From Candidatus Tectimicrobiota bacterium (GTDB lineage Bacteria > Tectomicrobia > Entotheonellia > Entotheonellales > Entotheonellaceae), in assembly GCA_026005175.1 (NCBI GenBank), contig BPKO01000008.1, forward strand, positions 108,553 through 172,552: DNA of 64,000 nucleotides. The letters run 5' to 3'. The translations under genes and the position numbers were made by a program. Below the pieces are notes generated by a model. It did not search any database and was not told the DNA's origin. It saw nothing but the letters and a program-made list of their open reading frames with translations. Shown here in pieces: positions 1 to 64,000 of this stretch (the first letter of the stretch is position 1; each line of letters opens with the position of its first letter).

Positions 1-1
1 C

Positions 2-514
2 CTCTACGGCCCCAGTCCCTTGCCGGAGAGCCCGCAGGCCTATGCCGCCACCGAAGCCTGCCCCTGGCGCGGGCGGGTGCTGGCCGGCGAGGTGCACGAC
101 GAGAACGCCTGGGCCCTTGGCGGGGTGGCCGGCCATGCCGGGCTCTTTGCCACCGCTGCGGATCTGTGGCGCTTTGCCACGGCGCTGCTGGAAGCGGCGG
201 CGGGACGCCACGACTGGCTCCCTGCGCCTCTGGTGCGGCTGAGCTGGCAGCGCCAGGCCCCAGGCAGCACGCGGGCCCTGGGCTGGGATACCCCCAGCCC
301 AGGGCAGAGCAGCGCCGGGGAGCTTTTCTCGCCGCAGAGCGTTGGGCACCTGGGCTTTACCGGTTGCAGCCTGTGGCTCGACCCCTGCCGCGGCGTCAGC
401 GTGGTCCTGTGCACCAACCGCGTGCATCCCCACCGCCAAAACCCTGTCCTTGCGCACCTGCGCCCCCAGGTGCACAACCTGGTGATGCGCGCCTTGGGAG
501 TCTCTGCCCCATGA
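2..514 (+). CDS. Beta-lactamase-like serine hydrolase, C-terminal part (cut by window start)
   Basis: The reading frame is open from the first bases, so the N-terminal half with the expected SxxK nucleophile lies outside the window. The visible 170 residues match the C-terminal part of class C beta-lactamase/penicillin-binding-protein-like esterases: a glycine-rich segment (GGVAGHAGLFATAADLWRF) and a GHLGFTG stretch where the KTG-type box falls. These enzymes act on beta-lactam-like, peptidoglycan or ester substrates, usually in the periplasm. The stop overlaps the ATG of mpl (ATGA), so the two are translationally coupled; a shared role in murein turnover is inferred from that. Exact substrate unknown. 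Confidence 0.75.
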   Translation, partial: LYGPSPLPESPQAYAATEACPWRGRVLAGEVHDENAWALGGVAGHAGLFATAADLWRFATALLEAAAGRHDWLPAPLVRLSWQRQAPGSTRALGWDTPSPGQSSAGELFSPQSVGHLGFTGCSLWLDPCRGVSVVLCTNRVHPHRQNPVLAHLRPQVHNLVMRALGVSAP

Positions 515-1929
515 TGCCACGCCACGTGCATCTCATTGCCTGCGGTGGCACCGGCATGGGCAGCCTCGCCGGCATGTTCAAAGCCTGCGGGTGCCACGTC
601 ACGGGCTCGGACCAGGCCATTTATCCGCCCATGTCCGAGCAGCTGCAAGCCTGGGGCGTCCACGTTTTTGAAGGCTTCGATCCGCAGCACCTCGAGCCGC
701 GCCCGGACCTGGTGATCGTGGGCAACGCCGTGCGGCGCGACAACCCTGAAGCGGTGGCGGCGCAGCAGGCCGGCCTGCCGATCATGTCGTTTCCGCAGGC
801 GCTGGCCCACTTCTTCATCCAAGAGCGCCACGCCGTGGTGGTGGCCGGCACGCACGGCAAGAGCACCACCACCGCCCTTATCGCCTGGCTGCTCTGCCAT
901 GCCGGCTACGACCCCGGCGTCTTCGTGGGCGCGGTGATGCGCAACTTCGACCGCACCTTTCGGCTGGGTGCCGGCCCCTACTTCGTCGTGGAAGGCGACG
1001 AGTACGACAGCGCTTACTTCGACAAGGGCCCGAAGTTTCTCCACTACCGGCCGCGCACCGCGGTACTCACCTCGCTCGAATTCGACCACGCCGACATTTA
1101 CCGCGACCTTGCCCACCTGGAGGCGGCTTTTGCCCGCTTCCTGCAGTTGCTCCCGCAAGCGGGAGCCCTCTTTGCTTGCAGCGACTTTCCGCGCGTGCGC
1201 GCCCTGCTTGAGCGCACGCCCTTGCGGGCCACGGTGCAGACCTACGGCCTTGCCACCGCGGCCGACTGGCAGGTGCGCGACGTGGCCTACGACCCCGACG
1301 GCACCCGCTTCACCGTCTGCTACCGTGGCGCCGCCGTGGGGCGCTTTTTCAGCCCCCTATACGGCCGGCACAACGTGCAAAACGCCCTGGCCGCCATCGC
1401 CGTGGGCACCCACCTGGGCCTAAAGCCGCCGCAGCTGGCCGCCGCCTTGGCAGGCTTCCAGCACCTCAAGCGGCGCGGCGAGGTGCGCGGGCAAGCGGCT
1501 GGCGTGACCGTCATCGACGACTTTGCCCACCACCCCACGGCGGTGCGGGCCACCCTCGACGCGGTGCGGCAGGCCTTTCCGGCCTCGCGCGTGTGGGCCG
1601 TCTTCGAGCCGCGCACCGCCACCAGCCGGCGGCGCGTCTTCCAGCACGACTACGCCCGCGCCCTGCGCCATGCCGACCGCGTGCTGGTGGCCGAGGTGTA
1701 CCGCAAAGAACAGATCCCCGAAAGCGAGCGCTTCTCCCCCCCGCAGCTGGTGCAGGCCCTGCAAGCCAGCGGGGTGCCCGCCTGGTTCTACGAGCGTACC
1801 GAAGACATCATCTCCCACCTCTGTCGCGAAGCGCGTGCGCCGGACGTCGTCGTCATCATGTCCAACGGGGGATTTGACAACATCCACCAGCGCCTTCTTG
1901 CCGCCTTGGCACGGCGCGTGGCGCCCTGA
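511..1929 (+). CDS. mpl: UDP-N-acetylmuramate:L-Ala-gamma-D-Glu-meso-DAP ligase (Mpl)
   Basis: Mur-ligase family enzyme of 472 residues (E. coli Mpl about 457) that joins recycled murein tripeptide to UDP-MurNAc, an ATP-dependent cytosolic step of peptidoglycan recycling. The N-terminal Rossmann segment (HLIACGGTGMGSLAG) binds the UDP sugar; the ATP P-loop GTHGKSTTT is at residues 113-121; the central domain carries EGDEYDSAYFDK and the C-terminal domain has DDFAHHPTA, which is diagnostic of MurC/Mpl. The Mpl-like GTGMGSLAG and the Mpl-type spacing favour Mpl over MurC. The start ATG overlaps the stop of the preceding hydrolase. Presence of Mpl implies a DAP-containing Gram-negative cell wall. 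Confidence 0.9.
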   Translation: MMPRHVHLIACGGTGMGSLAGMFKACGCHVTGSDQAIYPPMSEQLQAWGVHVFEGFDPQHLEPRPDLVIVGNAVRRDNPEAVAAQQAGLPIMSFPQALAHFFIQERHAVVVAGTHGKSTTTALIAWLLCHAGYDPGVFVGAVMRNFDRTFRLGAGPYFVVEGDEYDSAYFDKGPKFLHYRPRTAVLTSLEFDHADIYRDLAHLEAAFARFLQLLPQAGALFACSDFPRVRALLERTPLRATVQTYGLATAADWQVRDVAYDPDGTRFTVCYRGAAVGRFFSPLYGRHNVQNALAAIAVGTHLGLKPPQLAAALAGFQHLKRRGEVRGQAAGVTVIDDFAHHPTAVRATLDAVRQAFPASRVWAVFEPRTATSRRRVFQHDYARALRHADRVLVAEVYRKEQIPESERFSPPQLVQALQASGVPAWFYERTEDIISHLCREARAPDVVVIMSNGGFDNIHQRLLAALARRVAP

Positions 1930-1930
1930 G

Positions 1931-1971
1931 GCGGTTTTCCCCTGGCCACTCGTCAAGAAAACCGCTATACT
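1931..1971 (+). promoter_or_regulatory. Predicted sigma-70 promoter inside a 9-bp inverted repeat
   Basis: A TGGCCA box (1943-1948) and TATACT (1966-1971) are separated by 17 bp and sit 35 bp before the DUF3047 start. The perfect arms GCGGTTTTC (1931-1939) and GAAAACCGC (1957-1965) enclose the -35 box, and the right arm abuts the -10. The repeat may be a repressor site, or a terminator stem for mpl, since both positions fit. Confidence 0.5.
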
Positions 1972-2005
1972 GCGAAGACATCCAGACTTCTTGAGGTGAG
2001 GCGCC

Positions 2006-2872
2006 ATGAAGAAAAACGGGTACGGTGCGGGTCTTGTCGCGCTCTTGTTGTTCATGCTGAGCCAAACCGGCAAAGCCACGCCAACCGCTTATGTGCTGCG
2101 CTTTTCCGATGTTCCGGCGCTGCAGCAGGCGGCCAATTCCCATCACGCCTATGTCTATACCCCTCTTGACGAGCCTGAAGCGCCGGCAGCGCCGGCGGTG
2201 GACTGGCTCAAGGCACAAGGCTGGAAGCAGGTCTGGCCCCTGCTTCACCCTACCGACAAGTTCCTGACGTTTGCCGGCCCCCACACGCAGCGCTACTTAC
2301 GCATTGCCACGGAAGACAACTACTACATCTGGACACGCCGTCTCGAAGTCGACCCGCAGCAGCTGCCCATTTTGGAGCTCACCTGGGGGGTAGAGCGCTT
2401 TCCTACCGGAGCGGCCCTCGACCTCTACCGGGCCAACGACCGCGCCCTGGCGGTGCTCGTTTTCTTCGGGGAGAAGGTGTCCGCTGGCGGCGTCCTCATC
2501 CCCAACGTCCCTCGCGGGCTGGCCTTTTTCTGGGGGGAAACGGAAACCGTCGGCGCCACGTACACCTGCGTACCGGCGCGCAACGGCCCGGCCGAAGTGC
2601 GCATGCAGTGCAAGTATCCCCACGTCAAGTACATTGCCCTGCGCCGCGGCGAGGCTGGAACCGTGCACACCGACCGCGTCGACCTCGTGGCCTTGTTCAA
2701 GCAGCACTTTCCGGACTACTGGCAGCAGCACCGCCGCGTGCCGCCGGTGGTGGCGGTGAGCTTCGAAGCCGGCTCCAACCAGACCCACAGCGCTTCGCTT
2801 GCCCGCCTCTACGCGCTGGTCTTCAAGCCAGCGGGGGCGCCGCTGTTGCAGCCGGCGGCAGGGTCGCGCTAA
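2006..2872 (+). CDS. DUF3047 family secreted protein
   Basis: 288 residues. A typical signal peptide occupies about residues 1-24 (KK, hydrophobic core, small residues before the cut), so the product should be periplasmic. The central part shows the DUF3047 pattern: YIWTRRLEVDP, a W-rich strand, then DRALAVLVFF, followed by VPRGLAFFWGETE and a C-terminal DRVDLVALFKQHF segment. The molecular function of DUF3047 is not known. The gene has its own predicted promoter and is followed by 77 bp before the HlyD-like gene. Family assignment comes from motif memory and not from a search. Confidence 0.65.
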   Translation: MKKNGYGAGLVALLLFMLSQTGKATPTAYVLRFSDVPALQQAANSHHAYVYTPLDEPEAPAAPAVDWLKAQGWKQVWPLLHPTDKFLTFAGPHTQRYLRIATEDNYYIWTRRLEVDPQQLPILELTWGVERFPTGAALDLYRANDRALAVLVFFGEKVSAGGVLIPNVPRGLAFFWGETETVGATYTCVPARNGPAEVRMQCKYPHVKYIALRRGEAGTVHTDRVDLVALFKQHFPDYWQQHRRVPPVVAVSFEAGSNQTHSASLARLYALVFKPAGAPLLQPAAGSR

Positions 2873-2949
2873 GCGGGCTGGTAAGGCAAGCGCACGCCCG
2901 CTACAATAGCCCTGTCGTGGCGCCCCCCTGGAGATAAGGACGCTGGGCC

Positions 2950-4272
2950 ATGAGCGCGGACACCTCTTCTCTAGCAGACACGTCCTCCACCCTGGTCCAG
3001 CGGCGTGCCAAGCACTGGCGTCTGCTCGCGCCTCTTTTGGCGGCGGCCCTTGTGGGACTGGGCTACTGGGGCCTGCGGTGGTGGTGGTACACGCTCCATC
3101 ACGTCTCCACGGACGATGCCCGCGTCAAGGGGCGCCTCATCACCCTCAGCGCCCAGGTCCCAGGACGACTGGTGGTGCTGAGCGTGGAAGAAGGCCAGCG
3201 CGTGCGGCAGGGCGAGCTGATCGCCCGCCTGCAGCCCGACGAGTACGAAGCGCAGGTTGCGCTGCACGCGGCCGCCTTGGAAGCGGCCAGGAGCCAGCTG
3301 GCCAGCGCCGAAGCCGAACTGGAGCTGGCCCGCACCACGGCCATCGGCGCCGTCGAGCGCTCCGACGCCGCGCTGGGAATTTCGCTCAGCCAGCTGGCAG
3401 AGGCAGAAAAAGCGGCGGCGCTCGAGGCCGAGCGAGTCAAAGCCTCCTTGCGCGAGAAAGAGGCCGCGGTGGAAGAAGCCAAAGCGCGGCTCAGCGGCGC
3501 CAAGGCGACGCTCGACAAAGCCGCCGTCGACCTCGAGCGCGCCCGGCGCCTGTTTGCAGACGGCGTCATCGCCGCGCAGCAGCGCGATCAGGCTGCTGCC
3601 GCATACGACTTGGCCCTCGCCCAGTACCAGTCGGCCCAGGAAGCCCTCAACAAGAGCCAGGCCCTGCTGGCCATGGCGCAAGCCGAAAGCCGCCGGGTGC
3701 AGCTCTTGCTCGACAACGTGCGGACCCGTCAGCGCCAGGTGCTCGAGTCCGAGGCTCTCAAAAAGCTCGCCAGCGCCGAGTGGCAGCGGGTGCGCAAGCA
3801 GGAAGAGGTGGTCAAGCACCTGCAGGCCAAGGTGCAGGAAGCCGAGGCAAGGCTCGCGCTGGCCCGCCTGCGCCTGGCCGAGACCACCCTCACCAGCCCC
3901 GTCGACGGGGTGGTCAGCCAAGTCATCGCCGATGCCGGTGAGTACGTGCAACCCGGACAACCCATCGTTATCGTCCACGACCCGCGTGACGTGTGGATCG
4001 AAGCCAACATCGAAGAAACCCACATCCGCAAGGTGCGCGTGGGGCAGCCGGTGGAGATCGCCGTGGATGCCTATCCTGATCGCACCTTTCACGGCACGGT
4101 GGCCCAAATCGGCACGGCCACGCGCTCGGAGTTTGCCCTGATTCCGGTCGGCAGCGCTTCGGCCCACTTCATCAAAGTCACGCAGCGGATCCCGGTGCGC
4201 ATCGCCGTGGCCAACCCCGAAGGGCTGCTCAAGCCGGGCATGATGGTGGTGGTCGGCATCCGGGTCAAATAG
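2950..4272 (+). CDS. HlyD/EmrA-type membrane fusion (periplasmic adaptor) protein
   Basis: 440 residues: one N-terminal membrane segment (about 25-46), a lipoyl-like half domain starting at VSTDDARVKG and passing through VPGRLVVLSVEEGQRVRQG, a very long Ala/Glu/Leu-rich coiled coil (about 95-310), the second lipoyl half (SPVDGVVSQVIADAGEYVQPGQ) and a beta-barrel domain. Such adaptors bridge an inner-membrane MFS, ABC or RND pump to an outer-membrane channel. The family layout matches EmrA/HlyD. Unusually, no transporter or TolC gene is adjacent; the next gene is on the other strand. A weak promoter (TACAAT at 2902-2907) precedes the gene. Confidence 0.88.
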   Translation: MSADTSSLADTSSTLVQRRAKHWRLLAPLLAAALVGLGYWGLRWWWYTLHHVSTDDARVKGRLITLSAQVPGRLVVLSVEEGQRVRQGELIARLQPDEYEAQVALHAAALEAARSQLASAEAELELARTTAIGAVERSDAALGISLSQLAEAEKAAALEAERVKASLREKEAAVEEAKARLSGAKATLDKAAVDLERARRLFADGVIAAQQRDQAAAAYDLALAQYQSAQEALNKSQALLAMAQAESRRVQLLLDNVRTRQRQVLESEALKKLASAEWQRVRKQEEVVKHLQAKVQEAEARLALARLRLAETTLTSPVDGVVSQVIADAGEYVQPGQPIVIVHDPRDVWIEANIEETHIRKVRVGQPVEIAVDAYPDRTFHGTVAQIGTATRSEFALIPVGSASAHFIKVTQRIPVRIAVANPEGLLKPGMMVVVGIRVK

Positions 4273-4282
4273 CCACTCGGGC

Positions 4283-4648
4283 TTAGCGGGACGAGGGCTC
4301 CTGGAGCGGAGGCCACCAGCGATAGCGTGCCAGATCGATGCGGCCCTGGAGGTCAAAGACCACCCCTTCCGCTTCCAGGCGCAGGCGCTGCAACAGCGGA
4401 CTTTCTGGAGGGAAGCGGGGGCTGATCTGCCCGCGGTGGTTGATGACGCGGTGCCAGGGCACATCGCTGGCGCCGCGCAGGGCGCGCAGCGCATAGCCGA
4501 CGGCACGGGCGGCATGCGGGCTGCCCAGCAGGGCCGCCACTTGCCCGTACGTCACCACCTTGCCCCGCGGTACCTGACGCACCAGGGCGTAGACCCGCTG
4601 GTAGAAGTTGGCAGATTCCTGTGGAGACTTATGGTCTGGCGATTGCAT
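4283..4648 (-). CDS. Alkyltransferase-like protein (Atl, MGMT family)
   Basis: 121 residues, the size of the DNA-binding domain of O6-alkylguanine-DNA alkyltransferase. The HTH part (VPRGKVVTYGQVAALLGSP and ARAVGYALRAL) is well kept, but the acceptor motif PCHR is PWHR (residues 64-67): Cys is replaced by Trp. This is the mark of alkyltransferase-like proteins, which bind O6-alkylguanine without repairing it and pass the lesion to nucleotide excision repair. It converges tail-to-tail with the HlyD gene and is divergent from the PmbA-like gene. Role in damage recognition follows from the family. Confidence 0.88.
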   Translation of the reverse strand: MQSPDHKSPQESANFYQRVYALVRQVPRGKVVTYGQVAALLGSPHAARAVGYALRALRGASDVPWHRVINHRGQISPRFPPESPLLQRLRLEAEGVVFDLQGRIDLARYRWWPPLQEPSSR

Positions 4649-4821
4649 TTACCTTCCCTGCGGTGCCTGCGCAGCGCCGCAGGCGCACGGTCCAGCCCTA
4701 ACCCGTTGGCAAAAGACGTCTGCCCGCCGGCCGCCGCGGGCAGCCACGCCGTGGCGTTTTCTATCACAAGGGAGACGCGGCGGGCAAGCGCGTCTTGCCA
4801 CTCCCGGAGCGAGGAATTCTG

Positions 4822-6264
4822 ATGGAGCTGTACGAACTGCGGCAGCACGTTGAGCTTGCCCTGGACCTTCTGGCCGCCGAACCCGGCATCGTGGAAGCCG
4901 AGGTGTGTGCTTCCTGGTGCACCTGGCACCAGGTCGCCATCGCCTACGACGCCGACCGCCCCGGCGAAGCCCTTGCCGCACCTTGCACCACGCCCACATA
5001 CGGCATCGGCATGCTGGTGGTCGTCGCGCCTGGACAGCGGGTGGGCTTTGGCTACGACAGCGACGACCTGTCACCCGAGGCCATTCGCTTTGCCCTGGAG
5101 CGGGCGCGAGAAAACGCCATGCCCGACCCTGACTTCGTCGGCCTGGCGCGGCCGCTGGCGCCCGTCCCCCCGCTGCCGGCGTTTTTCGACCCCGAGGTGG
5201 TGGCCCTGGCGCCGGAAGAGCTGGCCAGCTTGGCGGCCGATGCCCTGCACGGCGCACTCTCTGCTTGTCAGGAGGCCGGCTACACCACGGGGGTGGCGGT
5301 CAGCGGCACCCTGGAGAGCCGCACCACCCACCTGGTGGTGGGCAACACCCACGGGCTCCTCCAGGGGGAAACCACCACCGCCGTGCTGGGAAGCCTCTCC
5401 GTGGCGCTGCGCCGCGATCAAGTCCACGGCACCGACAGCCGTGGCACCACCCATCTGCAAGATTTTGCCGCTGCCGAGCTCGGCCGTGAAGCAGCACAGC
5501 GGGCCCTCCTTACCCGGGGGGGCGTGACGCTTCCTGCCGGCAGCTACCCGGTGATCTTTGGCCCCCGTGCCGTTGCCGACCTGCTGCAAGACCTGGTGCT
5601 GCCCGCCCTCAGCCTCGACACCGTGGCGGCCGGCACCAGCCCGTGGGGCACTTGCTTGGGACAGCAAGTGGCCGCGCCGCTGCTCTTCCTTGTCGACGAC
5701 GGCCGCCAGCCGCGCCTGCTCGGCAGCCACGCCATCACCGGCGAAGGCCTGCCCACCGGTCGCACCGCTCTCCTTGAGGCCGGTCGCCTGGTGGGCTTTC
5801 TGGCCGATGTCTACCACGCCCAGAAGCTGGCGCCGCGCCTGGATACCCTTCCCCCCCGCAACGGCATGCGCTTTGCCACCGATGGCGCCAGCTTCCGCAT
5901 GCGCCCGGGCATCTTCCCTACCAACGTCTTGGTGAGCGGCGAAGGCGCCGTGGCCCCAGAAGCGCTGCTGGCTGCGGTGCGCGACGGCATTTACGTCGAT
6001 TCGCTGTGGGCCACGCAGCCCCGGGGCGAGCTCCGCAGCGGGCGCTTCACCGCCACGGTCATCGGACCCTCGTTCCACATCCGGCAAGGCAAGCGCCAGC
6101 GCCCCTTGCGGCCCGGCACCCTGCGCCTGGAAGACGACTTCTGCGACTTGCTGCGGCGCCTCGACGGCCTCTCCACTGCCACCCTCGCGGTGCCTTTGGC
6201 CACCGGCCATTCTCTGGTGGTGGCGCCCGAACTGCGCTGCCCGTTTGCCCGCTTTACGGCGTAG
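4822..6264 (+). CDS. TldD/PmbA family protein (PmbA-type)
   Basis: 480 residues from the ATG with a GAGG box 7 bp upstream; an in-frame start 27 bp earlier is less well placed. TldD/PmbA proteins form heterodimeric proteases that process modified peptides in the cytosol. The sequence follows PmbA: an N-terminal domain with GIGMLVVVAPGQRVGFGYDS, the middle strand YPVIFGPRAVADLLQDL, and a C-terminal GFLADVYHAQKL region. The zinc-binding HExxxH of TldD is absent, as in PmbA-type subunits. No TldD partner is next to it, so its partner, if any, is outside the window. The last 11 bp overlap the convergent trmJ gene. Confidence 0.8.
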   Translation: MELYELRQHVELALDLLAAEPGIVEAEVCASWCTWHQVAIAYDADRPGEALAAPCTTPTYGIGMLVVVAPGQRVGFGYDSDDLSPEAIRFALERARENAMPDPDFVGLARPLAPVPPLPAFFDPEVVALAPEELASLAADALHGALSACQEAGYTTGVAVSGTLESRTTHLVVGNTHGLLQGETTTAVLGSLSVALRRDQVHGTDSRGTTHLQDFAAAELGREAAQRALLTRGGVTLPAGSYPVIFGPRAVADLLQDLVLPALSLDTVAAGTSPWGTCLGQQVAAPLLFLVDDGRQPRLLGSHAITGEGLPTGRTALLEAGRLVGFLADVYHAQKLAPRLDTLPPRNGMRFATDGASFRMRPGIFPTNVLVSGEGAVAPEALLAAVRDGIYVDSLWATQPRGELRSGRFTATVIGPSFHIRQGKRQRPLRPGTLRLEDDFCDLLRRLDGLSTATLAVPLATGHSLVVAPELRCPFARFTA

Positions 6265-7036
6265 TCTCCCCCTCAGCCACCGGGGGATCCGGCGCCTCCC
6301 CGGGGTGCTGCAGGGCCCAGGCCAGCTGGCGGGCGATCCCCCGCAAGAGGGCCACGTCGCGGCGCTCCAGCCCGGCGCGGTCGAAGATGCGGCGCAGGCC
6401 CTCGAGCACGCGCGTCACGGCAGCGTCGCCGGCAAAGCCACGAATGGCCAGCGTCTGGCGCACGTGTTCGTACATGGCCGTCACCTCTGCCAGCGGGGCC
6501 AGCGCTGGCGGCGGCAGCGGCGGTGGCGGGGCGCTCGCCAGCAGGATCTCGTAACAGACGATGAGCACGGCCTGCGCCAGATTGAGCGAGGTGGCGGCCG
6601 GCACGGTGGGAATGGTGAGCAGCTCGTGGCAGAGATCGAGTTCGGCACGGGTGAGGCCGCTGTCTTCGGGACCAAACAGCACGCCGACGCGGTGCTGCTG
6701 GGTCAAGGCGGGGAGCTTCTGGGCCCACTGGCGCGGCGCAAGGGGAGGATGGCGGAAGTGGCGGCGGCGTGCCGAGGTGCCCACCAGCCAGTGGCAGTCT
6801 GCCACGGCCTCTTCAAGGGTGGCGCACACGCGGGCCTGCTGCAAGAGCCCTTGGGCGTCGCAGGCCATCATGCGCGCTTCGGGATGCGGGAAGCGCTCGG
6901 GGGCTACCAGCACCAAGTGGCGCAGTCCCATGTTGTGCATGGCCCGGGCCACCGCGCCGATGTTGCCGGGGCTCTGCGGCCGCACCAGGACGATGCGCAC
7001 CTGCTCGCTGCGCACTCTGGCGAAAGGCTTTGACAT
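6254..7036 (-). CDS. trmJ: SPOUT tRNA 2'-O-methyltransferase (TrmJ-type)
   Basis: 260 residues. SpoU/TrmH-family knot signatures are visible: RIVLVRPQSPGNIGAVARAM near the N-terminus, GVLFGPEDSGLTRAEL (SAM-binding loop) and IPTVPAATSLNLAQAV (knot). The NIGA and FGPEDSGLT motifs together with a C-terminal extension suit TrmJ, which methylates position 32 of tRNAs with SAM. It reads away from the coiled-coil gene, and a TATAAC -10-like box lies on the minus strand at 7056-7061, 20 bp upstream. Target residue is inferred from the family. Confidence 0.82.
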   Translation of the reverse strand: MSKPFARVRSEQVRIVLVRPQSPGNIGAVARAMHNMGLRHLVLVAPERFPHPEARMMACDAQGLLQQARVCATLEEAVADCHWLVGTSARRRHFRHPPLAPRQWAQKLPALTQQHRVGVLFGPEDSGLTRAELDLCHELLTIPTVPAATSLNLAQAVLIVCYEILLASAPPPPLPPPALAPLAEVTAMYEHVRQTLAIRGFAGDAAVTRVLEGLRRIFDRAGLERRDVALLRGIARQLAWALQHPGEAPDPPVAEGETTP

Positions 7037-7163
7037 GCCTCGGTCCTTTCGCTACGTTATAACGCGTTGCCTGGGCCGTTGAGGGAGCACCCCGTGACCT
7101 GCACCCGCCTCTCCCGGAGCCGAACCTGCCGCCCGTGCGGCGCGGCGTCCCGCCCCGGACGCC

Positions 7164-7607
7164 ATGGTGCAGGCGTTTGCCGAGCTGCGCGAAACCTTGC
7201 AGCACGACCTGCACGAGCAGTTCCGCTCCCTGGAGCAGCAGCTTCAGCGCGACGGCCAGCGGCAGCGCGAGCGGCTCGACGCCGAGCTGCACAAGGTCCG
7301 GCAGCAGCTGGCCACCCTGGAACAGGAGACCCTGCGCCAGCAGCAAGCGCTGCGCGCCACGCTCCACGAAACCCTGGAGCGGCTGCGCAAAGAAGTGACC
7401 GAGGCGCTCCAGCGCCTGGCCCAGGACGTGGGCAGCGCTTTGCAGCAGGCCGACACGCAGGCACAGCGGGCTCTTGAAGCCCTGCGCAACGAGGTGCTGC
7501 GCATGTTCCTGGAGCGCGACGCCACCACGCTACGCCGCCACGAGCTTGCCGAGCAGCTCATCGCCCTGGGCAAGCAGCTGCAGGCCACCGCTTCGGACGA
7601 CGCATAG
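7164..7607 (+). CDS. Small coiled-coil protein of unknown function
   Basis: 147 residues, almost entirely charged and amphipathic, with heptad-like spacing of Leu and repeated Gln/Arg/Glu clusters from residue 5 to 140; no signal peptide or membrane segment. It looks like one long alpha-helical coiled coil. I do not recognise a family. The ribosome binding site before this ATG is weak, so the true start may differ. It ends 21 bp from the convergent sigma-54 regulator gene. Structural, nucleoid or phage-shock-like roles are possible, but nothing in the sequence decides. Confidence 0.55.
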   Translation: MVQAFAELRETLQHDLHEQFRSLEQQLQRDGQRQRERLDAELHKVRQQLATLEQETLRQQQALRATLHETLERLRKEVTEALQRLAQDVGSALQQADTQAQRALEALRNEVLRMFLERDATTLRRHELAEQLIALGKQLQATASDDA

Positions 7608-7628
7608 CCCTTCTCTCCCTGCTGCAAC

Positions 7629-9116
7629 TCATCCCAGGACCAGGCGCGGGTCGATACCGTACTTGCGCAGCCGGTACCCGAGCTGGCGCGGCGTGATACC
7701 CAGCAGCGTGGCGGCGCGCGTCTGCACGCCCCCGCAGCGCCGCAGCGCCTCGAGCAGCCGCTGGCGTTCGACGTCTGCCACCGCCTGCGGCAGGGAGGCG
7801 GCGTCGGCCGGCGGGTTCGGCCGCGCTGCCGGCGTGGCGAATCCGGGGGCCGGCAGGGGGACGTCCTCGGGGGCGATGATGTCGCGGCGCGCCATCACCA
7901 CCATACGCTCGATGCAGTTTTCCAGCTCGCGCACGTTACCCGGCCAGTCGTAACTGACAATGAGCTCCATGGCCGCCGAGGAGATCTTGACCTCCTTGTG
8001 GTTTTCGGCATTGAAGCGCTGCAGGAAGTGGCCCACCAGCAGCGGGATATCCTCGCGCCGCTGGCGCAGTGGCGGCAAGACGATGGGCACGACGTTGAGG
8101 CGGTAGTAGAGGTCCTCGCGAAAGCGCCGCATGCGTACCGCCTCCTCAAGGTCGGTATTAGTGGCAGCGATGATGCGCACGTCGACGTGGATGGGACGAT
8201 TGCCTCCGACGCGCTCGAAGGTGCGCTCCTGCAGCACCCGCAGCAGCTTGACCTGCACCGCGGGGCCGATGTCGCCGATTTCGTCGAGAAAAAGCGTTCC
8301 CTTGTCGGCCAGCTCGAAGCGCCCGCGGCGCATTTTGACGGCGCCGGTAAAGGCGCCGCGCTCGTGGCCAAAGAGCTCGCTTTCGAGCAAACTCTCAGGC
8401 AGCGCCGCGCAGTTGAGGGTAACAAACGGCTGCTCGCGCCGCGGGCTGAGCCGGTGCAGGGCGCGGGCAATGAGTTCCTTCCCCGTGCCGCTTTCCCCAC
8501 GCAGCAGCACCGTGGAGCGGCTGCGCGCCGCCTGCTCCACTTCGCGCAGCACCTGGCGCATCACTGGGCTCTGGCCGATGATCTGGTCGGGATCGTAGGC
8601 GGTGGGACTGCTCGGGGCGGCCGGCTCCGGCGGGGCAGCCTTGAGCTGCGCTTGCAAATCGGCATTTTGCACGTACAGCCCCAGCAGGGTGCCGGCTGCC
8701 TCCAGCCATGCCAGCTGGGCTTCAAGCGTCGCTGGCGGCGGCGGGGCACAGAAGGCGACCACCACGCCCAGGGCTTGCTGCCAGCCGCGCAGCGGGGCGG
8801 CCAGCAGCAGCCCTTCGGCGCCGCTTGTCCCGCCACTGCCGGGCAAGACCACACGCCGCGCCGTAGCCGACGCCGGCGCCTCGAGATTGGCCGCCAGCTC
8901 GCGTGCCAGCTCGACCAGCTGCGGCCCCTGGGCGCCCCAGTGGTATTCCGGGGCGCGGCGGCCCACCGCGCGCCGCAAAGCAAGAGCCACACCGCGCGCC
9001 GCCAGGGTGTCGGCAAGCAGCGGCAGTGCCCGCTCCAGCACCCCACCGGCGTGCCGCACCCCGCTTGCCACGCTGGCCAGCTGGCGTAGCAGGTGCAAAG
9101 AAGCCTCAAGTGCCAT
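7629..9116 (-). CDS. GAF-AAA+-Fis sigma-54-dependent activator (NifA-like)
   Basis: 495 residues, started at the ATG with an AGAGGGAGCG box. Residues 1-155 form a GAF-like sensory domain, 180-410 the sigma-54 AAA+ domain with Walker A GESGTGKE (207-214), GAFTGA (254-259, the loop that touches sigma-54) and a DEIGD Walker B, and the end is a Fis-type HTH (TRAATLLGITPRQLGYRLRKYGI) of the NifA/NorR kind. It should drive transcription from -24/-12 promoters in response to a small ligand or redox signal. No nif gene or clear -24/-12 element is in the window, so the regulon is unknown; the short GAF domain differs from NifA proper. Confidence 0.88.
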   Translation of the reverse strand: MALEASLHLLRQLASVASGVRHAGGVLERALPLLADTLAARGVALALRRAVGRRAPEYHWGAQGPQLVELARELAANLEAPASATARRVVLPGSGGTSGAEGLLLAAPLRGWQQALGVVVAFCAPPPPATLEAQLAWLEAAGTLLGLYVQNADLQAQLKAAPPEPAAPSSPTAYDPDQIIGQSPVMRQVLREVEQAARSRSTVLLRGESGTGKELIARALHRLSPRREQPFVTLNCAALPESLLESELFGHERGAFTGAVKMRRGRFELADKGTLFLDEIGDIGPAVQVKLLRVLQERTFERVGGNRPIHVDVRIIAATNTDLEEAVRMRRFREDLYYRLNVVPIVLPPLRQRREDIPLLVGHFLQRFNAENHKEVKISSAAMELIVSYDWPGNVRELENCIERMVVMARRDIIAPEDVPLPAPGFATPAARPNPPADAASLPQAVADVERQRLLEALRRCGGVQTRAATLLGITPRQLGYRLRKYGIDPRLVLG

Positions 9117-9182
9117 TGCGCCTTGCGCTCCCTCTCTTGTTTCATACCTGACGGCAGCGGCACCGGTCAAGGCCGCGAGGGC

Positions 9183-9211
9183 TCGACAGCCGCGCTGCCG
9201 TCGTCTATGCT
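9183..9211 (+). promoter_or_regulatory. Predicted sigma-70 promoter for the HAD-PanE-thioesterase genes
   Basis: TCGACA (5 of 6 matches to the -35 consensus) and TATGCT (4 of 6) are spaced by exactly 17 bp, 34 bp before the ATG at 9245. Confidence 0.55.
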
Positions 9212-9244
9212 TCTGCAGGCAACCGCCCCTGGCAGGAGCCTTCG

Positions 9245-9973
9245 ATGCCTCGATACGAAGCGGTCTTTTTTGACGCCGCCAACACCCTGCTTTACCCTTT
9301 CCCTTCGGTGGGGGCCGTCTACGCCGAGGTGGCAGCACGCCACGGCGTGGTGACCAGTGCGGCTGCCGTGGAGGGCGCCTTTGGCCGCGCCTGGCAGCAA
9401 GTCCAGCGCCAGGCCCATGCCGACCCGGTGCGCTACGGGGTGGGCGAAGCCGACGGCCGGCGCTTCTGGCGCGCCCTGGTGCACGCCACCTTTGCCGAGA
9501 TCGGCCTCCCGGCGGACTTTGACGCCTTTTTCGACGAGCTCTACTGGCGCTTTGCCCAGCCCGAGGTGTGGCGCCTTTACCCAGAGTGCCATGAGGTGCT
9601 TCAGGCGCTGCGCGCGCAACGCTACATCGTAGGCATTATATCGAACTGGGACAATCGACTCCTCGACTTGCTTACCGGTCTTGGGCTTATGCCCTACCTG
9701 GACCACGTGAGCATTTCCGCCCTCGTGGGCTGGGAAAAGCCTCACCCCGCCATTTTCCACCACGCCACCGCCGCCGTGGGGGTGGCACCGGAGCGCGCCC
9801 TGCACGTGGGCGACAGCCTGCAGGCCGACGTGCTCGGCGCCCAGCAGGCCGGGTTGCAGCCGCTGTGGTTGCAACGGGGCGCTGCCACCCCCAGCCCTTT
9901 TCCGGTGATCCGTGACCTCTACGGCGTGCTGGCCTGGCTGCGCGACCACGACGTCCTCGAGGGAGAGCGCTGA
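9245..9973 (+). CDS. HAD-superfamily hydrolase (HAD-IA)
   Basis: 242 residues. Motif I is AVFFDAANTLLYP with the nucleophile Asp, motif II is GIISNWDNR, motif III falls at GWEKPHPAIF and motif IV at HVGDSLQADVLGA, so all catalytic positions of a HAD phosphatase or dehalogenase are present. A large helical cap lies between motifs I and II. Substrate cannot be told. It starts a three-gene plus-strand run: its stop shares one base with the ATG of the ketopantoate-reductase-like gene, indicating coupling. CAGGAG is 7 bp upstream of the start. Confidence 0.82.
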   Translation: MPRYEAVFFDAANTLLYPFPSVGAVYAEVAARHGVVTSAAAVEGAFGRAWQQVQRQAHADPVRYGVGEADGRRFWRALVHATFAEIGLPADFDAFFDELYWRFAQPEVWRLYPECHEVLQALRAQRYIVGIISNWDNRLLDLLTGLGLMPYLDHVSISALVGWEKPHPAIFHHATAAVGVAPERALHVGDSLQADVLGAQQAGLQPLWLQRGAATPSPFPVIRDLYGVLAWLRDHDVLEGER

Positions 9974-10887
9974 TGAACGTCCTCGTCATGGGTGCCGGGG
10001 CTGTGGGATGCTACTATGGCGCCTTGCTGGCCCGCCACGGCCACGAGGTCTGGTTCATCGCCCGCGGCGCCCACCTGGAGGCCATGCAACAGCAAGGGCT
10101 GGAAGTGCGCAGCGTGCGCAGCGGCACCTTTCGCCTGCCCGTGCGGGCTGCCGCCACGCCGGCGGCGGCAGGCCCTGCCGAGCTTGTGCTCTTCACCGTT
10201 AAGACTTACGACACCGCCACGGCGGCAGCGCAGCTGCGCCCCGTGCTGACTCCGCAAACGGTGGTGCTCACGCTGCAAAACGGCATTGACAACGCCGAGC
10301 AGCTTGCTGCTCTCCTCGACGTGCCGGTCCTGGCCGGCGCCGTGTACATCGGGGTGAGCGTCACCGCCCCGGGCGTCGTGGAGCACAACGCCGGCCCTTG
10401 CCGCCTCGTCTTTGGTGCCTACGATGCCGCCGGGGCGGCGCGCGCCCCGCAGCTGCTGCGCGTCTTCCAGGCAGCCGACATCCCCGCCGAGCTGGCAGCC
10501 GACGTGCGCCTTGCCCTGTGGGAAAAGTTCGTCTTCATCTGCGCCTTCAGCGGCTTTACCGCCCTTACCCGCCTTCCCGTTGGTGCCTGGCGGGCCTTTC
10601 CACCCCTGCGCGAGCTCTACACCCGCAGCTTGCAAGAGCTCTGCGAGGTGGCCCGCGCCAGCGGCGTGTCCCTGCGCCCCGACATGGTGGCGCACGTCCT
10701 GGCTTTCACCGACAGCCTGGCCCCCGAGATGACCTCTTCCTTGCAGCTCGACCTGGCGCACGGCAAGCCGCTGGAAGTCGAAAGCCTGCAAGGCACCGTG
10801 GTGCGCCTGGGGCGGGCGCTGGGCGTGGCCACCCCGGTGCACGAGCTGCTCTACGCCTTCTTGCAAGTCCACAACCCGCGGCGCTAA
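9973..10887 (+). CDS. 2-dehydropantoate 2-reductase family protein (PanE/ApbA)
   Basis: 304 residues, the usual length of ketopantoate reductase. The NADPH-binding loop is MGAGAVGCYYGALLA near the N-terminus; LFTVKTYDT and TLQNGIDN follow at the positions seen in PanE; the C-terminal helical domain has DLAHGKPLEVESLQG, the family's substrate-side motif. In vitamin B5 synthesis the enzyme reduces ketopantoate to pantoate. Many paralogues serve other 2-keto acids, and no other pantothenate gene is nearby, so the physiological substrate is not certain. A start overlap with the HAD gene suggests joint expression. Confidence 0.82.
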   Translation: MNVLVMGAGAVGCYYGALLARHGHEVWFIARGAHLEAMQQQGLEVRSVRSGTFRLPVRAAATPAAAGPAELVLFTVKTYDTATAAAQLRPVLTPQTVVLTLQNGIDNAEQLAALLDVPVLAGAVYIGVSVTAPGVVEHNAGPCRLVFGAYDAAGAARAPQLLRVFQAADIPAELAADVRLALWEKFVFICAFSGFTALTRLPVGAWRAFPPLRELYTRSLQELCEVARASGVSLRPDMVAHVLAFTDSLAPEMTSSLQLDLAHGKPLEVESLQGTVVRLGRALGVATPVHELLYAFLQVHNPRR

Positions 10888-10897
10888 GGAGAGGCCG

Positions 10898-11329
10898 ATG
10901 GCCGCCCCCTTCTCCTGCCAGCTGCGCGTGCAGTTTTACCACACCGATGCCCAGGGCCGCGTCTTTTACGCCCACTTTTTTGCGTTTCTCGAGCAGGCCC
11001 GCTGCGCTTTCTGGGAAGCCCTGGGCTTTGACGAAGCCACCGTGCGGCAAATCGAGCAAGAGACGGTGGTGGTGCACTTGGAAGCCGACTACCTGGGGCC
11101 GGCAGCCTTTTACGACTTGCTGCGGGTGGAAGTGAGCGTCGAAGCCCTGGGGAAATCGAGCCTCCGCCTGGGATACCGCATCGCTCAGGCCCGCAGCGGC
11201 GAGGAAATCTTTCGCGCCCGCACGGTGCTGGTGCAAATTGACCCCACCACCGCCCGGGCGCGGCCCTGGAGCGAGGCCTTTCGCCAGGCCATCCTGGCGC
11301 ACTGCAGCCCGCAGGGAGGGCAAGCCTGA
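10898..11329 (+). CDS. Acyl-CoA thioesterase, YbgC/4HBT hotdog family
   Basis: 143 residues, a single hotdog domain. The family signature is visible near the N-terminus: QFYHTDAQGRVFYAHFFAF, where the Asp is the catalytic residue, followed by LEQAR. The middle has the expected VHLEADYLGPAAFYD strand pattern. Such proteins hydrolyse acyl-CoA or hydroxybenzoyl-CoA thioesters in the cytosol. A strong TAAGGAG box overlaps the stop of the preceding gene and lies 8 bp before the ATG, so this is the third gene of the HAD-PanE unit. Confidence 0.85.
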   Translation: MAAPFSCQLRVQFYHTDAQGRVFYAHFFAFLEQARCAFWEALGFDEATVRQIEQETVVVHLEADYLGPAAFYDLLRVEVSVEALGKSSLRLGYRIAQARSGEEIFRARTVLVQIDPTTARARPWSEAFRQAILAHCSPQGGQA

Positions 11330-11397
11330 GCGGGTCACGGTGACGCCCACCGGAGGGGCCGCTCGATATCACGGCTCACCCCTTTGCCTGCACGCCC

Positions 11398-11886
11398 TTA
11401 CGCCTGGTCAGGCTGGTCGAAGCGCCGGATGTCAAGGATGCGCAGCCGCCGCACGCCAGAGGGCACTTCGATGGTCACCTCGTCGTCGGGTTCTTTGCCG
11501 ATGAGGCCGCGGGCCAGGGGAGACTGGTACGAAATGACGTTCTTTTCCGGCTCGGCGTCGGCAGGGCCGAGAATGGTGTAGGTGACGGTCTCCCGCGTGG
11601 CCAGATCGAGGCAGACGACCGTTGTCCCTACCGACACCCGCTCGCAAGAGATGGGCAGTTCTTCGATGAAGCGCGGCGCGCGGAGCTGTTCTTCAAGCTC
11701 GTAAATGCGGCGCTGGAGCATGGTGAGCTGCTCGCTGGTGGCCTGGTACTCGGCGTTCTCGCTGAGGTCGCCCTGGGCCGCAGCGGCGTTTTTCGCCCGG
11801 CTCAGGGCCGGCAGCGCCTCGCTGCGCAGGCGCGTCAGTTCCTCCAGCAGCCGCGCGTACGTGGCACGCGTGAAGAAGTGGCTCAT
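11398..11886 (-). CDS. greA: GreA/GreB transcription elongation factor
   Basis: 162 residues (E. coli GreA 158). The N-terminal coiled coil contains QGDLSENAEYQAT, where the acidic tip residues that stimulate RNA polymerase transcript cleavage sit; the C-terminal FKBP-like domain has YTILGPADAEPEKNVISYQSP and LARGLIGKEPDDEV, which is typical of GreA. The chosen ATG has an AAGGAGGAG box about 10 bp upstream; an upstream in-frame start lacks one. Gre factors rescue backtracked RNA polymerase. Single gene, transcribed away from gcvP. Confidence 0.88.
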   Translation of the reverse strand: MSHFFTRATYARLLEELTRLRSEALPALSRAKNAAAAQGDLSENAEYQATSEQLTMLQRRIYELEEQLRAPRFIEELPISCERVSVGTTVVCLDLATRETVTYTILGPADAEPEKNVISYQSPLARGLIGKEPDDEVTIEVPSGVRRLRILDIRRFDQPDQA

Positions 11887-11967
11887 GGCGTCGCTGCTCC
11901 TCCTTCCTGGCATCGTGTCTTTGTAAAGCGTAGCACAATTCCCCACCTAGGTCAGGGGGAGAAGCGC

Positions 11968-11996
11968 TTGGCCAGGGGCAGGAATTGGGCTAGAAT
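11968..11996 (+). promoter_or_regulatory. Predicted sigma-70 promoter of gcvP
   Basis: TTGGCC and TAGAAT are separated by 17 bp, 43 bp before the gcvP ATG. Each hexamer matches the consensus at four or five positions. No glycine-riboswitch-like leader fits in the short space between promoter and gene. Confidence 0.5.
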
Positions 11997-12039
11997 TGTG
12001 CGATGTGTTGCGAGGAACTCCTAGCCACCAGGGTGACGC

Positions 12040-15000
12040 ATGCACGAGACCACGGTTTCGCCGCTTCCTTATGATCCCGAAGCGCTGCCGCGGGAGCGGG
12101 CGCGCCATTACATCCCGGCCACCGACGACGACATTCGCGCCATGCTGTCGGCGCTTGGCCTGTCGCAGCTCGCCGACCTCTACCGCCACCTGCCGGTGGC
12201 GGTGCGCATGGCGCAGCCGCTGGCCCTGCCCGAGGAACTGCCTTACGCGCAGCTCTACCGCCACCTGGTGGCGCAGAGCCAGAAGAACCGCCTGCCGCAA
12301 GCGACGTTTCTCGGCGATGCCCTGCCGCAGTACACGGTGCCCGAGCTGGTGCCTTTTGTGGCCGGCCTGCGCGAGCTGCTGACCGCCTACACCCCTTATC
12401 AGCCCGAGCGCAGCCAGGGCACTTTGATGACGCAGTGGCTCTACCAGTGCTGCCTGGTGGCCTTGACCGGCTTTGAGGCCATCAACGCCTCGCAGTACGA
12501 CCGTGCCACCGCCCTGGTGGAAGCGCTCTTTACCGCGGCACGCCTCTTTCGCTTCAGCCGCACCCACTTCCTGCTTGCCGCCACCCTCTTCCCGCAGGAC
12601 CTGGAAGTGGTGCAGACGCTGCTCACCGGCACGCGCCTGACCTACGAGCTGGTGCCGATGGATCCGGCGCGGGGCACGGTGTCCCTCGACGCCTTGCGTC
12701 GCCTGCTTGCGGCGCAGGGCGAACGGCTGGCCGGCCTCGTCTTCCCGCAAGTCAACAGCCTGGGATGCCTGGAAGACGTCAACACCCTCACCGACTTGGC
12801 CCATGCTGCCGGCATCAAGGCAATTGCGGTGGTTGACCCCATGCTTTTGGCCACCGGGGGCCTGCGGCCGCCGGCGGCGTTTGGCCAGCACGGTGCCGAC
12901 TTGCTGGTGGGCGAAGGGCAGCACCTGGCCCTGCCGCCCCACTACGGCGGCCCCGGCCTGGGCGTCTTTGGCATTCGCTACAACGAGGCGCACCGGCAGG
13001 ATATCCGCAGCGCGCCGGGGCGCTTTGTCGGCGCGGCACGCGACGCCGCCGGGCGCCCGGCCAAAGTGCTGGTGCTGTCGACGCGCGAGCAGCACATCCG
13101 GCGCGAGAAGGCCACTTCGAACATCTGCACCAACCAGGGTTTCGTCGCCACCTTGGCCGCCGCCGCCATCCTCGGCCGTGGTGAGCGGGGCATGCGCGAG
13201 GCCTGCGCGCGGACCGAGCACAACGCCCGCACCGCCGCCGCGGCGTTGCTGCGCTTCCCCGGGGTGCGCCTGGCCTTTCCCTCCACTCCCTTCTTCAACG
13301 CCTTTACCCTGGCCCTGCCTCGCCCCAGCCGGGAGGTGCTGGCCCTGGCGCGCCAGCGCGGCCTGCATCTGGGGGTGGACGTCTCGGCACGCCTGCCGCA
13401 GTCGGCGGGCAACCACCTGCTGCTGTCGTTTTCCGACTTGCAGCAGCCAGCCGACCTGGAGCGCCTCACGGCGTGCTTTGCCGAGCTGTTTGGCCCGCCG
13501 GCCTCCGAGGCGGCGCCGGCGCTGCCCGAGGTGCCTGCGGCTTACCGGCGGCATGACGTGGTGGCCCTGCCCAACTGGGACACGGCGGCGCTTAAGGCCT
13601 TTTTCACCGCCCTGGCCGAGCAAAACGTGAGCCCGGACCGCACTTGCTATCCGCTGGGCTCCTGCACCATGAAGTACAACCCTTACTTAAACGAAGTGGT
13701 GGCCAACTTGCCCGGCTTTGCCTTGCTGCACCCGCAGGCCCCGGAAGAAGACGCCCAGGGCACCCTGGAAGTCCTCTATCACCTTCAGGAGTACTTCAAG
13801 GCCATCACCGGCCTGGCTGCGGTGGCCTTGCAGCCGGTGGCCGGGGCGCAGGGAGAGCTGGTGGGCTTAAAGATGTTCCAGGCCTACCACCGCAGCCGCG
13901 GTGAAAGCCATCGCGACGTCATCCTCATTCCCCACTCGGCGCACGGCACCAACCCGGCCAGCGCCACCATGGCCGGCTTTGAGACCGTGCAGCGCGGCGG
14001 AGAAGTGCTCTCCGGGGTGGCAGAGATCCGGGCCGGAGCCAACGGGCAGATGGACGTCGACCACCTGCGCTGGCTGCTGGCGCGCTACGGCAACCGCGTG
14101 GCCGGCATCATGATCACCAACCCCAACACCTCGGGAGTCTTCGAAACCCGCTTTCAGGAAGTGGCCGAACTCGTCCACCGCGCCGGCGGGCTGGTCTACA
14201 TGGACGGCGCCAACATGAACGCCATTGCCGGCTGGGTCAACTTGGGCGCCCTGGGCGTCGATGCCGTGCACAACAACACCCACAAGACCTGGAGCATCCC
14301 TCACGGCGGCGGCGGGCCCGGCGACGCCTTTGTGGCGGTGAGCGCCCGCCTGGCCCCCTTTCTTCCCGGCTACCAGGTGGTGCGCACGCCCCAAGGGTAC
14401 CGGCTGCAGCGGCCGCCGCAGTCGATTGGCTCCGTACACCGCCACTTTGGCAACGTGGCGCACAAGATCCGCGCTTACGCTTACTTGCGGGCCCTGGGGC
14501 GCGAGGGCGTGCCGCGCATGGCCGCGGTGGCCGTGCTGGCGGCCCGCTACCTGCACCACCGCCTCAAGCCTTACTTCCCCACCTTGCCGCCGGAGACCCC
14601 CGACTCGCCGCGCATGCACGAGTTCATCATCACGCTACCGGAAGAAACCTTTGCCAAGCTAGACGCCATCGGCATCGGCCGCATGAAAGCCGTGGGGCTC
14701 TTTGGCAAGCTGTTCCTCGACTTTGGTTACTATGCCCCCACGGTCTCGTTTCCTGAGGCCGAAGGGCTGATGATCGAACCCACCGAGTCGTACACCAAGG
14801 CCGAGCTCGACCGCTTTGCCGACGCCATCATTCTCATGCTGCGGCTGGTCAACGAGGAGCCGACGGTTCTGCACACCGTGCCCCACTTTACGCCGGTGGA
14901 CCGCATCGACGAAGTCAGCGCCAACAAGCACGTGGTGCTCAGCGAACCGCTCACCACGCTGCCGCCGGTGCTGCCCAACCGCATCGCTCCAGATCGCCTG

Positions 15001-15090
15001 GCCACCATGGACTTGGAGGAGATTGCTGCGGCCATCCGCGCTGCCAGCCGCGAGAAGCTGGCGGCACAGCGCCCGGCAAGTCGCTCCTGA
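12040..15090 (+). CDS. gcvP: Glycine dehydrogenase (decarboxylating), fused GcvPA-GcvPB
   Basis: 1016 residues. The P-protein of the glycine cleavage system is a PLP enzyme that decarboxylates glycine and loads the aminomethyl group on lipoyl-GcvH. Residues 1 to about 485 match the first subunit (YTPYQPERSQGTLM, NASQYDRAT), an Ala/Pro linker follows, and from about 495 the second subunit begins (CYPLGSCTMKYNP, GTNPASATMAGF) with the PLP lysine in HKTW at about residue 749 before IPHGGGGPG. The two halves look like the two-subunit form joined in one chain, longer than E. coli GcvP (957). gcvH and gcvT are not next to it. Confidence 0.92.
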   Translation: MHETTVSPLPYDPEALPRERARHYIPATDDDIRAMLSALGLSQLADLYRHLPVAVRMAQPLALPEELPYAQLYRHLVAQSQKNRLPQATFLGDALPQYTVPELVPFVAGLRELLTAYTPYQPERSQGTLMTQWLYQCCLVALTGFEAINASQYDRATALVEALFTAARLFRFSRTHFLLAATLFPQDLEVVQTLLTGTRLTYELVPMDPARGTVSLDALRRLLAAQGERLAGLVFPQVNSLGCLEDVNTLTDLAHAAGIKAIAVVDPMLLATGGLRPPAAFGQHGADLLVGEGQHLALPPHYGGPGLGVFGIRYNEAHRQDIRSAPGRFVGAARDAAGRPAKVLVLSTREQHIRREKATSNICTNQGFVATLAAAAILGRGERGMREACARTEHNARTAAAALLRFPGVRLAFPSTPFFNAFTLALPRPSREVLALARQRGLHLGVDVSARLPQSAGNHLLLSFSDLQQPADLERLTACFAELFGPPASEAAPALPEVPAAYRRHDVVALPNWDTAALKAFFTALAEQNVSPDRTCYPLGSCTMKYNPYLNEVVANLPGFALLHPQAPEEDAQGTLEVLYHLQEYFKAITGLAAVALQPVAGAQGELVGLKMFQAYHRSRGESHRDVILIPHSAHGTNPASATMAGFETVQRGGEVLSGVAEIRAGANGQMDVDHLRWLLARYGNRVAGIMITNPNTSGVFETRFQEVAELVHRAGGLVYMDGANMNAIAGWVNLGALGVDAVHNNTHKTWSIPHGGGGPGDAFVAVSARLAPFLPGYQVVRTPQGYRLQRPPQSIGSVHRHFGNVAHKIRAYAYLRALGREGVPRMAAVAVLAARYLHHRLKPYFPTLPPETPDSPRMHEFIITLPEETFAKLDAIGIGRMKAVGLFGKLFLDFGYYAPTVSFPEAEGLMIEPTESYTKAELDRFADAIILMLRLVNEEPTVLHTVPHFTPVDRIDEVSANKHVVLSEPLTTLPPVLPNRIAPDRLATMDLEEIAAAIRAASREKLAAQRPASRS

Positions 15091-15137
15091 TCCGCCCCCA
15101 GTCACCGCTGTCCTGCCAGCCACGAGGGCTTCCACCG

Positions 15138-16809
15138 ATGGCGCTTCTTACGGGTTCGCTCTCGCCACGCCAAGACCTCGGCAGCCGCCGGCCGTTGCTG
15201 GTCCTGCTGGGGCTGGTGGTCTGGGTGTGGGCTGTCCAAGTACCACCCGTTTGTGGCCGTGCCGCGGGTTTTCGACGACGACGCGCGGCAGCACGTCTAC
15301 TGGACCTACCGCTTCCGCGACGGCGAGCTGTTTCGCGACGACCTGCTCACCGCCTTTATGTCTTCGCCCAAAGTGGCGCCGCTAGGCTACCAGGCGCTTT
15401 ACTTCCTGGGCGTGCAGGTGTTTAATCCCTTGCTTTTTAGCCAGCTTCTTTCTCTGGCCCTGGCGCTGCTGGCCACCTGGCTCATCTTTTGTCTGGGCTG
15501 TGAGATAGGAGGACGCCAGGGCGGCAGCCTGGCCGCCGGCGGCTTCCTGCTCTACTACTTGTACGCCACGGGCGGCGGTCTGCCCAAGTCGTTTGCTTTC
15601 CCCCTGCTGCTGGCCAGCCTCTTGAGCCTCGAGCGCCGCCGCTACACGGGGGTGGCGGCGCTCTTTGTCTTGCAAAGCCTCTTCTATCCCCCCGTGCTGC
15701 TTAACACCGCCGCCCTGGTGGCGCTGCGCTGGGGGCGGCAGCGCCGCCTCTGGCGCCAGGCCTGGCGGCAGCTCGCCCTCTGTGGGCTTGGCCTGGGGCT
15801 GGCCGGAGGGCTGCTGCTGGGCGTCTACGCCTCCCACCCGGCGGCCTTTGGCCGCCAGATCACCGCTGCCGAAGCGCGGGCCATGCCAGAGTTTTCCGCC
15901 CAAGGGCGCAGCGCCTTCTACGGCGATACGCTGCTCCAGACCCTGGCCAACGAGCGCGGGGGCATTGGCGCCTCGCGGCTGCTGGGCTTTGCCGGCCTGC
16001 TCTTGCTCCTGGCCCTGCTGCAGCGGCCGCCGCGCCTGCGCGTACCGGCAGTGGTCGGCGAGCTGCTCCTGACCTCCGGTGTCCTTTTTCTCCTGGCGCA
16101 CGCGCTGCTCTTTCGCCTGCACTTGCCGTCGCGCTACGTGCTTTACACCTTCCCGCTGGCCGCCCTGCTGCTCATAGCCGCCAACACCCCCGCGGCGCTG
16201 GCCGGCATGCGGCAGCGCTGGCCGGGCCTCCTCGCCCGCCTGGCCAGCAGGCCACCGCGGTGGAACATCGGCTGGGCGCTTGTCGCCCTGCTGGCCTTTG
16301 CTTACGTGCAGAACCGCTACCTGGTGCACCTCGATCCCCTGGTGGTTTACGTCGACCGGCAGGCCATGCCGCTCTACCGGTACCTGCATACCTTGCCCAA
16401 AGACGTGCTCATTGCCGGCCACCCGCTTGACCTGGACAACGTGCCGCTTCTGGCACAGCGCACGGTGCTGGTCAACCGCGAGACCTCTCTGCCCTACTTC
16501 ACCGGGTACTACGGGCAGGTGCGCCAGCGGCTTTTTGACACCCTGGCCGCTTACTATGCCGCCGAGGAAGCCGAGGTGTGGCGCTTTGTCAAGAAGTACG
16601 GCATCGACTACCTTTTGCTTAACCGCGAGCGCTTCACCCCTCAGTTCGTGCGCAACGGGGTATACTATGAGCCGTTCGCCAGTTTCGTGCGGCAGCGGCT
16701 GACCGAGCCGCCGCGCTTTGCCCTGCTCGCGCTGGCCAAGACGCACACGGTGTATGCCGTGGGGCCCTATCGCCTGTTGTCTTTTCACCGCAAAGGGACG
16801 CCGCCATGA
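15138..16809 (+). CDS. Polytopic membrane protein, glycosyltransferase-39-like (one frameshift)
   Basis: The start region (ATG 15138) encodes the first membrane segment (PLLVLLGLVVWVWAV), and the rest continues in the next frame as SKYHPFVAVPRVFDDD. The two join if one G of the GGG at 15229-15231 is removed, so there is one extra base or a real frameshift near 15215-15238. The body (about 520 residues) has around nine membrane segments, an acidic DDDARQHVYW loop early on as in GT-C transferases, and a C-terminal soluble domain. It resembles polyprenyl-phosphate-sugar-using GT-C proteins, but no specific family is certain. It overlaps the GT2 gene by ATGA and opens the five-gene glycan operon. 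Confidence 0.6.
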
Positions 16810-17702
16810 CCCAGGACGCCGAGGACACCGTCGCCGTCAGCATCGTCATTCCGGCTTACGAAGAAGAGCAGGCCATTGGCGGCGTCATCGAGGCGGTGCA
16901 GGCGGCCATGGCGCCCACCGGCTACCGCTACGAGATTCTGGTGGTCGACGACGGCTCGCGGGACCAGACGGCGGCCCGCGCGCAGGCCAAAGGGGTGCGC
17001 GTCTACCGCCACCGTTACAACCTGGGCTCGGGTGCGGCCCGCAAGACTGGCATCTTGCAGGCCCGCGGCGAAATCGTGGTGATGATCGACGCCGACGGCA
17101 CTTACCCGGCGGACGCCATTCCACGCCTGCTGGCCCACTTTCCCGAAGCCGACCAGGTGGTGGGGGCACGCACCAGCGAGCAAGGCACCCACCGGTGGCT
17201 GCGCGCCTTTGCCAAAACCGTCATCCGCCGCCTGGCGGCGTACCTGGTGGGGCAGCCGATTCCCGACCTCAACTCCGGACTGCGCGCGTTTAAGCGCGCG
17301 GTGATGCTGCGCTACCTTTACCTCTTGCCCGACGGCTTTTCTTGCGTCTCCACCATGTCGCTGGCTTTTCTGGCCAACCGGCACGTGGTGGTGTACGAGC
17401 CCATCGCTTACTTTGCGCGCATCGGCCGCTCGAAGTTCCACCCCATCAAAGACACCTACCAGTACCTGCTCACGGTGATCCGCGTCGCCACTTACTTTAA
17501 TCCCTTGCAGGTCTTCCTTCCCGTCAGCTTGGGCCTCATCGGCTTTGGCTTGCTCAAGTCGCTGCTTGACCTCGTGCTGACCGCCACCATCCAGGAATCG
17601 GACATCATTGCCATCTTGAGCGGGGTGGTCGTGGCCGCCATTGGCATTCTGGCCGACCTCATCATCACCCAGGGGAAACGCGACCATGAGTCGCTCCGTT
17701 AG
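16806..17702 (+). CDS. Family 2 glycosyltransferase, polyprenyl-phosphate type
   Basis: 298 residues. GT-A fold signatures: VSIVIPAYEEEQAIGG at the start, LVVDDGSRDQT, MIDADGTYP as the DxD metal and sugar-nucleotide site, and a conserved LNSGLRAFKR segment. Two membrane helices occupy the C-terminus (about 235-260 and 270-290), as in dolichyl/undecaprenyl-phosphate mannose or glucose synthases. Such enzymes load a sugar on a lipid phosphate for use by a GT-C partner, which would be the preceding membrane protein. Its ATG overlaps that gene's stop, and its end overlaps the next gene by 17 bp. Confidence 0.88.
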   Translation: MTQDAEDTVAVSIVIPAYEEEQAIGGVIEAVQAAMAPTGYRYEILVVDDGSRDQTAARAQAKGVRVYRHRYNLGSGAARKTGILQARGEIVVMIDADGTYPADAIPRLLAHFPEADQVVGARTSEQGTHRWLRAFAKTVIRRLAAYLVGQPIPDLNSGLRAFKRAVMLRYLYLLPDGFSCVSTMSLAFLANRHVVVYEPIAYFARIGRSKFHPIKDTYQYLLTVIRVATYFNPLQVFLPVSLGLIGFGLLKSLLDLVLTATIQESDIIAILSGVVVAAIGILADLIITQGKRDHESLR

Positions 17703-19314
17703 CGCGCTGTATGCCGAGGTCGGCCTGCGTGGCCTTCCCAAAATCCTCGGGCTCCTCGACCGCAACCGGCTGAGCCCCACTTACGGCTGCTTTGACAAGG
17801 CCTACTGGCACTACCGCACCGCCGCCTTTCCCAGCGGCATGGCGCAGGAGTTCGTCTTGCCCCTGGCGCTGGTGTACCGCTACCGCTTCCCCGGCGGCGA
17901 GGGCTATGTGGGGCAGCCGCGGCTGCGCGAGTGGGTGCTGGCCGGGATTCACTACGCGGCACGCTCCGCGCACCGCGACGGCTCCTGCGACGACTACTTC
18001 CCTTACGAGCGCGCTCTGGGGGCCGCGGCGTTTTCGCTTTACGCCTGTAGCGAAAGCGCCCTGCTCCTAGAGCTGCGCGATGCCACCCTGGAAGCCTTTT
18101 TCCGCCGGCGCGGGCAGTGGCTGATACGCCACGGCGAAAGCGGATTGCTGGCCAACCACCACGCGCTGGTGGTGCTGGCCCTCTACAACGTCTACCTCTA
18201 CACGCGCGACGCGGCGTTTCGCCACGCGGCCCGCGCCCGCCTGCAGCAGCTGCTGGGCTGGCAGTCGGCCGAGGGCTGGTTTCCCGAGTACGAGGGCTGC
18301 GACCCGGGCTACACCACCGCCACCATCGACTTTCTTGCCAAGTACTACCGAAAAAGCGGGGACGCGCAGGTGCTGGCGCCGCTGCGGCGTGCCGTGCAGT
18401 TTGTAGCCGACTTCATGCACCCCGACGGCAGCTTCGCCGGCGAGTACGGCAGCCGCAACACGTATCTCTTTTTCCCTCACGGCTTCGAGCTGCTGGCCCC
18501 CCAGGTGCCCGAAGCCCTCTGGCTGGCCGAGCGCTACGTGCAAGGGCTGCGGCGAGGCCTGCGGGTGTTTCTCGAAGATGACCGCCTCATTGGCCACCTC
18601 ACCTACAACCACCTGCAGGCGGCGCTCGACTGCTGGCCGCAGCGCCAGGGGGGGCTGGCGCCGGCGCCAGGCTGCCGCCACTGGCCCGAAGCCGGCCTTT
18701 ACGTCTATCGCCGCGATTCCCTCTATGCCGTGGTTTCTCTGGCCAAAGGGGGGGTGTGCAAGATCTTCGTTAACGACCGCCTCCTTTACGGCGACAGCGG
18801 CCTCATCGCTCGCCAGCGCAACGGCCGCTGCCTGGTCTCTCACCTCATCGACCGCTACGAAAGCACCCTCGCGGAGGACAGCGTGACCGTAGGCGGCTAC
18901 TTTGGCTACGTGCGCTACCGCCTGCCCTCCTTGCCTGCGGTGCTGGCGTTCTACGCCTTTATGGCCACGGTGGGGCGCCTGGGGCGCAACGCGGTGCGGA
19001 GGGTGCTACAGCGGCTGCTGATTGTGGGCAAGCGGCGGGCACCCCTGCGCTTCCGGCGCACGCTGCGCTTTGCGCCCCACGTGACGCTGTGCGACGAGGT
19101 GTGGGATCTGCGGCCGCGGCGCCAGGGCAGGCGACAACTCGTAGATCTCTACGCCGGCACCGACCACACCTCGATTTACGTGGCCATGAGCAACGCCTAC
19201 CACCCCGCTTGCCTTCTGCCCTGGCACGACTACGGGGCGCAGCTGCCACAGCTGTGGCAGACGGGCTACCTGCGCGTCTGCCGCACCCTCTACCCAGAAA
19301 GGGTGCAGCCATGA
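17686..19314 (+). CDS. Unrecognised 542-residue protein, probable alpha/alpha toroid, in glycan operon
   Basis: Soluble-looking protein without a signal peptide. Features: a Cys/Asp/Tyr-rich DGSCDDYFPYERALGAAAFS at about residues 98-117, GLLANHHALVVLALYN, GWFPEYEGCDPGYTTATIDF, and DGSFAGEYGSRNTYLFFPHG. The spaced helices with Trp/Tyr-rich loops resemble the (alpha/alpha)6 barrel of glycan lyases and glucanases, and the C-terminal third is more beta-rich, like heparinase II/III-type proteins. No catalytic set can be assigned. It is locked between a GT2 and a flippase-like gene by overlapping ends, so a job in making, trimming or epimerising the glycan is inferred. Confidence 0.6.
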   Translation: MSRSVSALYAEVGLRGLPKILGLLDRNRLSPTYGCFDKAYWHYRTAAFPSGMAQEFVLPLALVYRYRFPGGEGYVGQPRLREWVLAGIHYAARSAHRDGSCDDYFPYERALGAAAFSLYACSESALLLELRDATLEAFFRRRGQWLIRHGESGLLANHHALVVLALYNVYLYTRDAAFRHAARARLQQLLGWQSAEGWFPEYEGCDPGYTTATIDFLAKYYRKSGDAQVLAPLRRAVQFVADFMHPDGSFAGEYGSRNTYLFFPHGFELLAPQVPEALWLAERYVQGLRRGLRVFLEDDRLIGHLTYNHLQAALDCWPQRQGGLAPAPGCRHWPEAGLYVYRRDSLYAVVSLAKGGVCKIFVNDRLLYGDSGLIARQRNGRCLVSHLIDRYESTLAEDSVTVGGYFGYVRYRLPSLPAVLAFYAFMATVGRLGRNAVRRVLQRLLIVGKRRAPLRFRRTLRFAPHVTLCDEVWDLRPRRQGRRQLVDLYAGTDHTSIYVAMSNAYHPACLLPWHDYGAQLPQLWQTGYLRVCRTLYPERVQP

Positions 19315-20231
19315 AATGGCTGGCGGCGCTGCTGACCCTGCTCGTGCTGGGCGCCCTCTATCTGCACCTCGACGTGGCCGCCTTACTGCGGCACGTGGCC
19401 GGCCTGCGCCTTCCCGTGTTTTTCCTGGCCCTGGGCTTTTTCGTGCCGCAGCTTGCCACCACCGCCTGGCGCTGGCAGCTGATGGTGCGGCACGTTTGTC
19501 CCATGGCCCTGACCGAGGCGACGCGGCTGATTCTGGCCGGCAAGGCCTTCAACGCCTTTGTGCCTTCCAAGCTCGGCGAGATGAGCAAAGCCTACTGGCT
19601 CACCCGCCACGGCCGTCTGCCGCTGGCGCAAGGGGGAGCGCTGGTTCTCCTGGAAAAGCTTCTCGACGTGGCCGGACTGTGCCTGCTGCTCCTCATCGGC
19701 GTGGCCATAGCCCCGCAGCGGGGCACTACGGAAGCCACGGCCGCCTTACTGGCGGCCGGCGCCCTAGGGGTGACGGCTACCCTGCTGGCGTGCCGTACCG
19801 CGGGGTTGCAGGGCTGGCTGCGCGCCCGCGGTGCCCTGGGACAGCGGGTGGCCGCGCTGCTGGCGGCCTGGGAGGCCACGGTGCAGGGCTGGAAGCAGGC
19901 GCCGGGGCGCCTGGCGGGCATCGTGGCGCTCTCGGGAGGGCTGTGGGTGCTGCACCTGGCGCAGATCACCCTTTTCTTTTTTGCCCTTGGCAGCCACGTG
20001 CCGCTGCCGGCGGTGCTCGCTTACGTGCCGATGAGCCTCTTCATCGGCCTGCTGCCGTTAACGATTGGCGGCATGGGGACGCGGGACGCGGCGTTGATTT
20101 TGCTCTTTTCCCGGTACGAAAGCGCCGCTGTCATGGCCGCCGTGGGGCTGCTGTGCTCGCTGCGCTACTGGGTCGACACCCTGCTCGGGGTGCCCTTTCT
20201 GTCTCACTACGCCTGGCAGAGACGCCCATGA
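19311..20231 (+). CDS. AglD/LPG-synthase-type (UPF0104) integral membrane protein
   Basis: 306 residues with about seven to eight predicted membrane helices. The signature segments FNAFVPSKLGEMSKAYWL and LLPLTIGGMGTRDAALI match the lysylphosphatidylglycerol-synthase transmembrane family (AglD-like), whose members are flippases or lipid-modifying membrane proteins. There is no C-terminal aminoacyl transferase domain, so it is the membrane half only. Within a glycan operon it could move a lipid-linked sugar across the membrane; this is inference from context. The ATG overlaps the previous stop (ATGA), and its stop overlaps the GT4 start. Confidence 0.82.
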   Translation: MKWLAALLTLLVLGALYLHLDVAALLRHVAGLRLPVFFLALGFFVPQLATTAWRWQLMVRHVCPMALTEATRLILAGKAFNAFVPSKLGEMSKAYWLTRHGRLPLAQGGALVLLEKLLDVAGLCLLLLIGVAIAPQRGTTEATAALLAAGALGVTATLLACRTAGLQGWLRARGALGQRVAALLAAWEATVQGWKQAPGRLAGIVALSGGLWVLHLAQITLFFFALGSHVPLPAVLAYVPMSLFIGLLPLTIGGMGTRDAALILLFSRYESAAVMAAVGLLCSLRYWVDTLLGVPFLSHYAWQRRP

Positions 20232-21544
20232 GCCACGCGCGGCACACTTCCGGAGGGACTGCGCTCCCCTTGCGGGTGGCGGTGCTCATCGCACACCGCC
20301 CCAACCACCGGGGCGAAGTGGGGGGACTGGCCGGCACCTGGGAACAGCTGGCGCAGGTGGCCGGCGGCCGCCCGGACCTGGATCTGACGCTTTTTTTCCT
20401 TGGCGACCGCCCGGCCCGCGTGCCGTACGCCAGCAACGTGCGCGCCGTGCTGCTGCCGCCCCTGCTGGGCACAGAGCGCTTGGCGTTTTTGCGCACCATT
20501 CCCACCCACACCGACCTGGCGCCGTTCCATCCGGCGCTCTTTCGCCGCCTGCGCGGCTTTCACCTCCTGCACGCCACGGACGCCTTTTACGCCTTTGCGC
20601 AAACGGCCTTGCGGCGTGCGCGCCGCGACCGCCTTCCGCTGGTGGTGTCCCTCCAGACCGACACCATCGGCTGGGCCCGCATCCACACCCCGGTGATCTT
20701 GCAGCGGCTGCTGCCTTGGCCAGGGTTCTGGTCTTGGGTGCTCGAGCGCTCCCGGCTGCTTGACTGGCAAGAACGGGCCATGGAGCGGCGCCTGGCGCGC
20801 TACGTGCGGCAGTGCCGGGCAGTGTTCGTTTCGCACGCCCGCGACCAGGAGCGAGTGCGGCGCCTGGCCCCCCAGACGCCTTTTTTCTTCTTGCGGCGTG
20901 GCATCGACTTGGAATGCTTCCACCCGCGCCACCGCGACCGCAAAGCCGTCGAGGCGCGCTTTGGCCTGCCGCCCGACCACCTCCTGCTGCTTTTCGTGGG
21001 CCGCCTCGACCCGGTCAAGGGCATTCTGATTGCCGCCGAGGTGGTCCAGGGGCTGGTTCGCTGCGGCCATCGCGTGCATTTGCTGGTCGTGGGCGATGGC
21101 GCCCAGCGCCAAGAAGCGGCGCGGCGGCTCGGGAAGCACGCCACCTTTACCGGCAACCTCCCGCACCGTGAGCTGGGCTCCCTTTACGCCAGCGCCGATC
21201 TGCTGCTCTTTCCTTCGGAAGCCGAGGTCTGGCCTAACGTGGTCATCGAGGCGCGTGCTTGCGGCTTGGCGGTGGTGGCCTGTGCCCGCGGGGCGGCGCA
21301 CGTTATGCGTGGCCACGCCTGGGACGGGGTGCTGCTGCCCAACCGCGATCCGGCACTGTGGACCGCGGCGGTCGAGACGCTCCTGGCCCAGCCGCACCGG
21401 CTGCGCGACATGGGGCGCCGGGCGCGCCAGGCCGTCGAGCGCGAGATGCCCAGCTGGCAGCAAGTGCTCGAGGAGGACCTGTTGCCCGTTTGGCAGCAGG
21501 TGGTGCAGCAGCCAAGCATGCTGCCGCCAGCGGCTGGCGTATAA
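20228..21544 (+). CDS. Family 4 glycosyltransferase (GT-B fold)
   Basis: 438 residues. N-terminal Rossmann domain starts at RVAVLIAHRPNHRGEVGGLAG, where the glycine loop binds the acceptor side; the C-terminal donor domain has FVGRLDPVKGI, VGDGAQR and the ExxxxxE region FPSEAEVWPNVVIEARACG, as in retaining GT4 enzymes that use nucleotide sugars. Soluble or membrane-associated in the cytosol. Last gene of the coupled operon 15138-21544 (ATGA overlap with the flippase-like gene). The acceptor and donor sugars are unknown. Confidence 0.88.
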   Translation: MSHARHTSGGTALPLRVAVLIAHRPNHRGEVGGLAGTWEQLAQVAGGRPDLDLTLFFLGDRPARVPYASNVRAVLLPPLLGTERLAFLRTIPTHTDLAPFHPALFRRLRGFHLLHATDAFYAFAQTALRRARRDRLPLVVSLQTDTIGWARIHTPVILQRLLPWPGFWSWVLERSRLLDWQERAMERRLARYVRQCRAVFVSHARDQERVRRLAPQTPFFFLRRGIDLECFHPRHRDRKAVEARFGLPPDHLLLLFVGRLDPVKGILIAAEVVQGLVRCGHRVHLLVVGDGAQRQEAARRLGKHATFTGNLPHRELGSLYASADLLLFPSEAEVWPNVVIEARACGLAVVACARGAAHVMRGHAWDGVLLPNRDPALWTAAVETLLAQPHRLRDMGRRARQAVEREMPSWQQVLEEDLLPVWQQVVQQPSMLPPAAGV

Positions 21545-21545
21545 T
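21540..21545 (+). promoter_or_regulatory. Perfect -10 hexamer before the acyl-CoA dehydrogenase gene
   Basis: TATAAT overlaps the stop codon of the GT4 gene and lies 42 bp before the next ATG. No good -35 box was found 16-18 bp upstream, so promoter activity is uncertain. Confidence 0.3.
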
Positions 21546-21587
21546 GAAGCAACATGCCACCGGCGAGGAAACCCTAAGGAGACGCCT

Positions 21588-22760
21588 ATGGACTTTCCGG
21601 GTTACCAGTTACCCGAAGCGCTACGCCTGCTGCAGCAGACCGTACGCCGCATCGTGCAGGAGGAAATCGTGCCGCTGGAGCGGGAGATGGACCCCGAGGC
21701 CATCGACCTCGACCCTGACCACTGGCATCGCCTGGCGGCCATGACGCGGGCGGCCGGGCTGTGGGCGCCCGCTGCCCCCAAGGAATACGGCGGTGGTGGC
21801 CTGGGCATGTTTGCCTATACGGTGCTCATGGAAGAAATGGCCCAGCACCGCAACGGCCTCTACAACCCCGCCTACGGCATCTTTGGTCGCTACCCTCCCA
21901 ACGTGTGTTATGAAGGCACCCCAGAGCAAATCGAGAAGTACGTCATTCCCACTATCCGCGAGGGCAAACGCGTCTTTTTCGCCGTCTCCGAACCCAGCGG
22001 AGGGTCCGATCCGGCAGGAGCGATTCAGGCCCGCGCCGTGCGCGACGGTGACCACTGGATCCTCAACGGCACCAAGACCTGGATCTCAGGGGCCTTGCAG
22101 GCCGAGTGGGGGATTGTCTTCGTGCGCACCGACCCCACCAAAGGCCGCCAGGGCGTGTCGTGCTTCTTCGTAGAACGCGACACCCCCGGGCTCTCCGTGC
22201 GGCCCATCCCGGTCATCCGTCCCTACTACCCGGCGGAGCTGGTGTTTCAGGACTGCGTGGTGCCGCACCGCAACCTCCTGGGGAAAGAAGGCGAGGGACT
22301 GGAGATGGCCCTGCGGCTGCTGACCAAAAACCGCTTTCCGTACGCGGCAGCCAACATCGGCGTCGCCGTGGCAGCCCTGCGCATGGCCATTGCCTATGCC
22401 AAGCAGCGGGTCACCTTTGGCCAGCCGCTGAGCAGCCGGCAGGCCATCCAGTGGATGCTTGCCGACTCGGAAGTCGAGATCCGCGCCGCGCGCTGGCTTA
22501 CCTGGGAAGGCGCCTGGAAAGTCGACCGCGGCGAAGAGCACCGCCACGAGGCCTCCATTGCCAAACTCTATTCGAGCGAGGTCCTGGGGCGAGTCGTCGA
22601 CCGGGCCGTCCAGATTCACGGCGGCTACGGCGTGGCCAAGGAGCTGCCGCTAGAGCGCTGGTACCGCGAAGCACGCGTCCGGCGTATTGGGGAAGGCCCC
22701 TCTGAGGTACAGCGCATGGTCATCGCCCGCAACCTGCTGCGCGACCGCGTGTCGCTGTAA
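21588..22760 (+). CDS. Acyl-CoA dehydrogenase
   Basis: 390 residues, normal for the family. The FAD-binding and substrate motifs are present: FFAVSEPSGGSDPAGAIQA followed by WILNGTKTWISGA in the middle beta domain, RVTFGQPLSSRQAIQW in the C-terminal helical domain, and IHGGYGVAKELPLERWYREARVRRIGEGPSE at the end, where the Glu of IGEG is at the usual catalytic-base position of the group. It should oxidise an acyl-CoA to the trans-2-enoyl-CoA with FAD, passing electrons to ETF. TAAGGAGA lies 6 bp before the ATG. Chain length is not deducible. Confidence 0.9.
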   Translation: MDFPGYQLPEALRLLQQTVRRIVQEEIVPLEREMDPEAIDLDPDHWHRLAAMTRAAGLWAPAAPKEYGGGGLGMFAYTVLMEEMAQHRNGLYNPAYGIFGRYPPNVCYEGTPEQIEKYVIPTIREGKRVFFAVSEPSGGSDPAGAIQARAVRDGDHWILNGTKTWISGALQAEWGIVFVRTDPTKGRQGVSCFFVERDTPGLSVRPIPVIRPYYPAELVFQDCVVPHRNLLGKEGEGLEMALRLLTKNRFPYAAANIGVAVAALRMAIAYAKQRVTFGQPLSSRQAIQWMLADSEVEIRAARWLTWEGAWKVDRGEEHRHEASIAKLYSSEVLGRVVDRAVQIHGGYGVAKELPLERWYREARVRRIGEGPSEVQRMVIARNLLRDRVSL

Positions 22761-22768
22761 GCCCCGGG

Positions 22769-22789
22769 GCAAGGCCACATTCGCCTTGC
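22769..22789 (+). terminator. 7-bp stem-loop downstream of the acyl-CoA dehydrogenase gene
   Basis: GCAAGGC and GCCTTGC pair around a 7-base loop, 8 bp past the stop. There is no T-run after it, so it is at best a weak terminator; the right arm overlaps the -35 region of the following promoter. Confidence 0.35.
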
Positions 22790-22815
22790 AGCGGCCACCC
22801 GCTTCTTGGTATAAA
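22786..22815 (+). promoter_or_regulatory. Predicted sigma-70 promoter of the pyrE-like gene
   Basis: TTGCAG and TATAAA are separated by 18 bp. The 5' leader would be about 75 bases long. Confidence 0.45.
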
Positions 22816-22897
22816 GGACCCCAGAGGTCAAGAGCGCCCATGAAGGGAGGGCACAGGGAAAGGCGTCACGCTTGCGGCGCAAGCCAGGTAGGGTGGT

Positions 22898-23548
22898 ATG
22901 GCAGCAGGAGACGATCGCGTCGCCAACTTGTGGTTAGCCGACGAGCTCTGGCGACTCGGTGCCATTCAGTTCGGGGATTTCACCATCGGCAACACGGCCG
23001 TGCACTCCCCGGTGTATGTCAACTTGCGCCTGCTCATCAGCAGCCCGGCGGCGCTGCGGCGCGCCGCCGAGGTCATGCTGCAGGAAGTGCGCACGTTGCA
23101 GAGCATGCGCCATCCCCACCTGGCCCCGTACGACTTGGTGGCCGGGGTGCCGTTTGGCGGCCTGCACCTGGCCACCGCCTTTTCGCTCATTTCCGACACC
23201 CCGATGATCTATCTCCACCCGGAAAAGAAAAGCCGGCGCGCCATCATCGAAGGGCGCTACGAAGACGGCCAGACGGTGCTCATCATCGACGACCTCATCA
23301 CCGGCGGACACAGCATCGTGCAAACCGCCTCGCGGCTCGAAGCCGACAACCTCATCGTCGAAGACGCCGTCGTGCTCCTTGACCGCCAGCAAGGCGGCCG
23401 CGAGCGGCTCAGCCGCCACGGCATCAACCTCGTCTCGATCCTCACCCTGGAGTCGGTCCTGCACTACCTGGGCTCGAGCCACAAAATCTCTGCCGAGTGG
23501 TACCACAAGAGCCTGGAATACTTGCAAAAAAACCGCAGCGGCTACTGA
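22898..23548 (+). CDS. pyrE: Orotate phosphoribosyltransferase-like protein (PyrE family)
   Basis: 216 residues, the usual PyrE length. The PRPP-binding motif TVLIIDDLITGGHSIVQTA is intact, preceded by the PRTase core LVAGVPFGGLHLATAFS and the flexible-loop region EKKSRRAIIEGRYEDG. PyrE makes orotidine monophosphate from orotate and PRPP in UMP synthesis. The N-terminal strand (FGDFTIGNTAVHSPVYVNLR) has the S-P-Y-x-N/D sequence found in OPRTs. No other pyr gene is adjacent. AGGTAGGG lies 4-11 bp before the ATG. Assignment as OPRT and not a purine PRTase rests on these motifs. Confidence 0.8.
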   Translation: MAAGDDRVANLWLADELWRLGAIQFGDFTIGNTAVHSPVYVNLRLLISSPAALRRAAEVMLQEVRTLQSMRHPHLAPYDLVAGVPFGGLHLATAFSLISDTPMIYLHPEKKSRRAIIEGRYEDGQTVLIIDDLITGGHSIVQTASRLEADNLIVEDAVVLLDRQQGGRERLSRHGINLVSILTLESVLHYLGSSHKISAEWYHKSLEYLQKNRSGY

Positions 23549-23555
23549 CGTCGCC

Positions 23556-24377
23556 TCAGCGCTGGCACCGGGGACAGTAATAGGTGCTGCGGCCAGCCTG
23601 CACGAGGCGCCGGATGGACTGCCCGTCGCGCGGGCAGGGCTCCCCTTCACGCCCGTAGACCCTGAGGCGGTTCTGAAAGCGGCCCGGCTGCCCGCGGCTG
23701 TCGACGTAGTCCGCGATGCTGGTGCCATGGTGGGCAATGGCCTCCACCAGCACCTGCTGCACCGCCGCGCGCAGGCGCTCCCATTCTGGCAGGCTGAGGG
23801 AGCCGGCCTCCCGCGTCGGGGACAGACGCGCGGCGAAGAGAATTTCGCTGGCATAGATGTTGCCAATACCGGCCACCACCGTGGCGTCGAGCAAAAAGGC
23901 CTTGAGCGGGCAGCGCCGCCCTCGTCCCCGCTCGGCAAGATAGGCGGCGGAGAAGGCCTCTGAGAGGGGCTCGGGGCCCAGGTGCCGCAGGCAGGGATGG
24001 TGCGGCAAGGACTCAGGCGTCGTCAGAAAGCACAAGCCAAAGCGCCGGGGATCGTAGAAGCGCAGCTCCAGGTCGGCCCCCAGCGCAAAAATGAGATGGT
24101 CATGGCGGGCGTCGTTGGCCTGTGGCGGGCCCACGCGCAGGCGGCCGCTCATTCCCAGGTGGAAGATGAGAACCCGCGGCGGCTGCAAAAACACCAGCAC
24201 GTACTTGCCCCGGCGCCCCACGCGCTCGATGCGGCATCCCACCGCCTGCTGCAAGGCTTCGACGTCCACCGGCAGCCGCAGCTGCCGCTGCCGCACCCGC
24301 ACCCCGGCGAGGGTGCGCCCCGGCAGCTGGGCCGCCAGACCACGGCAGATGGTTTCGATTTCTGGCAGCTCGGGCAT
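23556..24377 (-). CDS. mutM: Formamidopyrimidine-DNA glycosylase with CxxD zinc finger
   Basis: 273 residues. The N-terminus PELPEIET carries the catalytic Pro2 and Glu3, and the middle has FHLGMSGRL and GIGNIYASEILFAARLSP, the helix-two-turn-helix that grips DNA. The enzyme removes 8-oxoguanine and formamidopyrimidines and nicks the strand. At the C-terminus the zinc finger reads C-P-R-D at 248-251 and C-P-R-C at 268-271, so the second of four cysteine ligands is Asp; going from Cys to GAC needs two base changes, so a single read error does not explain it. A perfect TATAAT lies upstream. It converges with pyrE. Confidence 0.9.
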   Translation of the reverse strand: MPELPEIETICRGLAAQLPGRTLAGVRVRQRQLRLPVDVEALQQAVGCRIERVGRRGKYVLVFLQPPRVLIFHLGMSGRLRVGPPQANDARHDHLIFALGADLELRFYDPRRFGLCFLTTPESLPHHPCLRHLGPEPLSEAFSAAYLAERGRGRRCPLKAFLLDATVVAGIGNIYASEILFAARLSPTREAGSLSLPEWERLRAAVQQVLVEAIAHHGTSIADYVDSRGQPGRFQNRLRVYGREGEPCPRDGQSIRRLVQAGRSTYYCPRCQR

Positions 24378-24410
24378 CCGGCCTCACCCCTGCGACTTTT
24401 GCAGGAAACC

Positions 24411-24416
24411 ATTATA
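24411..24416 (-). promoter_or_regulatory. -10 hexamer of mutM
   Basis: TATAAT on the minus strand, 33 bp upstream of the mutM start; no convincing -35 box at 16-18 bp spacing. Confidence 0.35.
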
Positions 24417-24544
24417 ACTTGTCCCGTCCCGGCGCGGGGCTCTCTGCAGCCAAAACACGTCTCGCTTTTTACGCCCGATGTTGCTACACTACCCCTGCCT
24501 TCCGCAGTTGCCCATACTCACGTTGCTTGCAGGGAGGGATCCGT

Positions 24545-24799
24545 ATGGGCAAGGGTGGACGCCCCAAGAAACGTCCGCACGGGAGGAAGTCCGAGGGAAG
24601 CAAGGCGTTGCCCGATCGCGTGGTGCTCGACCTCAACAACATCCTGACGGTCATGCTGGGGTACACCGAACTGGCGCTCGCCTTCGTGCCCCCCGACAGC
24701 GACGCTCAGCGCCACTTGCAAGAAGTGCTCATGGCAGGAAAACGCGCTAAGGAGCTAATCGAGCAAGCCTCTTCTTTCCCCCGTCAAATGGGAGAATAA
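24545..24799 (+). CDS. Small protein: AT-hook-like N-terminus plus His-less DHp-like hairpin
   Basis: 84 residues, with AGGGAGG just upstream. Residues 1-20 are very basic (GKGGRPKKRPHGRK) with the GRP core of AT-hooks. From about residue 30, VVLDLNNILTVMLGYTELAL and HLQEVLMAGKRAKELIEQ copy the two helices of the HisKA dimerisation domain of FNN-type hybrid sensor kinases, but the phosphoacceptor His before DLNN is Leu and no ATPase domain follows. So it cannot be an ordinary kinase. It could be a decoy dimerisation partner or DNA-bound adaptor; a remnant of a lost kinase gene is the alternative. Function not known. Confidence 0.6.
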   Translation: MGKGGRPKKRPHGRKSEGSKALPDRVVLDLNNILTVMLGYTELALAFVPPDSDAQRHLQEVLMAGKRAKELIEQASSFPRQMGE

Positions 24800-24843
24800 A
24801 GCTGGAGAAGTCGCATCCCGGCACGCAGCCCCTGAGTAGCGGG

Positions 24844-25041
24844 CTAGTAAAACAGCGCCTCAAGGAGCTCTAACGCTTTGAGGACGCCCAGCGCCCACAG
24901 AGCCGACAGCCCCAGGGCAACCACCAAAATTACCACCGCCCGTTTGACCAGCGCCAGCCATGCCGGCAAAGCGCGCGACGTTCTCTTGGCCTGCGGGAGG
25001 ACAAGCCCTCGACAGCCATTCAGCGAAGTCCCGTTGTTCAC
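24844..25041 (-). CDS. Possible 65-residue single-span membrane protein
   Basis: GTG start with GGGAGG 7 bp upstream. The N-terminal half is basic and polar; residues about 33-57 (RAVVILVVALGLSALWALGVLKA) form one likely membrane helix, followed by a short LELLEALFY tail. No family recognised. It is in an otherwise empty region, on the strand opposite to its neighbours, so it may be real or chance; the good ribosome binding site favours a gene. Confidence 0.38.
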   Translation of the reverse strand: MNNGTSLNGCRGLVLPQAKRTSRALPAWLALVKRAVVILVVALGLSALWALGVLKALELLEALFY

Positions 25042-25367
25042 CGTCTCCACCTCCCTAGGCAGTAACCCTCCAGAGGCAAAAAGCGTGCCAGCACGCGGCC
25101 AAGCAGCGACAACCAGAGGCCAAGGCGGGAACCAGTCCCAGACAGGCTTGAAAATTCAAGGCTTGCCCCTGGCAGCGGGTGTAGGCCGGCGCGTGGGGCG
25201 CCGCCCTACGCCCTTGGCCACCAGGTCATGGCTGACCCGCAACGGGCGAGCCTGCCCTATGGCGAGGAGGCGCCAAGAAGCGATCCCCTTGTGGCTCCGC
25301 ACCGGCAAATGGCTTATAATGGGGATAACCGGGTCTGGCGACCACGCCGCAACGGAGAAAACAAACC
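25042..25367. other. Gene-poor stretch with palindrome and a perfect -10 box
   Basis: No convincing gene in these 326 bp. It holds a 14-bp perfect palindrome CTTGAAAATTCAAG (25147-25160), which could be an operator, and TATAAT (25315-25320) placed 47 bp before the MBL gene; the -35 side is weak (TGGCTC at 17 bp spacing). It probably contains the promoter and control sites of the redox cluster that follows. Confidence 0.45.
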
Positions 25368-26042
25368 ATGGCATCAACGCTTTATTTGCGGCAGCTTGAA
25401 TGCGGGCCGATGCAGAACTTCGTGTACCTTATTGGGGATCCGACGACGCGTCAGGCGGCGGTGGTCGATCCGGCCTGGGACATCTCGGGTATCGTACAGG
25501 CTGCGGCGGAAGACGGCTACACCCTCACCAAGGTGCTGATTACCCATACCCATCAGGACCACACCGGTGGCCAGCTCTTTGGCTACCACATCCCCGGGGT
25601 GGTAGAGCTGCTGCAGCAGTACGACGTGCCCGTGTACGTGCACCAGAGCGAGGCCCACGTCCTCAAAGACATCCCGCCCTCTTCCAAAGTCCCCACGCGC
25701 AACGGGCAGGTGATCGAGGTGGGCAAGCAGGTGGCCATTACCCTGCTGCACACCCCGGGCCACACGCCGGGGTCGCAGTGCTTCCTGGTGCAGAACCGGC
25801 TGATCGCCGGAGACACGCTGTTTATTGGCTCCTGCGGCCGCGTCGACTTGCCCAACAGCAGTCCCGAGGACATGTACCACAGTCTGACCAACGTGTTGAT
25901 GCGGCTCGACGACGACACGGTGCTCTATCCCGGGCACAACTACGCCTGGAAGCCGTCCTCGACCATTGGCGAAGAGCGCCGTCACAACCCCTACGTGCAG
26001 TTCACTTCGCTGCACGACTTCCTGCGTGCCATGGGGTACTGA
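25368..26042 (+). CDS. MBL-fold metallo-hydrolase (glyoxalase II/persulfide dioxygenase-like)
   Basis: 224 residues. The metal motif HTHQDH is at 60-65, followed by TPGHTPGSQCFLV, GDTLFIGSCGR and VLYPGHNY, giving all the expected metal ligands of a glyoxalase-II-like enzyme. The N-terminus (LYLRQLECGPMQNFVYLIGD) is typical of the subgroup that hydrolyses thioesters or oxidises persulfides; the sequence alone does not separate them. It is the first of three plus-strand genes (MBL, DsbA-fold selenoprotein, DUF971) with 38 and 47 bp gaps and is preceded by TATAAT. A thiol-related job is inferred from that company. Confidence 0.85.
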   Translation: MASTLYLRQLECGPMQNFVYLIGDPTTRQAAVVDPAWDISGIVQAAAEDGYTLTKVLITHTHQDHTGGQLFGYHIPGVVELLQQYDVPVYVHQSEAHVLKDIPPSSKVPTRNGQVIEVGKQVAITLLHTPGHTPGSQCFLVQNRLIAGDTLFIGSCGRVDLPNSSPEDMYHSLTNVLMRLDDDTVLYPGHNYAWKPSSTIGEERRHNPYVQFTSLHDFLRAMGY

Positions 26043-26080
26043 GCGTGGCGCGCCAACCTTAACGCAAAGGAGGAACGGCC

Positions 26081-26743
26081 ATGAGTGCCTACGACCTCAC
26101 GGTGTGGAGCTGCTACGTGTGACCCTATGCTTGGCGGGCCACGGAGTGGCTCGAGCGCGTGAAGCAGAAGCTGGGCGATGAGCTGCGGATTACCTGGAAG
26201 GCCTTCTTACTAGAGCAAGTCAACAGCCGCCGCGGTGAAGGCTGGAAGGCTTGGAAGGACACCCGCTTCACCAGCCGCGACTTGCCGCCGCACGAAGCGG
26301 CCAAGAGCGTGCTGGCCACGCACGGGGAAGCCGCCTTCAACCGCTTTCACCTTGCCGTCTTCCGCGCCTACCACAAGGACAAGCGCGACATTGCCAACCC
26401 GCTGGAGCTGCTGGCCATCGCCCGCGAGGTGGATCTCGACACCACGGTGCTGGCCGAAGACCTGCGCACGCGCAAGTACCGCGAGGCCGTGGGCGCCGAC
26501 CACGAGGAGGCTGACGAGCAGTACGACATTTTTGGCGTTCCTACGATTCTGTTTAACGGCACGCAGCCCACGTTTCTCAAGCTCGAAGGCGGCGACTGGG
26601 AAGGCACCGACGACCTGGAGTTCTTCTACGCGCTCTACCAGGTCGCGGCCACCCGGCCCTACGTGCTGGAGATCAAAAAGCCCGTCTCCGCAGCCCTTGC
26701 CAGGGCGGCCGAGGCGCGGTATCGTGCGATGTACGGGAACTAG
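26081..26743 (+). CDS. DsbA/FrnE-fold oxidoreductase, predicted selenoprotein (UGA at codon 14)
   Basis: 220 residues if UGA is read as selenocysteine. AAAGGAGG (26066-26073) precedes the ATG. The N-terminus reads MSAYDLTVWSCYV-U-PYAWRATEW: a redox motif C11-x-x-U14 right after the first beta strand of a thioredoxin fold. The rest is a DsbA-like helical insertion and the cis-proline loop FGVPTILFNG (Pro154), as in FrnE/2-hydroxychromene-2-carboxylate isomerase relatives. The frame is open on both sides of the UGA, and a SECIS-like hairpin follows it. A search starting after the UGA would give a protein from 26159 lacking its active site. Thiol-disulfide or glutathione-conjugate chemistry is inferred. 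A nonsense mutation of a CxxC gene is the alternative. Confidence 0.82.
26120..26122 (+). other. In-frame UGA, predicted selenocysteine codon
   Basis: Codon 14 of the DsbA-fold gene, at the place of the second Cys in CxxC. Confidence 0.75.
26135..26153 (+). promoter_or_regulatory. SECIS-like hairpin after the UGA
   Basis: CGGGCCAC and GTGGCTCG form an 8-bp stem (one G-U pair) closed by the loop GGA. The loop begins at base +21 after the UGA and starts with G, matching the spacing (about 16-37) and loop rule of bacterial SECIS elements that bind SelB. The hairpin lies within the coding sequence, as expected in bacteria. Confidence 0.68.
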
Positions 26744-26790
26744 CACGCCGCCGTGCCGGTGGCAGCCACCGGCACGGCGAGGGATTGGAA

Positions 26791-27141
26791 ATGGCTGAGG
26801 TTCGCGAGCCGGTTTATCCTGTCGAAGTGCACCGCAACTACCAGGGAACGATGCGCGTGCTCTGGAGCGACGGGCACGAGAGCCGCTATGCCTACGCCGA
26901 GTTGCGCAAAGCTTGTCCCTGCGCCACCTGCCGCGAGCAGCGGGCCCAGCAGCAGCAGAACCCCTTCCAGATCCTGACCAGCGTCACCCCCAAGGAAGTA
27001 GAGCCGGTGCGCCTGAGCGCGGTAGGCAACTACGCCCTGAGTATCGAGTGGAGCGACGGGCACCGCACGGGCATTTACCCCTGGGAGCTGCTGCGGGCGC
27101 TGTGCCCCTGCCCGCAGTGCCGCCCCTCGTCGGCGCCGTGA
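26791..27141 (+). CDS. DUF971 family protein with two CPCxxC motifs
   Basis: 116 residues. Two similar halves, each with a W-S-D-G-H segment (VLWSDGHESRYAY and IEWSDGHRTGIYPWELLRA) and a Cys cluster: ACPCATCR after the first and LCPCPQCRP at the end. DUF971 (gamma-butyrobetaine-hydroxylase-like N-terminal domain) is a small zinc- or Fe-S-binding domain found next to Fe-S scaffold proteins or fused to oxygenases. The doubled CPCxxC suggests metal binding. Third gene of the redox cluster, and it converges with the MaoC gene. Start taken at the ATG; a TTG 6 bp earlier is also in frame. Confidence 0.8.
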   Translation: MAEVREPVYPVEVHRNYQGTMRVLWSDGHESRYAYAELRKACPCATCREQRAQQQQNPFQILTSVTPKEVEPVRLSAVGNYALSIEWSDGHRTGIYPWELLRALCPCPQCRPSSAP

Positions 27142-27147
27142 CGCGCC

Positions 27148-27600
27148 TCAGGCCGGTTTTTTGCGCATCAAGCCGGCGCGCCGCACGCGGGCGACGAGCT
27201 CGCCGCGCTGGTTGTAGGCACGGTGCTCGAAAAAGACGATGCCGGCGTTGGGCCGCGAGCGCGACTCGCGCTTGTCGATGATTTCGGTTTCAGCGTACAG
27301 CGTGTCGCCGTGGAACACCGGCTTGGGAAACTCCACTTTGTCAAAGCCCAAGTTGGCGATGGTGGTGCCCAGGGTGGTATCGCCCACCGACAGGCCCACG
27401 GTAATTCCCAAGGTAAGCAGGCTGTTGACCAGCCGCCGCCCGAACTCGGTCTGCTTGGCAAACTCCTCGTCGAGGTGCAGTGGCTGCGGGTTCATGGTGA
27501 GGGTGGTAAAGAGAACGTTGTCCATCTCGGTGACCGTGCGCCCCGGCTGGTGCTTGATCACCTCACCGACGGTGAACTCCTCGAAGTACTTTCCGGCCAT
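27148..27600 (-). CDS. MaoC-family (R)-hydratase-like protein
   Basis: 150 residues, one hotdog domain. The hydratase-2 region reads [19 protein letters not shown]; the catalytic Asp of the usual gD-x-NPlH motif is replaced (TMNPQPLH), as in the mesaconyl/methylmalyl-CoA dehydratase branch, while His is kept. Further motifs [19 protein letters not shown] and the C-terminal [14 protein letters not shown] are typical. It likely hydrates a branched enoyl-CoA. It is read divergently from the GTPase gene across a 141-bp region, and GGGAGG sits upstream of its ATG. Confidence 0.85.
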
Positions 27601-27674
27601 AGGGTCCTCCCTTCACGGATCACGCAGGTGCCCTGCGGATAGCGCCGCCATGGTAGCATGAACGGCGGCGGCAC

Positions 27675-27710
27675 GCCATGGGTTGTCCCCTCCATGGCAG
27701 GGGTTATAAT
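27675..27710 (+). promoter_or_regulatory. Predicted promoter of the GTPase-Smr-MaoC genes, -35 inside an inverted repeat
   Basis: TTGTCC (27683-27688) and a perfect TATAAT (27705-27710) are 16 bp apart. GCCATGG (27675-27681) and CCATGGC (27692-27698) flank the -35 box; each arm contains the palindrome CCATGG. ATG follows at 27742. Confidence 0.55.
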
Positions 27711-27741
27711 AAAGCCAAACGCGGGAGTGAGGAGCGCTACT

Positions 27742-28740
27742 ATGCCTGCCAATCTCACGCCCCAGTATCTGGAAGCCGAGCAGCGTTTTCGCCAGGCCAA
27801 AACCCCGGCGGAGAAAATCGCCTGCCTTGAAGACATGCTGCGGCTCATCCCCAAACACAAGGGCACCGAGAAAATGCAGGCCGACTTGCGGCGCCGCCTC
27901 TCCAAGCTCCGCCACCAGGAGCAGCGAACGGCGGCGACCCGCCGCAGCGGCGGGCCGCGCGTGGAAAGGGAAGGCGCGGGGCAAATTGCCCTCATCGGGC
28001 CGCCCAATGCCGGGAAGTCCTCGCTGCTGCGCGCCCTGACCAACGCCACCCCAGAGGTGGCCGATTATCCCTTCACCACCCACAAGCCGCTGCCCGGTAT
28101 GGTGACGTTCGAAAACGTGCAGATCCAGCTCGTCGACCTCCCCCCGCTGGCGCGCGAGTTCATGGAGCCCTGGGTATCGCAGCTGGTACGCAACGCCGAT
28201 GCCCTGCTTCTTGTCCTTGACCTCAGCCAGGAAGAGGTGCTCGAGCACGTCGACCTGGCCCTCGAGCTGCTGGCCGCCTGGAAAGTGCAGCCGGTGGGAC
28301 AGCCGCTCAGCGAGGCGGAAGTGGAGGCCCTGCCTCCCGGCGTTAAGCCCATGCGCCTGCTGGTGCTGGGCAACAAGCTGGACTTGCCTGGCAGCACCGA
28401 GCACTGGCAGATTCTCCAGCAGCTTTACGGGGAGCGCTGGCCGATGCTGGCGGTTTCGGTCACCCAAGGCCTCCACCTGGAGGCGGTGCCAGAAGCGCTT
28501 TTCCGCTTGCTCGACGTGGTCCGCGTCTACACCAAAGCCCCGGGGAAAAAGCCCGACCTGGAAGCGCCGTTCCTGTTGCCCCGCGGCAGCACGGTGCTAG
28601 ACGTGGCGGCGGCGGTGCACAAGGACTTCGTCACGCGACTGAAGTTCGCCCGCGTCTGGGGGTCTGGCAAACCCGAAGGCCAGATGGTGCAGCGGCACTA
28701 TGTGGTCAGCGATGGGGACATCGTCGAGCTGCATGCATAA
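27742..28740 (+). CDS. DRG/Obg-type GTPase with C-terminal TGS domain
   Basis: 332 residues. An N-terminal helical part (1-75) rich in Lys/Arg precedes the G domain: P-loop GPPNAGKS (86-93), G2 region [15 protein letters not shown]3 VDLPPLA and G4 NKLDLPG, all in the order of DRG proteins. The C-terminus (about 260-332) is a TGS domain, seen in proteins that touch tRNA or ribosomes. DRG-type GTPases are best known from archaea and eukaryotes; a bacterial member is uncommon but recurrent in some lineages. GDP/GTP-dependent action on ribosomes is inferred. Followed by an Smr gene after 23 bp. Confidence 0.85.
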
Positions 28741-28763
28741 CGGGATGCGCAGGGAGAGGCAAC

Positions 28764-29462
28764 ATGGGCGAGAAGAAGCACCGGCGGCCCCCTTCGCCAG
28801 CGGCGGAAGGATTTTATACTCCCTTTGCGGCGCTGCGGCAGCAGCTGCGCGCCAGGGCCTCTTCCCCCAGTACTTCCCCCGCGCCCCCGGCTGCGGAGGT
28901 CAGCCCGCAGGACCTGGCGCTGTTTCTTGCCGAAATGGCGGACGTCACGCCGCTGCCGGCAGACGTACGCGGCCGCGTGGCAGGGCAAAAGCGCCGACAC
29001 CCGGCGCTGCCCCCGCCAAGAGCAGAAGCCAGCGCGCTGGCCGAGCTGCGCGAGGTCGTCTCCGGCCAGGGGCCCTTTGTCCTTCAGGACACCGACGAGT
29101 ACACCGAAGGCGTGGCGCCTGGCGTTGACCGCCGCCTGGCACAGCGCCTGCACCGCGGGGACTACGCCATCCAGGCCCACCTCGACCTGCACGGGGCCAC
29201 GGCCGAAGAAGCCCGGGCACAGGTAGAGCAGTTCCTGCTCGACGCCTACTTGCGCGGCAAGCGCTGCGTCTTGCTCATCCACGGCCGCGGCCACAACTCG
29301 AAAGACCACCGCCCGGTGCTCAAAGAGCACGTGCGCACGTGGCTGAGCCGCGGGCGCCTGAGCCGCCTGGTGCTGGCGTTTGCCACCGCGCCTCCGCACA
29401 ACGGCGGTGCCGGCGCGGTCTGCGTTCTCCTGCGCCGCGCCCGCCGCCTGCCTCCCAGATGA
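28764..29462 (+). CDS. Smr-domain protein
   Basis: 232 residues. A low-complexity basic/proline N-terminus and a middle helical segment (SPQDLALFLAEMADV) lead to the Smr domain at about 135-225: LDLHGATAEEARAQVEQFL, then VLLIHGRGHNS and LSRLVLAFATAP. The HGRG motif is the core of Smr (MutS2 C-terminal) nucleases that cut DNA or stalled-ribosome mRNA. The gene follows the GTPase gene closely, so both may serve ribosome or nucleic acid surveillance. AGGGAGAGG precedes the ATG. Confidence 0.85.
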   Translation: MGEKKHRRPPSPAAEGFYTPFAALRQQLRARASSPSTSPAPPAAEVSPQDLALFLAEMADVTPLPADVRGRVAGQKRRHPALPPPRAEASALAELREVVSGQGPFVLQDTDEYTEGVAPGVDRRLAQRLHRGDYAIQAHLDLHGATAEEARAQVEQFLLDAYLRGKRCVLLIHGRGHNSKDHRPVLKEHVRTWLSRGRLSRLVLAFATAPPHNGGAGAVCVLLRRARRLPPR

Positions 29463-29475
29463 CAAGGAAGCCACT

Positions 29476-29925
29476 ATGCCTCCAGCGCCCAACGACGCTG
29501 TCCGGCACCTGCTGGGCCGAGAGTTCGTTCGCCGTCAGGAAGAGGTAACCCGCGACCGGCTCATCGCCTATGCCACCCTGGTGGGGGCAACCAATCCCAT
29601 TTACTTCGATGCCGAAGCCGCCCGCGCCCAGGGTTACCGCGACATCATCGCCGTGCCGACGTACGTGACCCACCACGGCGCCGAGCCCATTGCCCCGCCA
29701 GAATTGGGCTTCCGCGGCGGCGGCATCAACGCCGGATACGACTGCACGTTTTACAACGTGGTCTATCCCGGCGATACCCTGACGTACGCTACCCGCCTCG
29801 TTGACCTCTACGACAAGACCGGCCGCTCCGGCACTCTGCGCTTTGTGGTCCGCGAGACGATGGTGACCAAGCAAGACGGGGAAACGGTAGCGGTGATCCG
29901 CAACCGCTTTATCCTTGACTGGTAG
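29476..29925 (+). CDS. MaoC N-terminal-type dehydratase (FAS1-like hotdog)
   Basis: 149 residues, a single hotdog of the MaoC_dehydrat_N kind: YATLVGATNPIYFDAEAARAQGYRDIIAVPTYV is the family core, in which the Asp of the active hydratase motif is missing (GATNP), as in the non-catalytic half of eukaryotic-type dehydratases. A second half with the catalytic motif is expected as partner; the MaoC gene at 27148-27600, on the other strand two genes away, is a candidate. The gene is 13 bp after the Smr gene and overlaps the convergent nuclease gene by 17 bp. Confidence 0.82.
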   Translation: MPPAPNDAVRHLLGREFVRRQEEVTRDRLIAYATLVGATNPIYFDAEAARAQGYRDIIAVPTYVTHHGAEPIAPPELGFRGGGINAGYDCTFYNVVYPGDTLTYATRLVDLYDKTGRSGTLRFVVRETMVTKQDGETVAVIRNRFILDW

Positions 29926-30694
29926 CGGTGGCTGCGGGCGGTACGAGGCGATGCGGGCGCACCTGCACGCCGCGGCTTGGGGACAATTCCACGAGCAAGA
30001 CGGAGCCCCAGGGAGACGCCTCTCGCCACGGGGTTAGGGGAGCTCCGGGATAGAAGGCCTTGACGCGGCCCTGACTGACCTCGGTGAGCACGTGGTGGTG
30101 CCCGAGCGCCACGTAGTCCCAGCCGCTGTCGCGAATTTCCTCGGCGAAAATGGGTGACGAGCGCTCTGCTGTCTGCCGTGACGGATAGAAAAAGCCGTGC
30201 GCCAGCGCCACGTGCCAGCGCCGGTCAGCACGCGCGGGCAAAGCGGCCAGGGGGTGGAACCACGGGGCGTGCTCGACCATGGCCCGCCCCCACACCACCA
30301 AGGGCAGCCCCGGGATCTCGCAGACTTGCCCTTCCTCCGCGGTGATCACCTGCACGTTGGGACAGGTGGCTGCGAAGTCGTAACGGTCGTAAATGGCATT
30401 AGGGACAAGACAGTCGTGATTCCCAGGAAGCACGACCACGGGCCGCTGCACCCGGCGCAGCTGCTCCTGAACAAAGGCCACGGTGTCGTCAGCGACCCGA
30501 TTATGATCGAAAAGATCGCCGGCCACGAGCACCAAGTCCACCGCTTCGGCGATCGCCGTGTCAACCACTGCCTGCAAGCCAAGACGCGCCAGCGCCGCCG
30601 GGCGCTGCGGGGCGTCGTCGAGATGCAGGTCAGCCGTATGCAGGAGTCGCAAGGGTCGCTGGGTTCCTAACACCATTTCGTCTTTCGATTTCAT
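29909..30694 (-). CDS. Metallophosphoesterase, SbcD/Mre11-like nuclease family
   Basis: 261 residues from the ATG that follows GCGGAAAG. All metal motifs of the calcineurin-like phosphoesterases are present in order: LHTADLHLDD, VAGDLFDHN, LPGNHDC, then WHVALAHGF and VALGHHH. Length and order suit the DNA repair exonuclease family near SbcD/YhaO. The C-terminal capping domain is short and no SbcC-like ATPase gene is adjacent. A role in DNA end processing is inferred; other phosphodiester substrates are possible. It is divergent from a tiny membrane-protein gene. Confidence 0.8.
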   Translation of the reverse strand: MKSKDEMVLGTQRPLRLLHTADLHLDDAPQRPAALARLGLQAVVDTAIAEAVDLVLVAGDLFDHNRVADDTVAFVQEQLRRVQRPVVVLPGNHDCLVPNAIYDRYDFAATCPNVQVITAEEGQVCEIPGLPLVVWGRAMVEHAPWFHPLAALPARADRRWHVALAHGFFYPSRQTAERSSPIFAEEIRDSGWDYVALGHHHVLTEVSQGRVKAFYPGAPLTPWREASPWGSVLLVELSPSRGVQVRPHRLVPPAATATSQG

Positions 30695-30885
30695 TTGTCT
30701 TTCCGCCTCGCCATCCGGGCCTGCCACGCTGCAAACGCCGTGAGGGTAGCACAGTCTTCTTTTGCCCTCAACCGCCGCCACCGGCGGCGTAATGCACCTC
30801 ACCGCTCACCTGTGACCGCCATCACCGTCGTCATGGCGAGCAAGGGGTATCTTGGCAGCTAGACCGTAACGAGGAGGGCAACCCC

Positions 30886-30969
30886 ATGATGCTCAGCCAG
30901 GCTTCGCGGCTTGACTTCTTCCTTGAACTGGCACTGCTGGCCATCGTCACGTATCTGTGGCTCCACTAG
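30886..30969 (+). CDS. Possible 27-residue single-span membrane peptide
   Basis: ATG with a near-perfect GAGGAGGG box 8 bp upstream. The peptide MMLSQASRLDFFL continues into a hydrophobic helix (about residues 13-25) and ends in LWLH. Too short for standard gene finders and not recognised. It could be a free small membrane protein or a leader peptide, since a strong RNA stem follows 11 bases after the stop and a gene for a secreted protein comes next. Confidence 0.42.
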   Translation: MMLSQASRLDFFLELALLAIVTYLWLH

Positions 30970-30980
30970 TCCTGTCCGGT

Positions 30981-31040
30981 CTCCCAGGGACGGGCCTTGC
31001 CAGCCTCCTCTCCTGTCCCTGGGAGGCTGGAAGCCAGCCC
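30981..31040 (+). promoter_or_regulatory. Tandem stem-loops between the small peptide and the secreted-protein gene
   Basis: CTCCCAGGGACGGG (30981-30994) pairs with CCTGTCCCTGGGAG (31012-31025), 14 bp with one G-U and a 17-base loop; next to it GGCTGG and CCAGCC close a 3-base loop (31026-31040). There is no T-run, so it is not a classic terminator; attenuation or mRNA protection is possible. Confidence 0.5.
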
Positions 31041-31129
31041 CAGCAGCGACACGTTTCCCTGTACAGCGGCGCCTGCCACCTTCTATCATTACCAGCGCAA
31101 CGCGCTTAACAACGTCGGGGGGGAACGCG

Positions 31130-31702
31130 ATGCGGCTTACCGTCTCGTTCTGGGGCGCCCGTTGCCCCGCCCAGGGCTGCTGTCGCCTGGCCCGCCTTGG
31201 CCTGTGGGGGTGGCTTTGCTTGTGGCTGACGTGGCCCCTGCCTGCGGTGGCCCTCGACGACGCGGTAGCCCGCCAAACGCTGCGGGGCCTTCCCGGGGTG
31301 CTGGTGGCCGTCGAACCCCTCCCCCCAGAAGCCGTGCAAGACGGCCTGCGCACCGAAGAGATCCAGACCGACGTCGTGCAACGCTTGCAGCGCGCCGGCA
31401 TCCGCGTCCTTAGCGAGCAGCAGCGGGAGCAAGCTCCGGGGAAGCCCCTGCTCTATATCAACGTCACCACGTGGAAAGGCCTGCACGCCAACAACACCCT
31501 CTACCTCTTCTCTATTCGCGTCGAGCTGCAGCAAGAGGTGGCCCTGGTACGCGAACCGACCCTGCGCCGCCTGGCGCCAACTTGGCACGTGGGCAGCGTG
31601 GGCATGACCAGTGCCTCGCGCCTGCGCACCATCCGCACCTTCATTGGTGACTTCATCGACCAGTTCATCCAGGCCTACCGCGCTGCCAATCCCCAGCCCT
31701 AG
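31130..31702 (+). CDS. Secreted protein of unknown function
   Basis: 190 residues. A long signal sequence (Arg-rich start, hydrophobic Leu/Trp-rich core, cut after about residue 42 at PAVALDD). The mature part has a beta-alpha pattern: GVLVAVEPLPPEAV, DVVQRLQRAGIRVLSE, LLYINVTTWKGL, LYLFSIRVELQQEVALVREP, then a helical end FIGDFIDQFIQAYRAA. This resembles small periplasmic proteins of Deltaproteobacteria-like genomes with a division-site-like fold, but I recognise no named family. GGGGGGAACGCG precedes the ATG. Confidence 0.6.
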   Translation: MRLTVSFWGARCPAQGCCRLARLGLWGWLCLWLTWPLPAVALDDAVARQTLRGLPGVLVAVEPLPPEAVQDGLRTEEIQTDVVQRLQRAGIRVLSEQQREQAPGKPLLYINVTTWKGLHANNTLYLFSIRVELQQEVALVREPTLRRLAPTWHVGSVGMTSASRLRTIRTFIGDFIDQFIQAYRAANPQP

Positions 31703-31827
31703 CGGGCAGCCTCTTCTCGCCACGCCGCTCGCCCGGGCTTGCCTTCAAAAGCGCGCTTGGGTTAGGCTAAAAGCCCGCGGCGCAAGCGCACAGCCACGTT
31801 TCCATGACGAAGCACAGGAGCTGCCAG

Positions 31828-33279
31828 ATGCAGCACAGCAACGTGCTCTTTCTTCTCTCCGACGAACATGCGCGCCAGGCCCTGGGCTGCTACGGACATC
31901 CGCTGGTGCAGACCCCGCACTTGGATCGCCTGGCGGCGCGCGGCACGCGCTTCACCAGCGCCTATACTCCCTCTCCCATCTGCGTGCCGGCCCGCGCCAG
32001 CCTGGCCACCGGCCGCTACGTGCACCGCATCCGCTACTGGGACAACGCCCACCCCTACGACGGCCGTATCCCCTCCTGGGCACATCGCCTCAGGGCCCAA
32101 GGGTACCACGTCACCGCCATCGGCAAGCTGCACTACCGCAGCAGCGACGACGACAACGGCTTTAATGAAGAGATCTTGCCCCTGCACGTGGTCGACGGCG
32201 TCGGCGACCTTTACGGCCTCATCCGCGACGAACTGCCGCTGCGCAAGAAAAACCGCCGCTACGTCCTTGAGGCCGGCCCTGGAGAGTCTTCCTACACGGC
32301 CTACGACCAGCGCATCACCGAGGCCAGCATCCGCTGGCTGCACCAGGAAGCGCCCAAGTACCGCGAGCGCCCCTGGGTGCTGTTTGTCTCTCTGGTCTGC
32401 CCGCACCCGCCGCTACTGGCGCCTCCGGACTTCTTTGCCCTCTATCCTCCCGCAAAGGTGCCCCTGCCGGTACAGTATGCGCCCCCCTCCTGGCCCACCC
32501 ACCCGGCGATCGCCGACTTGCGGCAGTGCCTGGGGATGGCCGAACCCTTCGACGAAGCCACGGTGCGCCGTGCCACCGCCGCCTATCTGGGCCTCTGCTC
32601 TTACTTGGATGCCAACCTGGGGCGCATCCTGCACGCTTTGGAAGAGACGGGGCTGGCCACCACCACGCGCGTGATTTACACCAGCGACCACGGCGAGAGC
32701 CTGGGCTATCGCGGCATTTGGGGCAAGTTTACTCTCTATGAGGAATCGGCAGGGATTCCCCTGCTGATGGCCGGGCCGGACATTCCTCAGGGCGCGGTGT
32801 GCCCCACCCCGGTGTCGCTCATCGACGTTTTCCCCACCCTCCTTCAGAGCGTGGGTGCCCGGCCTCACCCCGAGGACGCCGAGCTGCCCGGGGTGTCCTT
32901 GCTGGAAGTGGCCAACGGCGCCGTGCCCTCCCGCACCGTGCTAAGTGAGTACCACGCGTTGGGCTCGCGTGCCGCTAGCTTCATGCTTCGCCACGGCACT
33001 TACAAGTACATTCACTACGTCGGCTACCCGTCGCAGCTCTTTAACCTGGCTGCCGATCCCCAGGAAGTCCACGACCTGGCTGCTCATCCCCGCTACCGGC
33101 CGCTGCTGGCCAAATACGAGGCCATGCTGCGCTCCCTGCTCGACCCGGAAGCAGTGGATGCCCAGGCCAAGGCCGACCAGGCGCGCAAAATCGCTGCCCA
33201 CGGTGGCAAAGCAGCCATCAAGGCGCGAGGGTCTTTTGGCTACACCCCGGCACCAGGCGAGCCGGTTGTCTACGAGTAG
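31828..33279 (+). CDS. Type I sulfatase (formylglycine-dependent)
   Basis: 483 residues from the ATG with AGGAG before it. The formylglycine motif C52-V-P-A-R is followed by SLATGRY, so Cys52 would be turned into formylglycine by a maturase that is not in the window. Metal ligands are visible at SDEHAR near the start and in YTSDHGESLG. There is no signal peptide, so the protein is probably cytosolic. Such enzymes hydrolyse sulfate (or phosphonate) esters; choline sulfatase-type and arylsulfatase-type members look alike here. Its stop touches the stop of the convergent hydrolase gene with no gap. Confidence 0.88.
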   Translation: MQHSNVLFLLSDEHARQALGCYGHPLVQTPHLDRLAARGTRFTSAYTPSPICVPARASLATGRYVHRIRYWDNAHPYDGRIPSWAHRLRAQGYHVTAIGKLHYRSSDDDNGFNEEILPLHVVDGVGDLYGLIRDELPLRKKNRRYVLEAGPGESSYTAYDQRITEASIRWLHQEAPKYRERPWVLFVSLVCPHPPLLAPPDFFALYPPAKVPLPVQYAPPSWPTHPAIADLRQCLGMAEPFDEATVRRATAAYLGLCSYLDANLGRILHALEETGLATTTRVIYTSDHGESLGYRGIWGKFTLYEESAGIPLLMAGPDIPQGAVCPTPVSLIDVFPTLLQSVGARPHPEDAELPGVSLLEVANGAVPSRTVLSEYHALGSRAASFMLRHGTYKYIHYVGYPSQLFNLAADPQEVHDLAAHPRYRPLLAKYEAMLRSLLDPEAVDAQAKADQARKIAAHGGKAAIKARGSFGYTPAPGEPVVYE

Positions 33280-34101
33280 CTACTTTGCTGGAACAAAGAG
33301 CGCCAGGCCGTTCTGGTAGGCGATGCGGGCCGCCACGGCCGGCGGCAGCTGGGCCAGCCAGCGCCGCGTGGCCTGCGCTTCGGCCCCCAGCGCTTGCCAG
33401 CGCCAGGGCACCCAGGTATCGGTGCCCACCAGGAAGCGGTCGGCATGGCGCAGGAACAGGTCCCGCCAGGCCGGGTCGAGCTGGCCCTGCGGCGCCACAT
33501 CGTGGCGCAGCGAAAGCTCCACCCAGAGCTGCGGAAAGCGCGCCAGCAGCTCGCCCACCACTGCCGGCGGTGCCGACATGCCGGCGTGGGCCCACAGCAA
33601 GCGTACCTCGGGGTAGCGCTCGAGCAGGGCAGCCGCCGTGGTCGCATCAACATGGGCGTGCAAGAAGAGGCGCTGCGCAGCGGCCACGCGGGCACAGTAC
33701 TGCACCACGGGGGCCGCCACCGCCGCCTGACTTAGGTGAAACTCGCCAATGCCCCGATAGATCCCCTTTTGCAAGCCCGCGGCCACGTAAGCCTGCACTT
33801 CGGGGTCGTGCGCCCAGCCGCCCATGTCGGCCGGGGTGCGGTAAGGCCTAAGGAACGGGACGATCCGCTGCGGTGCCAGGGCGTGCAGCTTCAGCGTACC
33901 GTCGTCAGGGGTGCTGGACACCAGGGCCCAGCCCACGCCTGCCGCCTCCAGAAGGGCCAAGGCCTGCGCCGGCGCCAGCTCACCCCAGGCCGACTGGCTG
34001 TAGTGGATGTGGGCATCAAAGAGGGGCAGCTCCTGGGCCCGGCCAGCCCGGGTCCAGGCGATAAGCCATATGGCGAGCAACATTAAGGCGGGGCGCCGCA
34101 T
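33280..34101 (-). CDS. Secreted amidohydrolase-family TIM-barrel hydrolase
   Basis: 273 residues, started at the ATG 7 bp after AAGGAG. A signal peptide covers about 1-22. The barrel begins with LFDAHIHYS (HxH metal motif), followed by GIGEFHL, LFLHAHVD, LWAHAG and FLVGTDTW, the usual order of metal ligands and general base in amidohydrolase-2 enzymes such as decarboxylases and lactonases. Last gene of a minus-strand run MsrA, LLM oxidoreductase, hydrolase (10 bp after the LLM gene). The substrate is unknown; export to the periplasm is unusual for this group. Confidence 0.82.
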   Translation of the reverse strand: MRRPALMLLAIWLIAWTRAGRAQELPLFDAHIHYSQSAWGELAPAQALALLEAAGVGWALVSSTPDDGTLKLHALAPQRIVPFLRPYRTPADMGGWAHDPEVQAYVAAGLQKGIYRGIGEFHLSQAAVAAPVVQYCARVAAAQRLFLHAHVDATTAAALLERYPEVRLLWAHAGMSAPPAVVGELLARFPQLWVELSLRHDVAPQGQLDPAWRDLFLRHADRFLVGTDTWVPWRWQALGAEAQATRRWLAQLPPAVAARIAYQNGLALFVPAK

Positions 34102-34111
34102 TCGGTTCTCC

Positions 34112-35074
34112 TTAAGTGGCAAACGCCGGCCGCACCCGCTCGGCAAAGCGCCGCAGGGCCGCGATCCCACGCGTTTGCGGGTGGACGCTGAGGTCGGAAA
34201 GAAACAGGGCAAACGACGTCACGCCAAGGGCCACGTGCTGCTGCAGCTGAGCAATACAGGCCTCAGGCGTGCCGCGAATGGCCAGCCGATGCATGTCGCC
34301 AAACAGGGCAAAGCGCTCCTGTGCCTCGCGCAGGGCAGCCGGCAGCTCGGCTTCTTCCTCCACCAGCACCACGATCAGCTGGCGCGAGCGGCCGATACGG
34401 GCGGGATCGCGCCCGACAGCCTGGCAGTGCGCTTCCAGGACGGCCACTTTGTGGCGGTACTCTTCCAGGGTGGTGCCGGCAGCCACGTTCCAGCGGTCGG
34501 CATGCCGCGCCACCAGGCGCAGCATGAGCCGCTCGCCCCGGCCGCCGATGTGCACCGGCGGATGGGGTTGCTGGAGAGGTTTGGGGCGGTTGACGGCACC
34601 GGCCAGGGTGTAGTACTTGCCAAAAAACCACGCCTCGTCCTGCGTCCACAAGCGCTTGATGACCTCCAGCGCCTCTTCCAGCTGGGCAATACGCACCGCC
34701 GCCGGCGGAAAGGGAAAGCCATACTGCTTGAATTCCCGCTCGTACCAGCCAGCGCCCAAGGCAAACTCCAGGCGGCCGCCGCTGATCACGTCGAGGGTGG
34801 CGGCCATCTTGGCCAGCAGTGCCGGAGAGCGAAAGGCGTTACACAGCACCATGGTGCCAAGGCGCACCCGCCGCGTGGCTTCGGCCATCGCGGCCATCAC
34901 CGTCCAGCACTCCAGCAGCGGCGCATCGACGCTGACGCTGGCGCCGATGAGGTGATCGATGAACCAGATGGCGTCATAGCCCAGCTCGTCGGCGGCCTGC
35001 GCCAGCTCACGCAACACCGCATAGGGGGCATCCTGCGGCAAATAGACCCCGAACGTAATCCGCGAGTCGGTCAT
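34112..35074 (-). CDS. LLM-class flavin-dependent oxidoreductase (F420 type)
   Basis: 320 residues of the luciferase-like monooxygenase fold: FGVYLPQDAP start, YDAIWFIDHL, VRLGTMVLCNAFRSPALLAKMAATLDVISGGRLEFALGAGW, and HPPVHIGGRGERLM. The pattern matches F420-dependent oxidoreductases of the LLM class. Substrate not predictable. 43 bp downstream of msrA and 10 bp before the hydrolase. A paralogue lies at 41400-42293. These proteins are very numerous in actinobacteria and in Binatota- or Rokubacteria-like genomes, so this fits the organism guess. Confidence 0.85.
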   Translation of the reverse strand: MTDSRITFGVYLPQDAPYAVLRELAQAADELGYDAIWFIDHLIGASVSVDAPLLECWTVMAAMAEATRRVRLGTMVLCNAFRSPALLAKMAATLDVISGGRLEFALGAGWYEREFKQYGFPFPPAAVRIAQLEEALEVIKRLWTQDEAWFFGKYYTLAGAVNRPKPLQQPHPPVHIGGRGERLMLRLVARHADRWNVAAGTTLEEYRHKVAVLEAHCQAVGRDPARIGRSRQLIVVLVEEEAELPAALREAQERFALFGDMHRLAIRGTPEACIAQLQQHVALGVTSFALFLSDLSVHPQTRGIAALRRFAERVRPAFAT

Positions 35075-35117
35075 CGGTCGCTGCCTCTTCCCAGGGACGG
35101 CGCTGCGCCCCTAGCAC

Positions 35118-35663
35118 TTAGCGCTTTGCCGTCTTTAGCTTGTCGCCAAATTCCTTGCGCAGCTTGCGCAGCTTGGGGTCGATGACGATAAAGCAGTAGG
35201 GCTGGTCAGGGTGGCGCCGGTAGTAGTTCTGATGGTACGCCTCGGCCGGGTAAAAATTGCGGAAAGGCTCGATGGCCGTGACAATAGGACGAGGCCAGAG
35301 GCGCGCAGCGGCCTGCTTCGAGGCTTCGGCGAGGCGCCGCTGCGCCTCGGTGTGGTAAAAAATCACCGAGCGGTACTGGGGGCCGACATCGGCGCCCTGG
35401 CGGTTGAGCGTCGTGGGATCGTGGATGTGCCAGAACACCTCGAGCAGCTCTTCGTAAGTGATTTCTGCCGGATCGAAGGTAAGCTGCACCACTTCTGCGT
35501 GCCCGGTGGTACCGCGGCAAACCTGCTCGTAGGTGGGATTTTCCACGTGCCCGCCGGCATAGCCCGAGACCACCTGCCGCACGCCGCGCAGCTCTTGATA
35601 GACGGCTTCCAAGCACCAGAAACAGCCACCGCCCAAGGTGGCAATCTCTTCTGCTCCGGCCAT
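35118..35663 (-). CDS. msrA: Peptide methionine sulfoxide reductase A
   Basis: 181 residues. The active site GGGCFWCLE has the catalytic Cys14 (Cys, not selenocysteine, unlike the neighbouring redox cluster's DsbA). The following segments VVSGYAGGHVENPTYEQVCRG and VFWHIHDPTTLNRQGADVGPQYRS are diagnostic. It reduces Met-S-sulfoxide with thioredoxin. GGGGAGAG is before the ATG. The C-terminal resolving Cys pattern seen in E. coli is not clear, so it may use only one resolving Cys or glutathione. Confidence 0.92.
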   Translation of the reverse strand: MAGAEEIATLGGGCFWCLEAVYQELRGVRQVVSGYAGGHVENPTYEQVCRGTTGHAEVVQLTFDPAEITYEELLEVFWHIHDPTTLNRQGADVGPQYRSVIFYHTEAQRRLAEASKQAAARLWPRPIVTAIEPFRNFYPAEAYHQNYYRRHPDQPYCFIVIDPKLRKLRKEFGDKLKTAKR

Positions 35664-35751
35664 GCTTCTCTCCCCACAGGTGCGCGTTTTTGTCCATTGT
35701 GCCAGCCTTGCCCCGCGGCTGCAAGCCCTGCAAGGCGCGCAGAGGATCTCC

Positions 35752-35780
35752 TTGTCTTGCCGGGCGGGCCGTGGTATGGT
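35752..35780 (+). promoter_or_regulatory. Predicted sigma-70 promoter of the MFS gene
   Basis: TTGTCT and TATGGT at 17 bp spacing, 36 bp before the ATG. Both hexamers match four of six. Confidence 0.4.
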
Positions 35781-35815
35781 CAAGTGTTCTTGTTTTTGCC
35801 ACAGCCGGAGGCCCT

Positions 35816-37069
35816 ATGACATCCAGCACCCAGAGCCGGGACGGGCAGCGGTGGGTGATCCTTGCCGCGGCGTTTGTCATTGTCTTTATGACCGTGGGCA
35901 CGCGCTCCACGTTGGGGAACTTCTTCAAGGCCATCATTGCCGATTTGCAGTGGGACCGCGGCACCATCTCGTTTATCGTTGCCGTCAACATCTGGCTCAG
36001 CGGCCTGCTGCAGCCCTTCACCGGCCACCTCATGGACCGCTTCGGGGCCAAGTGGCTCTTTACGGGAAGCGTGGCGGCCTTTGGCCTGGGCGTCTTGCTC
36101 ATCAGCCTGACGCAGAGCGTCTGGTACCTGCTGGTGGTGTACGGACTGGTGATGGCGGCTGCCACTGCCGGTGCCTCCATTACCCTCACCAACGCCCTGG
36201 TGGCGCGCTGGTTCACGCAGCGGCGCGGGCTAGCCATCGGATTTACCAACGCCGGCTCGGCGCTAGGGCAGCTGTCGCTTGTCTACATCAGCTACTTGCT
36301 GCTCTCTGCCTTTGGCTGGCGGTTGAGCCACGTCTACCTGGGGCTGGCTATTCTCATCGTGGCTCTGCCCATGGCGCTGCTTATTCCCCGGCGTACGGCA
36401 CGCGGCGACGGGGTGGCCGGTGCCGCGGGGACATCTAGGGTACGGGCGCCGCTGGAAACCCAGAGCTGGCGGCAAGCGCTGCGCAGCCTGCCCTTGTGGC
36501 AAATCAACGGCGGCTACTTTGTGTGCGGGATGACGGTGGCGCTTTATTACACGCACCTTATTCCCCTGGCTACCGACCGCGGCTTTTCCCCGGCCACGGC
36601 GGCGGCCACCTTCAGCGTCCTCGCTGCCGCCAGCGCCTTTGGCTCCCTGCTGGGTGGCGGCCTTTCTGACCGCCTTGGCCGCAAAAACGTGCTGGCGCTG
36701 GCTTACTTTACCCGCGCCGTGGCCTTTGCCCTGCTGCTCGTGTGGCGGCACGAGCTGGCCCTCTATGCCTTTGCCCTCCTGGGCGGCGTGTCGTGGCTGG
36801 CCACGCCGCCGTCAGTGATGGCCCTGACGGGGGAAATTTACGGCATGCGGGCCTTGGGCACGCTGGGCGGCATTTCCTTGCTGGCGCACCAAATCGGCGG
36901 TGGCCTCAGTGTCTGGCTGGCCGGCGTGCTCTTCGACCTGACCGGCAGCTACGACATCTCGCTGCTGCTGGCCGTCCTGGCCCTGCTGGGGGCATCGGCG
37001 ACCAGTTTCAGCATCGCCGAGCGCCGCTACTCGGTACGCTACCTCACCTCCACGGCGCCGGTGGGATAA
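35816..37069 (+). CDS. Major facilitator superfamily transporter
   Basis: 417 residues with about twelve hydrophobic helices and the loop between helices 2 and 3 reading GHLMDRFGAKWL, a typical MFS motif A; its second-half equivalent is GLSDRLGRKNVL. Related to the OFA/oxalate-formate antiporter-like carboxylate carriers (SISFIVAVNIWLSG-type start, WFTQRRGLAIGF). Substrate likely a monocarboxylate, but this is an inference. The gene is monocistronic, read away from msrA. Confidence 0.88.
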   Translation: MTSSTQSRDGQRWVILAAAFVIVFMTVGTRSTLGNFFKAIIADLQWDRGTISFIVAVNIWLSGLLQPFTGHLMDRFGAKWLFTGSVAAFGLGVLLISLTQSVWYLLVVYGLVMAAATAGASITLTNALVARWFTQRRGLAIGFTNAGSALGQLSLVYISYLLLSAFGWRLSHVYLGLAILIVALPMALLIPRRTARGDGVAGAAGTSRVRAPLETQSWRQALRSLPLWQINGGYFVCGMTVALYYTHLIPLATDRGFSPATAAATFSVLAAASAFGSLLGGGLSDRLGRKNVLALAYFTRAVAFALLLVWRHELALYAFALLGGVSWLATPPSVMALTGEIYGMRALGTLGGISLLAHQIGGGLSVWLAGVLFDLTGSYDISLLLAVLALLGASATSFSIAERRYSVRYLTSTAPVG

Positions 37070-37102
37070 GGGCGCTTCCTGACGCTCTCCTAAGTTCTTC
37101 CC

Positions 37103-37141
37103 GCACCCCGGCTTGTCGGCAATACCGGGGCGTGCTATAAG
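37103..37141 (+). promoter_or_regulatory. Predicted promoter of the lyase gene, -35 inside an inverted repeat
   Basis: TTGTCG (37113-37118) and an extended -10, TGC TATAAG (37136-37141), are 17 bp apart. CCCCGG (37106-37111) and CCGGGG (37125-37130) flank the -35 box, with GCA/TGC beyond. Confidence 0.55.
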
Positions 37142-37147
37142 GGGAAC

Positions 37148-37316
37148 GCCGCGCCGGGGAAAGCGGACTGGCGCTGCCAGCCGTGGCGTTGTGCCCCGGA
37201 GTAAGACCTCACCCGACCGCAAAGTGCCGGTGAGCAAGGAGAGATGCCATGCCCCCTACCGTCTGAACGGGGCGTGAGTCCCCACCGCCCCGTCGCGCGA
37301 GCCAAGGAGGAAGAGG
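37148..37316 (+). promoter_or_regulatory. Long structured mRNA leader with a 5-codon mini-ORF
   Basis: About 170 bases separate promoter and lyase ATG. AAGGAG (37236-37241) precedes a mini-ORF ATG-CCC-CCT-ACC-GTC-TGA at 37249. CTCACC (37208-37213) can pair with GGTGAG (37229-37234). Further on, CGGGGC (37268-37273) may pair with GCCCCG (37287-37292) or GGGG with CCCC (37280-37283), which exclude each other just before the lyase ribosome binding site. No known riboswitch class is recognised. Confidence 0.4.
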
Positions 37317-38822
37317 ATGCGCAAACAAGTTCACACCGAGTACCGCGGCTTTCGCACCCCGGGCATTCGCCTCAAGGAGCCTCTGCTGCCCGACATCATC
37401 GGCCACTCTTCAGAAGCCGAGCTGCCCCTTCTTTACGCCTACCACATGTTCGACAAGGCGCACCTGGTCATGCTCGCCGAGGAGCAGCTGATTCCCCGTG
37501 CCGACGCTGCGGCCATGCTGCGCGCCCTGCGCGACATGGAAGCCGAAGGCATTGAAAAAGTGCGGCTCGAGGTGGGCGGCGGCATGCACTCGGGCGAACA
37601 GTACCTCATTCGCCGCCTGGGCGAGGAAGTGGGAGGCCGTATCCACCTGGGGCGCAGCTCCGGGGACCTGGGTGCGGTGGCCCGGCGCATCCGCCAGCGC
37701 GACCGCCTGCTGGAACTCATGCGCCATCTCAACGAGCTGCGGGCGACGCTGCTGGCCGTCGCCGAGGCCAACCTGGACGCGGTGATGCCCGGCTACACCC
37801 ACTCCCAGCATGCCCAGCCGGTAACCCTGGGGCACCAGTTGCTGGCCTGGGCCTCGGCGCTGGAGCGGGATTTCGAGCGGGCCGGCAATGCCTACCAGCG
37901 GGTGAACCAGAGCCCGGCGGGCGCGGCAATCATGACCGGCTCCAACTTCCCCCTCAACCGGCACCGCACCGCCGAACTGCTGGGCTTTGACGGGGTGATC
38001 AAGAACACCTTCGACGCCATCCTCAACCAGGACGTGGCACTCGACAGCTTCCTCGCCGTGGCTTCGGTGAACCTGAACCTCTCGAAGTGGGCGGCCGATT
38101 TGAACTTCTGGTTCACCGCCGAGGCGGGGTACATCGACATCCCGGATCGCTTCTGCGGCACCAGCAGCATCATGATGCAGAAGAAAAACCCCTACGTCCT
38201 CGAATACATGCGCGGTGCGGTGGCCGAGAGCATGGGGGGTCTGGTCACCGCCTTTGCGGTCCAGAAGGCCGCCACCGGCGACCCCGTCCAGGACCGCCGC
38301 TACATGTACGAGGCGCTCTTTCGCTCTTTTGATCTGGCAGTGCGCAGTCTGCGCTGGATGACCCTGTTGCTGCCGGCCATCGAAGTGAAAAAGGCGCGCA
38401 TGCGGGAAATGGCCGCCGCTTACTGGGCCACGGCGACCGACGTGGCCGGCGCCCTGGTGCGGGAAAAGGGACTGCCGTGGCGCACCGCCCACCAGATCGT
38501 GGGCATTCTGGTGCGGCTGAGCGAGGAGCGCGGCCTTAAGCCGGCAGAGGTGACGCCAGCGCTGCTGGACGAGGCGGCCGTGGAGTACATGGGCGAGCCG
38601 GTGGGGCTGAGCGCCGAAGCCCTCCAGCGGGCCCTCGACCCGGTGGTCTTTGTTGCCGAGCGGACCCTCTATGGCGGCCCGGCGCCTGAAGAGTGTCGCC
38701 GCCGCCTCCCCGACTATCACGCCCGGCTGCAGGCAGACCGGGAGGCGGTGGCCGAGAAAGAACGGCGGCTGCAAGCGGCGGCGACGGCGCTGGAAAAGGC
38801 GATCGACGCCCTGCTGGCCTGA
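37317..38822 (+). CDS. Argininosuccinate-lyase-like member of the fumarase/aspartase family
   Basis: 501 residues with GGAGGAAGAGG before the ATG. Family motifs: GGGMHSGEQYLIRRLGEEVGG, the catalytic region MPGYTHSQHAQPVTLGHQ (HSQ/H-A-Q-P), and the signature GTSSIMMQKKNP at 281-292, which in ArgH reads GSSxMPQKKNP. These enzymes split C-N bonds with release of fumarate or the like. It is longer than ArgH (about 460), and no arginine genes are nearby, so it may be an ArgH-type lyase for another N-succinyl compound, as known for EDDS lyase. Function beyond the family is an inference. Confidence 0.8.
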   Translation: MRKQVHTEYRGFRTPGIRLKEPLLPDIIGHSSEAELPLLYAYHMFDKAHLVMLAEEQLIPRADAAAMLRALRDMEAEGIEKVRLEVGGGMHSGEQYLIRRLGEEVGGRIHLGRSSGDLGAVARRIRQRDRLLELMRHLNELRATLLAVAEANLDAVMPGYTHSQHAQPVTLGHQLLAWASALERDFERAGNAYQRVNQSPAGAAIMTGSNFPLNRHRTAELLGFDGVIKNTFDAILNQDVALDSFLAVASVNLNLSKWAADLNFWFTAEAGYIDIPDRFCGTSSIMMQKKNPYVLEYMRGAVAESMGGLVTAFAVQKAATGDPVQDRRYMYEALFRSFDLAVRSLRWMTLLLPAIEVKKARMREMAAAYWATATDVAGALVREKGLPWRTAHQIVGILVRLSEERGLKPAEVTPALLDEAAVEYMGEPVGLSAEALQRALDPVVFVAERTLYGGPAPEECRRRLPDYHARLQADREAVAEKERRLQAAATALEKAIDALLA

Positions 38823-38848
38823 GCCGCGCCCCGGTGCAAGGAGGGGCG

Positions 38849-39601
38849 ATGCGCCTGGTAATCACCGGCGTCACTTCGGGAATCGGCCGCGGCCTGGCCT
38901 ACCACTATGCCCAGCCAGGGGCGGTGCTGGGCCTTATCGGGCGGCGGCAGGAGCGGCTGGCCGCGGTGACCGAGCACTGCCGCGCCCAAGGCGCCACGGT
39001 GCTGCCGGCGCCGCTTGACGTGCGCCACACCGCGGCGATGCAGGCTTACGCCGCGGACTTCATCAAGCAGGCCGGCGGCATCGACCTGGTGATCGCCAAT
39101 GCCGGAATTGGCGATGCCGACAACCTGTCTCGCGGCGACGCTGCTTACCACGCCCGCCTGTTTGAAGTCAACGTCATCGGCCTGCTCAACACCCTGCTGC
39201 CGTTCATCCCGCAGATGCAGCGCCAGGGCCACGGGCAGCTGGTGGCCATTGCCTCGGTGGCCGGCTTTCGCGCCCTGCCAGGCTCGACGACGTACGCGGC
39301 AACGAAAATGGCGGTGCGCGCCCTCATGGAAGGCTACGGCTGGGAGCTGCGGCGCTACGGCATCCTCACCACCACCATCAACCCGGGGTTCGTCGTTTCC
39401 GAAATGACCGCCGCCAACCGCTTCCCCATGCCGTTCTTACAGCCCACCGAAGTGGCCGTGTGCAAGATTGCCCGCGCCATTGCACGCCGGCGGCGGGTGT
39501 ACACGTTTCCCTGGCCCATGGCGGTGGTCGCCCGCTTGCTGCCCTGGCTCCCAGGAGCCCTGCTGGCCCGCGTCGCCCCGCGCAGGCCACCGCCGGCGTA
39601 A
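38849..39601 (+). CDS. Short-chain dehydrogenase/reductase
   Basis: 250 residues. TGVTSGIGRGLA forms the NAD(P) loop, and the active site is Ser in AIASVAGFRALPGSTTYAATK with the YxxxK that follows. NAGIGDAD is the third motif. Gene 27 bp after the lyase gene; GAGGGG precedes the ATG, so probably co-transcribed. Substrate unknown. The N-terminus is truncated in front of the beta1 strand by only a few residues, so the length is normal. Confidence 0.88.
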   Translation: MRLVITGVTSGIGRGLAYHYAQPGAVLGLIGRRQERLAAVTEHCRAQGATVLPAPLDVRHTAAMQAYAADFIKQAGGIDLVIANAGIGDADNLSRGDAAYHARLFEVNVIGLLNTLLPFIPQMQRQGHGQLVAIASVAGFRALPGSTTYAATKMAVRALMEGYGWELRRYGILTTTINPGFVVSEMTAANRFPMPFLQPTEVAVCKIARAIARRRRVYTFPWPMAVVARLLPWLPGALLARVAPRRPPPA

Positions 39602-39610
39602 TCAGGACCT

Positions 39611-40336
39611 CTAAGCTGCCGGCGCGGGCAAGCGCAAGTCTACTTGAGGAGGCAGCTCGACGCCGAGGGCTTCGGGGGGCGGGAACTGCAAGCCGCAGGC
39701 CACCATGGTCGGTTTGATGTCGTTGAGGAAGTCCTGCATGATTTCGCCGCTGTCGCGGGTTTTGAGTCCCATGGCGATGGCGTAGCGGTTGCCGGGCGTG
39801 CCGGGGCGGCCGAAGGAGAGCAGGGCCACGCGCAGCCACTTGGTAAACAGCTGCTGCGCTTCCTCGCGTCTTGCCGGATCGGTGCAGAAGCGGCGCACCA
39901 CCTGCTCGCCAAAGCCCTCGTGGCCGGCTTCTTCGTCGAGGATCTTGGCGATAATGCGCGCATAGGGGGCGTAGCTGCACGTGCGGTATTCGCGCAGGTG
40001 AAACTCGCCGGCGCGGTCAAACAGGAACTGGGCCATGGCCAGCTCCAGCCAGCTTTCGGGATACGGAATCCGCGACAAGCGATCGCTTACTGCCGCGTAG
40101 AGGTCGCCGCCGGCCACCTCGGCGTAAAGCGCCGCCACCGCCTCAAAGTGCTCTAGCTCTTCTACCAGCTGCTGGGCAACGAGCCGCTTGGTGCGCAGGT
40201 CGGGAATGTACTTGAGGGCGTGGCCAAAGAGGTTGGCGGCCATGATCTCCCGGTAGCCCTGGCTCTCCAGAAGCTGCTGGACCAGGGTGCGGTATTCGGG
40301 GGTCATTTCCTCGACGCGCTCCACGGTACAGGTCAT
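39611..40336 (-). CDS. Ferritin-like di-iron protein, PaaA/PaaC-like
   Basis: 241 residues, started at the ATG with GGAGGATAAGACC. Four-helix bundle with carboxylate-His pairs: VEELEHFEAVAALY and ILDEEAGHEGFGEQV, the di-iron pattern of ring-1,2-phenylacetyl-CoA epoxidase (PaaA) and BoxB-type monooxygenases. Length is shorter than PaaA (about 310). The other subunits (PaaB to PaaE) are not in the window. It could be a stand-alone ferritin-like oxygenase. Convergent with the SDR gene and divergent from the P-loop kinase gene. Confidence 0.68.
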   Translation of the reverse strand: MTCTVERVEEMTPEYRTLVQQLLESQGYREIMAANLFGHALKYIPDLRTKRLVAQQLVEELEHFEAVAALYAEVAGGDLYAAVSDRLSRIPYPESWLELAMAQFLFDRAGEFHLREYRTCSYAPYARIIAKILDEEAGHEGFGEQVVRRFCTDPARREEAQQLFTKWLRVALLSFGRPGTPGNRYAIAMGLKTRDSGEIMQDFLNDIKPTMVACGLQFPPPEALGVELPPQVDLRLPAPAA

Positions 40337-40470
40337 GGTCTTATCCTCCATGACAGCGCCGGCGGTGGCCCTAAGGGTTTCTGTTGTGCCGCCTTGGCGT
40401 TTTGCCGACGGCACTCTCCGTCTGGCAACATACGTCGCTCCACCGAGGGCGTCAAGGCACCCAGGATGGC

Positions 40471-41376
40471 ATGACAGAGTGGCCGGGGGACGGTAAAGGG
40501 GAAAAAGGCAAAGCGGTGTGGTCAGAACTTGACATTCCCGCCGCCTGGGAGCAATCGGCGGCGGCAATCCTGCGCCATCGCTGGCGCAAGATTCTCGTCT
40601 TGGGGGCCATCGACCGCGGCAAGAGCACCTACTGTGTCTTCTTGAGCCGCTACCTGCTCGCCGCTGGTCATCGTATTGCTTTCGTCGACGCCGATATTGG
40701 GCAGAAAGACCTGGGACCGCCGGCCACCGTTGCCCTGGGGTATGCCGAGACACCCCAGGCGCTGGCGGCGATGACGCCAGCAGCCCTTTACTTCGTGGGC
40801 TCGGTGACGCCCGCCGGCCATCTGCTGCCCATGGTGGTGGGCACCAAGCTGCTGGTCGAGGCCGCCCGCGCGCCGTTTGTCATCATCAACACCACCGGGC
40901 TGGTACACGGCATCGGCCAGGTGCTCAAAGGCTACAAAATCGAAGCGGTGCAGCCTGACGTCATCGTTGCCTTGTCTCAAGGCAACGAACTGCACGCCCT
41001 CACCCGCGCCTACAGCACCTACCGCATTTTTCACCTGGCGCCTTCCCCACGTGCCCGTGCCAAGACTCCCGAGCAGCGCCGGGCAGCCAGGGAACTGGCC
41101 TTCTACCGCTACTTCCAGGCAGCCAGCGACGTGGTGCTACCGCGGCGAGCCCTGCTCTTCCAGCGCACCCCGGCACCCGTGGCACCCGACAAGCCCCTGC
41201 TGTGCGGGGTGGCCGACCGCCGCAACCGCTGCCTGGGGCTGGCCCTCTTGCAAGACTGGGACGTGCGGCACGACACCCTGACGCTGCGCACGCCCGTGGC
41301 CGCCGAGCGCATCCGCGTCGTGCAGTACGGCGACCTCTACCTGACGCCTGAGGGGCACGAGCTCGGCCGGCGCTAG
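40471..41376 (+). CDS. Clp1/Grc3-like P-loop polynucleotide kinase
   Basis: 301 residues; the start is the ATG at 40471, though the box before it is weak and GTG 40516 is possible. Walker A GAIDRGKST (45-53) is followed by FVDADIGQKDLGPPATVALG (about 71-90), which is the signature of the Clp1/Nol9/Grc3 family (DxDxGQ-DxGPP) and not of generic P-loop proteins. IINTTGLVHGIGQVLKGYKIEAVQP matches the lid and Walker B. The eukaryotic members phosphorylate 5'-OH ends of RNA; archaeal and bacterial homologues are little studied. It lies alone on its strand beside a ferritin-like gene, so no operon partner shows its substrate. Confidence 0.82.
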   Translation: MTEWPGDGKGEKGKAVWSELDIPAAWEQSAAAILRHRWRKILVLGAIDRGKSTYCVFLSRYLLAAGHRIAFVDADIGQKDLGPPATVALGYAETPQALAAMTPAALYFVGSVTPAGHLLPMVVGTKLLVEAARAPFVIINTTGLVHGIGQVLKGYKIEAVQPDVIVALSQGNELHALTRAYSTYRIFHLAPSPRARAKTPEQRRAARELAFYRYFQAASDVVLPRRALLFQRTPAPVAPDKPLLCGVADRRNRCLGLALLQDWDVRHDTLTLRTPVAAERIRVVQYGDLYLTPEGHELGRR

Positions 41377-41388
41377 CCAACGGGGACA

Positions 41389-41410
41389 AGGCTGCCCCTT
41401 CAGGCAGCCT
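41389..41410. terminator. 8-bp hairpin between convergent genes, probable bidirectional terminator
   Basis: AGGCTGCC and GGCAGCCT close a loop of CCTTCA. It sits between the stops of the polynucleotide kinase gene and the convergent LLM gene, overlapping the last codons of the latter. No long T-run on either side. Confidence 0.45.
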
Positions 41411-42293
41411 GCAGCGCCGGGGCCACCTCGGTGGCAAGGAAATCGAGCGTCTCGAGCATCTGCGCCAAATCGTCGCGCCGAAAGTCGAGAACGAGGTGGC
41501 TCAAGCCCAGGGCCTTATACGCGCAGAGGCGATCGATGAGCGCCTGTCGCGAGTCCTCAACCATCTCTGGGGGTAAGCGCAAGCGCAGCGACAGGGTCAG
41601 CTGCGCCAAAGGGCGGCCCGCGATGTCGGCCACCCGCTGTAGCTGCTCCAGATGCTGGCGTAGCTCGGCTGGCGAGAGGTTGCTGGCGTGCCAGCCGTCG
41701 CCCAGCCCTACAGCACGGCGCAGGGCGGCCTGGCTGTGGCCGCCGATCCACAGGGGCGGATGCGGCTTTTGCACCGGCTTGGGGGCAAAGCCAATGTCGT
41801 GAACGCGATAGAACTCACCCTCAAACCGCGGCGCCTCTTCGGTCCAGAGCACTTTGAAGAGCCGCAGCATCTCGTCGGCACGCCGGCCCCGATCGGCAAA
41901 AGGCACGCCGAGGGCGGCAAACTCCTCGCGCCACCAGCCCACCCCCACGCCGCAGATGAGCCGGCCATTGGAAAGGACGTCAATGGTGGCTAACATTTTG
42001 GCCATCACCACCGGATTGCGGTGGCCGAGAATGAGCACCGACGAGCCCAGCCGCACCCGTTCCGTGCACAGCGCCGCCGCGGCCAGCACCGTCACCGCCT
42101 CCAGGTACGGCGTCTGCGGCGAATGCGGAAAGCGACCGCCAGGGTAGTGGATGGCACCTCGGGTGGGAAACACGACGTGATCGCTGACCCACAGCGATGC
42201 CAGCTGCCGCGCTTCGGCCAGGCGGGCAAAGCTCACCAGCGCCTCGCGCGTAGCAACCGGTCCCTGCGTGGGCAAGTGGCAACCCAGTTCCAT
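41400..42293 (-). CDS. LLM-class flavin-dependent oxidoreductase
   Basis: 297 residues. Same family as 34112-35074: starts MELGCHLPTQGP, then SLWVSDHVVFP, VRLGSSVLILGHRNPVVMAKMLATIDVLSNGRLICGVGVGWW and HPPLWIGGHSQAALRR. Last gene of the five-gene minus-strand set starting at the D-2-hydroxyacid dehydrogenase, 26 bp after the Gfo/Idh gene. F420- or FMN-dependent oxidation is expected; substrate not known. A GAGAGGGG box is before the ATG. Confidence 0.86.
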   Translation of the reverse strand: MELGCHLPTQGPVATREALVSFARLAEARQLASLWVSDHVVFPTRGAIHYPGGRFPHSPQTPYLEAVTVLAAAALCTERVRLGSSVLILGHRNPVVMAKMLATIDVLSNGRLICGVGVGWWREEFAALGVPFADRGRRADEMLRLFKVLWTEEAPRFEGEFYRVHDIGFAPKPVQKPHPPLWIGGHSQAALRRAVGLGDGWHASNLSPAELRQHLEQLQRVADIAGRPLAQLTLSLRLRLPPEMVEDSRQALIDRLCAYKALGLSHLVLDFRRDDLAQMLETLDFLATEVAPALQAA

Positions 42294-42319
42294 CGCTCGC
42301 CCCTCTCTTTGCCACGGCC

Positions 42320-43378
42320 TCAGCCAGCAAACTCGGCCAGCGGCAAGGCCACGGCCTGTCCTGTCTCGGCGCTGCGATGCACCGCCTCGGTAAACTCCAT
42401 GTATTTGACCCCGTCGGCAAAGGTGGTGAGCTTTACCTCTTCCTCGCCGCGAATGGCGGCCACAAACTCCTCTTCCACCCGCCAGCGCCCTTCTTTTTCC
42501 GGCGGGATGGGGATCTCGCGCAGGGCTGTCTCACCGCGGCGGCCGCCAAAGAGCTTGCCGCTGCTGTGGTCGTAGTGCAGCGTGCCCTGGCTGCCAAAGA
42601 GCCAGGCACCCGGCCCTGGCCCCAGACCACACACGGCACTGAACTGGTAGACCGCCTGCGCCCCGCAAGCCAGATCGGCCAGAATATCGACGTGGTCGGG
42701 CACGTCCACCGCCACCACCTGGCCGCTTTCGGGGTCGCGGCGGCGGGGGATAAAGATCCGCGTGCGGGCCATCACCCGCGACGCCGGTCCCACCCAGCGC
42801 ATGGCCGCTTCGTACCAAATGCCCATGTTGAGGATGTTGAGGCCGCTTAGCCGCCGCTGGTGCCGCCAGTGCAGCGGCGCCTCGGGATCGGCAAAGCCCG
42901 GCACGGTGCCGCGTACCTCCACGGCATAGAGCTCGCCCAGGTAGCCGTCGGCAATCAGGTCCTGCAGGGTGCGGTCGACGCGCAGGGTGAGTGGCGAAGG
43001 CACAAGCTGCGCCACCAGCTCCGGGTGCTCCTGCGCCTTGCGGTACATCTGGTGGGCTTCTGCGGCGTTCATCGCCATGCGCGCCTCGCACAGCACGTGC
43101 TTGCCGGCATCGAGGGCGGCGCAGGTCACCTCGCAGTGCATGTACGGCCAGGTGCCAATGACAATAGCGTTGGTGTCGTCCGCCGCCACCAGCGCTCGCC
43201 AGTCCTCGTAGATCTTGGGAATGCCAAACTGCTCGGCCACCCGCTGCGAGGAAGCGCGGCTGCGGTTGCAGACACTGACGATTTCCACTCCCGGGATGGC
43301 CTGCAAGCCCGGGATGTGCCGCACCCGCGTGTTGTTGCCCGCACCCACGATGCCTACGCGAATGGTACCGTTGCCCAT
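42320..43378 (-). CDS. Gfo/Idh/MocA family oxidoreductase
   Basis: 352 residues. Rossmann loop GIVGAGNNTRVRHIPGLQAIPG at the start, EARMAMNAAEAHQMY with the conserved E-x-M in place of EKP, and a C-terminal alpha/beta domain with GVKYMEFTEAVHRSAETG. NAD(P)-dependent oxidation of a sugar or polyol derivative is typical, but the EKP triad variation (EARM) makes the catalytic residue unclear. Position in the set with SDR and leucine dehydrogenase genes suggests a catabolic role. AGGAGA precedes the start. Confidence 0.86.
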   Translation of the reverse strand: MGNGTIRVGIVGAGNNTRVRHIPGLQAIPGVEIVSVCNRSRASSQRVAEQFGIPKIYEDWRALVAADDTNAIVIGTWPYMHCEVTCAALDAGKHVLCEARMAMNAAEAHQMYRKAQEHPELVAQLVPSPLTLRVDRTLQDLIADGYLGELYAVEVRGTVPGFADPEAPLHWRHQRRLSGLNILNMGIWYEAAMRWVGPASRVMARTRIFIPRRRDPESGQVVAVDVPDHVDILADLACGAQAVYQFSAVCGLGPGPGAWLFGSQGTLHYDHSSGKLFGGRRGETALREIPIPPEKEGRWRVEEEFVAAIRGEEEVKLTTFADGVKYMEFTEAVHRSAETGQAVALPLAEFAG

Positions 43379-43395
43379 CGGGTTTCATCTCCTCT

Positions 43396-44196
43396 CTAGA
43401 CTGGACGCGTCTCGCGGACTGCCTGCATGAGGCGCGGCCAGCCACCGTAGCCCACCCAGCCGCCGTCGACGTTGATGGCGGTGGCGGTCACGTAGCTGGC
43501 GTCGTCGGAGACAAGAAAGAGCGCCACCCGCGCCACCTCCTCCAGGGTGCCATAGCGCCCCAGGGGCGTGCGCAGGGTGATGTCTTCCTCGGTGTAGTTG
43601 CCCACCTGCATGTCCGACATGTCCATGGCGGTGCGGATATAAGCCGGGTTGAGGGCCACCACCCGGATGCCGTACGGCGCCCACTCGGCGCCAAGCACCT
43701 TGGTGAGGCCGTTGACGGCGTGCTTGCTGGCGCAGTAAGCGGCGCGCTTAGGCACCCCCACTTCGCCAAAAATCGACGAGATGTTGAGAATCACCCCGCC
43801 GCCTTGCCGCGCCATGACCCGCGCCGCCGCTTGGCAGCCAAAGAAGACGCCGGTGAGGTTGGTGTCGAGCACCTGCCGCCATGCCGCTTCCGAGAGCTCC
43901 AGCGACGGCGCGATGGCGTTGGTGCCGGCGTTGTTGACCATGATGTCGAGCCGGCCCCAGGTGGCTACCGCCTGCTGCACCAGGCGCTCGACTTCGGCGT
44001 AGCGGCTCACGTCGGCCGCCACGGCGATCGCTTCTCCCCCCTCGCGGGCGATGGCTTCCGCCACCGCTTGGGCACGCTCGTACTGGCGCGAGTTGACCAC
44101 CACTTTGGCGCCTTCGCGGGCATAGAGGCGGGCAATGGCCTCGCCGATGCCCATACTGGAGCCGGTGACAATCGCCACTTTGCCTTGCAGCTTCAT
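43396..44196 (-). CDS. SDR oxidoreductase, 3-oxoacyl reductase type
   Basis: 266 residues. TGSSMGIGEAIARLYA is the NAD(P) loop, NNAGTNAIAPS the second motif, NISSIFGEVGVPKRAAYCASK contains the catalytic Ser, Tyr and Lys, and the C-terminus ends with INVDGGW, as in FabG-like proteins. Spacing to neighbouring genes 17 and 23 bp, so part of the operon. Substrate not known; many such enzymes use alcohols, sugars or 3-oxoacyl compounds. Confidence 0.88.
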   Translation of the reverse strand: MKLQGKVAIVTGSSMGIGEAIARLYAREGAKVVVNSRQYERAQAVAEAIAREGGEAIAVAADVSRYAEVERLVQQAVATWGRLDIMVNNAGTNAIAPSLELSEAAWRQVLDTNLTGVFFGCQAAARVMARQGGGVILNISSIFGEVGVPKRAAYCASKHAVNGLTKVLGAEWAPYGIRVVALNPAYIRTAMDMSDMQVGNYTEEDITLRTPLGRYGTLEEVARVALFLVSDDASYVTATAINVDGGWVGYGGWPRLMQAVRETRPV

Positions 44197-44219
44197 GCCC
44201 TGCCCTTTCCTGTCAGCCG

Positions 44220-45317
44220 TTACTCGGGGACGCGCTCGGGCCGGGTGGCCAGCCGTTTGGCCTGCCCGACGGCCGCGAGGCGGCGCTCGGCGAGAAGGTC
44301 GGCGGCGCGGGCCATGGGAAGCTTTTCCTCGTCGCGCAGGCGAATGAGCGCCGCCATGGTCTCGTAAATGCGCGCCACGTTGGCCATGGCCCGCTCGCGC
44401 TGAAAGCCCCCGGGGTTGAAGCGGTCGGTGTCGAAGATGGTGCCGCCGGCGTTGACGATGTAGTCCGGGGCGTAAAGGATGCCGCGCGCCTCCAGCAGCG
44501 CCCCGTGGTGCTCGTCGCGCAGCTGGTTGTTGGCCGAGCCGCAGACAATGCGGCACTTGAGGCGAGGGATGGTGTCGTCGTTGAGGATGCCGCCCAGGGC
44601 GCAAGGGCAAAAGATGTCCATCTCGGCGTCGTACACCGCCTGCGGGTCGAGCACCGTCACCGGGTAAGCGGCGCTGAGGCGCTGCACTTTCTCGGGGTCG
44701 ATGTCGGCCACCGCCACCTGTGCGCCTTCCTCGAGCAGCAGCGGCACCACCTCCGAGCCCACGGCGCCCAAGCCCTGTACCACTACCCGCAGGCCGTCGA
44801 GGCGCTGGCGGCCAAAGACCGCTTCCACGCAGGCCTTCATACCCTGCACCACGCCAAAAGCGGTGGCCGGGGCAATGGGGCCGGCACCGCCCCAGGCGGC
44901 GGGCAGGGTCACCACGTAGGGGGTCTCCATGCGGATGTACTCCATGTCGCGCAGCGTGGTGCCCACATCCTCGCCGGTGAGGTAAAGACCGCCCAGGCGG
45001 TCGATGAAGCGGCCCAGGGAACGAAACAGGGCCTCGCTCTTGTCGCGCTTGGGGTCCCCGAGGATAACGCACTTGCCACCGCCCAGGTTGACGCCGGCCG
45101 CGGCGTACTTGTACGTCATGCCGCGCGCCAGGCGCAGGGCGTCTTCGATGGCCTCCCACTCGGTGGCGTACGTCCACATACGCGCCCCGCCGGTGGCCGG
45201 GCCCAGGGTGGTGTCGTGAATGGCGATGATGGCGCGCAGGCCCACCGCCCGCTCCTGGCAGAAGACCAGGTTCTCGTAGTCATACTGCTCCATGTAGCGC
45301 AGAATGCGCGATTCCAT
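44220..45317 (-). CDS. Leucine/valine/phenylalanine dehydrogenase
   Basis: 365 residues, the size of leucine dehydrogenase. The amino-acid-binding lysines are at GMTYK70 and GGGK82, in the motif KYAAAGVNLGGGK; the earlier TGGARMWTY and the NAD loop VVVQGLGAVGSEV are typical. Oxidative deamination of branched-chain L-amino acids to 2-oxo acids with NAD is expected. The second Met (residue 9) is another possible start. The gene lies between the D-2-hydroxyacid dehydrogenase and SDR genes. Exact preference among Leu, Val, Ile, Phe is not decided by sequence. Confidence 0.88.
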   Translation of the reverse strand: MESRILRYMEQYDYENLVFCQERAVGLRAIIAIHDTTLGPATGGARMWTYATEWEAIEDALRLARGMTYKYAAAGVNLGGGKCVILGDPKRDKSEALFRSLGRFIDRLGGLYLTGEDVGTTLRDMEYIRMETPYVVTLPAAWGGAGPIAPATAFGVVQGMKACVEAVFGRQRLDGLRVVVQGLGAVGSEVVPLLLEEGAQVAVADIDPEKVQRLSAAYPVTVLDPQAVYDAEMDIFCPCALGGILNDDTIPRLKCRIVCGSANNQLRDEHHGALLEARGILYAPDYIVNAGGTIFDTDRFNPGGFQRERAMANVARIYETMAALIRLRDEEKLPMARAADLLAERRLAAVGQAKRLATRPERVPE

Positions 45318-45332
45318 ACGGCGGCCTTTCGC

Positions 45333-46286
45333 TTACGGCGGGTTGACCACATGCAGCCGTTCCCCGCGCAGGTAGGCTTCGAGGGTGGCAATGGCAATGC
45401 GCAGCATGTTGCTGCCCGCTTCGCGGGTGTTGAAGCCGATGTGCGGGGTGAGGAGCACGTTGGGCAGCTCACGGAAAACGTAAGCTGCCGGCGGTGGCTC
45501 TTCCTCGTGCACGTCGAGGGCGGCACCGGCCAGGTGGCCCTGGTGCAGCAGCTCGGCTAGGGCCACGGTGTCGACCAGCCTGGCGCGTGCCGTGTTGATC
45601 AGGTACGTGCCCGGCCGCATCCGCGCCAGCAGCGCCCGCGACACCAGCCCGTGCGTCTCCGGGGTATAGGCCAGGTGCAGGGTCACGATGTCTGCCTGTG
45701 AAAACAGCGCCTCCAGGGACGTGAAAGTAAGGCCGTAGCGCTGGCGCTCGGGGGCCGCGCGGCGCGTCCAGGCCAGCAGGCGCATGCCGATGCCGGCGCC
45801 GAGGCGCGCCACTTCCATGCCGATGGGGCCCAGGCCGACGATGCCCAGCACCTTGTCGCGCAGCTCGATGCCCTGGAAGCGCCCTGGCTGCCACTCGCCG
45901 GCCTGCATGCTGGCGTGCGCCGCCGGGATGTGGCGGGTGAGGGCCAGGATTAGCCCCAGCGTGTACTCGGCTACCGAGGTGGCCCCGTAGTCAGGCGTGT
46001 AGGCCACGGTGATGCCGCGCTGCGTGGCCGCCGCCACGTCGACGTAGTTGGCGTAGCCGATGCCCAAGAAGCAGACAAATTTGAGGCGCGGGCACTGCTG
46101 CAGCACCTCGGCGTCGAGCACCGAGTAGTCAAGGATCACCGCCTCGGCCTCTTGCAGGCGGGCGATGAGTTCCGCCTTGTCGCGTGGCACCTCCTGGTAA
46201 AAGGTAACGCTTCCCAGGCGATGCAAAGGCTCGAGGTCTTCTGGCCGCTGCACGCAAGCCGCGCCGTCGGGAAATACGATACGCAC
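45333..46286 (-). CDS. D-2-hydroxyacid dehydrogenase, NAD-dependent
   Basis: 317 residues with a GTG start behind GGGGAGG. The NAD loop is VLGIVGLGPIGMEVARLG; the catalytic Arg is in INTARARLVD, the Glu in DVHEEEP, and the His in LLTPHIGFNT, in the order of D-lactate/glycerate dehydrogenases. First gene of the five-gene minus-strand unit, ahead of leucine dehydrogenase: the two enzymes could in series turn an L-amino acid into its D-2-hydroxy acid. Direction and substrate are inferred. Confidence 0.86.
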   Translation of the reverse strand: MRIVFPDGAACVQRPEDLEPLHRLGSVTFYQEVPRDKAELIARLQEAEAVILDYSVLDAEVLQQCPRLKFVCFLGIGYANYVDVAAATQRGITVAYTPDYGATSVAEYTLGLILALTRHIPAAHASMQAGEWQPGRFQGIELRDKVLGIVGLGPIGMEVARLGAGIGMRLLAWTRRAAPERQRYGLTFTSLEALFSQADIVTLHLAYTPETHGLVSRALLARMRPGTYLINTARARLVDTVALAELLHQGHLAGAALDVHEEEPPPAAYVFRELPNVLLTPHIGFNTREAGSNMLRIAIATLEAYLRGERLHVVNPP

Positions 46287-46360
46287 CGGGTGTGGTCCTC
46301 CCCATCACGGCTTCTGCATCGTACTGCGCTGCCGCCGGCGTGTCAACCGCGATGAGCCAC

Positions 46361-46752
46361 TTATTTTGGCACCAGCCCGCGGCTGGCCGCCCTCCAAGTG
46401 CGGCCGCCGTCCTCGCTCCGGAAGACGCCAAAGCCAAAGGTACCGGCGTAGAGGCGGGTGGGCGTGGCAGGATCAAAGGCAAAAGCCAGCACGGGGCGGC
46501 CGCCCAGGGGACCGACGAGCACCTCCCAGTGCTGGCAGCCGCCGGTGCTGCGAAAGCCTCCCTGCGAGGTGGCGACAAACAGGAGGGCGGGCTGGCGGGG
46601 GCTGAGGGCCAGCATGATGGTGTCGTAGACCTCTTTCCCCCGCTGCAAGGCGGCCGTGTCCGCTGCTGCCCCCAGCCTCTAGAGCAGGCCAGCAACACGA
46701 GCGCCAGCACCAGCCAGCCGGCGTCTTGGCTCCCTCGGCTTGCCGCTGCCAC
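46361..46752 (-). pseudogene. BNR/VPS10-type beta-propeller fragment lipoprotein, one frameshift
   Basis: GTG 46752 follows GGAGGAG. The first frame gives a lipoprotein-type signal (LVLALVLLACSR, lipobox Cys); the rest of the protein, AALQRGKEVYDTIMLALSP to RAASRGLVPK, is in another frame. Adding one G to the five-G run on the minus strand (46669-46673) joins them. The body carries one BNR/Asp-box (FRSEDGGRTWR) and a second partial one (FRSTGGCQHWE), as in sortilin-like propellers. About 130 residues in all, far shorter than a whole propeller, so it is a remnant or a truncated gene as well as frameshifted. Confidence 0.55.
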
Positions 46753-46965
46753 CGGGCACACTCCTCCCTCGTGTCTTCCACTTGCCTACCGGAGAATCAG
46801 TACTGCGGGGTCCAGGGCTGCTTGGCTGCGCAAGGCTGCATCTTGGCCTGCGCCACTTTGGCCATTGTCGTCTCGGGCACCCTTGCCGCCTGTCTTCCCG
46901 GCATCCAGGCACACGAGGTGGCAGCAGAGGAACGTGCATGACGGACTGCTATTCCCGCGCAGCCC

Positions 46966-47610
46966 TCACGTTACCAGCAGCACTCCGGCGGCAAGGAGCA
47001 GGGCGGCGGCCCACAGCAGATCGAGGTTGAACCAGGCCTGGCGCAGCAGGGCCAGGCCCAGTTTCTCGTAGACCAGCACCGCTACCGCCGCCGTCACCGC
47101 CAGCATGCTCAGGGTGTGCACCCCTACCGCGGCAAGCAGCAGCCCCGGTGAGGCCAGGGGCAGCAGCTCGGACACCAGGCGGGCATGGGCGTAGTCAGCC
47201 GCCGGCCAGGCGAGCAACACCGGCACCAGCATGAGCCCGGCGCCGTGTGCCGAGGCCATAAGGAAAGACCAGAGGGTGAGATCCCAGAAGGTAACGCGCA
47301 TGCCGACCCAGCGCGGGTGCCGCCTGCGCACCAGGCGGTAGCCGCCAAATGCGGCGAGCAGCGCGGCGCAGAAGAGGCGCAGCAGCTTCTCGGGCACCAC
47401 CACCTGCGCCCCGGCCACCAGCAGCACCACGGCGGCGATGGACAGCGCGTGCCCCAGGGCGATGGGCAACAGGGCGCGCAGCACTGCCTGCCGCTGCTTC
47501 TCCTGCAGCCCCAGGGCCACGGCGAAGAGCCAGCCCATCCCCGGGTTGAGGCCGTGGAAGGCACCCAGGGACAGGAGCACCAGCCACGGCCACACGGCGG
47601 CCAGGGTCAC
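46966..47610 (-). CDS. Multi-pass membrane protein downstream of the SBP56 gene
   Basis: 214 residues. The GTG start overlaps the SBP56 stop (GTGA). About six membrane helices; the first loop reads LGAFHGLNPGMGWLFAVALGLQE, where H-x-x-N-P-G is a likely metal or substrate site, resembling small HupE/UreJ- or TauE-like permeases. Later helices contain HGAGLMLVPVLLA and GVHTLSMLAV with His. Family not certain. Strict coupling to the SBP56 gene suggests a shared pathway, perhaps ion or sulfur-compound transport. Confidence 0.62.
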   Translation of the reverse strand: MTLAAVWPWLVLLSLGAFHGLNPGMGWLFAVALGLQEKQRQAVLRALLPIALGHALSIAAVVLLVAGAQVVVPEKLLRLFCAALLAAFGGYRLVRRRHPRWVGMRVTFWDLTLWSFLMASAHGAGLMLVPVLLAWPAADYAHARLVSELLPLASPGLLLAAVGVHTLSMLAVTAAVAVLVYEKLGLALLRQAWFNLDLLWAAALLLAAGVLLVT

Positions 47611-49022
47611 GGATAGCAGTAGGAATCGGACGAGGCGTCGCCGCCTTCGAGGCGGATCTGGTGCCCGCGCAGCTCGCCAAACTCCAGGAAAAAGGCAGGA
47701 TCGATGCGCAGGCCACCCTGCGGCGCGGCCTCTAGCTTCACCATCCAGCTGCGGATGCCCTCGGGGTAGAACTGCGCGTCCCAAGGGGCATAGAGGGAGT
47801 TGGTAAAGTACACGCGCCGGCCGTCACGGCTGAGTTCCACCATCTGCGGCCCGCCGTTGAGGGGCGTCTCGGGGCCCGGCTGGGGTGTGCCGCCCGCCGC
47901 ACGATGCCGCCCAGGTGCACCGAGCCGGTGAGCCGCGGCCGGAAGGGATCCGAAACGTCGTACTGGCGCAGCTCTCCCGTGCCCCAGCAGGAAACGTAAA
48001 GGAAGCGGTCGTCAAGCGACAGGTTGAGGTCGGTCACCAGCGGCGGCACCGCCTTGAAGTCCTTGAGCAGGGGCGGCAGCCGCTCGGGGTCGGCTGGCTC
48101 GGCCGGAAGGTCGATGACTTTCTGCACCTGCCAGCTGCCGTTGCGGCGCCCGGTGAGGCTGTCGTGGTACCACAGCCAGACGGAAGACGACAGGTCCTGC
48201 AGCGACACCACGACATTGACAAAGCCGTAGGGACGGGTGGGGTCGTGCGCCGGGCGCAGCTCCAGGGCCATCTGGTACTCGGATCCCAGCTCCAGGGTCT
48301 GCTGATGGCGCCGGCGGCGCAGGTCCCAGACGTGGAGCCGGTGGCCGTACTTGCCGCCCAGGAGGAGCTCCGGATTGACGCCGTTTTGCACCATGCTGGG
48401 GGTGCCCCATTCGCTGGTGATCAGGGTGTCGTAGCCCAGGTGCCACCAGAAGTCGTAAGCCAGGTACTGCGGCCCGCGGTCGATCTCCCAACGGCCCAGA
48501 ATGTCAAAGCTCTCCGGGTCCAGGAGCATGATACCGCCTGGCCCTTCCCCCTCGGGAGTCCCCAGGGTGCTCACGTAGATGGCGTCAGGCCCGCAGTGCA
48601 CAGTGTGCGGCGCCCAGTAGCCAGCCCGCTGTGCCACTGTCTCGGGCTCGATGACCTTGACGATTCGCGGCTGGCGCGCATCGGGTTTGGTATCGACGAT
48701 GTAGAGCCGGGAGGAGCGAATGCCAGGAACGATAAGATAGCGCCGCTCCATATGAGGATGGGGAGCGTACGGGCAGAGGCAGGCGCTGCAAGCATTCCAT
48801 CCGAAGTGGTGGAGCTCGTCGCCGGCGTGGGGCATCTCTACCTGCCCCACGATTTGGCCGTACGTCGCCGCTTGCGGATCGACGTCCACCACCGCCAGGG
48901 CGTCGTGCCGGCCCCTGGTGCGCCGGGTTGAGCAGGGCCACGAAGGCGAGCCGCTCCGGCGGCGCCTGCATCGCCAGCTTGGGGGAAGGATAGAATGTCG
49001 GGTCGGGTCGCCACTGTGCCAT
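47607..49022 (-). pseudogene. SBP56/methanethiol oxidase (MtoX/SELENBP1 family), two frameshifts
   Basis: Three frames make one gene. The ATG at 49022 (after GGGAGG) gives MAQWRPDPTFYPSP to VALLNP; a shift near 48926-48936 leads to ALAVVDVDPQAATYGQIVGQ and the diagnostic HAGDELHHFGWNACSACLC and LLSLDDRFLYVSCW; a second shift near 47880-47890 leads to LNGGPQMVELSRDGRRVYFT and the C-terminus GGDASSDSYCYP. The whole follows SBP56, a seven-bladed propeller oxidising methanethiol to formaldehyde, H2S and H2O2 with copper. Each break is one base; sequencing error or recent decay cannot be told apart. SBP56 Cys and His residues are otherwise kept. Confidence 0.8.
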
Positions 49023-49154
49023 GGCCCTGGCCTCCCGCAGAAGAGAAAAAAGGAGAGACTCCTCTTGAGCCCCTTTCCGCAATGTACATCCCGCAGAGCA
49101 AAAGGGCCACCTTTTTGAGTAAGCAGGCCGGGCTCTGGCGGCAGCGCTGGAGGC

Positions 49155-50021
49155 TTACAGCACGGGCACGAAGCGAAAGCCGCCGCCGTGCCGCACGATA
49201 CGTCCTGGCGTCGGAAAGTGCGCCGCCAGGATCAGGGTGTCGGTGTCGGCGTGCTGTTCCACAAATGCCTGCCGCGTGGCGCGGGACTGGACCGGATCGA
49301 CGCAGAAGATGCTGCTCCACTGCGGCTCGGCCACTTGCACCGGGCGGTGCATGAGGTCCCCACAAAAAACCGCTTCTCCGGCGCCGGTGGTGAGGCGCAG
49401 GCAGACGTGGCCCGGGGTATGCCCCGGCGAGGGCTCAAAGCGCAAGTAATCATTGATGATGTAATCGCTGTCCACGAGGCGCACCTGGCCGGCCGCCACC
49501 ACCGGCCAGACGCTGTCACCGATGCAGGCGTTGGCTTCGGCGCGCGAGGCATGCTCAGAGCGCCAGAACTCCCACTCTTCCCCGGCAAAAAGATAGGTGG
49601 CACGCGGAAACGTCGGCTGCCACACGCCGTCGACGAGGCGCGTGTTCCAGCCCACGTGGTCGACGTGTAGGTGGGTGCAGATCACAAGATCGACCGCTTC
49701 CGGCGTCACCCCGAGCGCTGCCAAGTCTTCTAAAAACGTGCCCTGCCGCAAGTGCCACTGCGGCCGCTCGGGCCGCGGCTTGCCGTTGCCGATGCAAGTA
49801 TCGATCAGGATGGTTTGCTGCGGCGTGCGCACCACATAGGTGTGGATGCTACTGCGCAGGTCGCCCGTGTGGGGATCGAGAAAGTGCGGCGCCAACCAGT
49901 CGTGGTGCTTGGCGATGTCGGCCGCGGTGGCCTCGGGCAACATCGCCGTGGTGGGCAGCGAGCCCTGGGACAGCTCGACAACGCGATCAATGGTCACTTC
50001 GCCCAGCTGGATGGTTCGCAT
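49155..50021 (-). CDS. MBL-fold metallo-hydrolase
   Basis: 288 residues from the ATG with AAGGAG. The metal motif HLHVDH is at 117-122, followed by PGHTPGHVCLRL, a GDLMHRPV site and a final AAHFPTPGR, as in lactonase/quorum-quenching-like MBL proteins; the N-terminus RVVELSQGSLPTTAMLP suits that group. Substrate unknown (lactones, esters or thioesters). It lies between the BenE and SBP56 genes on the same strand with a 131-bp gap before SBP56. Confidence 0.84.
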   Translation of the reverse strand: MRTIQLGEVTIDRVVELSQGSLPTTAMLPEATAADIAKHHDWLAPHFLDPHTGDLRSSIHTYVVRTPQQTILIDTCIGNGKPRPERPQWHLRQGTFLEDLAALGVTPEAVDLVICTHLHVDHVGWNTRLVDGVWQPTFPRATYLFAGEEWEFWRSEHASRAEANACIGDSVWPVVAAGQVRLVDSDYIINDYLRFEPSPGHTPGHVCLRLTTGAGEAVFCGDLMHRPVQVAEPQWSSIFCVDPVQSRATRQAFVEQHADTDTLILAAHFPTPGRIVRHGGGFRFVPVL

Positions 50022-50090
50022 AGAAGCGTCTCCTTCTAGGGGAATGGCCCGGCTATAGCACACGTGCGCAGCCGGAGCCAGAAAGCGTTC

Positions 50091-51327
50091 TCACGTTGCC
50101 TCCCACAGCTTGCGCAGCGCCTCGCGCTCCAGCAACCAGGAAGCCACAAACCCACCTACCAGCCCCCAAAACGGGGCGCCGATGCGCAGGATCTCGATCT
50201 CGGAGACGGTAAGCAGAAAAGCCACCAGCGCCCCGAGCTGAAACTGGGTGCCAAAAGCGACGTGGAAGGCGTTGCCCAGCACCGGCAGCAGCGCCAGGCC
50301 GCCGATGAGGGCGATAAACGCCGCCGGCAGGGCCAGCGCCAACCGGGTGGCCGCGGGGGCAAAGAGGCCAAAGAGGAGCATGCAGGCGCCAAAGACGACG
50401 CCGCCGGCGTAGTGCTGGCCGCGGGCGCCGCTGCTGGTGAGAATGGCGTTGGCCGGCCCGGTGACGCAGGTAGGTACCGACCCCAGGAGACCAAAAAGAC
50501 AGGTACCCACGCCGCACAGCACGGTGAGGACGTTGATGGGGGGCGTGTAGCCTGCTGCCCGCAGCACCGCCTGCCCCTGCGCATTCTGGATGGCAATAAC
50601 GGTGATGGCCAGCGGCACCACCAGCTCCAGCAGCGCCTGCCAGGAAAACTGCGGCGCGTACAGCAGCGGCGCCGCCAGCGCCAGCGGCACGCCTTCGCGC
50701 AGCACGACGCCACCGCTGGCCACCAGGGCGGCGGTGCCCGGAACGAGGGCGGCAATCACCGGCGGCAGGTGACGCAGGCGGGCCGCGGCTGCGCGCCGCC
50801 AGCACAAAGCTCACCACGGTGACCGTCGCCACCAGCGGAAACGCCCGAAACGCGGTGATGATGCGCAGGCCAAAGGGCAGAAAGACCCCCGCCACCATGC
50901 CCATGACGATGGGCAGCGGAATACGGCGCATGAGGTGGCCGATGCCGCCGCTGGCGCCCAAAACGAGGAGCACCGCACCCGTCACCAGGTAAGCGCCCAC
51001 CACTTGGGCAAAGGCGAGGTGGTCGAGGGCATCGGCGAGCAGAATCGTGCCCGGAATCGTCCACGCCAGCCCCAGCGGCTGCCGGTAGGCCAGGCTGGCC
51101 CCAATCGACAGCACCCCGTTGAGGCCATAGGCGGCAAACAGCCAGGAGCCGATGTCGCTTTCGCTCAGGCCGCCGCCGCTGGCCACGGCCAGCAAAATGG
51201 CCAGCGGGCCGGTGGCGGCAAAGAGAAAGGCGGTAAAGCCGTTGGCCACCTGCTGGCGGGTGAGGGCGGCACCGACGTCGCGCAGCCGGGGCAAGGGCCA
51301 AACGGGCGGCTCCAGGACAGAATGCAC
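50091..51327 (-). pseudogene. BenE-family benzoate/H+ symporter-like permease, one frameshift
   Basis: GTG 51327 is 4 bp after the HAD stop. The first frame covers FTAFLFAATGPLAILLAVA to LVATVTVVSFVLA; the second resumes at ARLRHLPPVIAALVPG and runs through FGAQF-like and LTVSEIEILRIGAPFWGL segments to the end at 50091. Skipping one base at about 50790-50803 unites about 411 residues with eleven or so helices. BenE transporters carry aromatic acids such as benzoate. The gap between the halves is conserved and the second half intact, so the gene is either just broken or misread. Confidence 0.72.
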
Positions 51328-51331
51328 CGGG

Positions 51332-52045
51332 CTATGCCCCCAGCTTCTCTGCCAGGTCGATGAAGTCGAGGGCGTGCACTTCGAAAGCCGGATCAGGCGC
51401 CGTGTCCACGGCCCGCTGTGGCCCGTACTCCAGGGGCCGCGGCACGAAGGCCGCCTGGAAGCCCACCGCCTGTGCTGCCCGCAAGTCGTCTTTGTGTGCC
51501 GCCACCATCATCACCTCCTGCGGCCGAAGTCCGAGCAGCGCTGCCGCCGTGCGGTAAACTTCGGGGTCGGGCTTGTAGTGCCTGGCCAGCTCTGCCGAAA
51601 GGATGCAGTCCCAGGGCAGGCCCGCGTGCTTGGCCATGTTGGTGAGCAGGGCCACGTTGCCGTTGGAAAGCGTGGCCACAATGTACCGCCGGCGCAGGCG
51701 CGTCAGCCCTTCCACGGCGTCGGGCCAGGGGTCGAGGCGGTGCCAGACGCGGTTAAGGGCCTCCTTGTCCGCCTCGCTCAGGCCGGTGAGGCCAAACGAC
51801 ACCAGGAGCTCTTCTAAGATCATGCGGTGCAAGGCATCGAGGTTTTGCCAGGGCAGCTCACCGCGGCGCACGCGGTCCATGGCCGGGCGGTAGCCGGCAC
51901 GCCAAGCATCGGCAAAGCGCGCCCAGTCCACTTGTAGCCCCCGCGCAGCCCCAAAGGCCTGCCCTTCGCGGATGAGCGTGCCACGCCAGTCCACCACCGT
52001 GCCAAAGACGTCAAACGTGAGGGCCTTGACCGTCGCAGGCGTCAT
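51332..52045 (-). CDS. Haloacid dehalogenase, type II (L-2-haloacid dehalogenase-like)
   Basis: 237 residues from the ATG behind AAAGGAG. The nucleophile Asp is in ALTFDVFGTVVDWRGT (D12); ATLSNGN carries the Ser/Asn site and VMMVAAHKDDLRAA the last Asp pair; the RHYKPDPEVYR motif has the Lys. The pattern is that of HAD type II dehalogenases, which replace a halogen at C2 of short acids with OH. Fluoroacetate or haloacetate enzymes look similar. Forms a run with LVIVD, BenE and MBL genes; BenE could import the substrate, but this is speculation. Confidence 0.86.
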   Translation of the reverse strand: MTPATVKALTFDVFGTVVDWRGTLIREGQAFGAARGLQVDWARFADAWRAGYRPAMDRVRRGELPWQNLDALHRMILEELLVSFGLTGLSEADKEALNRVWHRLDPWPDAVEGLTRLRRRYIVATLSNGNVALLTNMAKHAGLPWDCILSAELARHYKPDPEVYRTAAALLGLRPQEVMMVAAHKDDLRAAQAVGFQAAFVPRPLEYGPQRAVDTAPDPAFEVHALDFIDLAEKLGA

Positions 52046-52064
52046 CGCCGTGCTCCTTTCCCCT

Positions 52065-53207
52065 TCAAGCTTTACCCACCCACTCGAGGATCTCGAAGCC
52101 GCCGAGGCGGTCGACGAGGAAGTAAAGGCCATCGGGGGTGGCAAAGACGTCGTTGCTCTGCGTCACCTGATGGCCCTGCCCGGGCAGCGGCACGTAGTAG
52201 CCCAGCTCGCGCGGCTGCCAGGGATCGGCAAGGTCGAGCAGGCGCAAGCCGCCCGCGAACCAAGTTACCGCCAAGCGGGTGTCGTAGACTTGCTCCTGCG
52301 GCTGGTGGCAGCCGTACCAGCACTGGGGGTCAAACGGCACGTCGTCGGGACGGGCGCGGTAAGTAGCAATAGGGACCGGGTTGGTTTCCTCGCTGATATC
52401 GACGATCCAGAGAAAGGCGTTAGGGACCGGCGCCAGGCGATCGGGCACCTCTTCGTCACTCACCACCAGGATGCGGCGCCCTTTGAGGGGCTGCGGCATG
52501 GGCAGGGTGGTGTGGGTGGGGCAAGGAAACGGCGGGCTCCAGTCGCAGTGGGCAATGGGCGTGGGGCGAGCTAGGTCGCTGATATCGAAAATGTACCAGC
52601 CGTGGTGCCACCAGCTGCAGTAGAGCCGATCGCCAAGGCGCAGTGGGTGATGGCAGCGCACGCGGCGGCCTTCGGGGAGGGGCGTCTCGCCGCCGCCAAC
52701 CCACTGCCCCGGCACCCACCAGCGGGCCACGGGCTCGGGCCGCTGCGGCTCGCGCAGGTCGAGAATCTCCAAGATGTTGCCCACGTAGCCCTCGGGAGCC
52801 GGCGAGCCGTAGCAGTAGCGGCCATCAAAAGAAAAGCGGTGGTAGCCCCACTCGCCAGCAGGCACAAACGCCAGCTCGCGCGGCCGTTCCGGCCGCGACA
52901 CGTCGAAGACTTTCAGGCCGCCTTGCGGCCGCTGCGTGCCCTGATAGGGGCGGTACTTTTCGTAGTTGACGAGCATGAGCCCGTTCGCCACGCGTACTTT
53001 GTGCGAGTGGAGGTTGGCCGGCACCTCAAGCTGGGCCACCACTTTGGGGTGCTTGACGTCGCGCACGTCGACGATGGTGGTGCCGGCCGGCGGCCGCATG
53101 TGGCCAAGGTAAGCATAGCCCCCCTCTACCACCACCTGCCCGGCGCCGGGCAGCTCCAGGCGCGCCAGCTGACGAAATCCCTTGTTGGCTCCCCAGGGGT
53201 GCGACAT
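52065..53207 (-). CDS. LVIVD-repeat beta-propeller-like protein
   Basis: 380 residues from the ATG at 53207; no signal peptide. Several repeats of the form V-x-x-x-Y-A-Y-L-G, T-x-I-V-D-V-R-D, VFDVSRPERPRELA, ILDLREPQRP, IFDISDLARP and WIVDISEETNP show LVIVD-type propeller blades with the loop D-x-x-x-P-x-x-P-x. Metal-like residues: HSHK, WGYH, CHHP, HHGW and CYGCHQP. Function unknown; members are often near metallo-enzymes. The first gene of the minus run, and it has a promoter overlapping that of the ThDP gene. Confidence 0.8.
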   Translation of the reverse strand: MSHPWGANKGFRQLARLELPGAGQVVVEGGYAYLGHMRPPAGTTIVDVRDVKHPKVVAQLEVPANLHSHKVRVANGLMLVNYEKYRPYQGTQRPQGGLKVFDVSRPERPRELAFVPAGEWGYHRFSFDGRYCYGSPAPEGYVGNILEILDLREPQRPEPVARWWVPGQWVGGGETPLPEGRRVRCHHPLRLGDRLYCSWWHHGWYIFDISDLARPTPIAHCDWSPPFPCPTHTTLPMPQPLKGRRILVVSDEEVPDRLAPVPNAFLWIVDISEETNPVPIATYRARPDDVPFDPQCWYGCHQPQEQVYDTRLAVTWFAGGLRLLDLADPWQPRELGYYVPLPGQGHQVTQSNDVFATPDGLYFLVDRLGGFEILEWVGKA

Positions 53208-53262
53208 GAAACAGGTCCTCATCCGGTGTGGGCTTTCCCTTGCAGCGTCGTGCTGGAGGCAT

Positions 53263-53291
53263 ATGGTACTACACAGGCCGCCTTGGCACAA
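53263..53291 (-). promoter_or_regulatory. Predicted minus-strand promoter for LVIVD and downstream genes
   Basis: On the minus strand TTGTGC (53286-53291) and TACCAT (53263-53268) are 17 bp apart, 56 bp before the ATG. Back-to-back with the promoter of the ThDP gene, 10 bp away. Confidence 0.45.
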
Positions 53292-53301
53292 ACCGCCACG
53301 C

Positions 53302-53330
53302 TTGACAGGGGGAGGGAAACTCGCTACAAC
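53302..53330 (+). promoter_or_regulatory. Strong sigma-70 promoter of the ThDP enzyme gene
   Basis: A perfect TTGACA -35 and TACAAC at exactly 17 bp spacing, 49 bp before the ATG. Confidence 0.6.
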
Positions 53331-53378
53331 CCTCGCAGGTCCAAAACGACGCCCTATCACCAGGGAGCCACGCATCCG

Positions 53379-54980
53379 ATGGGGACTTACGCGGACGTGA
53401 TCGCCACGCTGCTTGCCGAGGCGGGCATCTCGTACCTTTTCGGCATGCCGGGATCGCGGGCTTCGGTGGAGCTCATCGAAGCGGCCCGCAAGCAGGACAT
53501 TCGCTACGTTCTTAGCAACAACGAAGCGGCCGCGGCGGTCATGGCGGCCACCTACGGCGTTCTTGAGCGCCGTCCGGGCGTGTGCTCTACGGGGGTGGGG
53601 CCAGGGGCGACCAACGCCGTCAACGGCGTGGCCCATGCCTACCTCGAACGGGCCCCCATGCTGCTTTTGACCGACCGCTATCCCGACCCCCTTTACCGCT
53701 ACCTGCCGCGCCAGCGCGTCGACCAGGAACGGCTCTTCCGGCCGGTGACCAAGGGCAGCTTCCCTATTGCCCCTGACAGCGTCGAGCGCTCTGTGCGGCG
53801 GGCCCTGCAGCTGGCCATGGAAGGCCGCCCCGGGCCAGTACACCTCGACTTGCCCGACGACGTCTTGCGCAGTCCGGCACCGGCGCTGCCGCCGCCTTGC
53901 CCGGTGCAGCGCTGGCACGGTGCCGCCAGCGCCGAGAGCGCTGCCGTGCGGCGCCTGGCGGCGGTGCTCAACGAGGCGGCGCGGCCGCTGGTGCTCGTGG
54001 GGCTAGGGGTCAACCGCGGCGGCTGCGAAGCGCCGCTGCAGCGCTTTGTCGAGCGCCTGCAAGCCCCGGTGCTGTGTACCATTTCCGCCAAAGGCACCCT
54101 ACCTGACGACCATCCGCTGTGTGGCGGCACCTTCCTGGGGTCGGAGGCTCCCCATCCCCTGCTTGCCGCCAGCGACCTCCTCATCGCCGTGGGCTTTGAC
54201 GTGGTCGAGCTCTTCGAACCGGCGCCGTGGCCTTATTCCCAGCCCCTGGTCAACATCGACGTGGTGCCCCACGCCGACGGTATCCTGCGGCCGGCATACG
54301 AGCTCATCGGCGACATCGGCACCAGCCTGGAAGCCCTGACGCCGCTGCTGGCGCCCTGCCGCGGGTGGGAAGGGCGCTTGGCGCGCGCGGCCGGCGCCGC
54401 AGAGCGAGGAAGCTGCGCCTCCCAGCCGGCGCCGGCCACGGGAAAGCGTCTGCTGCCAGCGGATGCCATCCGGGTGATGCGCGACGTCTTGCCACGTGAC
54501 GCCATTCTCACCACCGACGCCGGCCAGCACAAGGTCTTTGCCAGCCGCCTGTGGCAGAGCTATGCCCCGCTTACGTACCTTACGTCCTCGGGCCTGGGCA
54601 GCATGGGGGTGGCCTTGCCTATTGCCATCGTGGCCAAGCTGCTGCGCCCCGAGCGTGCGGTGGTGGCGCTCACCGGCGACGGCGGGTTTCTCATGCGCGT
54701 GGGCGAGCTGGAAACGGCGCGGCGCGAAAACGCGGCCCTCGTGGTGGTCGTCTTTAACGACGGCTGCCTCAACCTGATCAAAATGAAGCAGGAACGCCAG
54801 GGCTATGCCGTGCGCGGCTCGCAGTTTGCGCCGGTGGATTTTGCCAAGGTGGCAGCGGGCTTTGGCTGCCGTGCCGCGCGCGTGGCCGACGCCGCCACCC
54901 TGCACGACGTCTTGCAGCAGGCGGTGGCCGACCACGAACCGTGGGTGATCGATGCCCTCATCGACCCCGAGGGCTACTGA
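53379..54980 (+). CDS. ThDP-dependent enzyme, acetolactate-synthase-like
   Basis: 533 residues. ALS-like PYR domain with the catalytic Glu49 (NNEAAAAV), middle domain LVLVGLGVNRGG, and PP domain with ThDP motif TGDGGFLMRVGELETARREN and NDGCLNLIKMKQER. Overall order matches acetolactate synthases and decarboxylases such as sulfoacetaldehyde acetyltransferase or phosphonopyruvate decarboxylase. The FAD-site of AHAS is not obvious. Directly followed (15 bp) by aspartate dehydrogenase, which points to an oxaloacetate or amino-acid-derived 2-oxo acid substrate. Strong promoter upstream. Confidence 0.82.
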   Translation: MGTYADVIATLLAEAGISYLFGMPGSRASVELIEAARKQDIRYVLSNNEAAAAVMAATYGVLERRPGVCSTGVGPGATNAVNGVAHAYLERAPMLLLTDRYPDPLYRYLPRQRVDQERLFRPVTKGSFPIAPDSVERSVRRALQLAMEGRPGPVHLDLPDDVLRSPAPALPPPCPVQRWHGAASAESAAVRRLAAVLNEAARPLVLVGLGVNRGGCEAPLQRFVERLQAPVLCTISAKGTLPDDHPLCGGTFLGSEAPHPLLAASDLLIAVGFDVVELFEPAPWPYSQPLVNIDVVPHADGILRPAYELIGDIGTSLEALTPLLAPCRGWEGRLARAAGAAERGSCASQPAPATGKRLLPADAIRVMRDVLPRDAILTTDAGQHKVFASRLWQSYAPLTYLTSSGLGSMGVALPIAIVAKLLRPERAVVALTGDGGFLMRVGELETARRENAALVVVVFNDGCLNLIKMKQERQGYAVRGSQFAPVDFAKVAAGFGCRAARVADAATLHDVLQQAVADHEPWVIDALIDPEGY

Positions 54981-54995
54981 GGGGAGGGCGCTTGC

Positions 54996-55811
54996 ATGCC
55001 GGGACAGCCGCGGCACATCGGCATTGTCGGCTGTGGCACCATCGGGCGGGCCATCGCCCGCGCCATCGACGATGGCACGGTCATCGCTCGCCTCGTGGCC
55101 CTCCACAGCCGCGACGAGGAGAAAGCGCGGGCGTTTGCTGCCTCGCTGCAGCAAGCGCCGCCGGTGGTCTCTCTTGACGAACTCATCGCCCGTGCCGACC
55201 TGGTGGTCGAGGCGGCAACGCAAGCCGCGCTGGCTACCATCGCGCCGCGCACTTTGAGCGCCGGTAAGGACCTGATGGTGCTGAGCGTCGGTGCCCTCCT
55301 CGAGCATCCCGAGTGGCCGCAGCTGGCCGCCCGCCACGGTTGCCGCCTTTACGTGCCCTCGGGCGCCATTGTGGGGCTCGACGGCGTCAAAGGGGCGTGC
55401 GTGGGCCAGGTGGCGTCGGTCACCATTACCACCCGCAAGCCGCCGCGCGGCCTGGCCGGGGCGCCGTACCTGGTGGCCCACGGCATCGACGTGCTGGCGT
55501 TGCAGGAAGCGACGGTGGTCTTCGAAGGCACGGCCCGGGAAGCCTGCAAGGGATTCCCGGCCAACGTCAACGTCGCCGCCGCCTTGAGCCTGGCCGGCGT
55601 TGGCCCTGAGCGCACGCGCATTCGCATCATTGCCGATCCGCAGTGCACACGCAACACGCACGACATCGAAGTGGTCGGCGAATTCGGCCGCCTGGTGGCC
55701 CACGTGGAGAACGTCCCCTCGGAAACCAACCCCCGGACGGGCAAGCTTTCTTACCTCTCGGCCATTGCCTTGCTCAAGGAGCTGACGCAGCCGGTGCGCT
55801 ACGGCACCTGA
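54996..55811 (+). CDS. L-aspartate dehydrogenase (NadX type)
   Basis: 271 residues. NAD loop IGIVGCGTIGRAIARAI; VVEAATQAAL; the catalytic region GLYVPSGAIVGLDGVKGA-like (YVPSGAIVGLDGVKG), KGFPANVNVAAALSLAG and the C-terminal QCTRNTHDIEVVGEFG are diagnostic of aspartate dehydrogenase. It interconverts aspartate with iminoaspartate/oxaloacetate, and feeds NAD synthesis when paired with NadA, which is not seen here. GGGGAGGGCGCTTGC precedes the ATG. Its partner here is a ThDP enzyme, which suggests a catabolic or C-S/C-P pathway. Confidence 0.88.
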   Translation: MPGQPRHIGIVGCGTIGRAIARAIDDGTVIARLVALHSRDEEKARAFAASLQQAPPVVSLDELIARADLVVEAATQAALATIAPRTLSAGKDLMVLSVGALLEHPEWPQLAARHGCRLYVPSGAIVGLDGVKGACVGQVASVTITTRKPPRGLAGAPYLVAHGIDVLALQEATVVFEGTAREACKGFPANVNVAAALSLAGVGPERTRIRIIADPQCTRNTHDIEVVGEFGRLVAHVENVPSETNPRTGKLSYLSAIALLKELTQPVRYGT

Positions 55812-55829
55812 GAAGCCAGCGCGGCGGGG

Positions 55830-56801
55830 TTAGAGGCGAGTGCTCAGGGTTCGCACGCCGAAAGCGAGCAGGCTCAAGAGGACAAAAGGCTGAAAGAGCC
55901 GGCGTTCGGCGCGCTCGAGTGCCGCGCCGGCCACTTCCGCCTGCGTCAAGAGCCCTCTGGCGTCGCTCTCGTGGCCGATGCGGCGGTAGAGGCCACCGGT
56001 GGCGGCGGCCAGCTGCCGCAAGGGCGCTTCGTTGAGGCGGGTGGTCACCACCTGCCCGTCGACTTGGAGGTAGCCCTGGAAGCGGCCCTGGGCGTCGTAG
56101 CGCGGCACAGGAGAGGGCTGCAGGCTGCCAAAGCCCAGGGTGACGATGCGAACGCCTTGACGAGTGGCCTGGGAGGTTACCTCATGCCAGTTGCCCTCGC
56201 CGCTGCCGCCGTCAGAAAAGAGCACCACCACTTTCTCGCGTGACGCGGCGGGGGCAAAGAGCCGCAGGCCGGCTGCCAGGGCAGCGGTCAAGTCCGAGCC
56301 TCCCACCCCCACGGCATCCACCGTCACCCACTGCCGCAGCATGAAGTCCAGGGCGGTCAAGTCTTCGGTCAGCTCGGCCTGCACAAAGCTGGTGCCGGCA
56401 AACAGCACCAGCCCCACCCGGTTGCCGCGCAGGGAAGGCAAGAGCTGGCGGGCTACCTCCCGGGCGCGGGCCAGCCGCGAGCGGCGGCCATAATCCTCGG
56501 CCGCCATGCTCTTGGAGACGTCGAGGATCAGCACCACGTCGAGGGCACCACGCCGCAAGTGGGGCGGCCCGGCTGCCACCCGCGGATCGGCCAGCGCCCC
56601 CACCAGGCCCAGCAGGAAAGCGAGCGCCAGCCCCACTTGTGCGGCAGGCGTATGGAGCCAGGATGGCGGTGGGAGAAGGCCGGGGGCTTTGCCCAGCTGA
56701 GTCAGGAAACGCCGGCGGCGCTTGCCGGCCACGACGAGCAAGCCGCTTAGGAGCGGCGCAAGGAGGAGGAGCCACAGCGCTTCTGGATGGGCAAACCGCA
56801 T
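55830..56801 (-). CDS. VWA-domain membrane protein (BatB-like)
   Basis: 323 residues. One or two N-terminal helices, then a von Willebrand A domain with MIDAS residues LILDVSKSMAAEDY (DxSxS), followed by the middle acidic Asp/Thr sites (VGGSDLTAAL, LFSDGGSGEG), and a final helix. It is the last gene of the Bat operon and 18 bp after the TPR gene. BatB and BatA are thought to form a membrane complex helping stress tolerance. Function is inferred from the operon. Confidence 0.86.
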   Translation of the reverse strand: MRFAHPEALWLLLLAPLLSGLLVVAGKRRRRFLTQLGKAPGLLPPPSWLHTPAAQVGLALAFLLGLVGALADPRVAAGPPHLRRGALDVVLILDVSKSMAAEDYGRRSRLARAREVARQLLPSLRGNRVGLVLFAGTSFVQAELTEDLTALDFMLRQWVTVDAVGVGGSDLTAALAAGLRLFAPAASREKVVVLFSDGGSGEGNWHEVTSQATRQGVRIVTLGFGSLQPSPVPRYDAQGRFQGYLQVDGQVVTTRLNEAPLRQLAAATGGLYRRIGHESDARGLLTQAEVAGAALERAERRLFQPFVLLSLLAFGVRTLSTRL

Positions 56802-56819
56802 GGCATGTCCTCGCGGGGG

Positions 56820-57374
56820 TCAGATGTCCGGGCGCGGCTTGGAACGCCCCTGCCCCTCTCCTGTAGAGTGCTTCTCGTCGCGCACCCCGGGGGCCTGCTG
56901 GAGGGTCGCTTCTCCGTAGTGCTCTTCTTTGAGGAGCACGAAGTGGTAGAGGCGCTCGAGGTTGAACTTGGCCTCGCGGTCGGCAGGGTCGAGCCGCAGG
57001 GCTTCTTTAAAGAGCTCTGCGGCGCCTTCTACCTCGTCGAGCTCGAGCATGACGCGCCCGAGGTTGTACAGCGCCCGCGCCTTTAGGGTGCGGTTGCCCG
57101 TCTGCTGCGCCACCTGGCGGAAGTGCTCGGCGGCGCGCGCGTAGTTTTTCGCCCTGAAGGCCAGCACGCCCTGATTGAAGCGCAGCGCCTCAGAATTGGC
57201 AAACCAGAAGCGGCGGGCCCGCTCGTAAGCCTGGGAGTCGAAGCGCTGGGCGGCCACCGCCTGGTTGCCGCTGGTCACCAGCTGCTGGTAGCGTAGCTGG
57301 AGCAGGCCAAAGCCAAGGCAAGCCATGCCACCCAGGACGAGCAGCGCGAAGCGTGTCCAGGAAGGCCAGCGCAT
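56820..57374 (-). CDS. TPR-repeat membrane-anchored protein (BatC-like)
   Basis: 184 residues. N-terminal helix (about 8-28), then at least two TPR units: NQGVLAFRAKNYARAAEHFRQVA and ARALYNLGRVMLELDEVEGAAELFKEALRLDP, and a charged C-terminus. TPR proteins in Bat operons form the periplasmic scaffold of the BatA/BatB complex. Located 14 bp after the BatA-like gene. Confidence 0.82.
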   Translation of the reverse strand: MRWPSWTRFALLVLGGMACLGFGLLQLRYQQLVTSGNQAVAAQRFDSQAYERARRFWFANSEALRFNQGVLAFRAKNYARAAEHFRQVAQQTGNRTLKARALYNLGRVMLELDEVEGAAELFKEALRLDPADREAKFNLERLYHFVLLKEEHYGEATLQQAPGVRDEKHSTGEGQGRSKPRPDI

Positions 57375-57388
57375 CCTCCACCTCCTCT

Positions 57389-58309
57389 TTAGACTTCCAC
57401 CACCCATCCCGCTCTGGCCAGCGTTGCCAAAAGCCACAAGGCCATCCCGGCCGCCAGGCACCACGGGTAGAGCTCGGTGTGCTGCGCAACAGCACGGGCC
57501 ACCAGGCGCGAGGGCTCCTGGGCCGCGAGGTCCTGCAGGGCCTGCGCCAGTTCTTCACTGCGGTCAATGCTGTATGCACGCCCCTGCGCGCGGCGGGCCA
57601 GCTGCACAATCGGCGTCTCTTCTTTGAGCTCGAGCCCCAGGACGCAGAGCTTGACCTGCTCGGCGCGCAGGCGGCGCACCAGAGCCTCGGCGGTCTGCGC
57701 GTCGATGGTATCGAAGCCATCGGTGAGCATCAGCAGCAGGCGGGTCTTGCTCGCGCCCAGCTCCCGCAGATGGTCCAGGGCCTTGACCAGGGCATGGCGA
57801 AAGTTGGTTCCCCGCAGCTGCGTGGGCAGTACGCCGTCGAGGCGCTCGAGGCGCCGCTGCAGCATGGCGTGGTCGTGGCTCAAGGGCCAAAGGCCAAAGG
57901 CATCATCGCCAAAGACGATCAGTCCGAGGCGGTCGCGGGGATGCTGGCGCACGAAAGCGAGCGCCGCTTCGCGGACCACGTCGAGCTTGCGCCGCTGCTG
58001 CCGCCCGTGGTCCTGAGAGAGATAGCCTTCCATGCTGAGCGACACATCCAGGACGAGCACAATGTCGCGGCCCTCGCGCTCGGAAACGGTCTGGAAGGTG
58101 GTCTTCTGCGGGCGGGCCAGGGCCAGCAGCAGGGCCAGCAGGCTCAAGCCGCTGGTAACTGCGATGAGCAACAGGGGTGGAGACCAGCGGCGGGTGTCGC
58201 GCAAGAGGGAGAGGGAGGAAAACGACCAGGCGCGGCGCGGGCGGATGAGAAGCGGCAAGAGAAGCACAGCAGCCAGCCAGAGGTAGGCGGGGTCGGCCAG
58301 GCGCATCAT
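57389..58309 (-). CDS. VWA-domain membrane protein (BatA-like)
   Basis: 306 residues with N-terminal helices, VWA domain with VLVLDVSLSMEGY (DxSxS), TNFRHALVKALDHL and LLMLTDGFDTIDA, and a C-terminal helix. The start ATG overlaps the preceding stop (ATGA). BatA is the partner of BatB in the same operon. Confidence 0.86.
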   Translation of the reverse strand: MMRLADPAYLWLAAVLLLPLLIRPRRAWSFSSLSLLRDTRRWSPPLLLIAVTSGLSLLALLLALARPQKTTFQTVSEREGRDIVLVLDVSLSMEGYLSQDHGRQQRRKLDVVREAALAFVRQHPRDRLGLIVFGDDAFGLWPLSHDHAMLQRRLERLDGVLPTQLRGTNFRHALVKALDHLRELGASKTRLLLMLTDGFDTIDAQTAEALVRRLRAEQVKLCVLGLELKEETPIVQLARRAQGRAYSIDRSEELAQALQDLAAQEPSRLVARAVAQHTELYPWCLAAGMALWLLATLARAGWVVEV

Positions 58310-59313
58310 GGTGAACGTCCCTGCTGCAGCTTTTCGAAGACGAGCAGCGCTTCCCACAGCAGCCCTTGCGCGTCGGGCTCAGAACTGCCGGGCTGGCGGT
58401 ACTTGAGGCCGTCACACTGCTGGAGGAGATCGATGAGCTTCTGGCATGCCGGGGTGGCAGGCAGTCGGGCCGCCAGCTCGGAGGGGGTCAGGGCAAAGGC
58501 CGGGACGCCGTACGCTGCCTGGAGAAATTCGCGCAGCAGGTCCCCCAGGCGGGTGCTCAGCGGCAGCGGGGAAACCGGCGGGGGCCGCAGCGCAGCAACT
58601 TCCTGCTGGAGCCGCTGCAGCGTTTTCTCAAGGGGCGTCGGCTCCTGGTACTCTGCCTGCTGCCGCCGGCGCCGCCACCAGCGCCAGCCCAGCTGTCCCC
58701 CCGCGGTGCCCAGCAGCGCCACCCCCAGGGCCAGGCCTCCCCACCCCAGGCCCGCCCGCCTTGCCGGCAGCGGCCCTTTAATATCCATGGGAGGCGTGGG
58801 GCGATAGGGACCAAGGCGCGAAATATTGATGATCACGGGCTGGGTCAGCAGCCGTCGGTACCGGAGGCCCCCCGGAGCGGTATCGGCGCGGGCGTAGAGG
58901 ATCTCTAGGGGCGCAAACTCGACATCCAGCGGGGTGGCGCCAAAGTACTGCAGCGTGTAGTGGGCACGGTACACTTTGTGCCCGCCGCGGCGGTGGGTGG
59001 TCAGCGTGACCTCGCGCACTTCAAACAGGCCGTGCTTTTCGCCGCGGCGCGGCAAGTTGACCAAGTCGACCACCACCTCCGCCCGTGTTTCGAGCACCAG
59101 GGTGAGGGGAATGGGATCGCCGATGAAGTAGCCGTAGCGGCGAGGCAGTTCAAACCGCGACACCAGCGGGAAGGGGTGCTGCGCGCCCTCTGCCGCTGCG
59201 GCGGGAGAGTCCAGCGCAGGGGGAGGCGCAGGGGAAGTCGCCAGCAGGCGGGCGATGGCGAAACCGGCGGCCGCAGCCACCACGACAAGCCCAATAAGGA
59301 AGAACCGCTTCAT
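58306..59313 (-). CDS. BatD/MxaA-like membrane protein
   Basis: 335 residues. One N-terminal helix, a periplasmic beta-sandwich-like part (FELPRRYGYFIGDPIPLTLVLETRAEV, about 50-170), a second helix (about 192-218, GLGWGGLALGVALLGTAGGQLGW), then a cytosolic helical domain. This layout fits the BatD/DUF7939 or MxaA-type members of MoxR operons. The order within the operon (after DUF58, before BatA) is the usual place. ATGA overlap at both ends. Confidence 0.72.
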   Translation of the reverse strand: MKRFFLIGLVVVAAAAGFAIARLLATSPAPPPALDSPAAAAEGAQHPFPLVSRFELPRRYGYFIGDPIPLTLVLETRAEVVVDLVNLPRRGEKHGLFEVREVTLTTHRRGGHKVYRAHYTLQYFGATPLDVEFAPLEILYARADTAPGGLRYRRLLTQPVIINISRLGPYRPTPPMDIKGPLPARRAGLGWGGLALGVALLGTAGGQLGWRWWRRRRQQAEYQEPTPLEKTLQRLQQEVAALRPPPVSPLPLSTRLGDLLREFLQAAYGVPAFALTPSELAARLPATPACQKLIDLLQQCDGLKYRQPGSSEPDAQGLLWEALLVFEKLQQGRSP

Positions 59314-60187
59314 CCGCTTCCCCTCCGGCGTGGTGCCAGCAGCAGGCCCCGCAGCGCCTCGGCATAGTCGCACTGCGGCGTCAGGGCCGCAAAGGGAATC
59401 CCCAGATGCTGGCACAGGCGTTGGACGTCTGCCTGGTGGCCGGCCATGCGCCGCGCGAGCGGCGGCGGCGCGCGGCGCGAAAAGCGGTAGGTGGCCAGCC
59501 GTCCCGTTTCTAAGTCACGAACCACGAGGCGCGCCGCGGCGCGGGGCCACGTCACTTCCCGGGGATCGTAGAGGCCCAGGGCAAACACTTCGTGACGCTG
59601 CTGCAAGCGGGCCAAAGCCTGGTGCAGTCCCGGCAGATCGGCGTCGAGAAAATCCGACAGCAGAAAGAGCAGCGTGGGGCGGCGGAACCGCTCGCATACG
59701 TACTCGACGGCGACAGGAAAATCGGCCCTGGCGCGTGGCGTCCCGGAACTCAGAATCGCTTCGGGGATAAGGCGCAAGTACGGCCAGGCTTGCCGCGGCG
59801 GCAGCGCCTGAACGACGTGCGTCGTAAAGCCCACGAAGCCCACGCGGCCCTGCTGCACCAGGGCTGAGTAAGTCAGCGAGGCGCAGAGGGTCGCTGCCAG
59901 CCGCTTCTTGGTCATGGCGCCGCTGCCGAAGTCCATCGAGGCGCTGAGGTCCACCAGCAGCAAGACCATGGTTTCTTTTTCTTCGAAGTAGGTGTTGATA
60001 ATCAGCGTGCCGTCGCCCCGGCGCGCGGTCGCCCTCCAGTTGAGGTGGCGTGCCTCGTCGCCGCTTTGGTATTCCCGCAACTGGTCAAACGCCAGGCCGC
60101 TGCCGCGCAGGCGGCTGGCCTGGCGGCCCAGGCGCGGATGCTCGCTGCGTCGCGTGGCAATGAGGGGCAAGCGGACGAGGCGTGGTG

Positions 60188-60191
<4 letters not shown>
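59310..60191 (-). CDS. DUF58 family protein
   Basis: 293 residues. Core motif GLAFDQLREYQSGDEARHLNWRATARRG, then NTYFEEKETMVLLLVDLSASMDF, a VWA-like fold with a DLSASM site, in the standard DUF58 order. These proteins pair with MoxR ATPases. Overlaps MoxR at its start and the BatD-like gene at its stop by 4 bp each. Confidence 0.9.
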
Positions 60192-61165
<974 letters not shown>

Positions 61166-61581
61166 GACCGCCCTCTCTTCTGGTTAATTATGTGTCTAAC
61201 CCCTCTACCCCGCCGTCACACCCTCGCTACGTCTGATGCCGCCCTCGCGAAAAACGTTTCCTTGCAAAAATTATGCCATTACTCCCTCGTCCCGGTCGCG
61301 TGGCAACGCCCAAATTTCCGTTTTCGCCACTTATGTCTCACAAAAACCGCAAGATTCCGTCACCCCAGCCGCGCCCTTGTCTTTCTCCTTACGAACACTT
61401 TTGTATCGAAAAACACATTTTCGTCTGTCAACCGACAGCAGTAGTCAGTCGACGTCCTGTGAAGACGGGCAGCTCCGGAAGTGTCAGGACCCCGGCGGGG
61501 GAGAGGGATTTTTGACGGGGGCAGAGGCAGGAGGGCAAGCCTGCGGCCCTGGCGGCGGCCTGCCTCTGGGGCGAGGAAAAG
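61166..61581. other. AT-richer intergenic region without a recognised gene
   Basis: The 416 bp between the MoxR start and the mucR terminator are poorer in G+C than the rest, with A/T runs such as GCAAAAATTATG and AAAAACACATTTTCG. Only short, non-gene-like frames exist. It should contain the promoter of the MoxR operon, but no pair of hexamers stands out. MucR-type proteins bind AT-rich DNA, so it may be a target of the neighbouring regulator. Confidence 0.45.
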
Positions 61582-61610
61582 GGGCGCTGGGGACCATGCC
61601 CCCAGCGCCC
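61582..61610 (-). terminator. Rho-independent terminator of the mucR-like gene
   Basis: GGGCGCTGGGG and CCCCAGCGCCC form a perfect 11-bp stem with a 7-base loop; on the minus strand it is followed by CCTTTTCC. It is 27 bp downstream of the stop of the mucR-like gene. Confidence 0.65.
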
Positions 61611-61636
61611 AAGAAGTCAGGGGTGGCCGCAAGCGG

Positions 61637-62146
61637 CTATTTTTTCTTCCCCGTGCCCGCCTTGGCCGCGGCCGCTTCCTCGCTCTTTTGCGCTTGCGCC
61701 TTGAGATACGTCGGCGCTTTTTCCCACGGCCGGCTCTTTTGCACGATGCGCTTGCGCGTCGCCGTTGTCTCCTTGGCCGACAGCGGCTGGGTGCGCGGCA
61801 TGCCGTACTTGGCACGGTAGGAGCGCGGGTCAAGACCGTGCTCCTTCAAGTGGCGCACCGAGAGCTGCTTGAACTGGGCCCCGCACTCAAGGCACTCGAT
61901 GGTATGCTTCTTGATGCTCCGGCGCCAGTCAGGCACTTCCGCGGTCTTGCGCCCGTCTGCGGCCAAAGCGCCCGGCGCCGCGCCCGGAGCGCCAAAGGCC
62001 ACTCCTGCCTCTTCCTTGGCTTTGAGCTCCATGAGGCAGGCGTACACCTTTTGCAACTCCCGGTACATGTCCTCTGAGGACAACGTCCCGGCCTGTATCT
62101 GCGCCATCACCAGATCCTTGGCCATCTCCAAAATGGTCTGTGCCAT
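61637..62146 (-). CDS. MucR/Ros-type zinc-finger regulator
   Basis: 169 residues. N-terminal helix-rich part, then a Ros-type zinc finger with Cys85, Cys88, His99 and His103 (CLECGAQFKQLSVRHLKEH), followed by the conserved GLDPRSYRAKYGMP, and a Lys-rich C-terminus. MucR/Ros proteins are H-NS-like or specific regulators, mostly known from Alphaproteobacteria. Here it sits after malate synthase with its own promoter. Self-regulation is common for this family. Confidence 0.85.
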   Translation of the reverse strand: MAQTILEMAKDLVMAQIQAGTLSSEDMYRELQKVYACLMELKAKEEAGVAFGAPGAAPGALAADGRKTAEVPDWRRSIKKHTIECLECGAQFKQLSVRHLKEHGLDPRSYRAKYGMPRTQPLSAKETTATRKRIVQKSRPWEKAPTYLKAQAQKSEEAAAAKAGTGKKK

Positions 62147-62255
62147 TGTTTCCTGCTACCCTCCACTCGCTGTGGTCAACACCTTTCATCCCTGCTCGCT
62201 CTGAGCAGGCACCATGTTTCTTACACACGCCTCGTGCGGCATCCTGATGCCTCAG

Positions 62256-62284
62256 ACTATAATAGAACTCTCTCTGCAATGCAA
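62256..62284 (-). promoter_or_regulatory. Predicted promoter of the mucR-like gene
   Basis: On the minus strand TTGCAT (62279-62284) and TATAGT (62256-62261) are 17 bp apart, about 110 bp before the ATG. The leader also contains CCTGCTC/GAGCAGG, a 7-bp stem at 62191-62209. Confidence 0.5.
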
Positions 62285-62373
62285 GCTGTTTTAGCAGCGC
62301 AGCAAGGGAAGAACTGCTCTGAAGGGTCTTGGGGATTAAGGTCTGGTGCTGGGGAGCAACAGCGTGTCAAGGT

Positions 62374-62407
62374 GGGGAAGGGCGAGGACTTAGCCCCGCC
62401 CTTCCCC
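62374..62407 (-). terminator. 11-bp hairpin downstream of malate synthase
   Basis: GGGGAAGGGCG and CGCCCTTCCCC enclose a 12-base loop, about 46 bp after the malate synthase stop. No T-run follows on the minus strand, so termination is uncertain. The direct repeat CCGCGGCGGC lies just upstream. Confidence 0.45.
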
Positions 62408-62452
62408 GCGGCGGCTGGCCGGGCCTTTCCGCGGCGGCAGGAGCTGCTCGCG

Positions 62453-64000
62453 TTAGAAGGCGTCCTCGGCCGCGGCGATGGCTTCCAGCTCGGCGCGGGT
62501 ATAGGAGCCGAGACTGCGAAAGTCGAGCTCGGTATAGTTCTTGATCCAGCGCAAGGCAATCTTATAGGCCTTGCGATAGCGCGCTTCGGCCGCTGCGTAA
62601 GCCTGGCGGCTCTTGGCATCGCGTGTCGTGGCTGCCAGGCGCCGCAGGATGTCTTCGGTCTCTTCTTGCAGCAGGCGCTTGACCAGGGCAAAGTCGTGCA
62701 CTTGCGAGGGGTCTTCGCTGTCGCGGGCCCGGTGAAGGAGGCGCTGGGCGATTTGTGCTACCGACATGCGGCCGGTAGCCAGGTCTTCCATGAGGGCAGG
62801 GTGAATGCCCGGCTTGCCGGCCAGGCTGTCGATGCCTTTGGCGCCGCGGCCGTTGAGCCATCCTTCCAGGTACTCGACGAGCATGCGGGCGTTGCGCCGC
62901 GTGCCTTCGACGGTGATGGGCCCTTCGGGAATTTTAATTTCGATCGGGTAGCGCTCGGGGAGGGCCATCTCCGGGGTGGGCTTCCAGCCGGAGGCGCGCA
63001 GTTCCTTAAAAGGCGCCGCCGCCGTCTTCATATGAAAAATGTGGGCTACCCAGCCGCGCACAAAGCCCTGCGCCGCTTCCCACTCCTTGTCGGCGCGAAT
63101 GCCGGCCGCCGCCACCTCGTTGACGTGCGGATCGGGGCTGGGCAAGGGGGTGGCCATGCCACCAATGGGCACGGCGTCGTGCTTGAGGCAAATGGCCACC
63201 AGGCGCCGGAAGATGTTGGCCAGGAAGTCGGTGGTCTTGATGTCCACGCCGAAGCGGTCTGGCCATACCATGGTGGGATCGGTCATCACGTACTCGAAGA
63301 TGCTGGCTTTGAAGTCCCAGCGGGCGGCGTTGAGGCCAGCCGCGTAAGGCCCCAGGGCGTAGAGGGCCTCTTCCATCTGGTAGGCCAGGGGCAGGGCTTC
63401 GACCAGGAGGATGGCCTTGATGGTGGCGTGTCGCAAGTGCGGCATGCACTCGCGGCAGGCGTCGAAGAAGTCGCGCCAGAAGGCGGCCTCTTCTGCCGTC
63501 TCCAGCTTGGGCAGGTAAAAGTAAATGCCCTGCCCGCGTGCCGCCTGAGCACGTCCGGCGTAGTAAAGGGTAAGCGCCGTGCCCAGGGTGCTGGCCGGCA
63601 CCGGCGTGCCATCGACGGTCACGCCGGGTTCGTCGAGGTGCAGCCCGCGCTCGCGGTGCATGAAGAAAGGCAACTCACCTGGGGCGATACGGTACTCTTT
63701 TTTTCGCTCCGGGTCGTAGAAATACAGGGTGCGCTCGACGGCCCGCAGGCGGTTCCAGGTGGCGCGCACCGTATCGATGAGGCGATGCCCTGCCGAATCC
63801 TCGTCGTCGTCGAGGTCCCCCTCGGCCCGCTCGCCTTCCGGGCCTGGATTGAGGGCGTTGATGAACATCGAGGTGATCGAGGCCGGACCCGAAATCTCGA
63901 TCCCCGGTTTCCACAGCTCTTCCGGCATGGGCGGCACTTTCCAAGTGCCGGTGGTGATTTCCGAGGGCGGCAAGTACGTCGGCAGGATACCCTGCTCGTG
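62453..64000 (-). CDS. aceB: Malate synthase, N-terminus cut by window end
   Basis: At least 515 residues; the frame is still open at the window end. Malate synthase condenses glyoxylate and acetyl-CoA in the glyoxylate cycle. Visible motifs: YFYLPKLETAEEAAFWRDFF, the substrate region LNAARWDFKASIFEYVM, and PIGGMAT. The order fits malate synthase A, with the length near its usual 530. The C-terminal helical domain is present (LEGWLNGRGAKGIDS and MEDLATGRMSVAQIAQRLLHRA). No isocitrate lyase gene is visible in the window, and the gene upstream is unknown. Confidence 0.88.
   Translation of the reverse strand, partial: HEQGILPTYLPPSEITTGTWKVPPMPEELWKPGIEISGPASITSMFINALNPGPEGERAEGDLDDDEDSAGHRLIDTVRATWNRLRAVERTLYFYDPERKKEYRIAPGELPFFMHRERGLHLDEPGVTVDGTPVPASTLGTALTLYYAGRAQAARGQGIYFYLPKLETAEEAAFWRDFFDACRECMPHLRHATIKAILLVEALPLAYQMEEALYALGPYAAGLNAARWDFKASIFEYVMTDPTMVWPDRFGVDIKTTDFLANIFRRLVAICLKHDAVPIGGMATPLPSPDPHVNEVAAAGIRADKEWEAAQGFVRGWVAHIFHMKTAAAPFKELRASGWKPTPEMALPERYPIEIKIPEGPITVEGTRRNARMLVEYLEGWLNGRGAKGIDSLAGKPGIHPALMEDLATGRMSVAQIAQRLLHRARDSEDPSQVHDFALVKRLLQEETEDILRRLAATTRDAKSRQAYAAAEARYRKAYKIALRWIKNYTELDFRSLGSYTRAELEAIAAAEDAF

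Follow-up and report, generated by a model that had tools for sequence, protein, structure and literature searches.

Selenoproteins of the DSBA domain family (PF01323) have been described as form 1 with a UxxC motif and form 2 with a DxxUP motif (PMC13188914), and as the GOS 'DsbA 3' group with a UxxV motif (PMC2398784). FrnE proteins contain a CxxC motif, often together with a C-terminal CX4C motif, and the function of DR2335 from Deinococcus radiodurans is unreported (PMC8945050). Here we describe a gene at positions 26081-26743 of a 64,000-nucleotide stretch of a Candidatus Tectimicrobiota bacterium genome (contig BPKO01000008.1; hereafter the window), on the + strand like all other window features given below. 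Judged from its sequence and its relatives, this gene almost certainly encodes a thioredoxin-fold enzyme of 220 residues, with selenocysteine (Sec) inserted at an in-frame UGA. Our explanation as a whole, to which we assign a probability of roughly 0.95, is that the product is probably a cytoplasmic DsbA-fold oxidoreductase with a nucleophilic Sec14, and that the UGA is decoded via SelB and a downstream hairpin.

The reading frame runs from ATG 26081 through a TGA at codon 14 (26120-26122) and 206 further sense codons to TAG at 26741-26743. Upstream of the ATG lies AAAGGAGGAACGGCC, with AGGAGG and the ribosome binding site AAGGAGGA at 26067-26074, and an AAGGAG-type site precedes the ATG in all three orthologues as well. 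Ribosome binding site, start codon, TGA, and open frame had all been recognized in an earlier sequence-only reading and were confirmed, as was its warning that a gene caller starting at GTG 26159 would lose the active site, since the routine ORF call indeed begins there. The same reading let the frame end in the cis-Pro loop FGVPT, but this loop comprises residues 151-155 of 220 (26531-26545) and is internal. When all TGAs in the window were ranked by coding potential, four came out above TGA 26120; these had the appearance of ordinary stops with a same-frame open stretch beyond, and no second selenoprotein candidate was chosen.

The read-through protein matches PF01323 (DSBA, E 5.8e-19) with 69.1 bits against a cut-off of 25.6, far above its score with the Rv2466c-like profile PF22234 (28.8 vs. 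a cut-off of 27 bits), and the Pro of its cis-Pro loop is invariant in the alignment, in keeping with a DsbA-like fold. A fold search with an AlphaFold model of low confidence (mean pLDDT 59), in which the Cys11-Sec14 geometry is tentative, ranked Rv2466c, DR2335, FrnE, and kappa GST highest. The Pfam match bears out the DsbA part of the previously proposed DsbA/FrnE fold, but in fold the protein stands closest to Rv2466c and DR2335 and not to FrnE proper.

In an alignment of the active site with six paralogues of this phylum, of which four have Cys and two a Sec of their own in this place, U14 coincides with the first Cys of the CPW(A/C) motif, i.e., on the N-terminal, nucleophilic Cys of the DsbA/Rv2466c-like paralogues and of DR2335, and not on the second Cys of a CxxC motif as had been supposed. 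The comparison of homologues at codon 14 that had been suggested showed UGA in the orthologues and Cys at the Sec position in paralogues and DR2335. The residue at +3 is Ala17, and the residue at -3 (codon 11, 26111-26113) is Cys in four of four selenoproteins and Asp in every aligned paralogue and in DR2335. Because U14 stands on the first Cys, with Ala17 at +3 and Cys11 at -3, the active site is to be written as CxxUPxA; the classical CxxC dithiol site is absent, and U-P-Y-A is found in all four orthologues. The Rv2466c-like (PF22234) paralogues L022, L024, L025, and L027 are themselves mixed, some having a single-Cys CPWA and some CPWC.

Orthologues were sought in five genomes of the phylum, and the gene is carried by the window's genome and by three genomes of the same family. 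The three orthologues, at 72-74% amino acid identity, come from Entotheonella-family genomes of two further genera, and an in-frame TGA stands at the identical codon in all four genomes (three genera), two of which are single-contig assemblies. The motif reads W(S/N)CYV-U-PYAWRAxEWL throughout, CYVUPYAWRA being among the most conserved stretches of the protein. Downstream of the TGA, dN/dS is about 0.12-0.15 with pS of about 0.6 relative to the window's genome, while divergence in the 13 upstream codons, a small sample, is mainly synonymous; purifying selection together with high synonymous divergence is hence seen on both sides of the TGA. GenBank records name two of the orthologue genomes as uncultured Candidatus Entotheonella and one as a 'Proteobacteria' MAG; the latter (SXND01000123.1, L031) is assigned to the Entotheonella family in the genome collection, where the gene fits. 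An extra TAG in orthologue L018 proved to be the normal stop after 215 amino acids.

An alignment-based scan of genome contigs matched the three relatives only, and a single-protein pattern scan of these contigs gave zero matches, its patterns being too specific, with Cys where the relatives have TGA. With the narrow patterns of the alignment-based scan, no close Cys-form orthologue of the subfamily was found among the genome contigs. Protein and DNA pattern searches of viral contigs yielded zero matches, and a plasmid search returned distant Caballeronia proteins only, with CPFC in the one inspected.

The window's genome contains every sel gene whose presence had been proposed as a check: selA (638 bits) and selB (391 bits; searched in this genome only) are adjacent genes on contig C3, tRNA-Sec (76.5 bits, anticodon TCA, i.e., UCA) lies 7 kb from them, and selD (379 bits) itself contains a UGA where the catalytic residue is encoded (VACAG-U-ASK). 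Across the five genomes of the phylum, tRNA-Sec and selD exceed their cut-offs in every one; selA does so in four, while the remaining genome (G003) has a contig-end fragment below cut-off. SelD has an in-frame UGA in G000 (the window's genome), G003, and G004, with VACAG-U-ASK read in the first two. G001 and G002, the two single-contig genomes, instead encode SelD with Cys (GGCGAK), though the window-type gene there keeps its UGA. The Entotheonella lineage, known as natural-product-rich sponge symbionts, is thus found to carry the Sec trait, and our literature search found no paper covering both Entotheonella and selenoproteins.

A SECIS-like hairpin, CGGGCCAC-GGA-GUGGCUCG, lies at 26135-26153, with arms at 26135-26142 and 26146-26153 and the loop GGA at 26143-26145. 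A spacer of 12 nt separates the UGA from the stem, with 20 nt between UGA and loop, so that the 8-bp stem, the GGA loop, and their placement are as first described. The published model asks for a loop of 3-9 nt with an early G, 4-16 bp, a spacing of 16-37 nt, and at most -7.5 kcal/mol (PMC13188914); the hairpin fits it in all four genomes (20 nt, 8 bp, -11.6 to -12.1 kcal/mol). The GGA loop is invariant, and the two varying stem positions show one-sided, pair-preserving changes with zero breaks; no two-sided covariation occurs among the four sequences. Of codon positions picked at random from long ORFs in the window, 14% pass -7.5 kcal/mol and 3.9% equal the stability of the candidate hairpin, shuffled sequences fold about equally well (z -0.17), and an Rfam scan of the locus gave no SECIS family match and chance miRNA matches only. 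By itself the hairpin is weak evidence, being unexceptional in this GC-rich sequence.

If the UGA were a true stop, the real protein would start at GTG 26159 and be devoid of the active site. That GTG is kept in four of four genomes and is what a gene caller would pick, but codons 1-26 are protein-coding by their substitution pattern and include the highly conserved CYVUPYAWRA, the ribosome binding site stands before ATG 26081, and the truncated form would lose the fold's first strand along with its nucleophile, which makes termination at codon 14 very improbable. A sequencing error or a pseudogene, with TGA in place of TGC or TGT, is hardly credible: the codon is one base away from Cys and the data are metagenome-assembled, yet the TGA is common to four separate genomes, including two single-contig ones, and dN/dS is low across the whole frame.

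It is likewise highly improbable that the UGA is read as another residue, be it Trp or through a general change of code. The frame would be open under such a code, but the neighbouring genes terminate in TGA (26040-26042 and 27139-27141), tRNA-Sec, SelA, SelB, and SelD are present, and the homologues carry Cys at the site and not Trp. The original selenoprotein claim is supported by the TGA in all four orthologues, the Sec machinery, and the Cys at this site in homologues; we make the selenoprotein call because of the comparative evidence, namely the kept TGA, the dN/dS, and the kept pairing, and not because of the hairpin alone.

We infer Sec insertion at UGA 14 and a SECIS function of the hairpin, as well as the resolving partner, substrate, and location proposed here. 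SelB with Sec-tRNA (anticodon UCA) would recognize the hairpin, the loop of which is 20 nt downstream, and UGA 14 would be decoded as Sec. The protein would act as a thiol/selenol oxidoreductase with Sec14 as the nucleophile; placed where the active-site helix (U-P-Y-A) begins, beside the cis-Pro154 loop, Sec14 would attack a disulfide or a peroxide-type substrate. With Ala in place of the usual +3 Cys, resolution of the intermediate would fall to Cys11, via a selenenylsulfide of the CxxU type, or to a low-molecular-weight thiol. We tentatively consider, with more doubt than conviction, that the resolving partner has shifted from +3 (CPxC) to -3, replacing the Asp, and that a Cys11-Sec14 selenenylsulfide forms an inverted active site in Entotheonella-type bacteria. 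Replacement of the -3 Asp by Cys, combined with the loss of the +3 Cys, provides a testable case for the re-siting of a redox partner in a Sec enzyme, and routine gene models in Entotheonella-type genomes lose the active site of the window-type protein.

A GBBH-like_N (PF06155) gene at 26785-27141 stands near the selenoprotein gene in all four genomes, and this proximity suggests a shared process. The GBBH-like_N gene (window and L029-L031) has two Cys-rich motifs, and a MaoC gene comes next in three genomes. The window's genome also contains a second DsbA/FrnE-like selenoprotein gene (L020:1282-1896, on G000:C5) with SDYL-UGA-PWCYPA, i.e., with Sec where CPWC has its first Cys, similar to the published UxxC and DxxUP forms. 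It is kept in three genomes of the phylum, a second family among them (also L021:1285-1899, and L019 on the minus strand).

Among solved structures, the best relative of the window protein is DR2335 (PDB 7dk9), whose single-Cys motif CPYAWR places Cys24 at the position of Sec14; PDB 7dka is its C24S mutant, differing at the very residue aligned with Sec14. Unlike the window protein, DR2335 has Cys instead of Sec and Asp at -3, and identity in the structural alignment is about 22%. Rv2466c, a mycothiol-dependent nitroreductase, represents the top fold-search group, with PF22234 just over its cut-off, whereas Rv2466c-like paralogues have Cys at the site (CPWC in L027) and the window protein has Sec with no +3 Cys. 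FrnE belongs to the DsbA superfamily as well, shares the cis-Pro loop, and aligns its CP(W/F)C with UPYA, but neither CxxC nor a C-terminal CX4C exists in the window protein. The published PF01323 selenoproteins have the same Pfam domain, are bacterial, and were identified by an in-frame UGA plus a SECIS; form 2 (DxxUP) shares Sec followed by Pro, and UxxV ('DsbA 3') shares the lack of a +3 Cys. In contrast to these forms, compared here by motif only, the window protein replaces the -3 Asp with Cys and has Ala at +3. By motif description it may be nested inside the DxxUP form. CxxUPxA is absent from the published PF01323 selenoprotein motifs, including a 119-entry table (PMC13188914, PMC2398784), and, as far as published motif descriptions set it apart, the window protein adds to the PF01323 selenoproteins a subfamily whose motif is unlisted.
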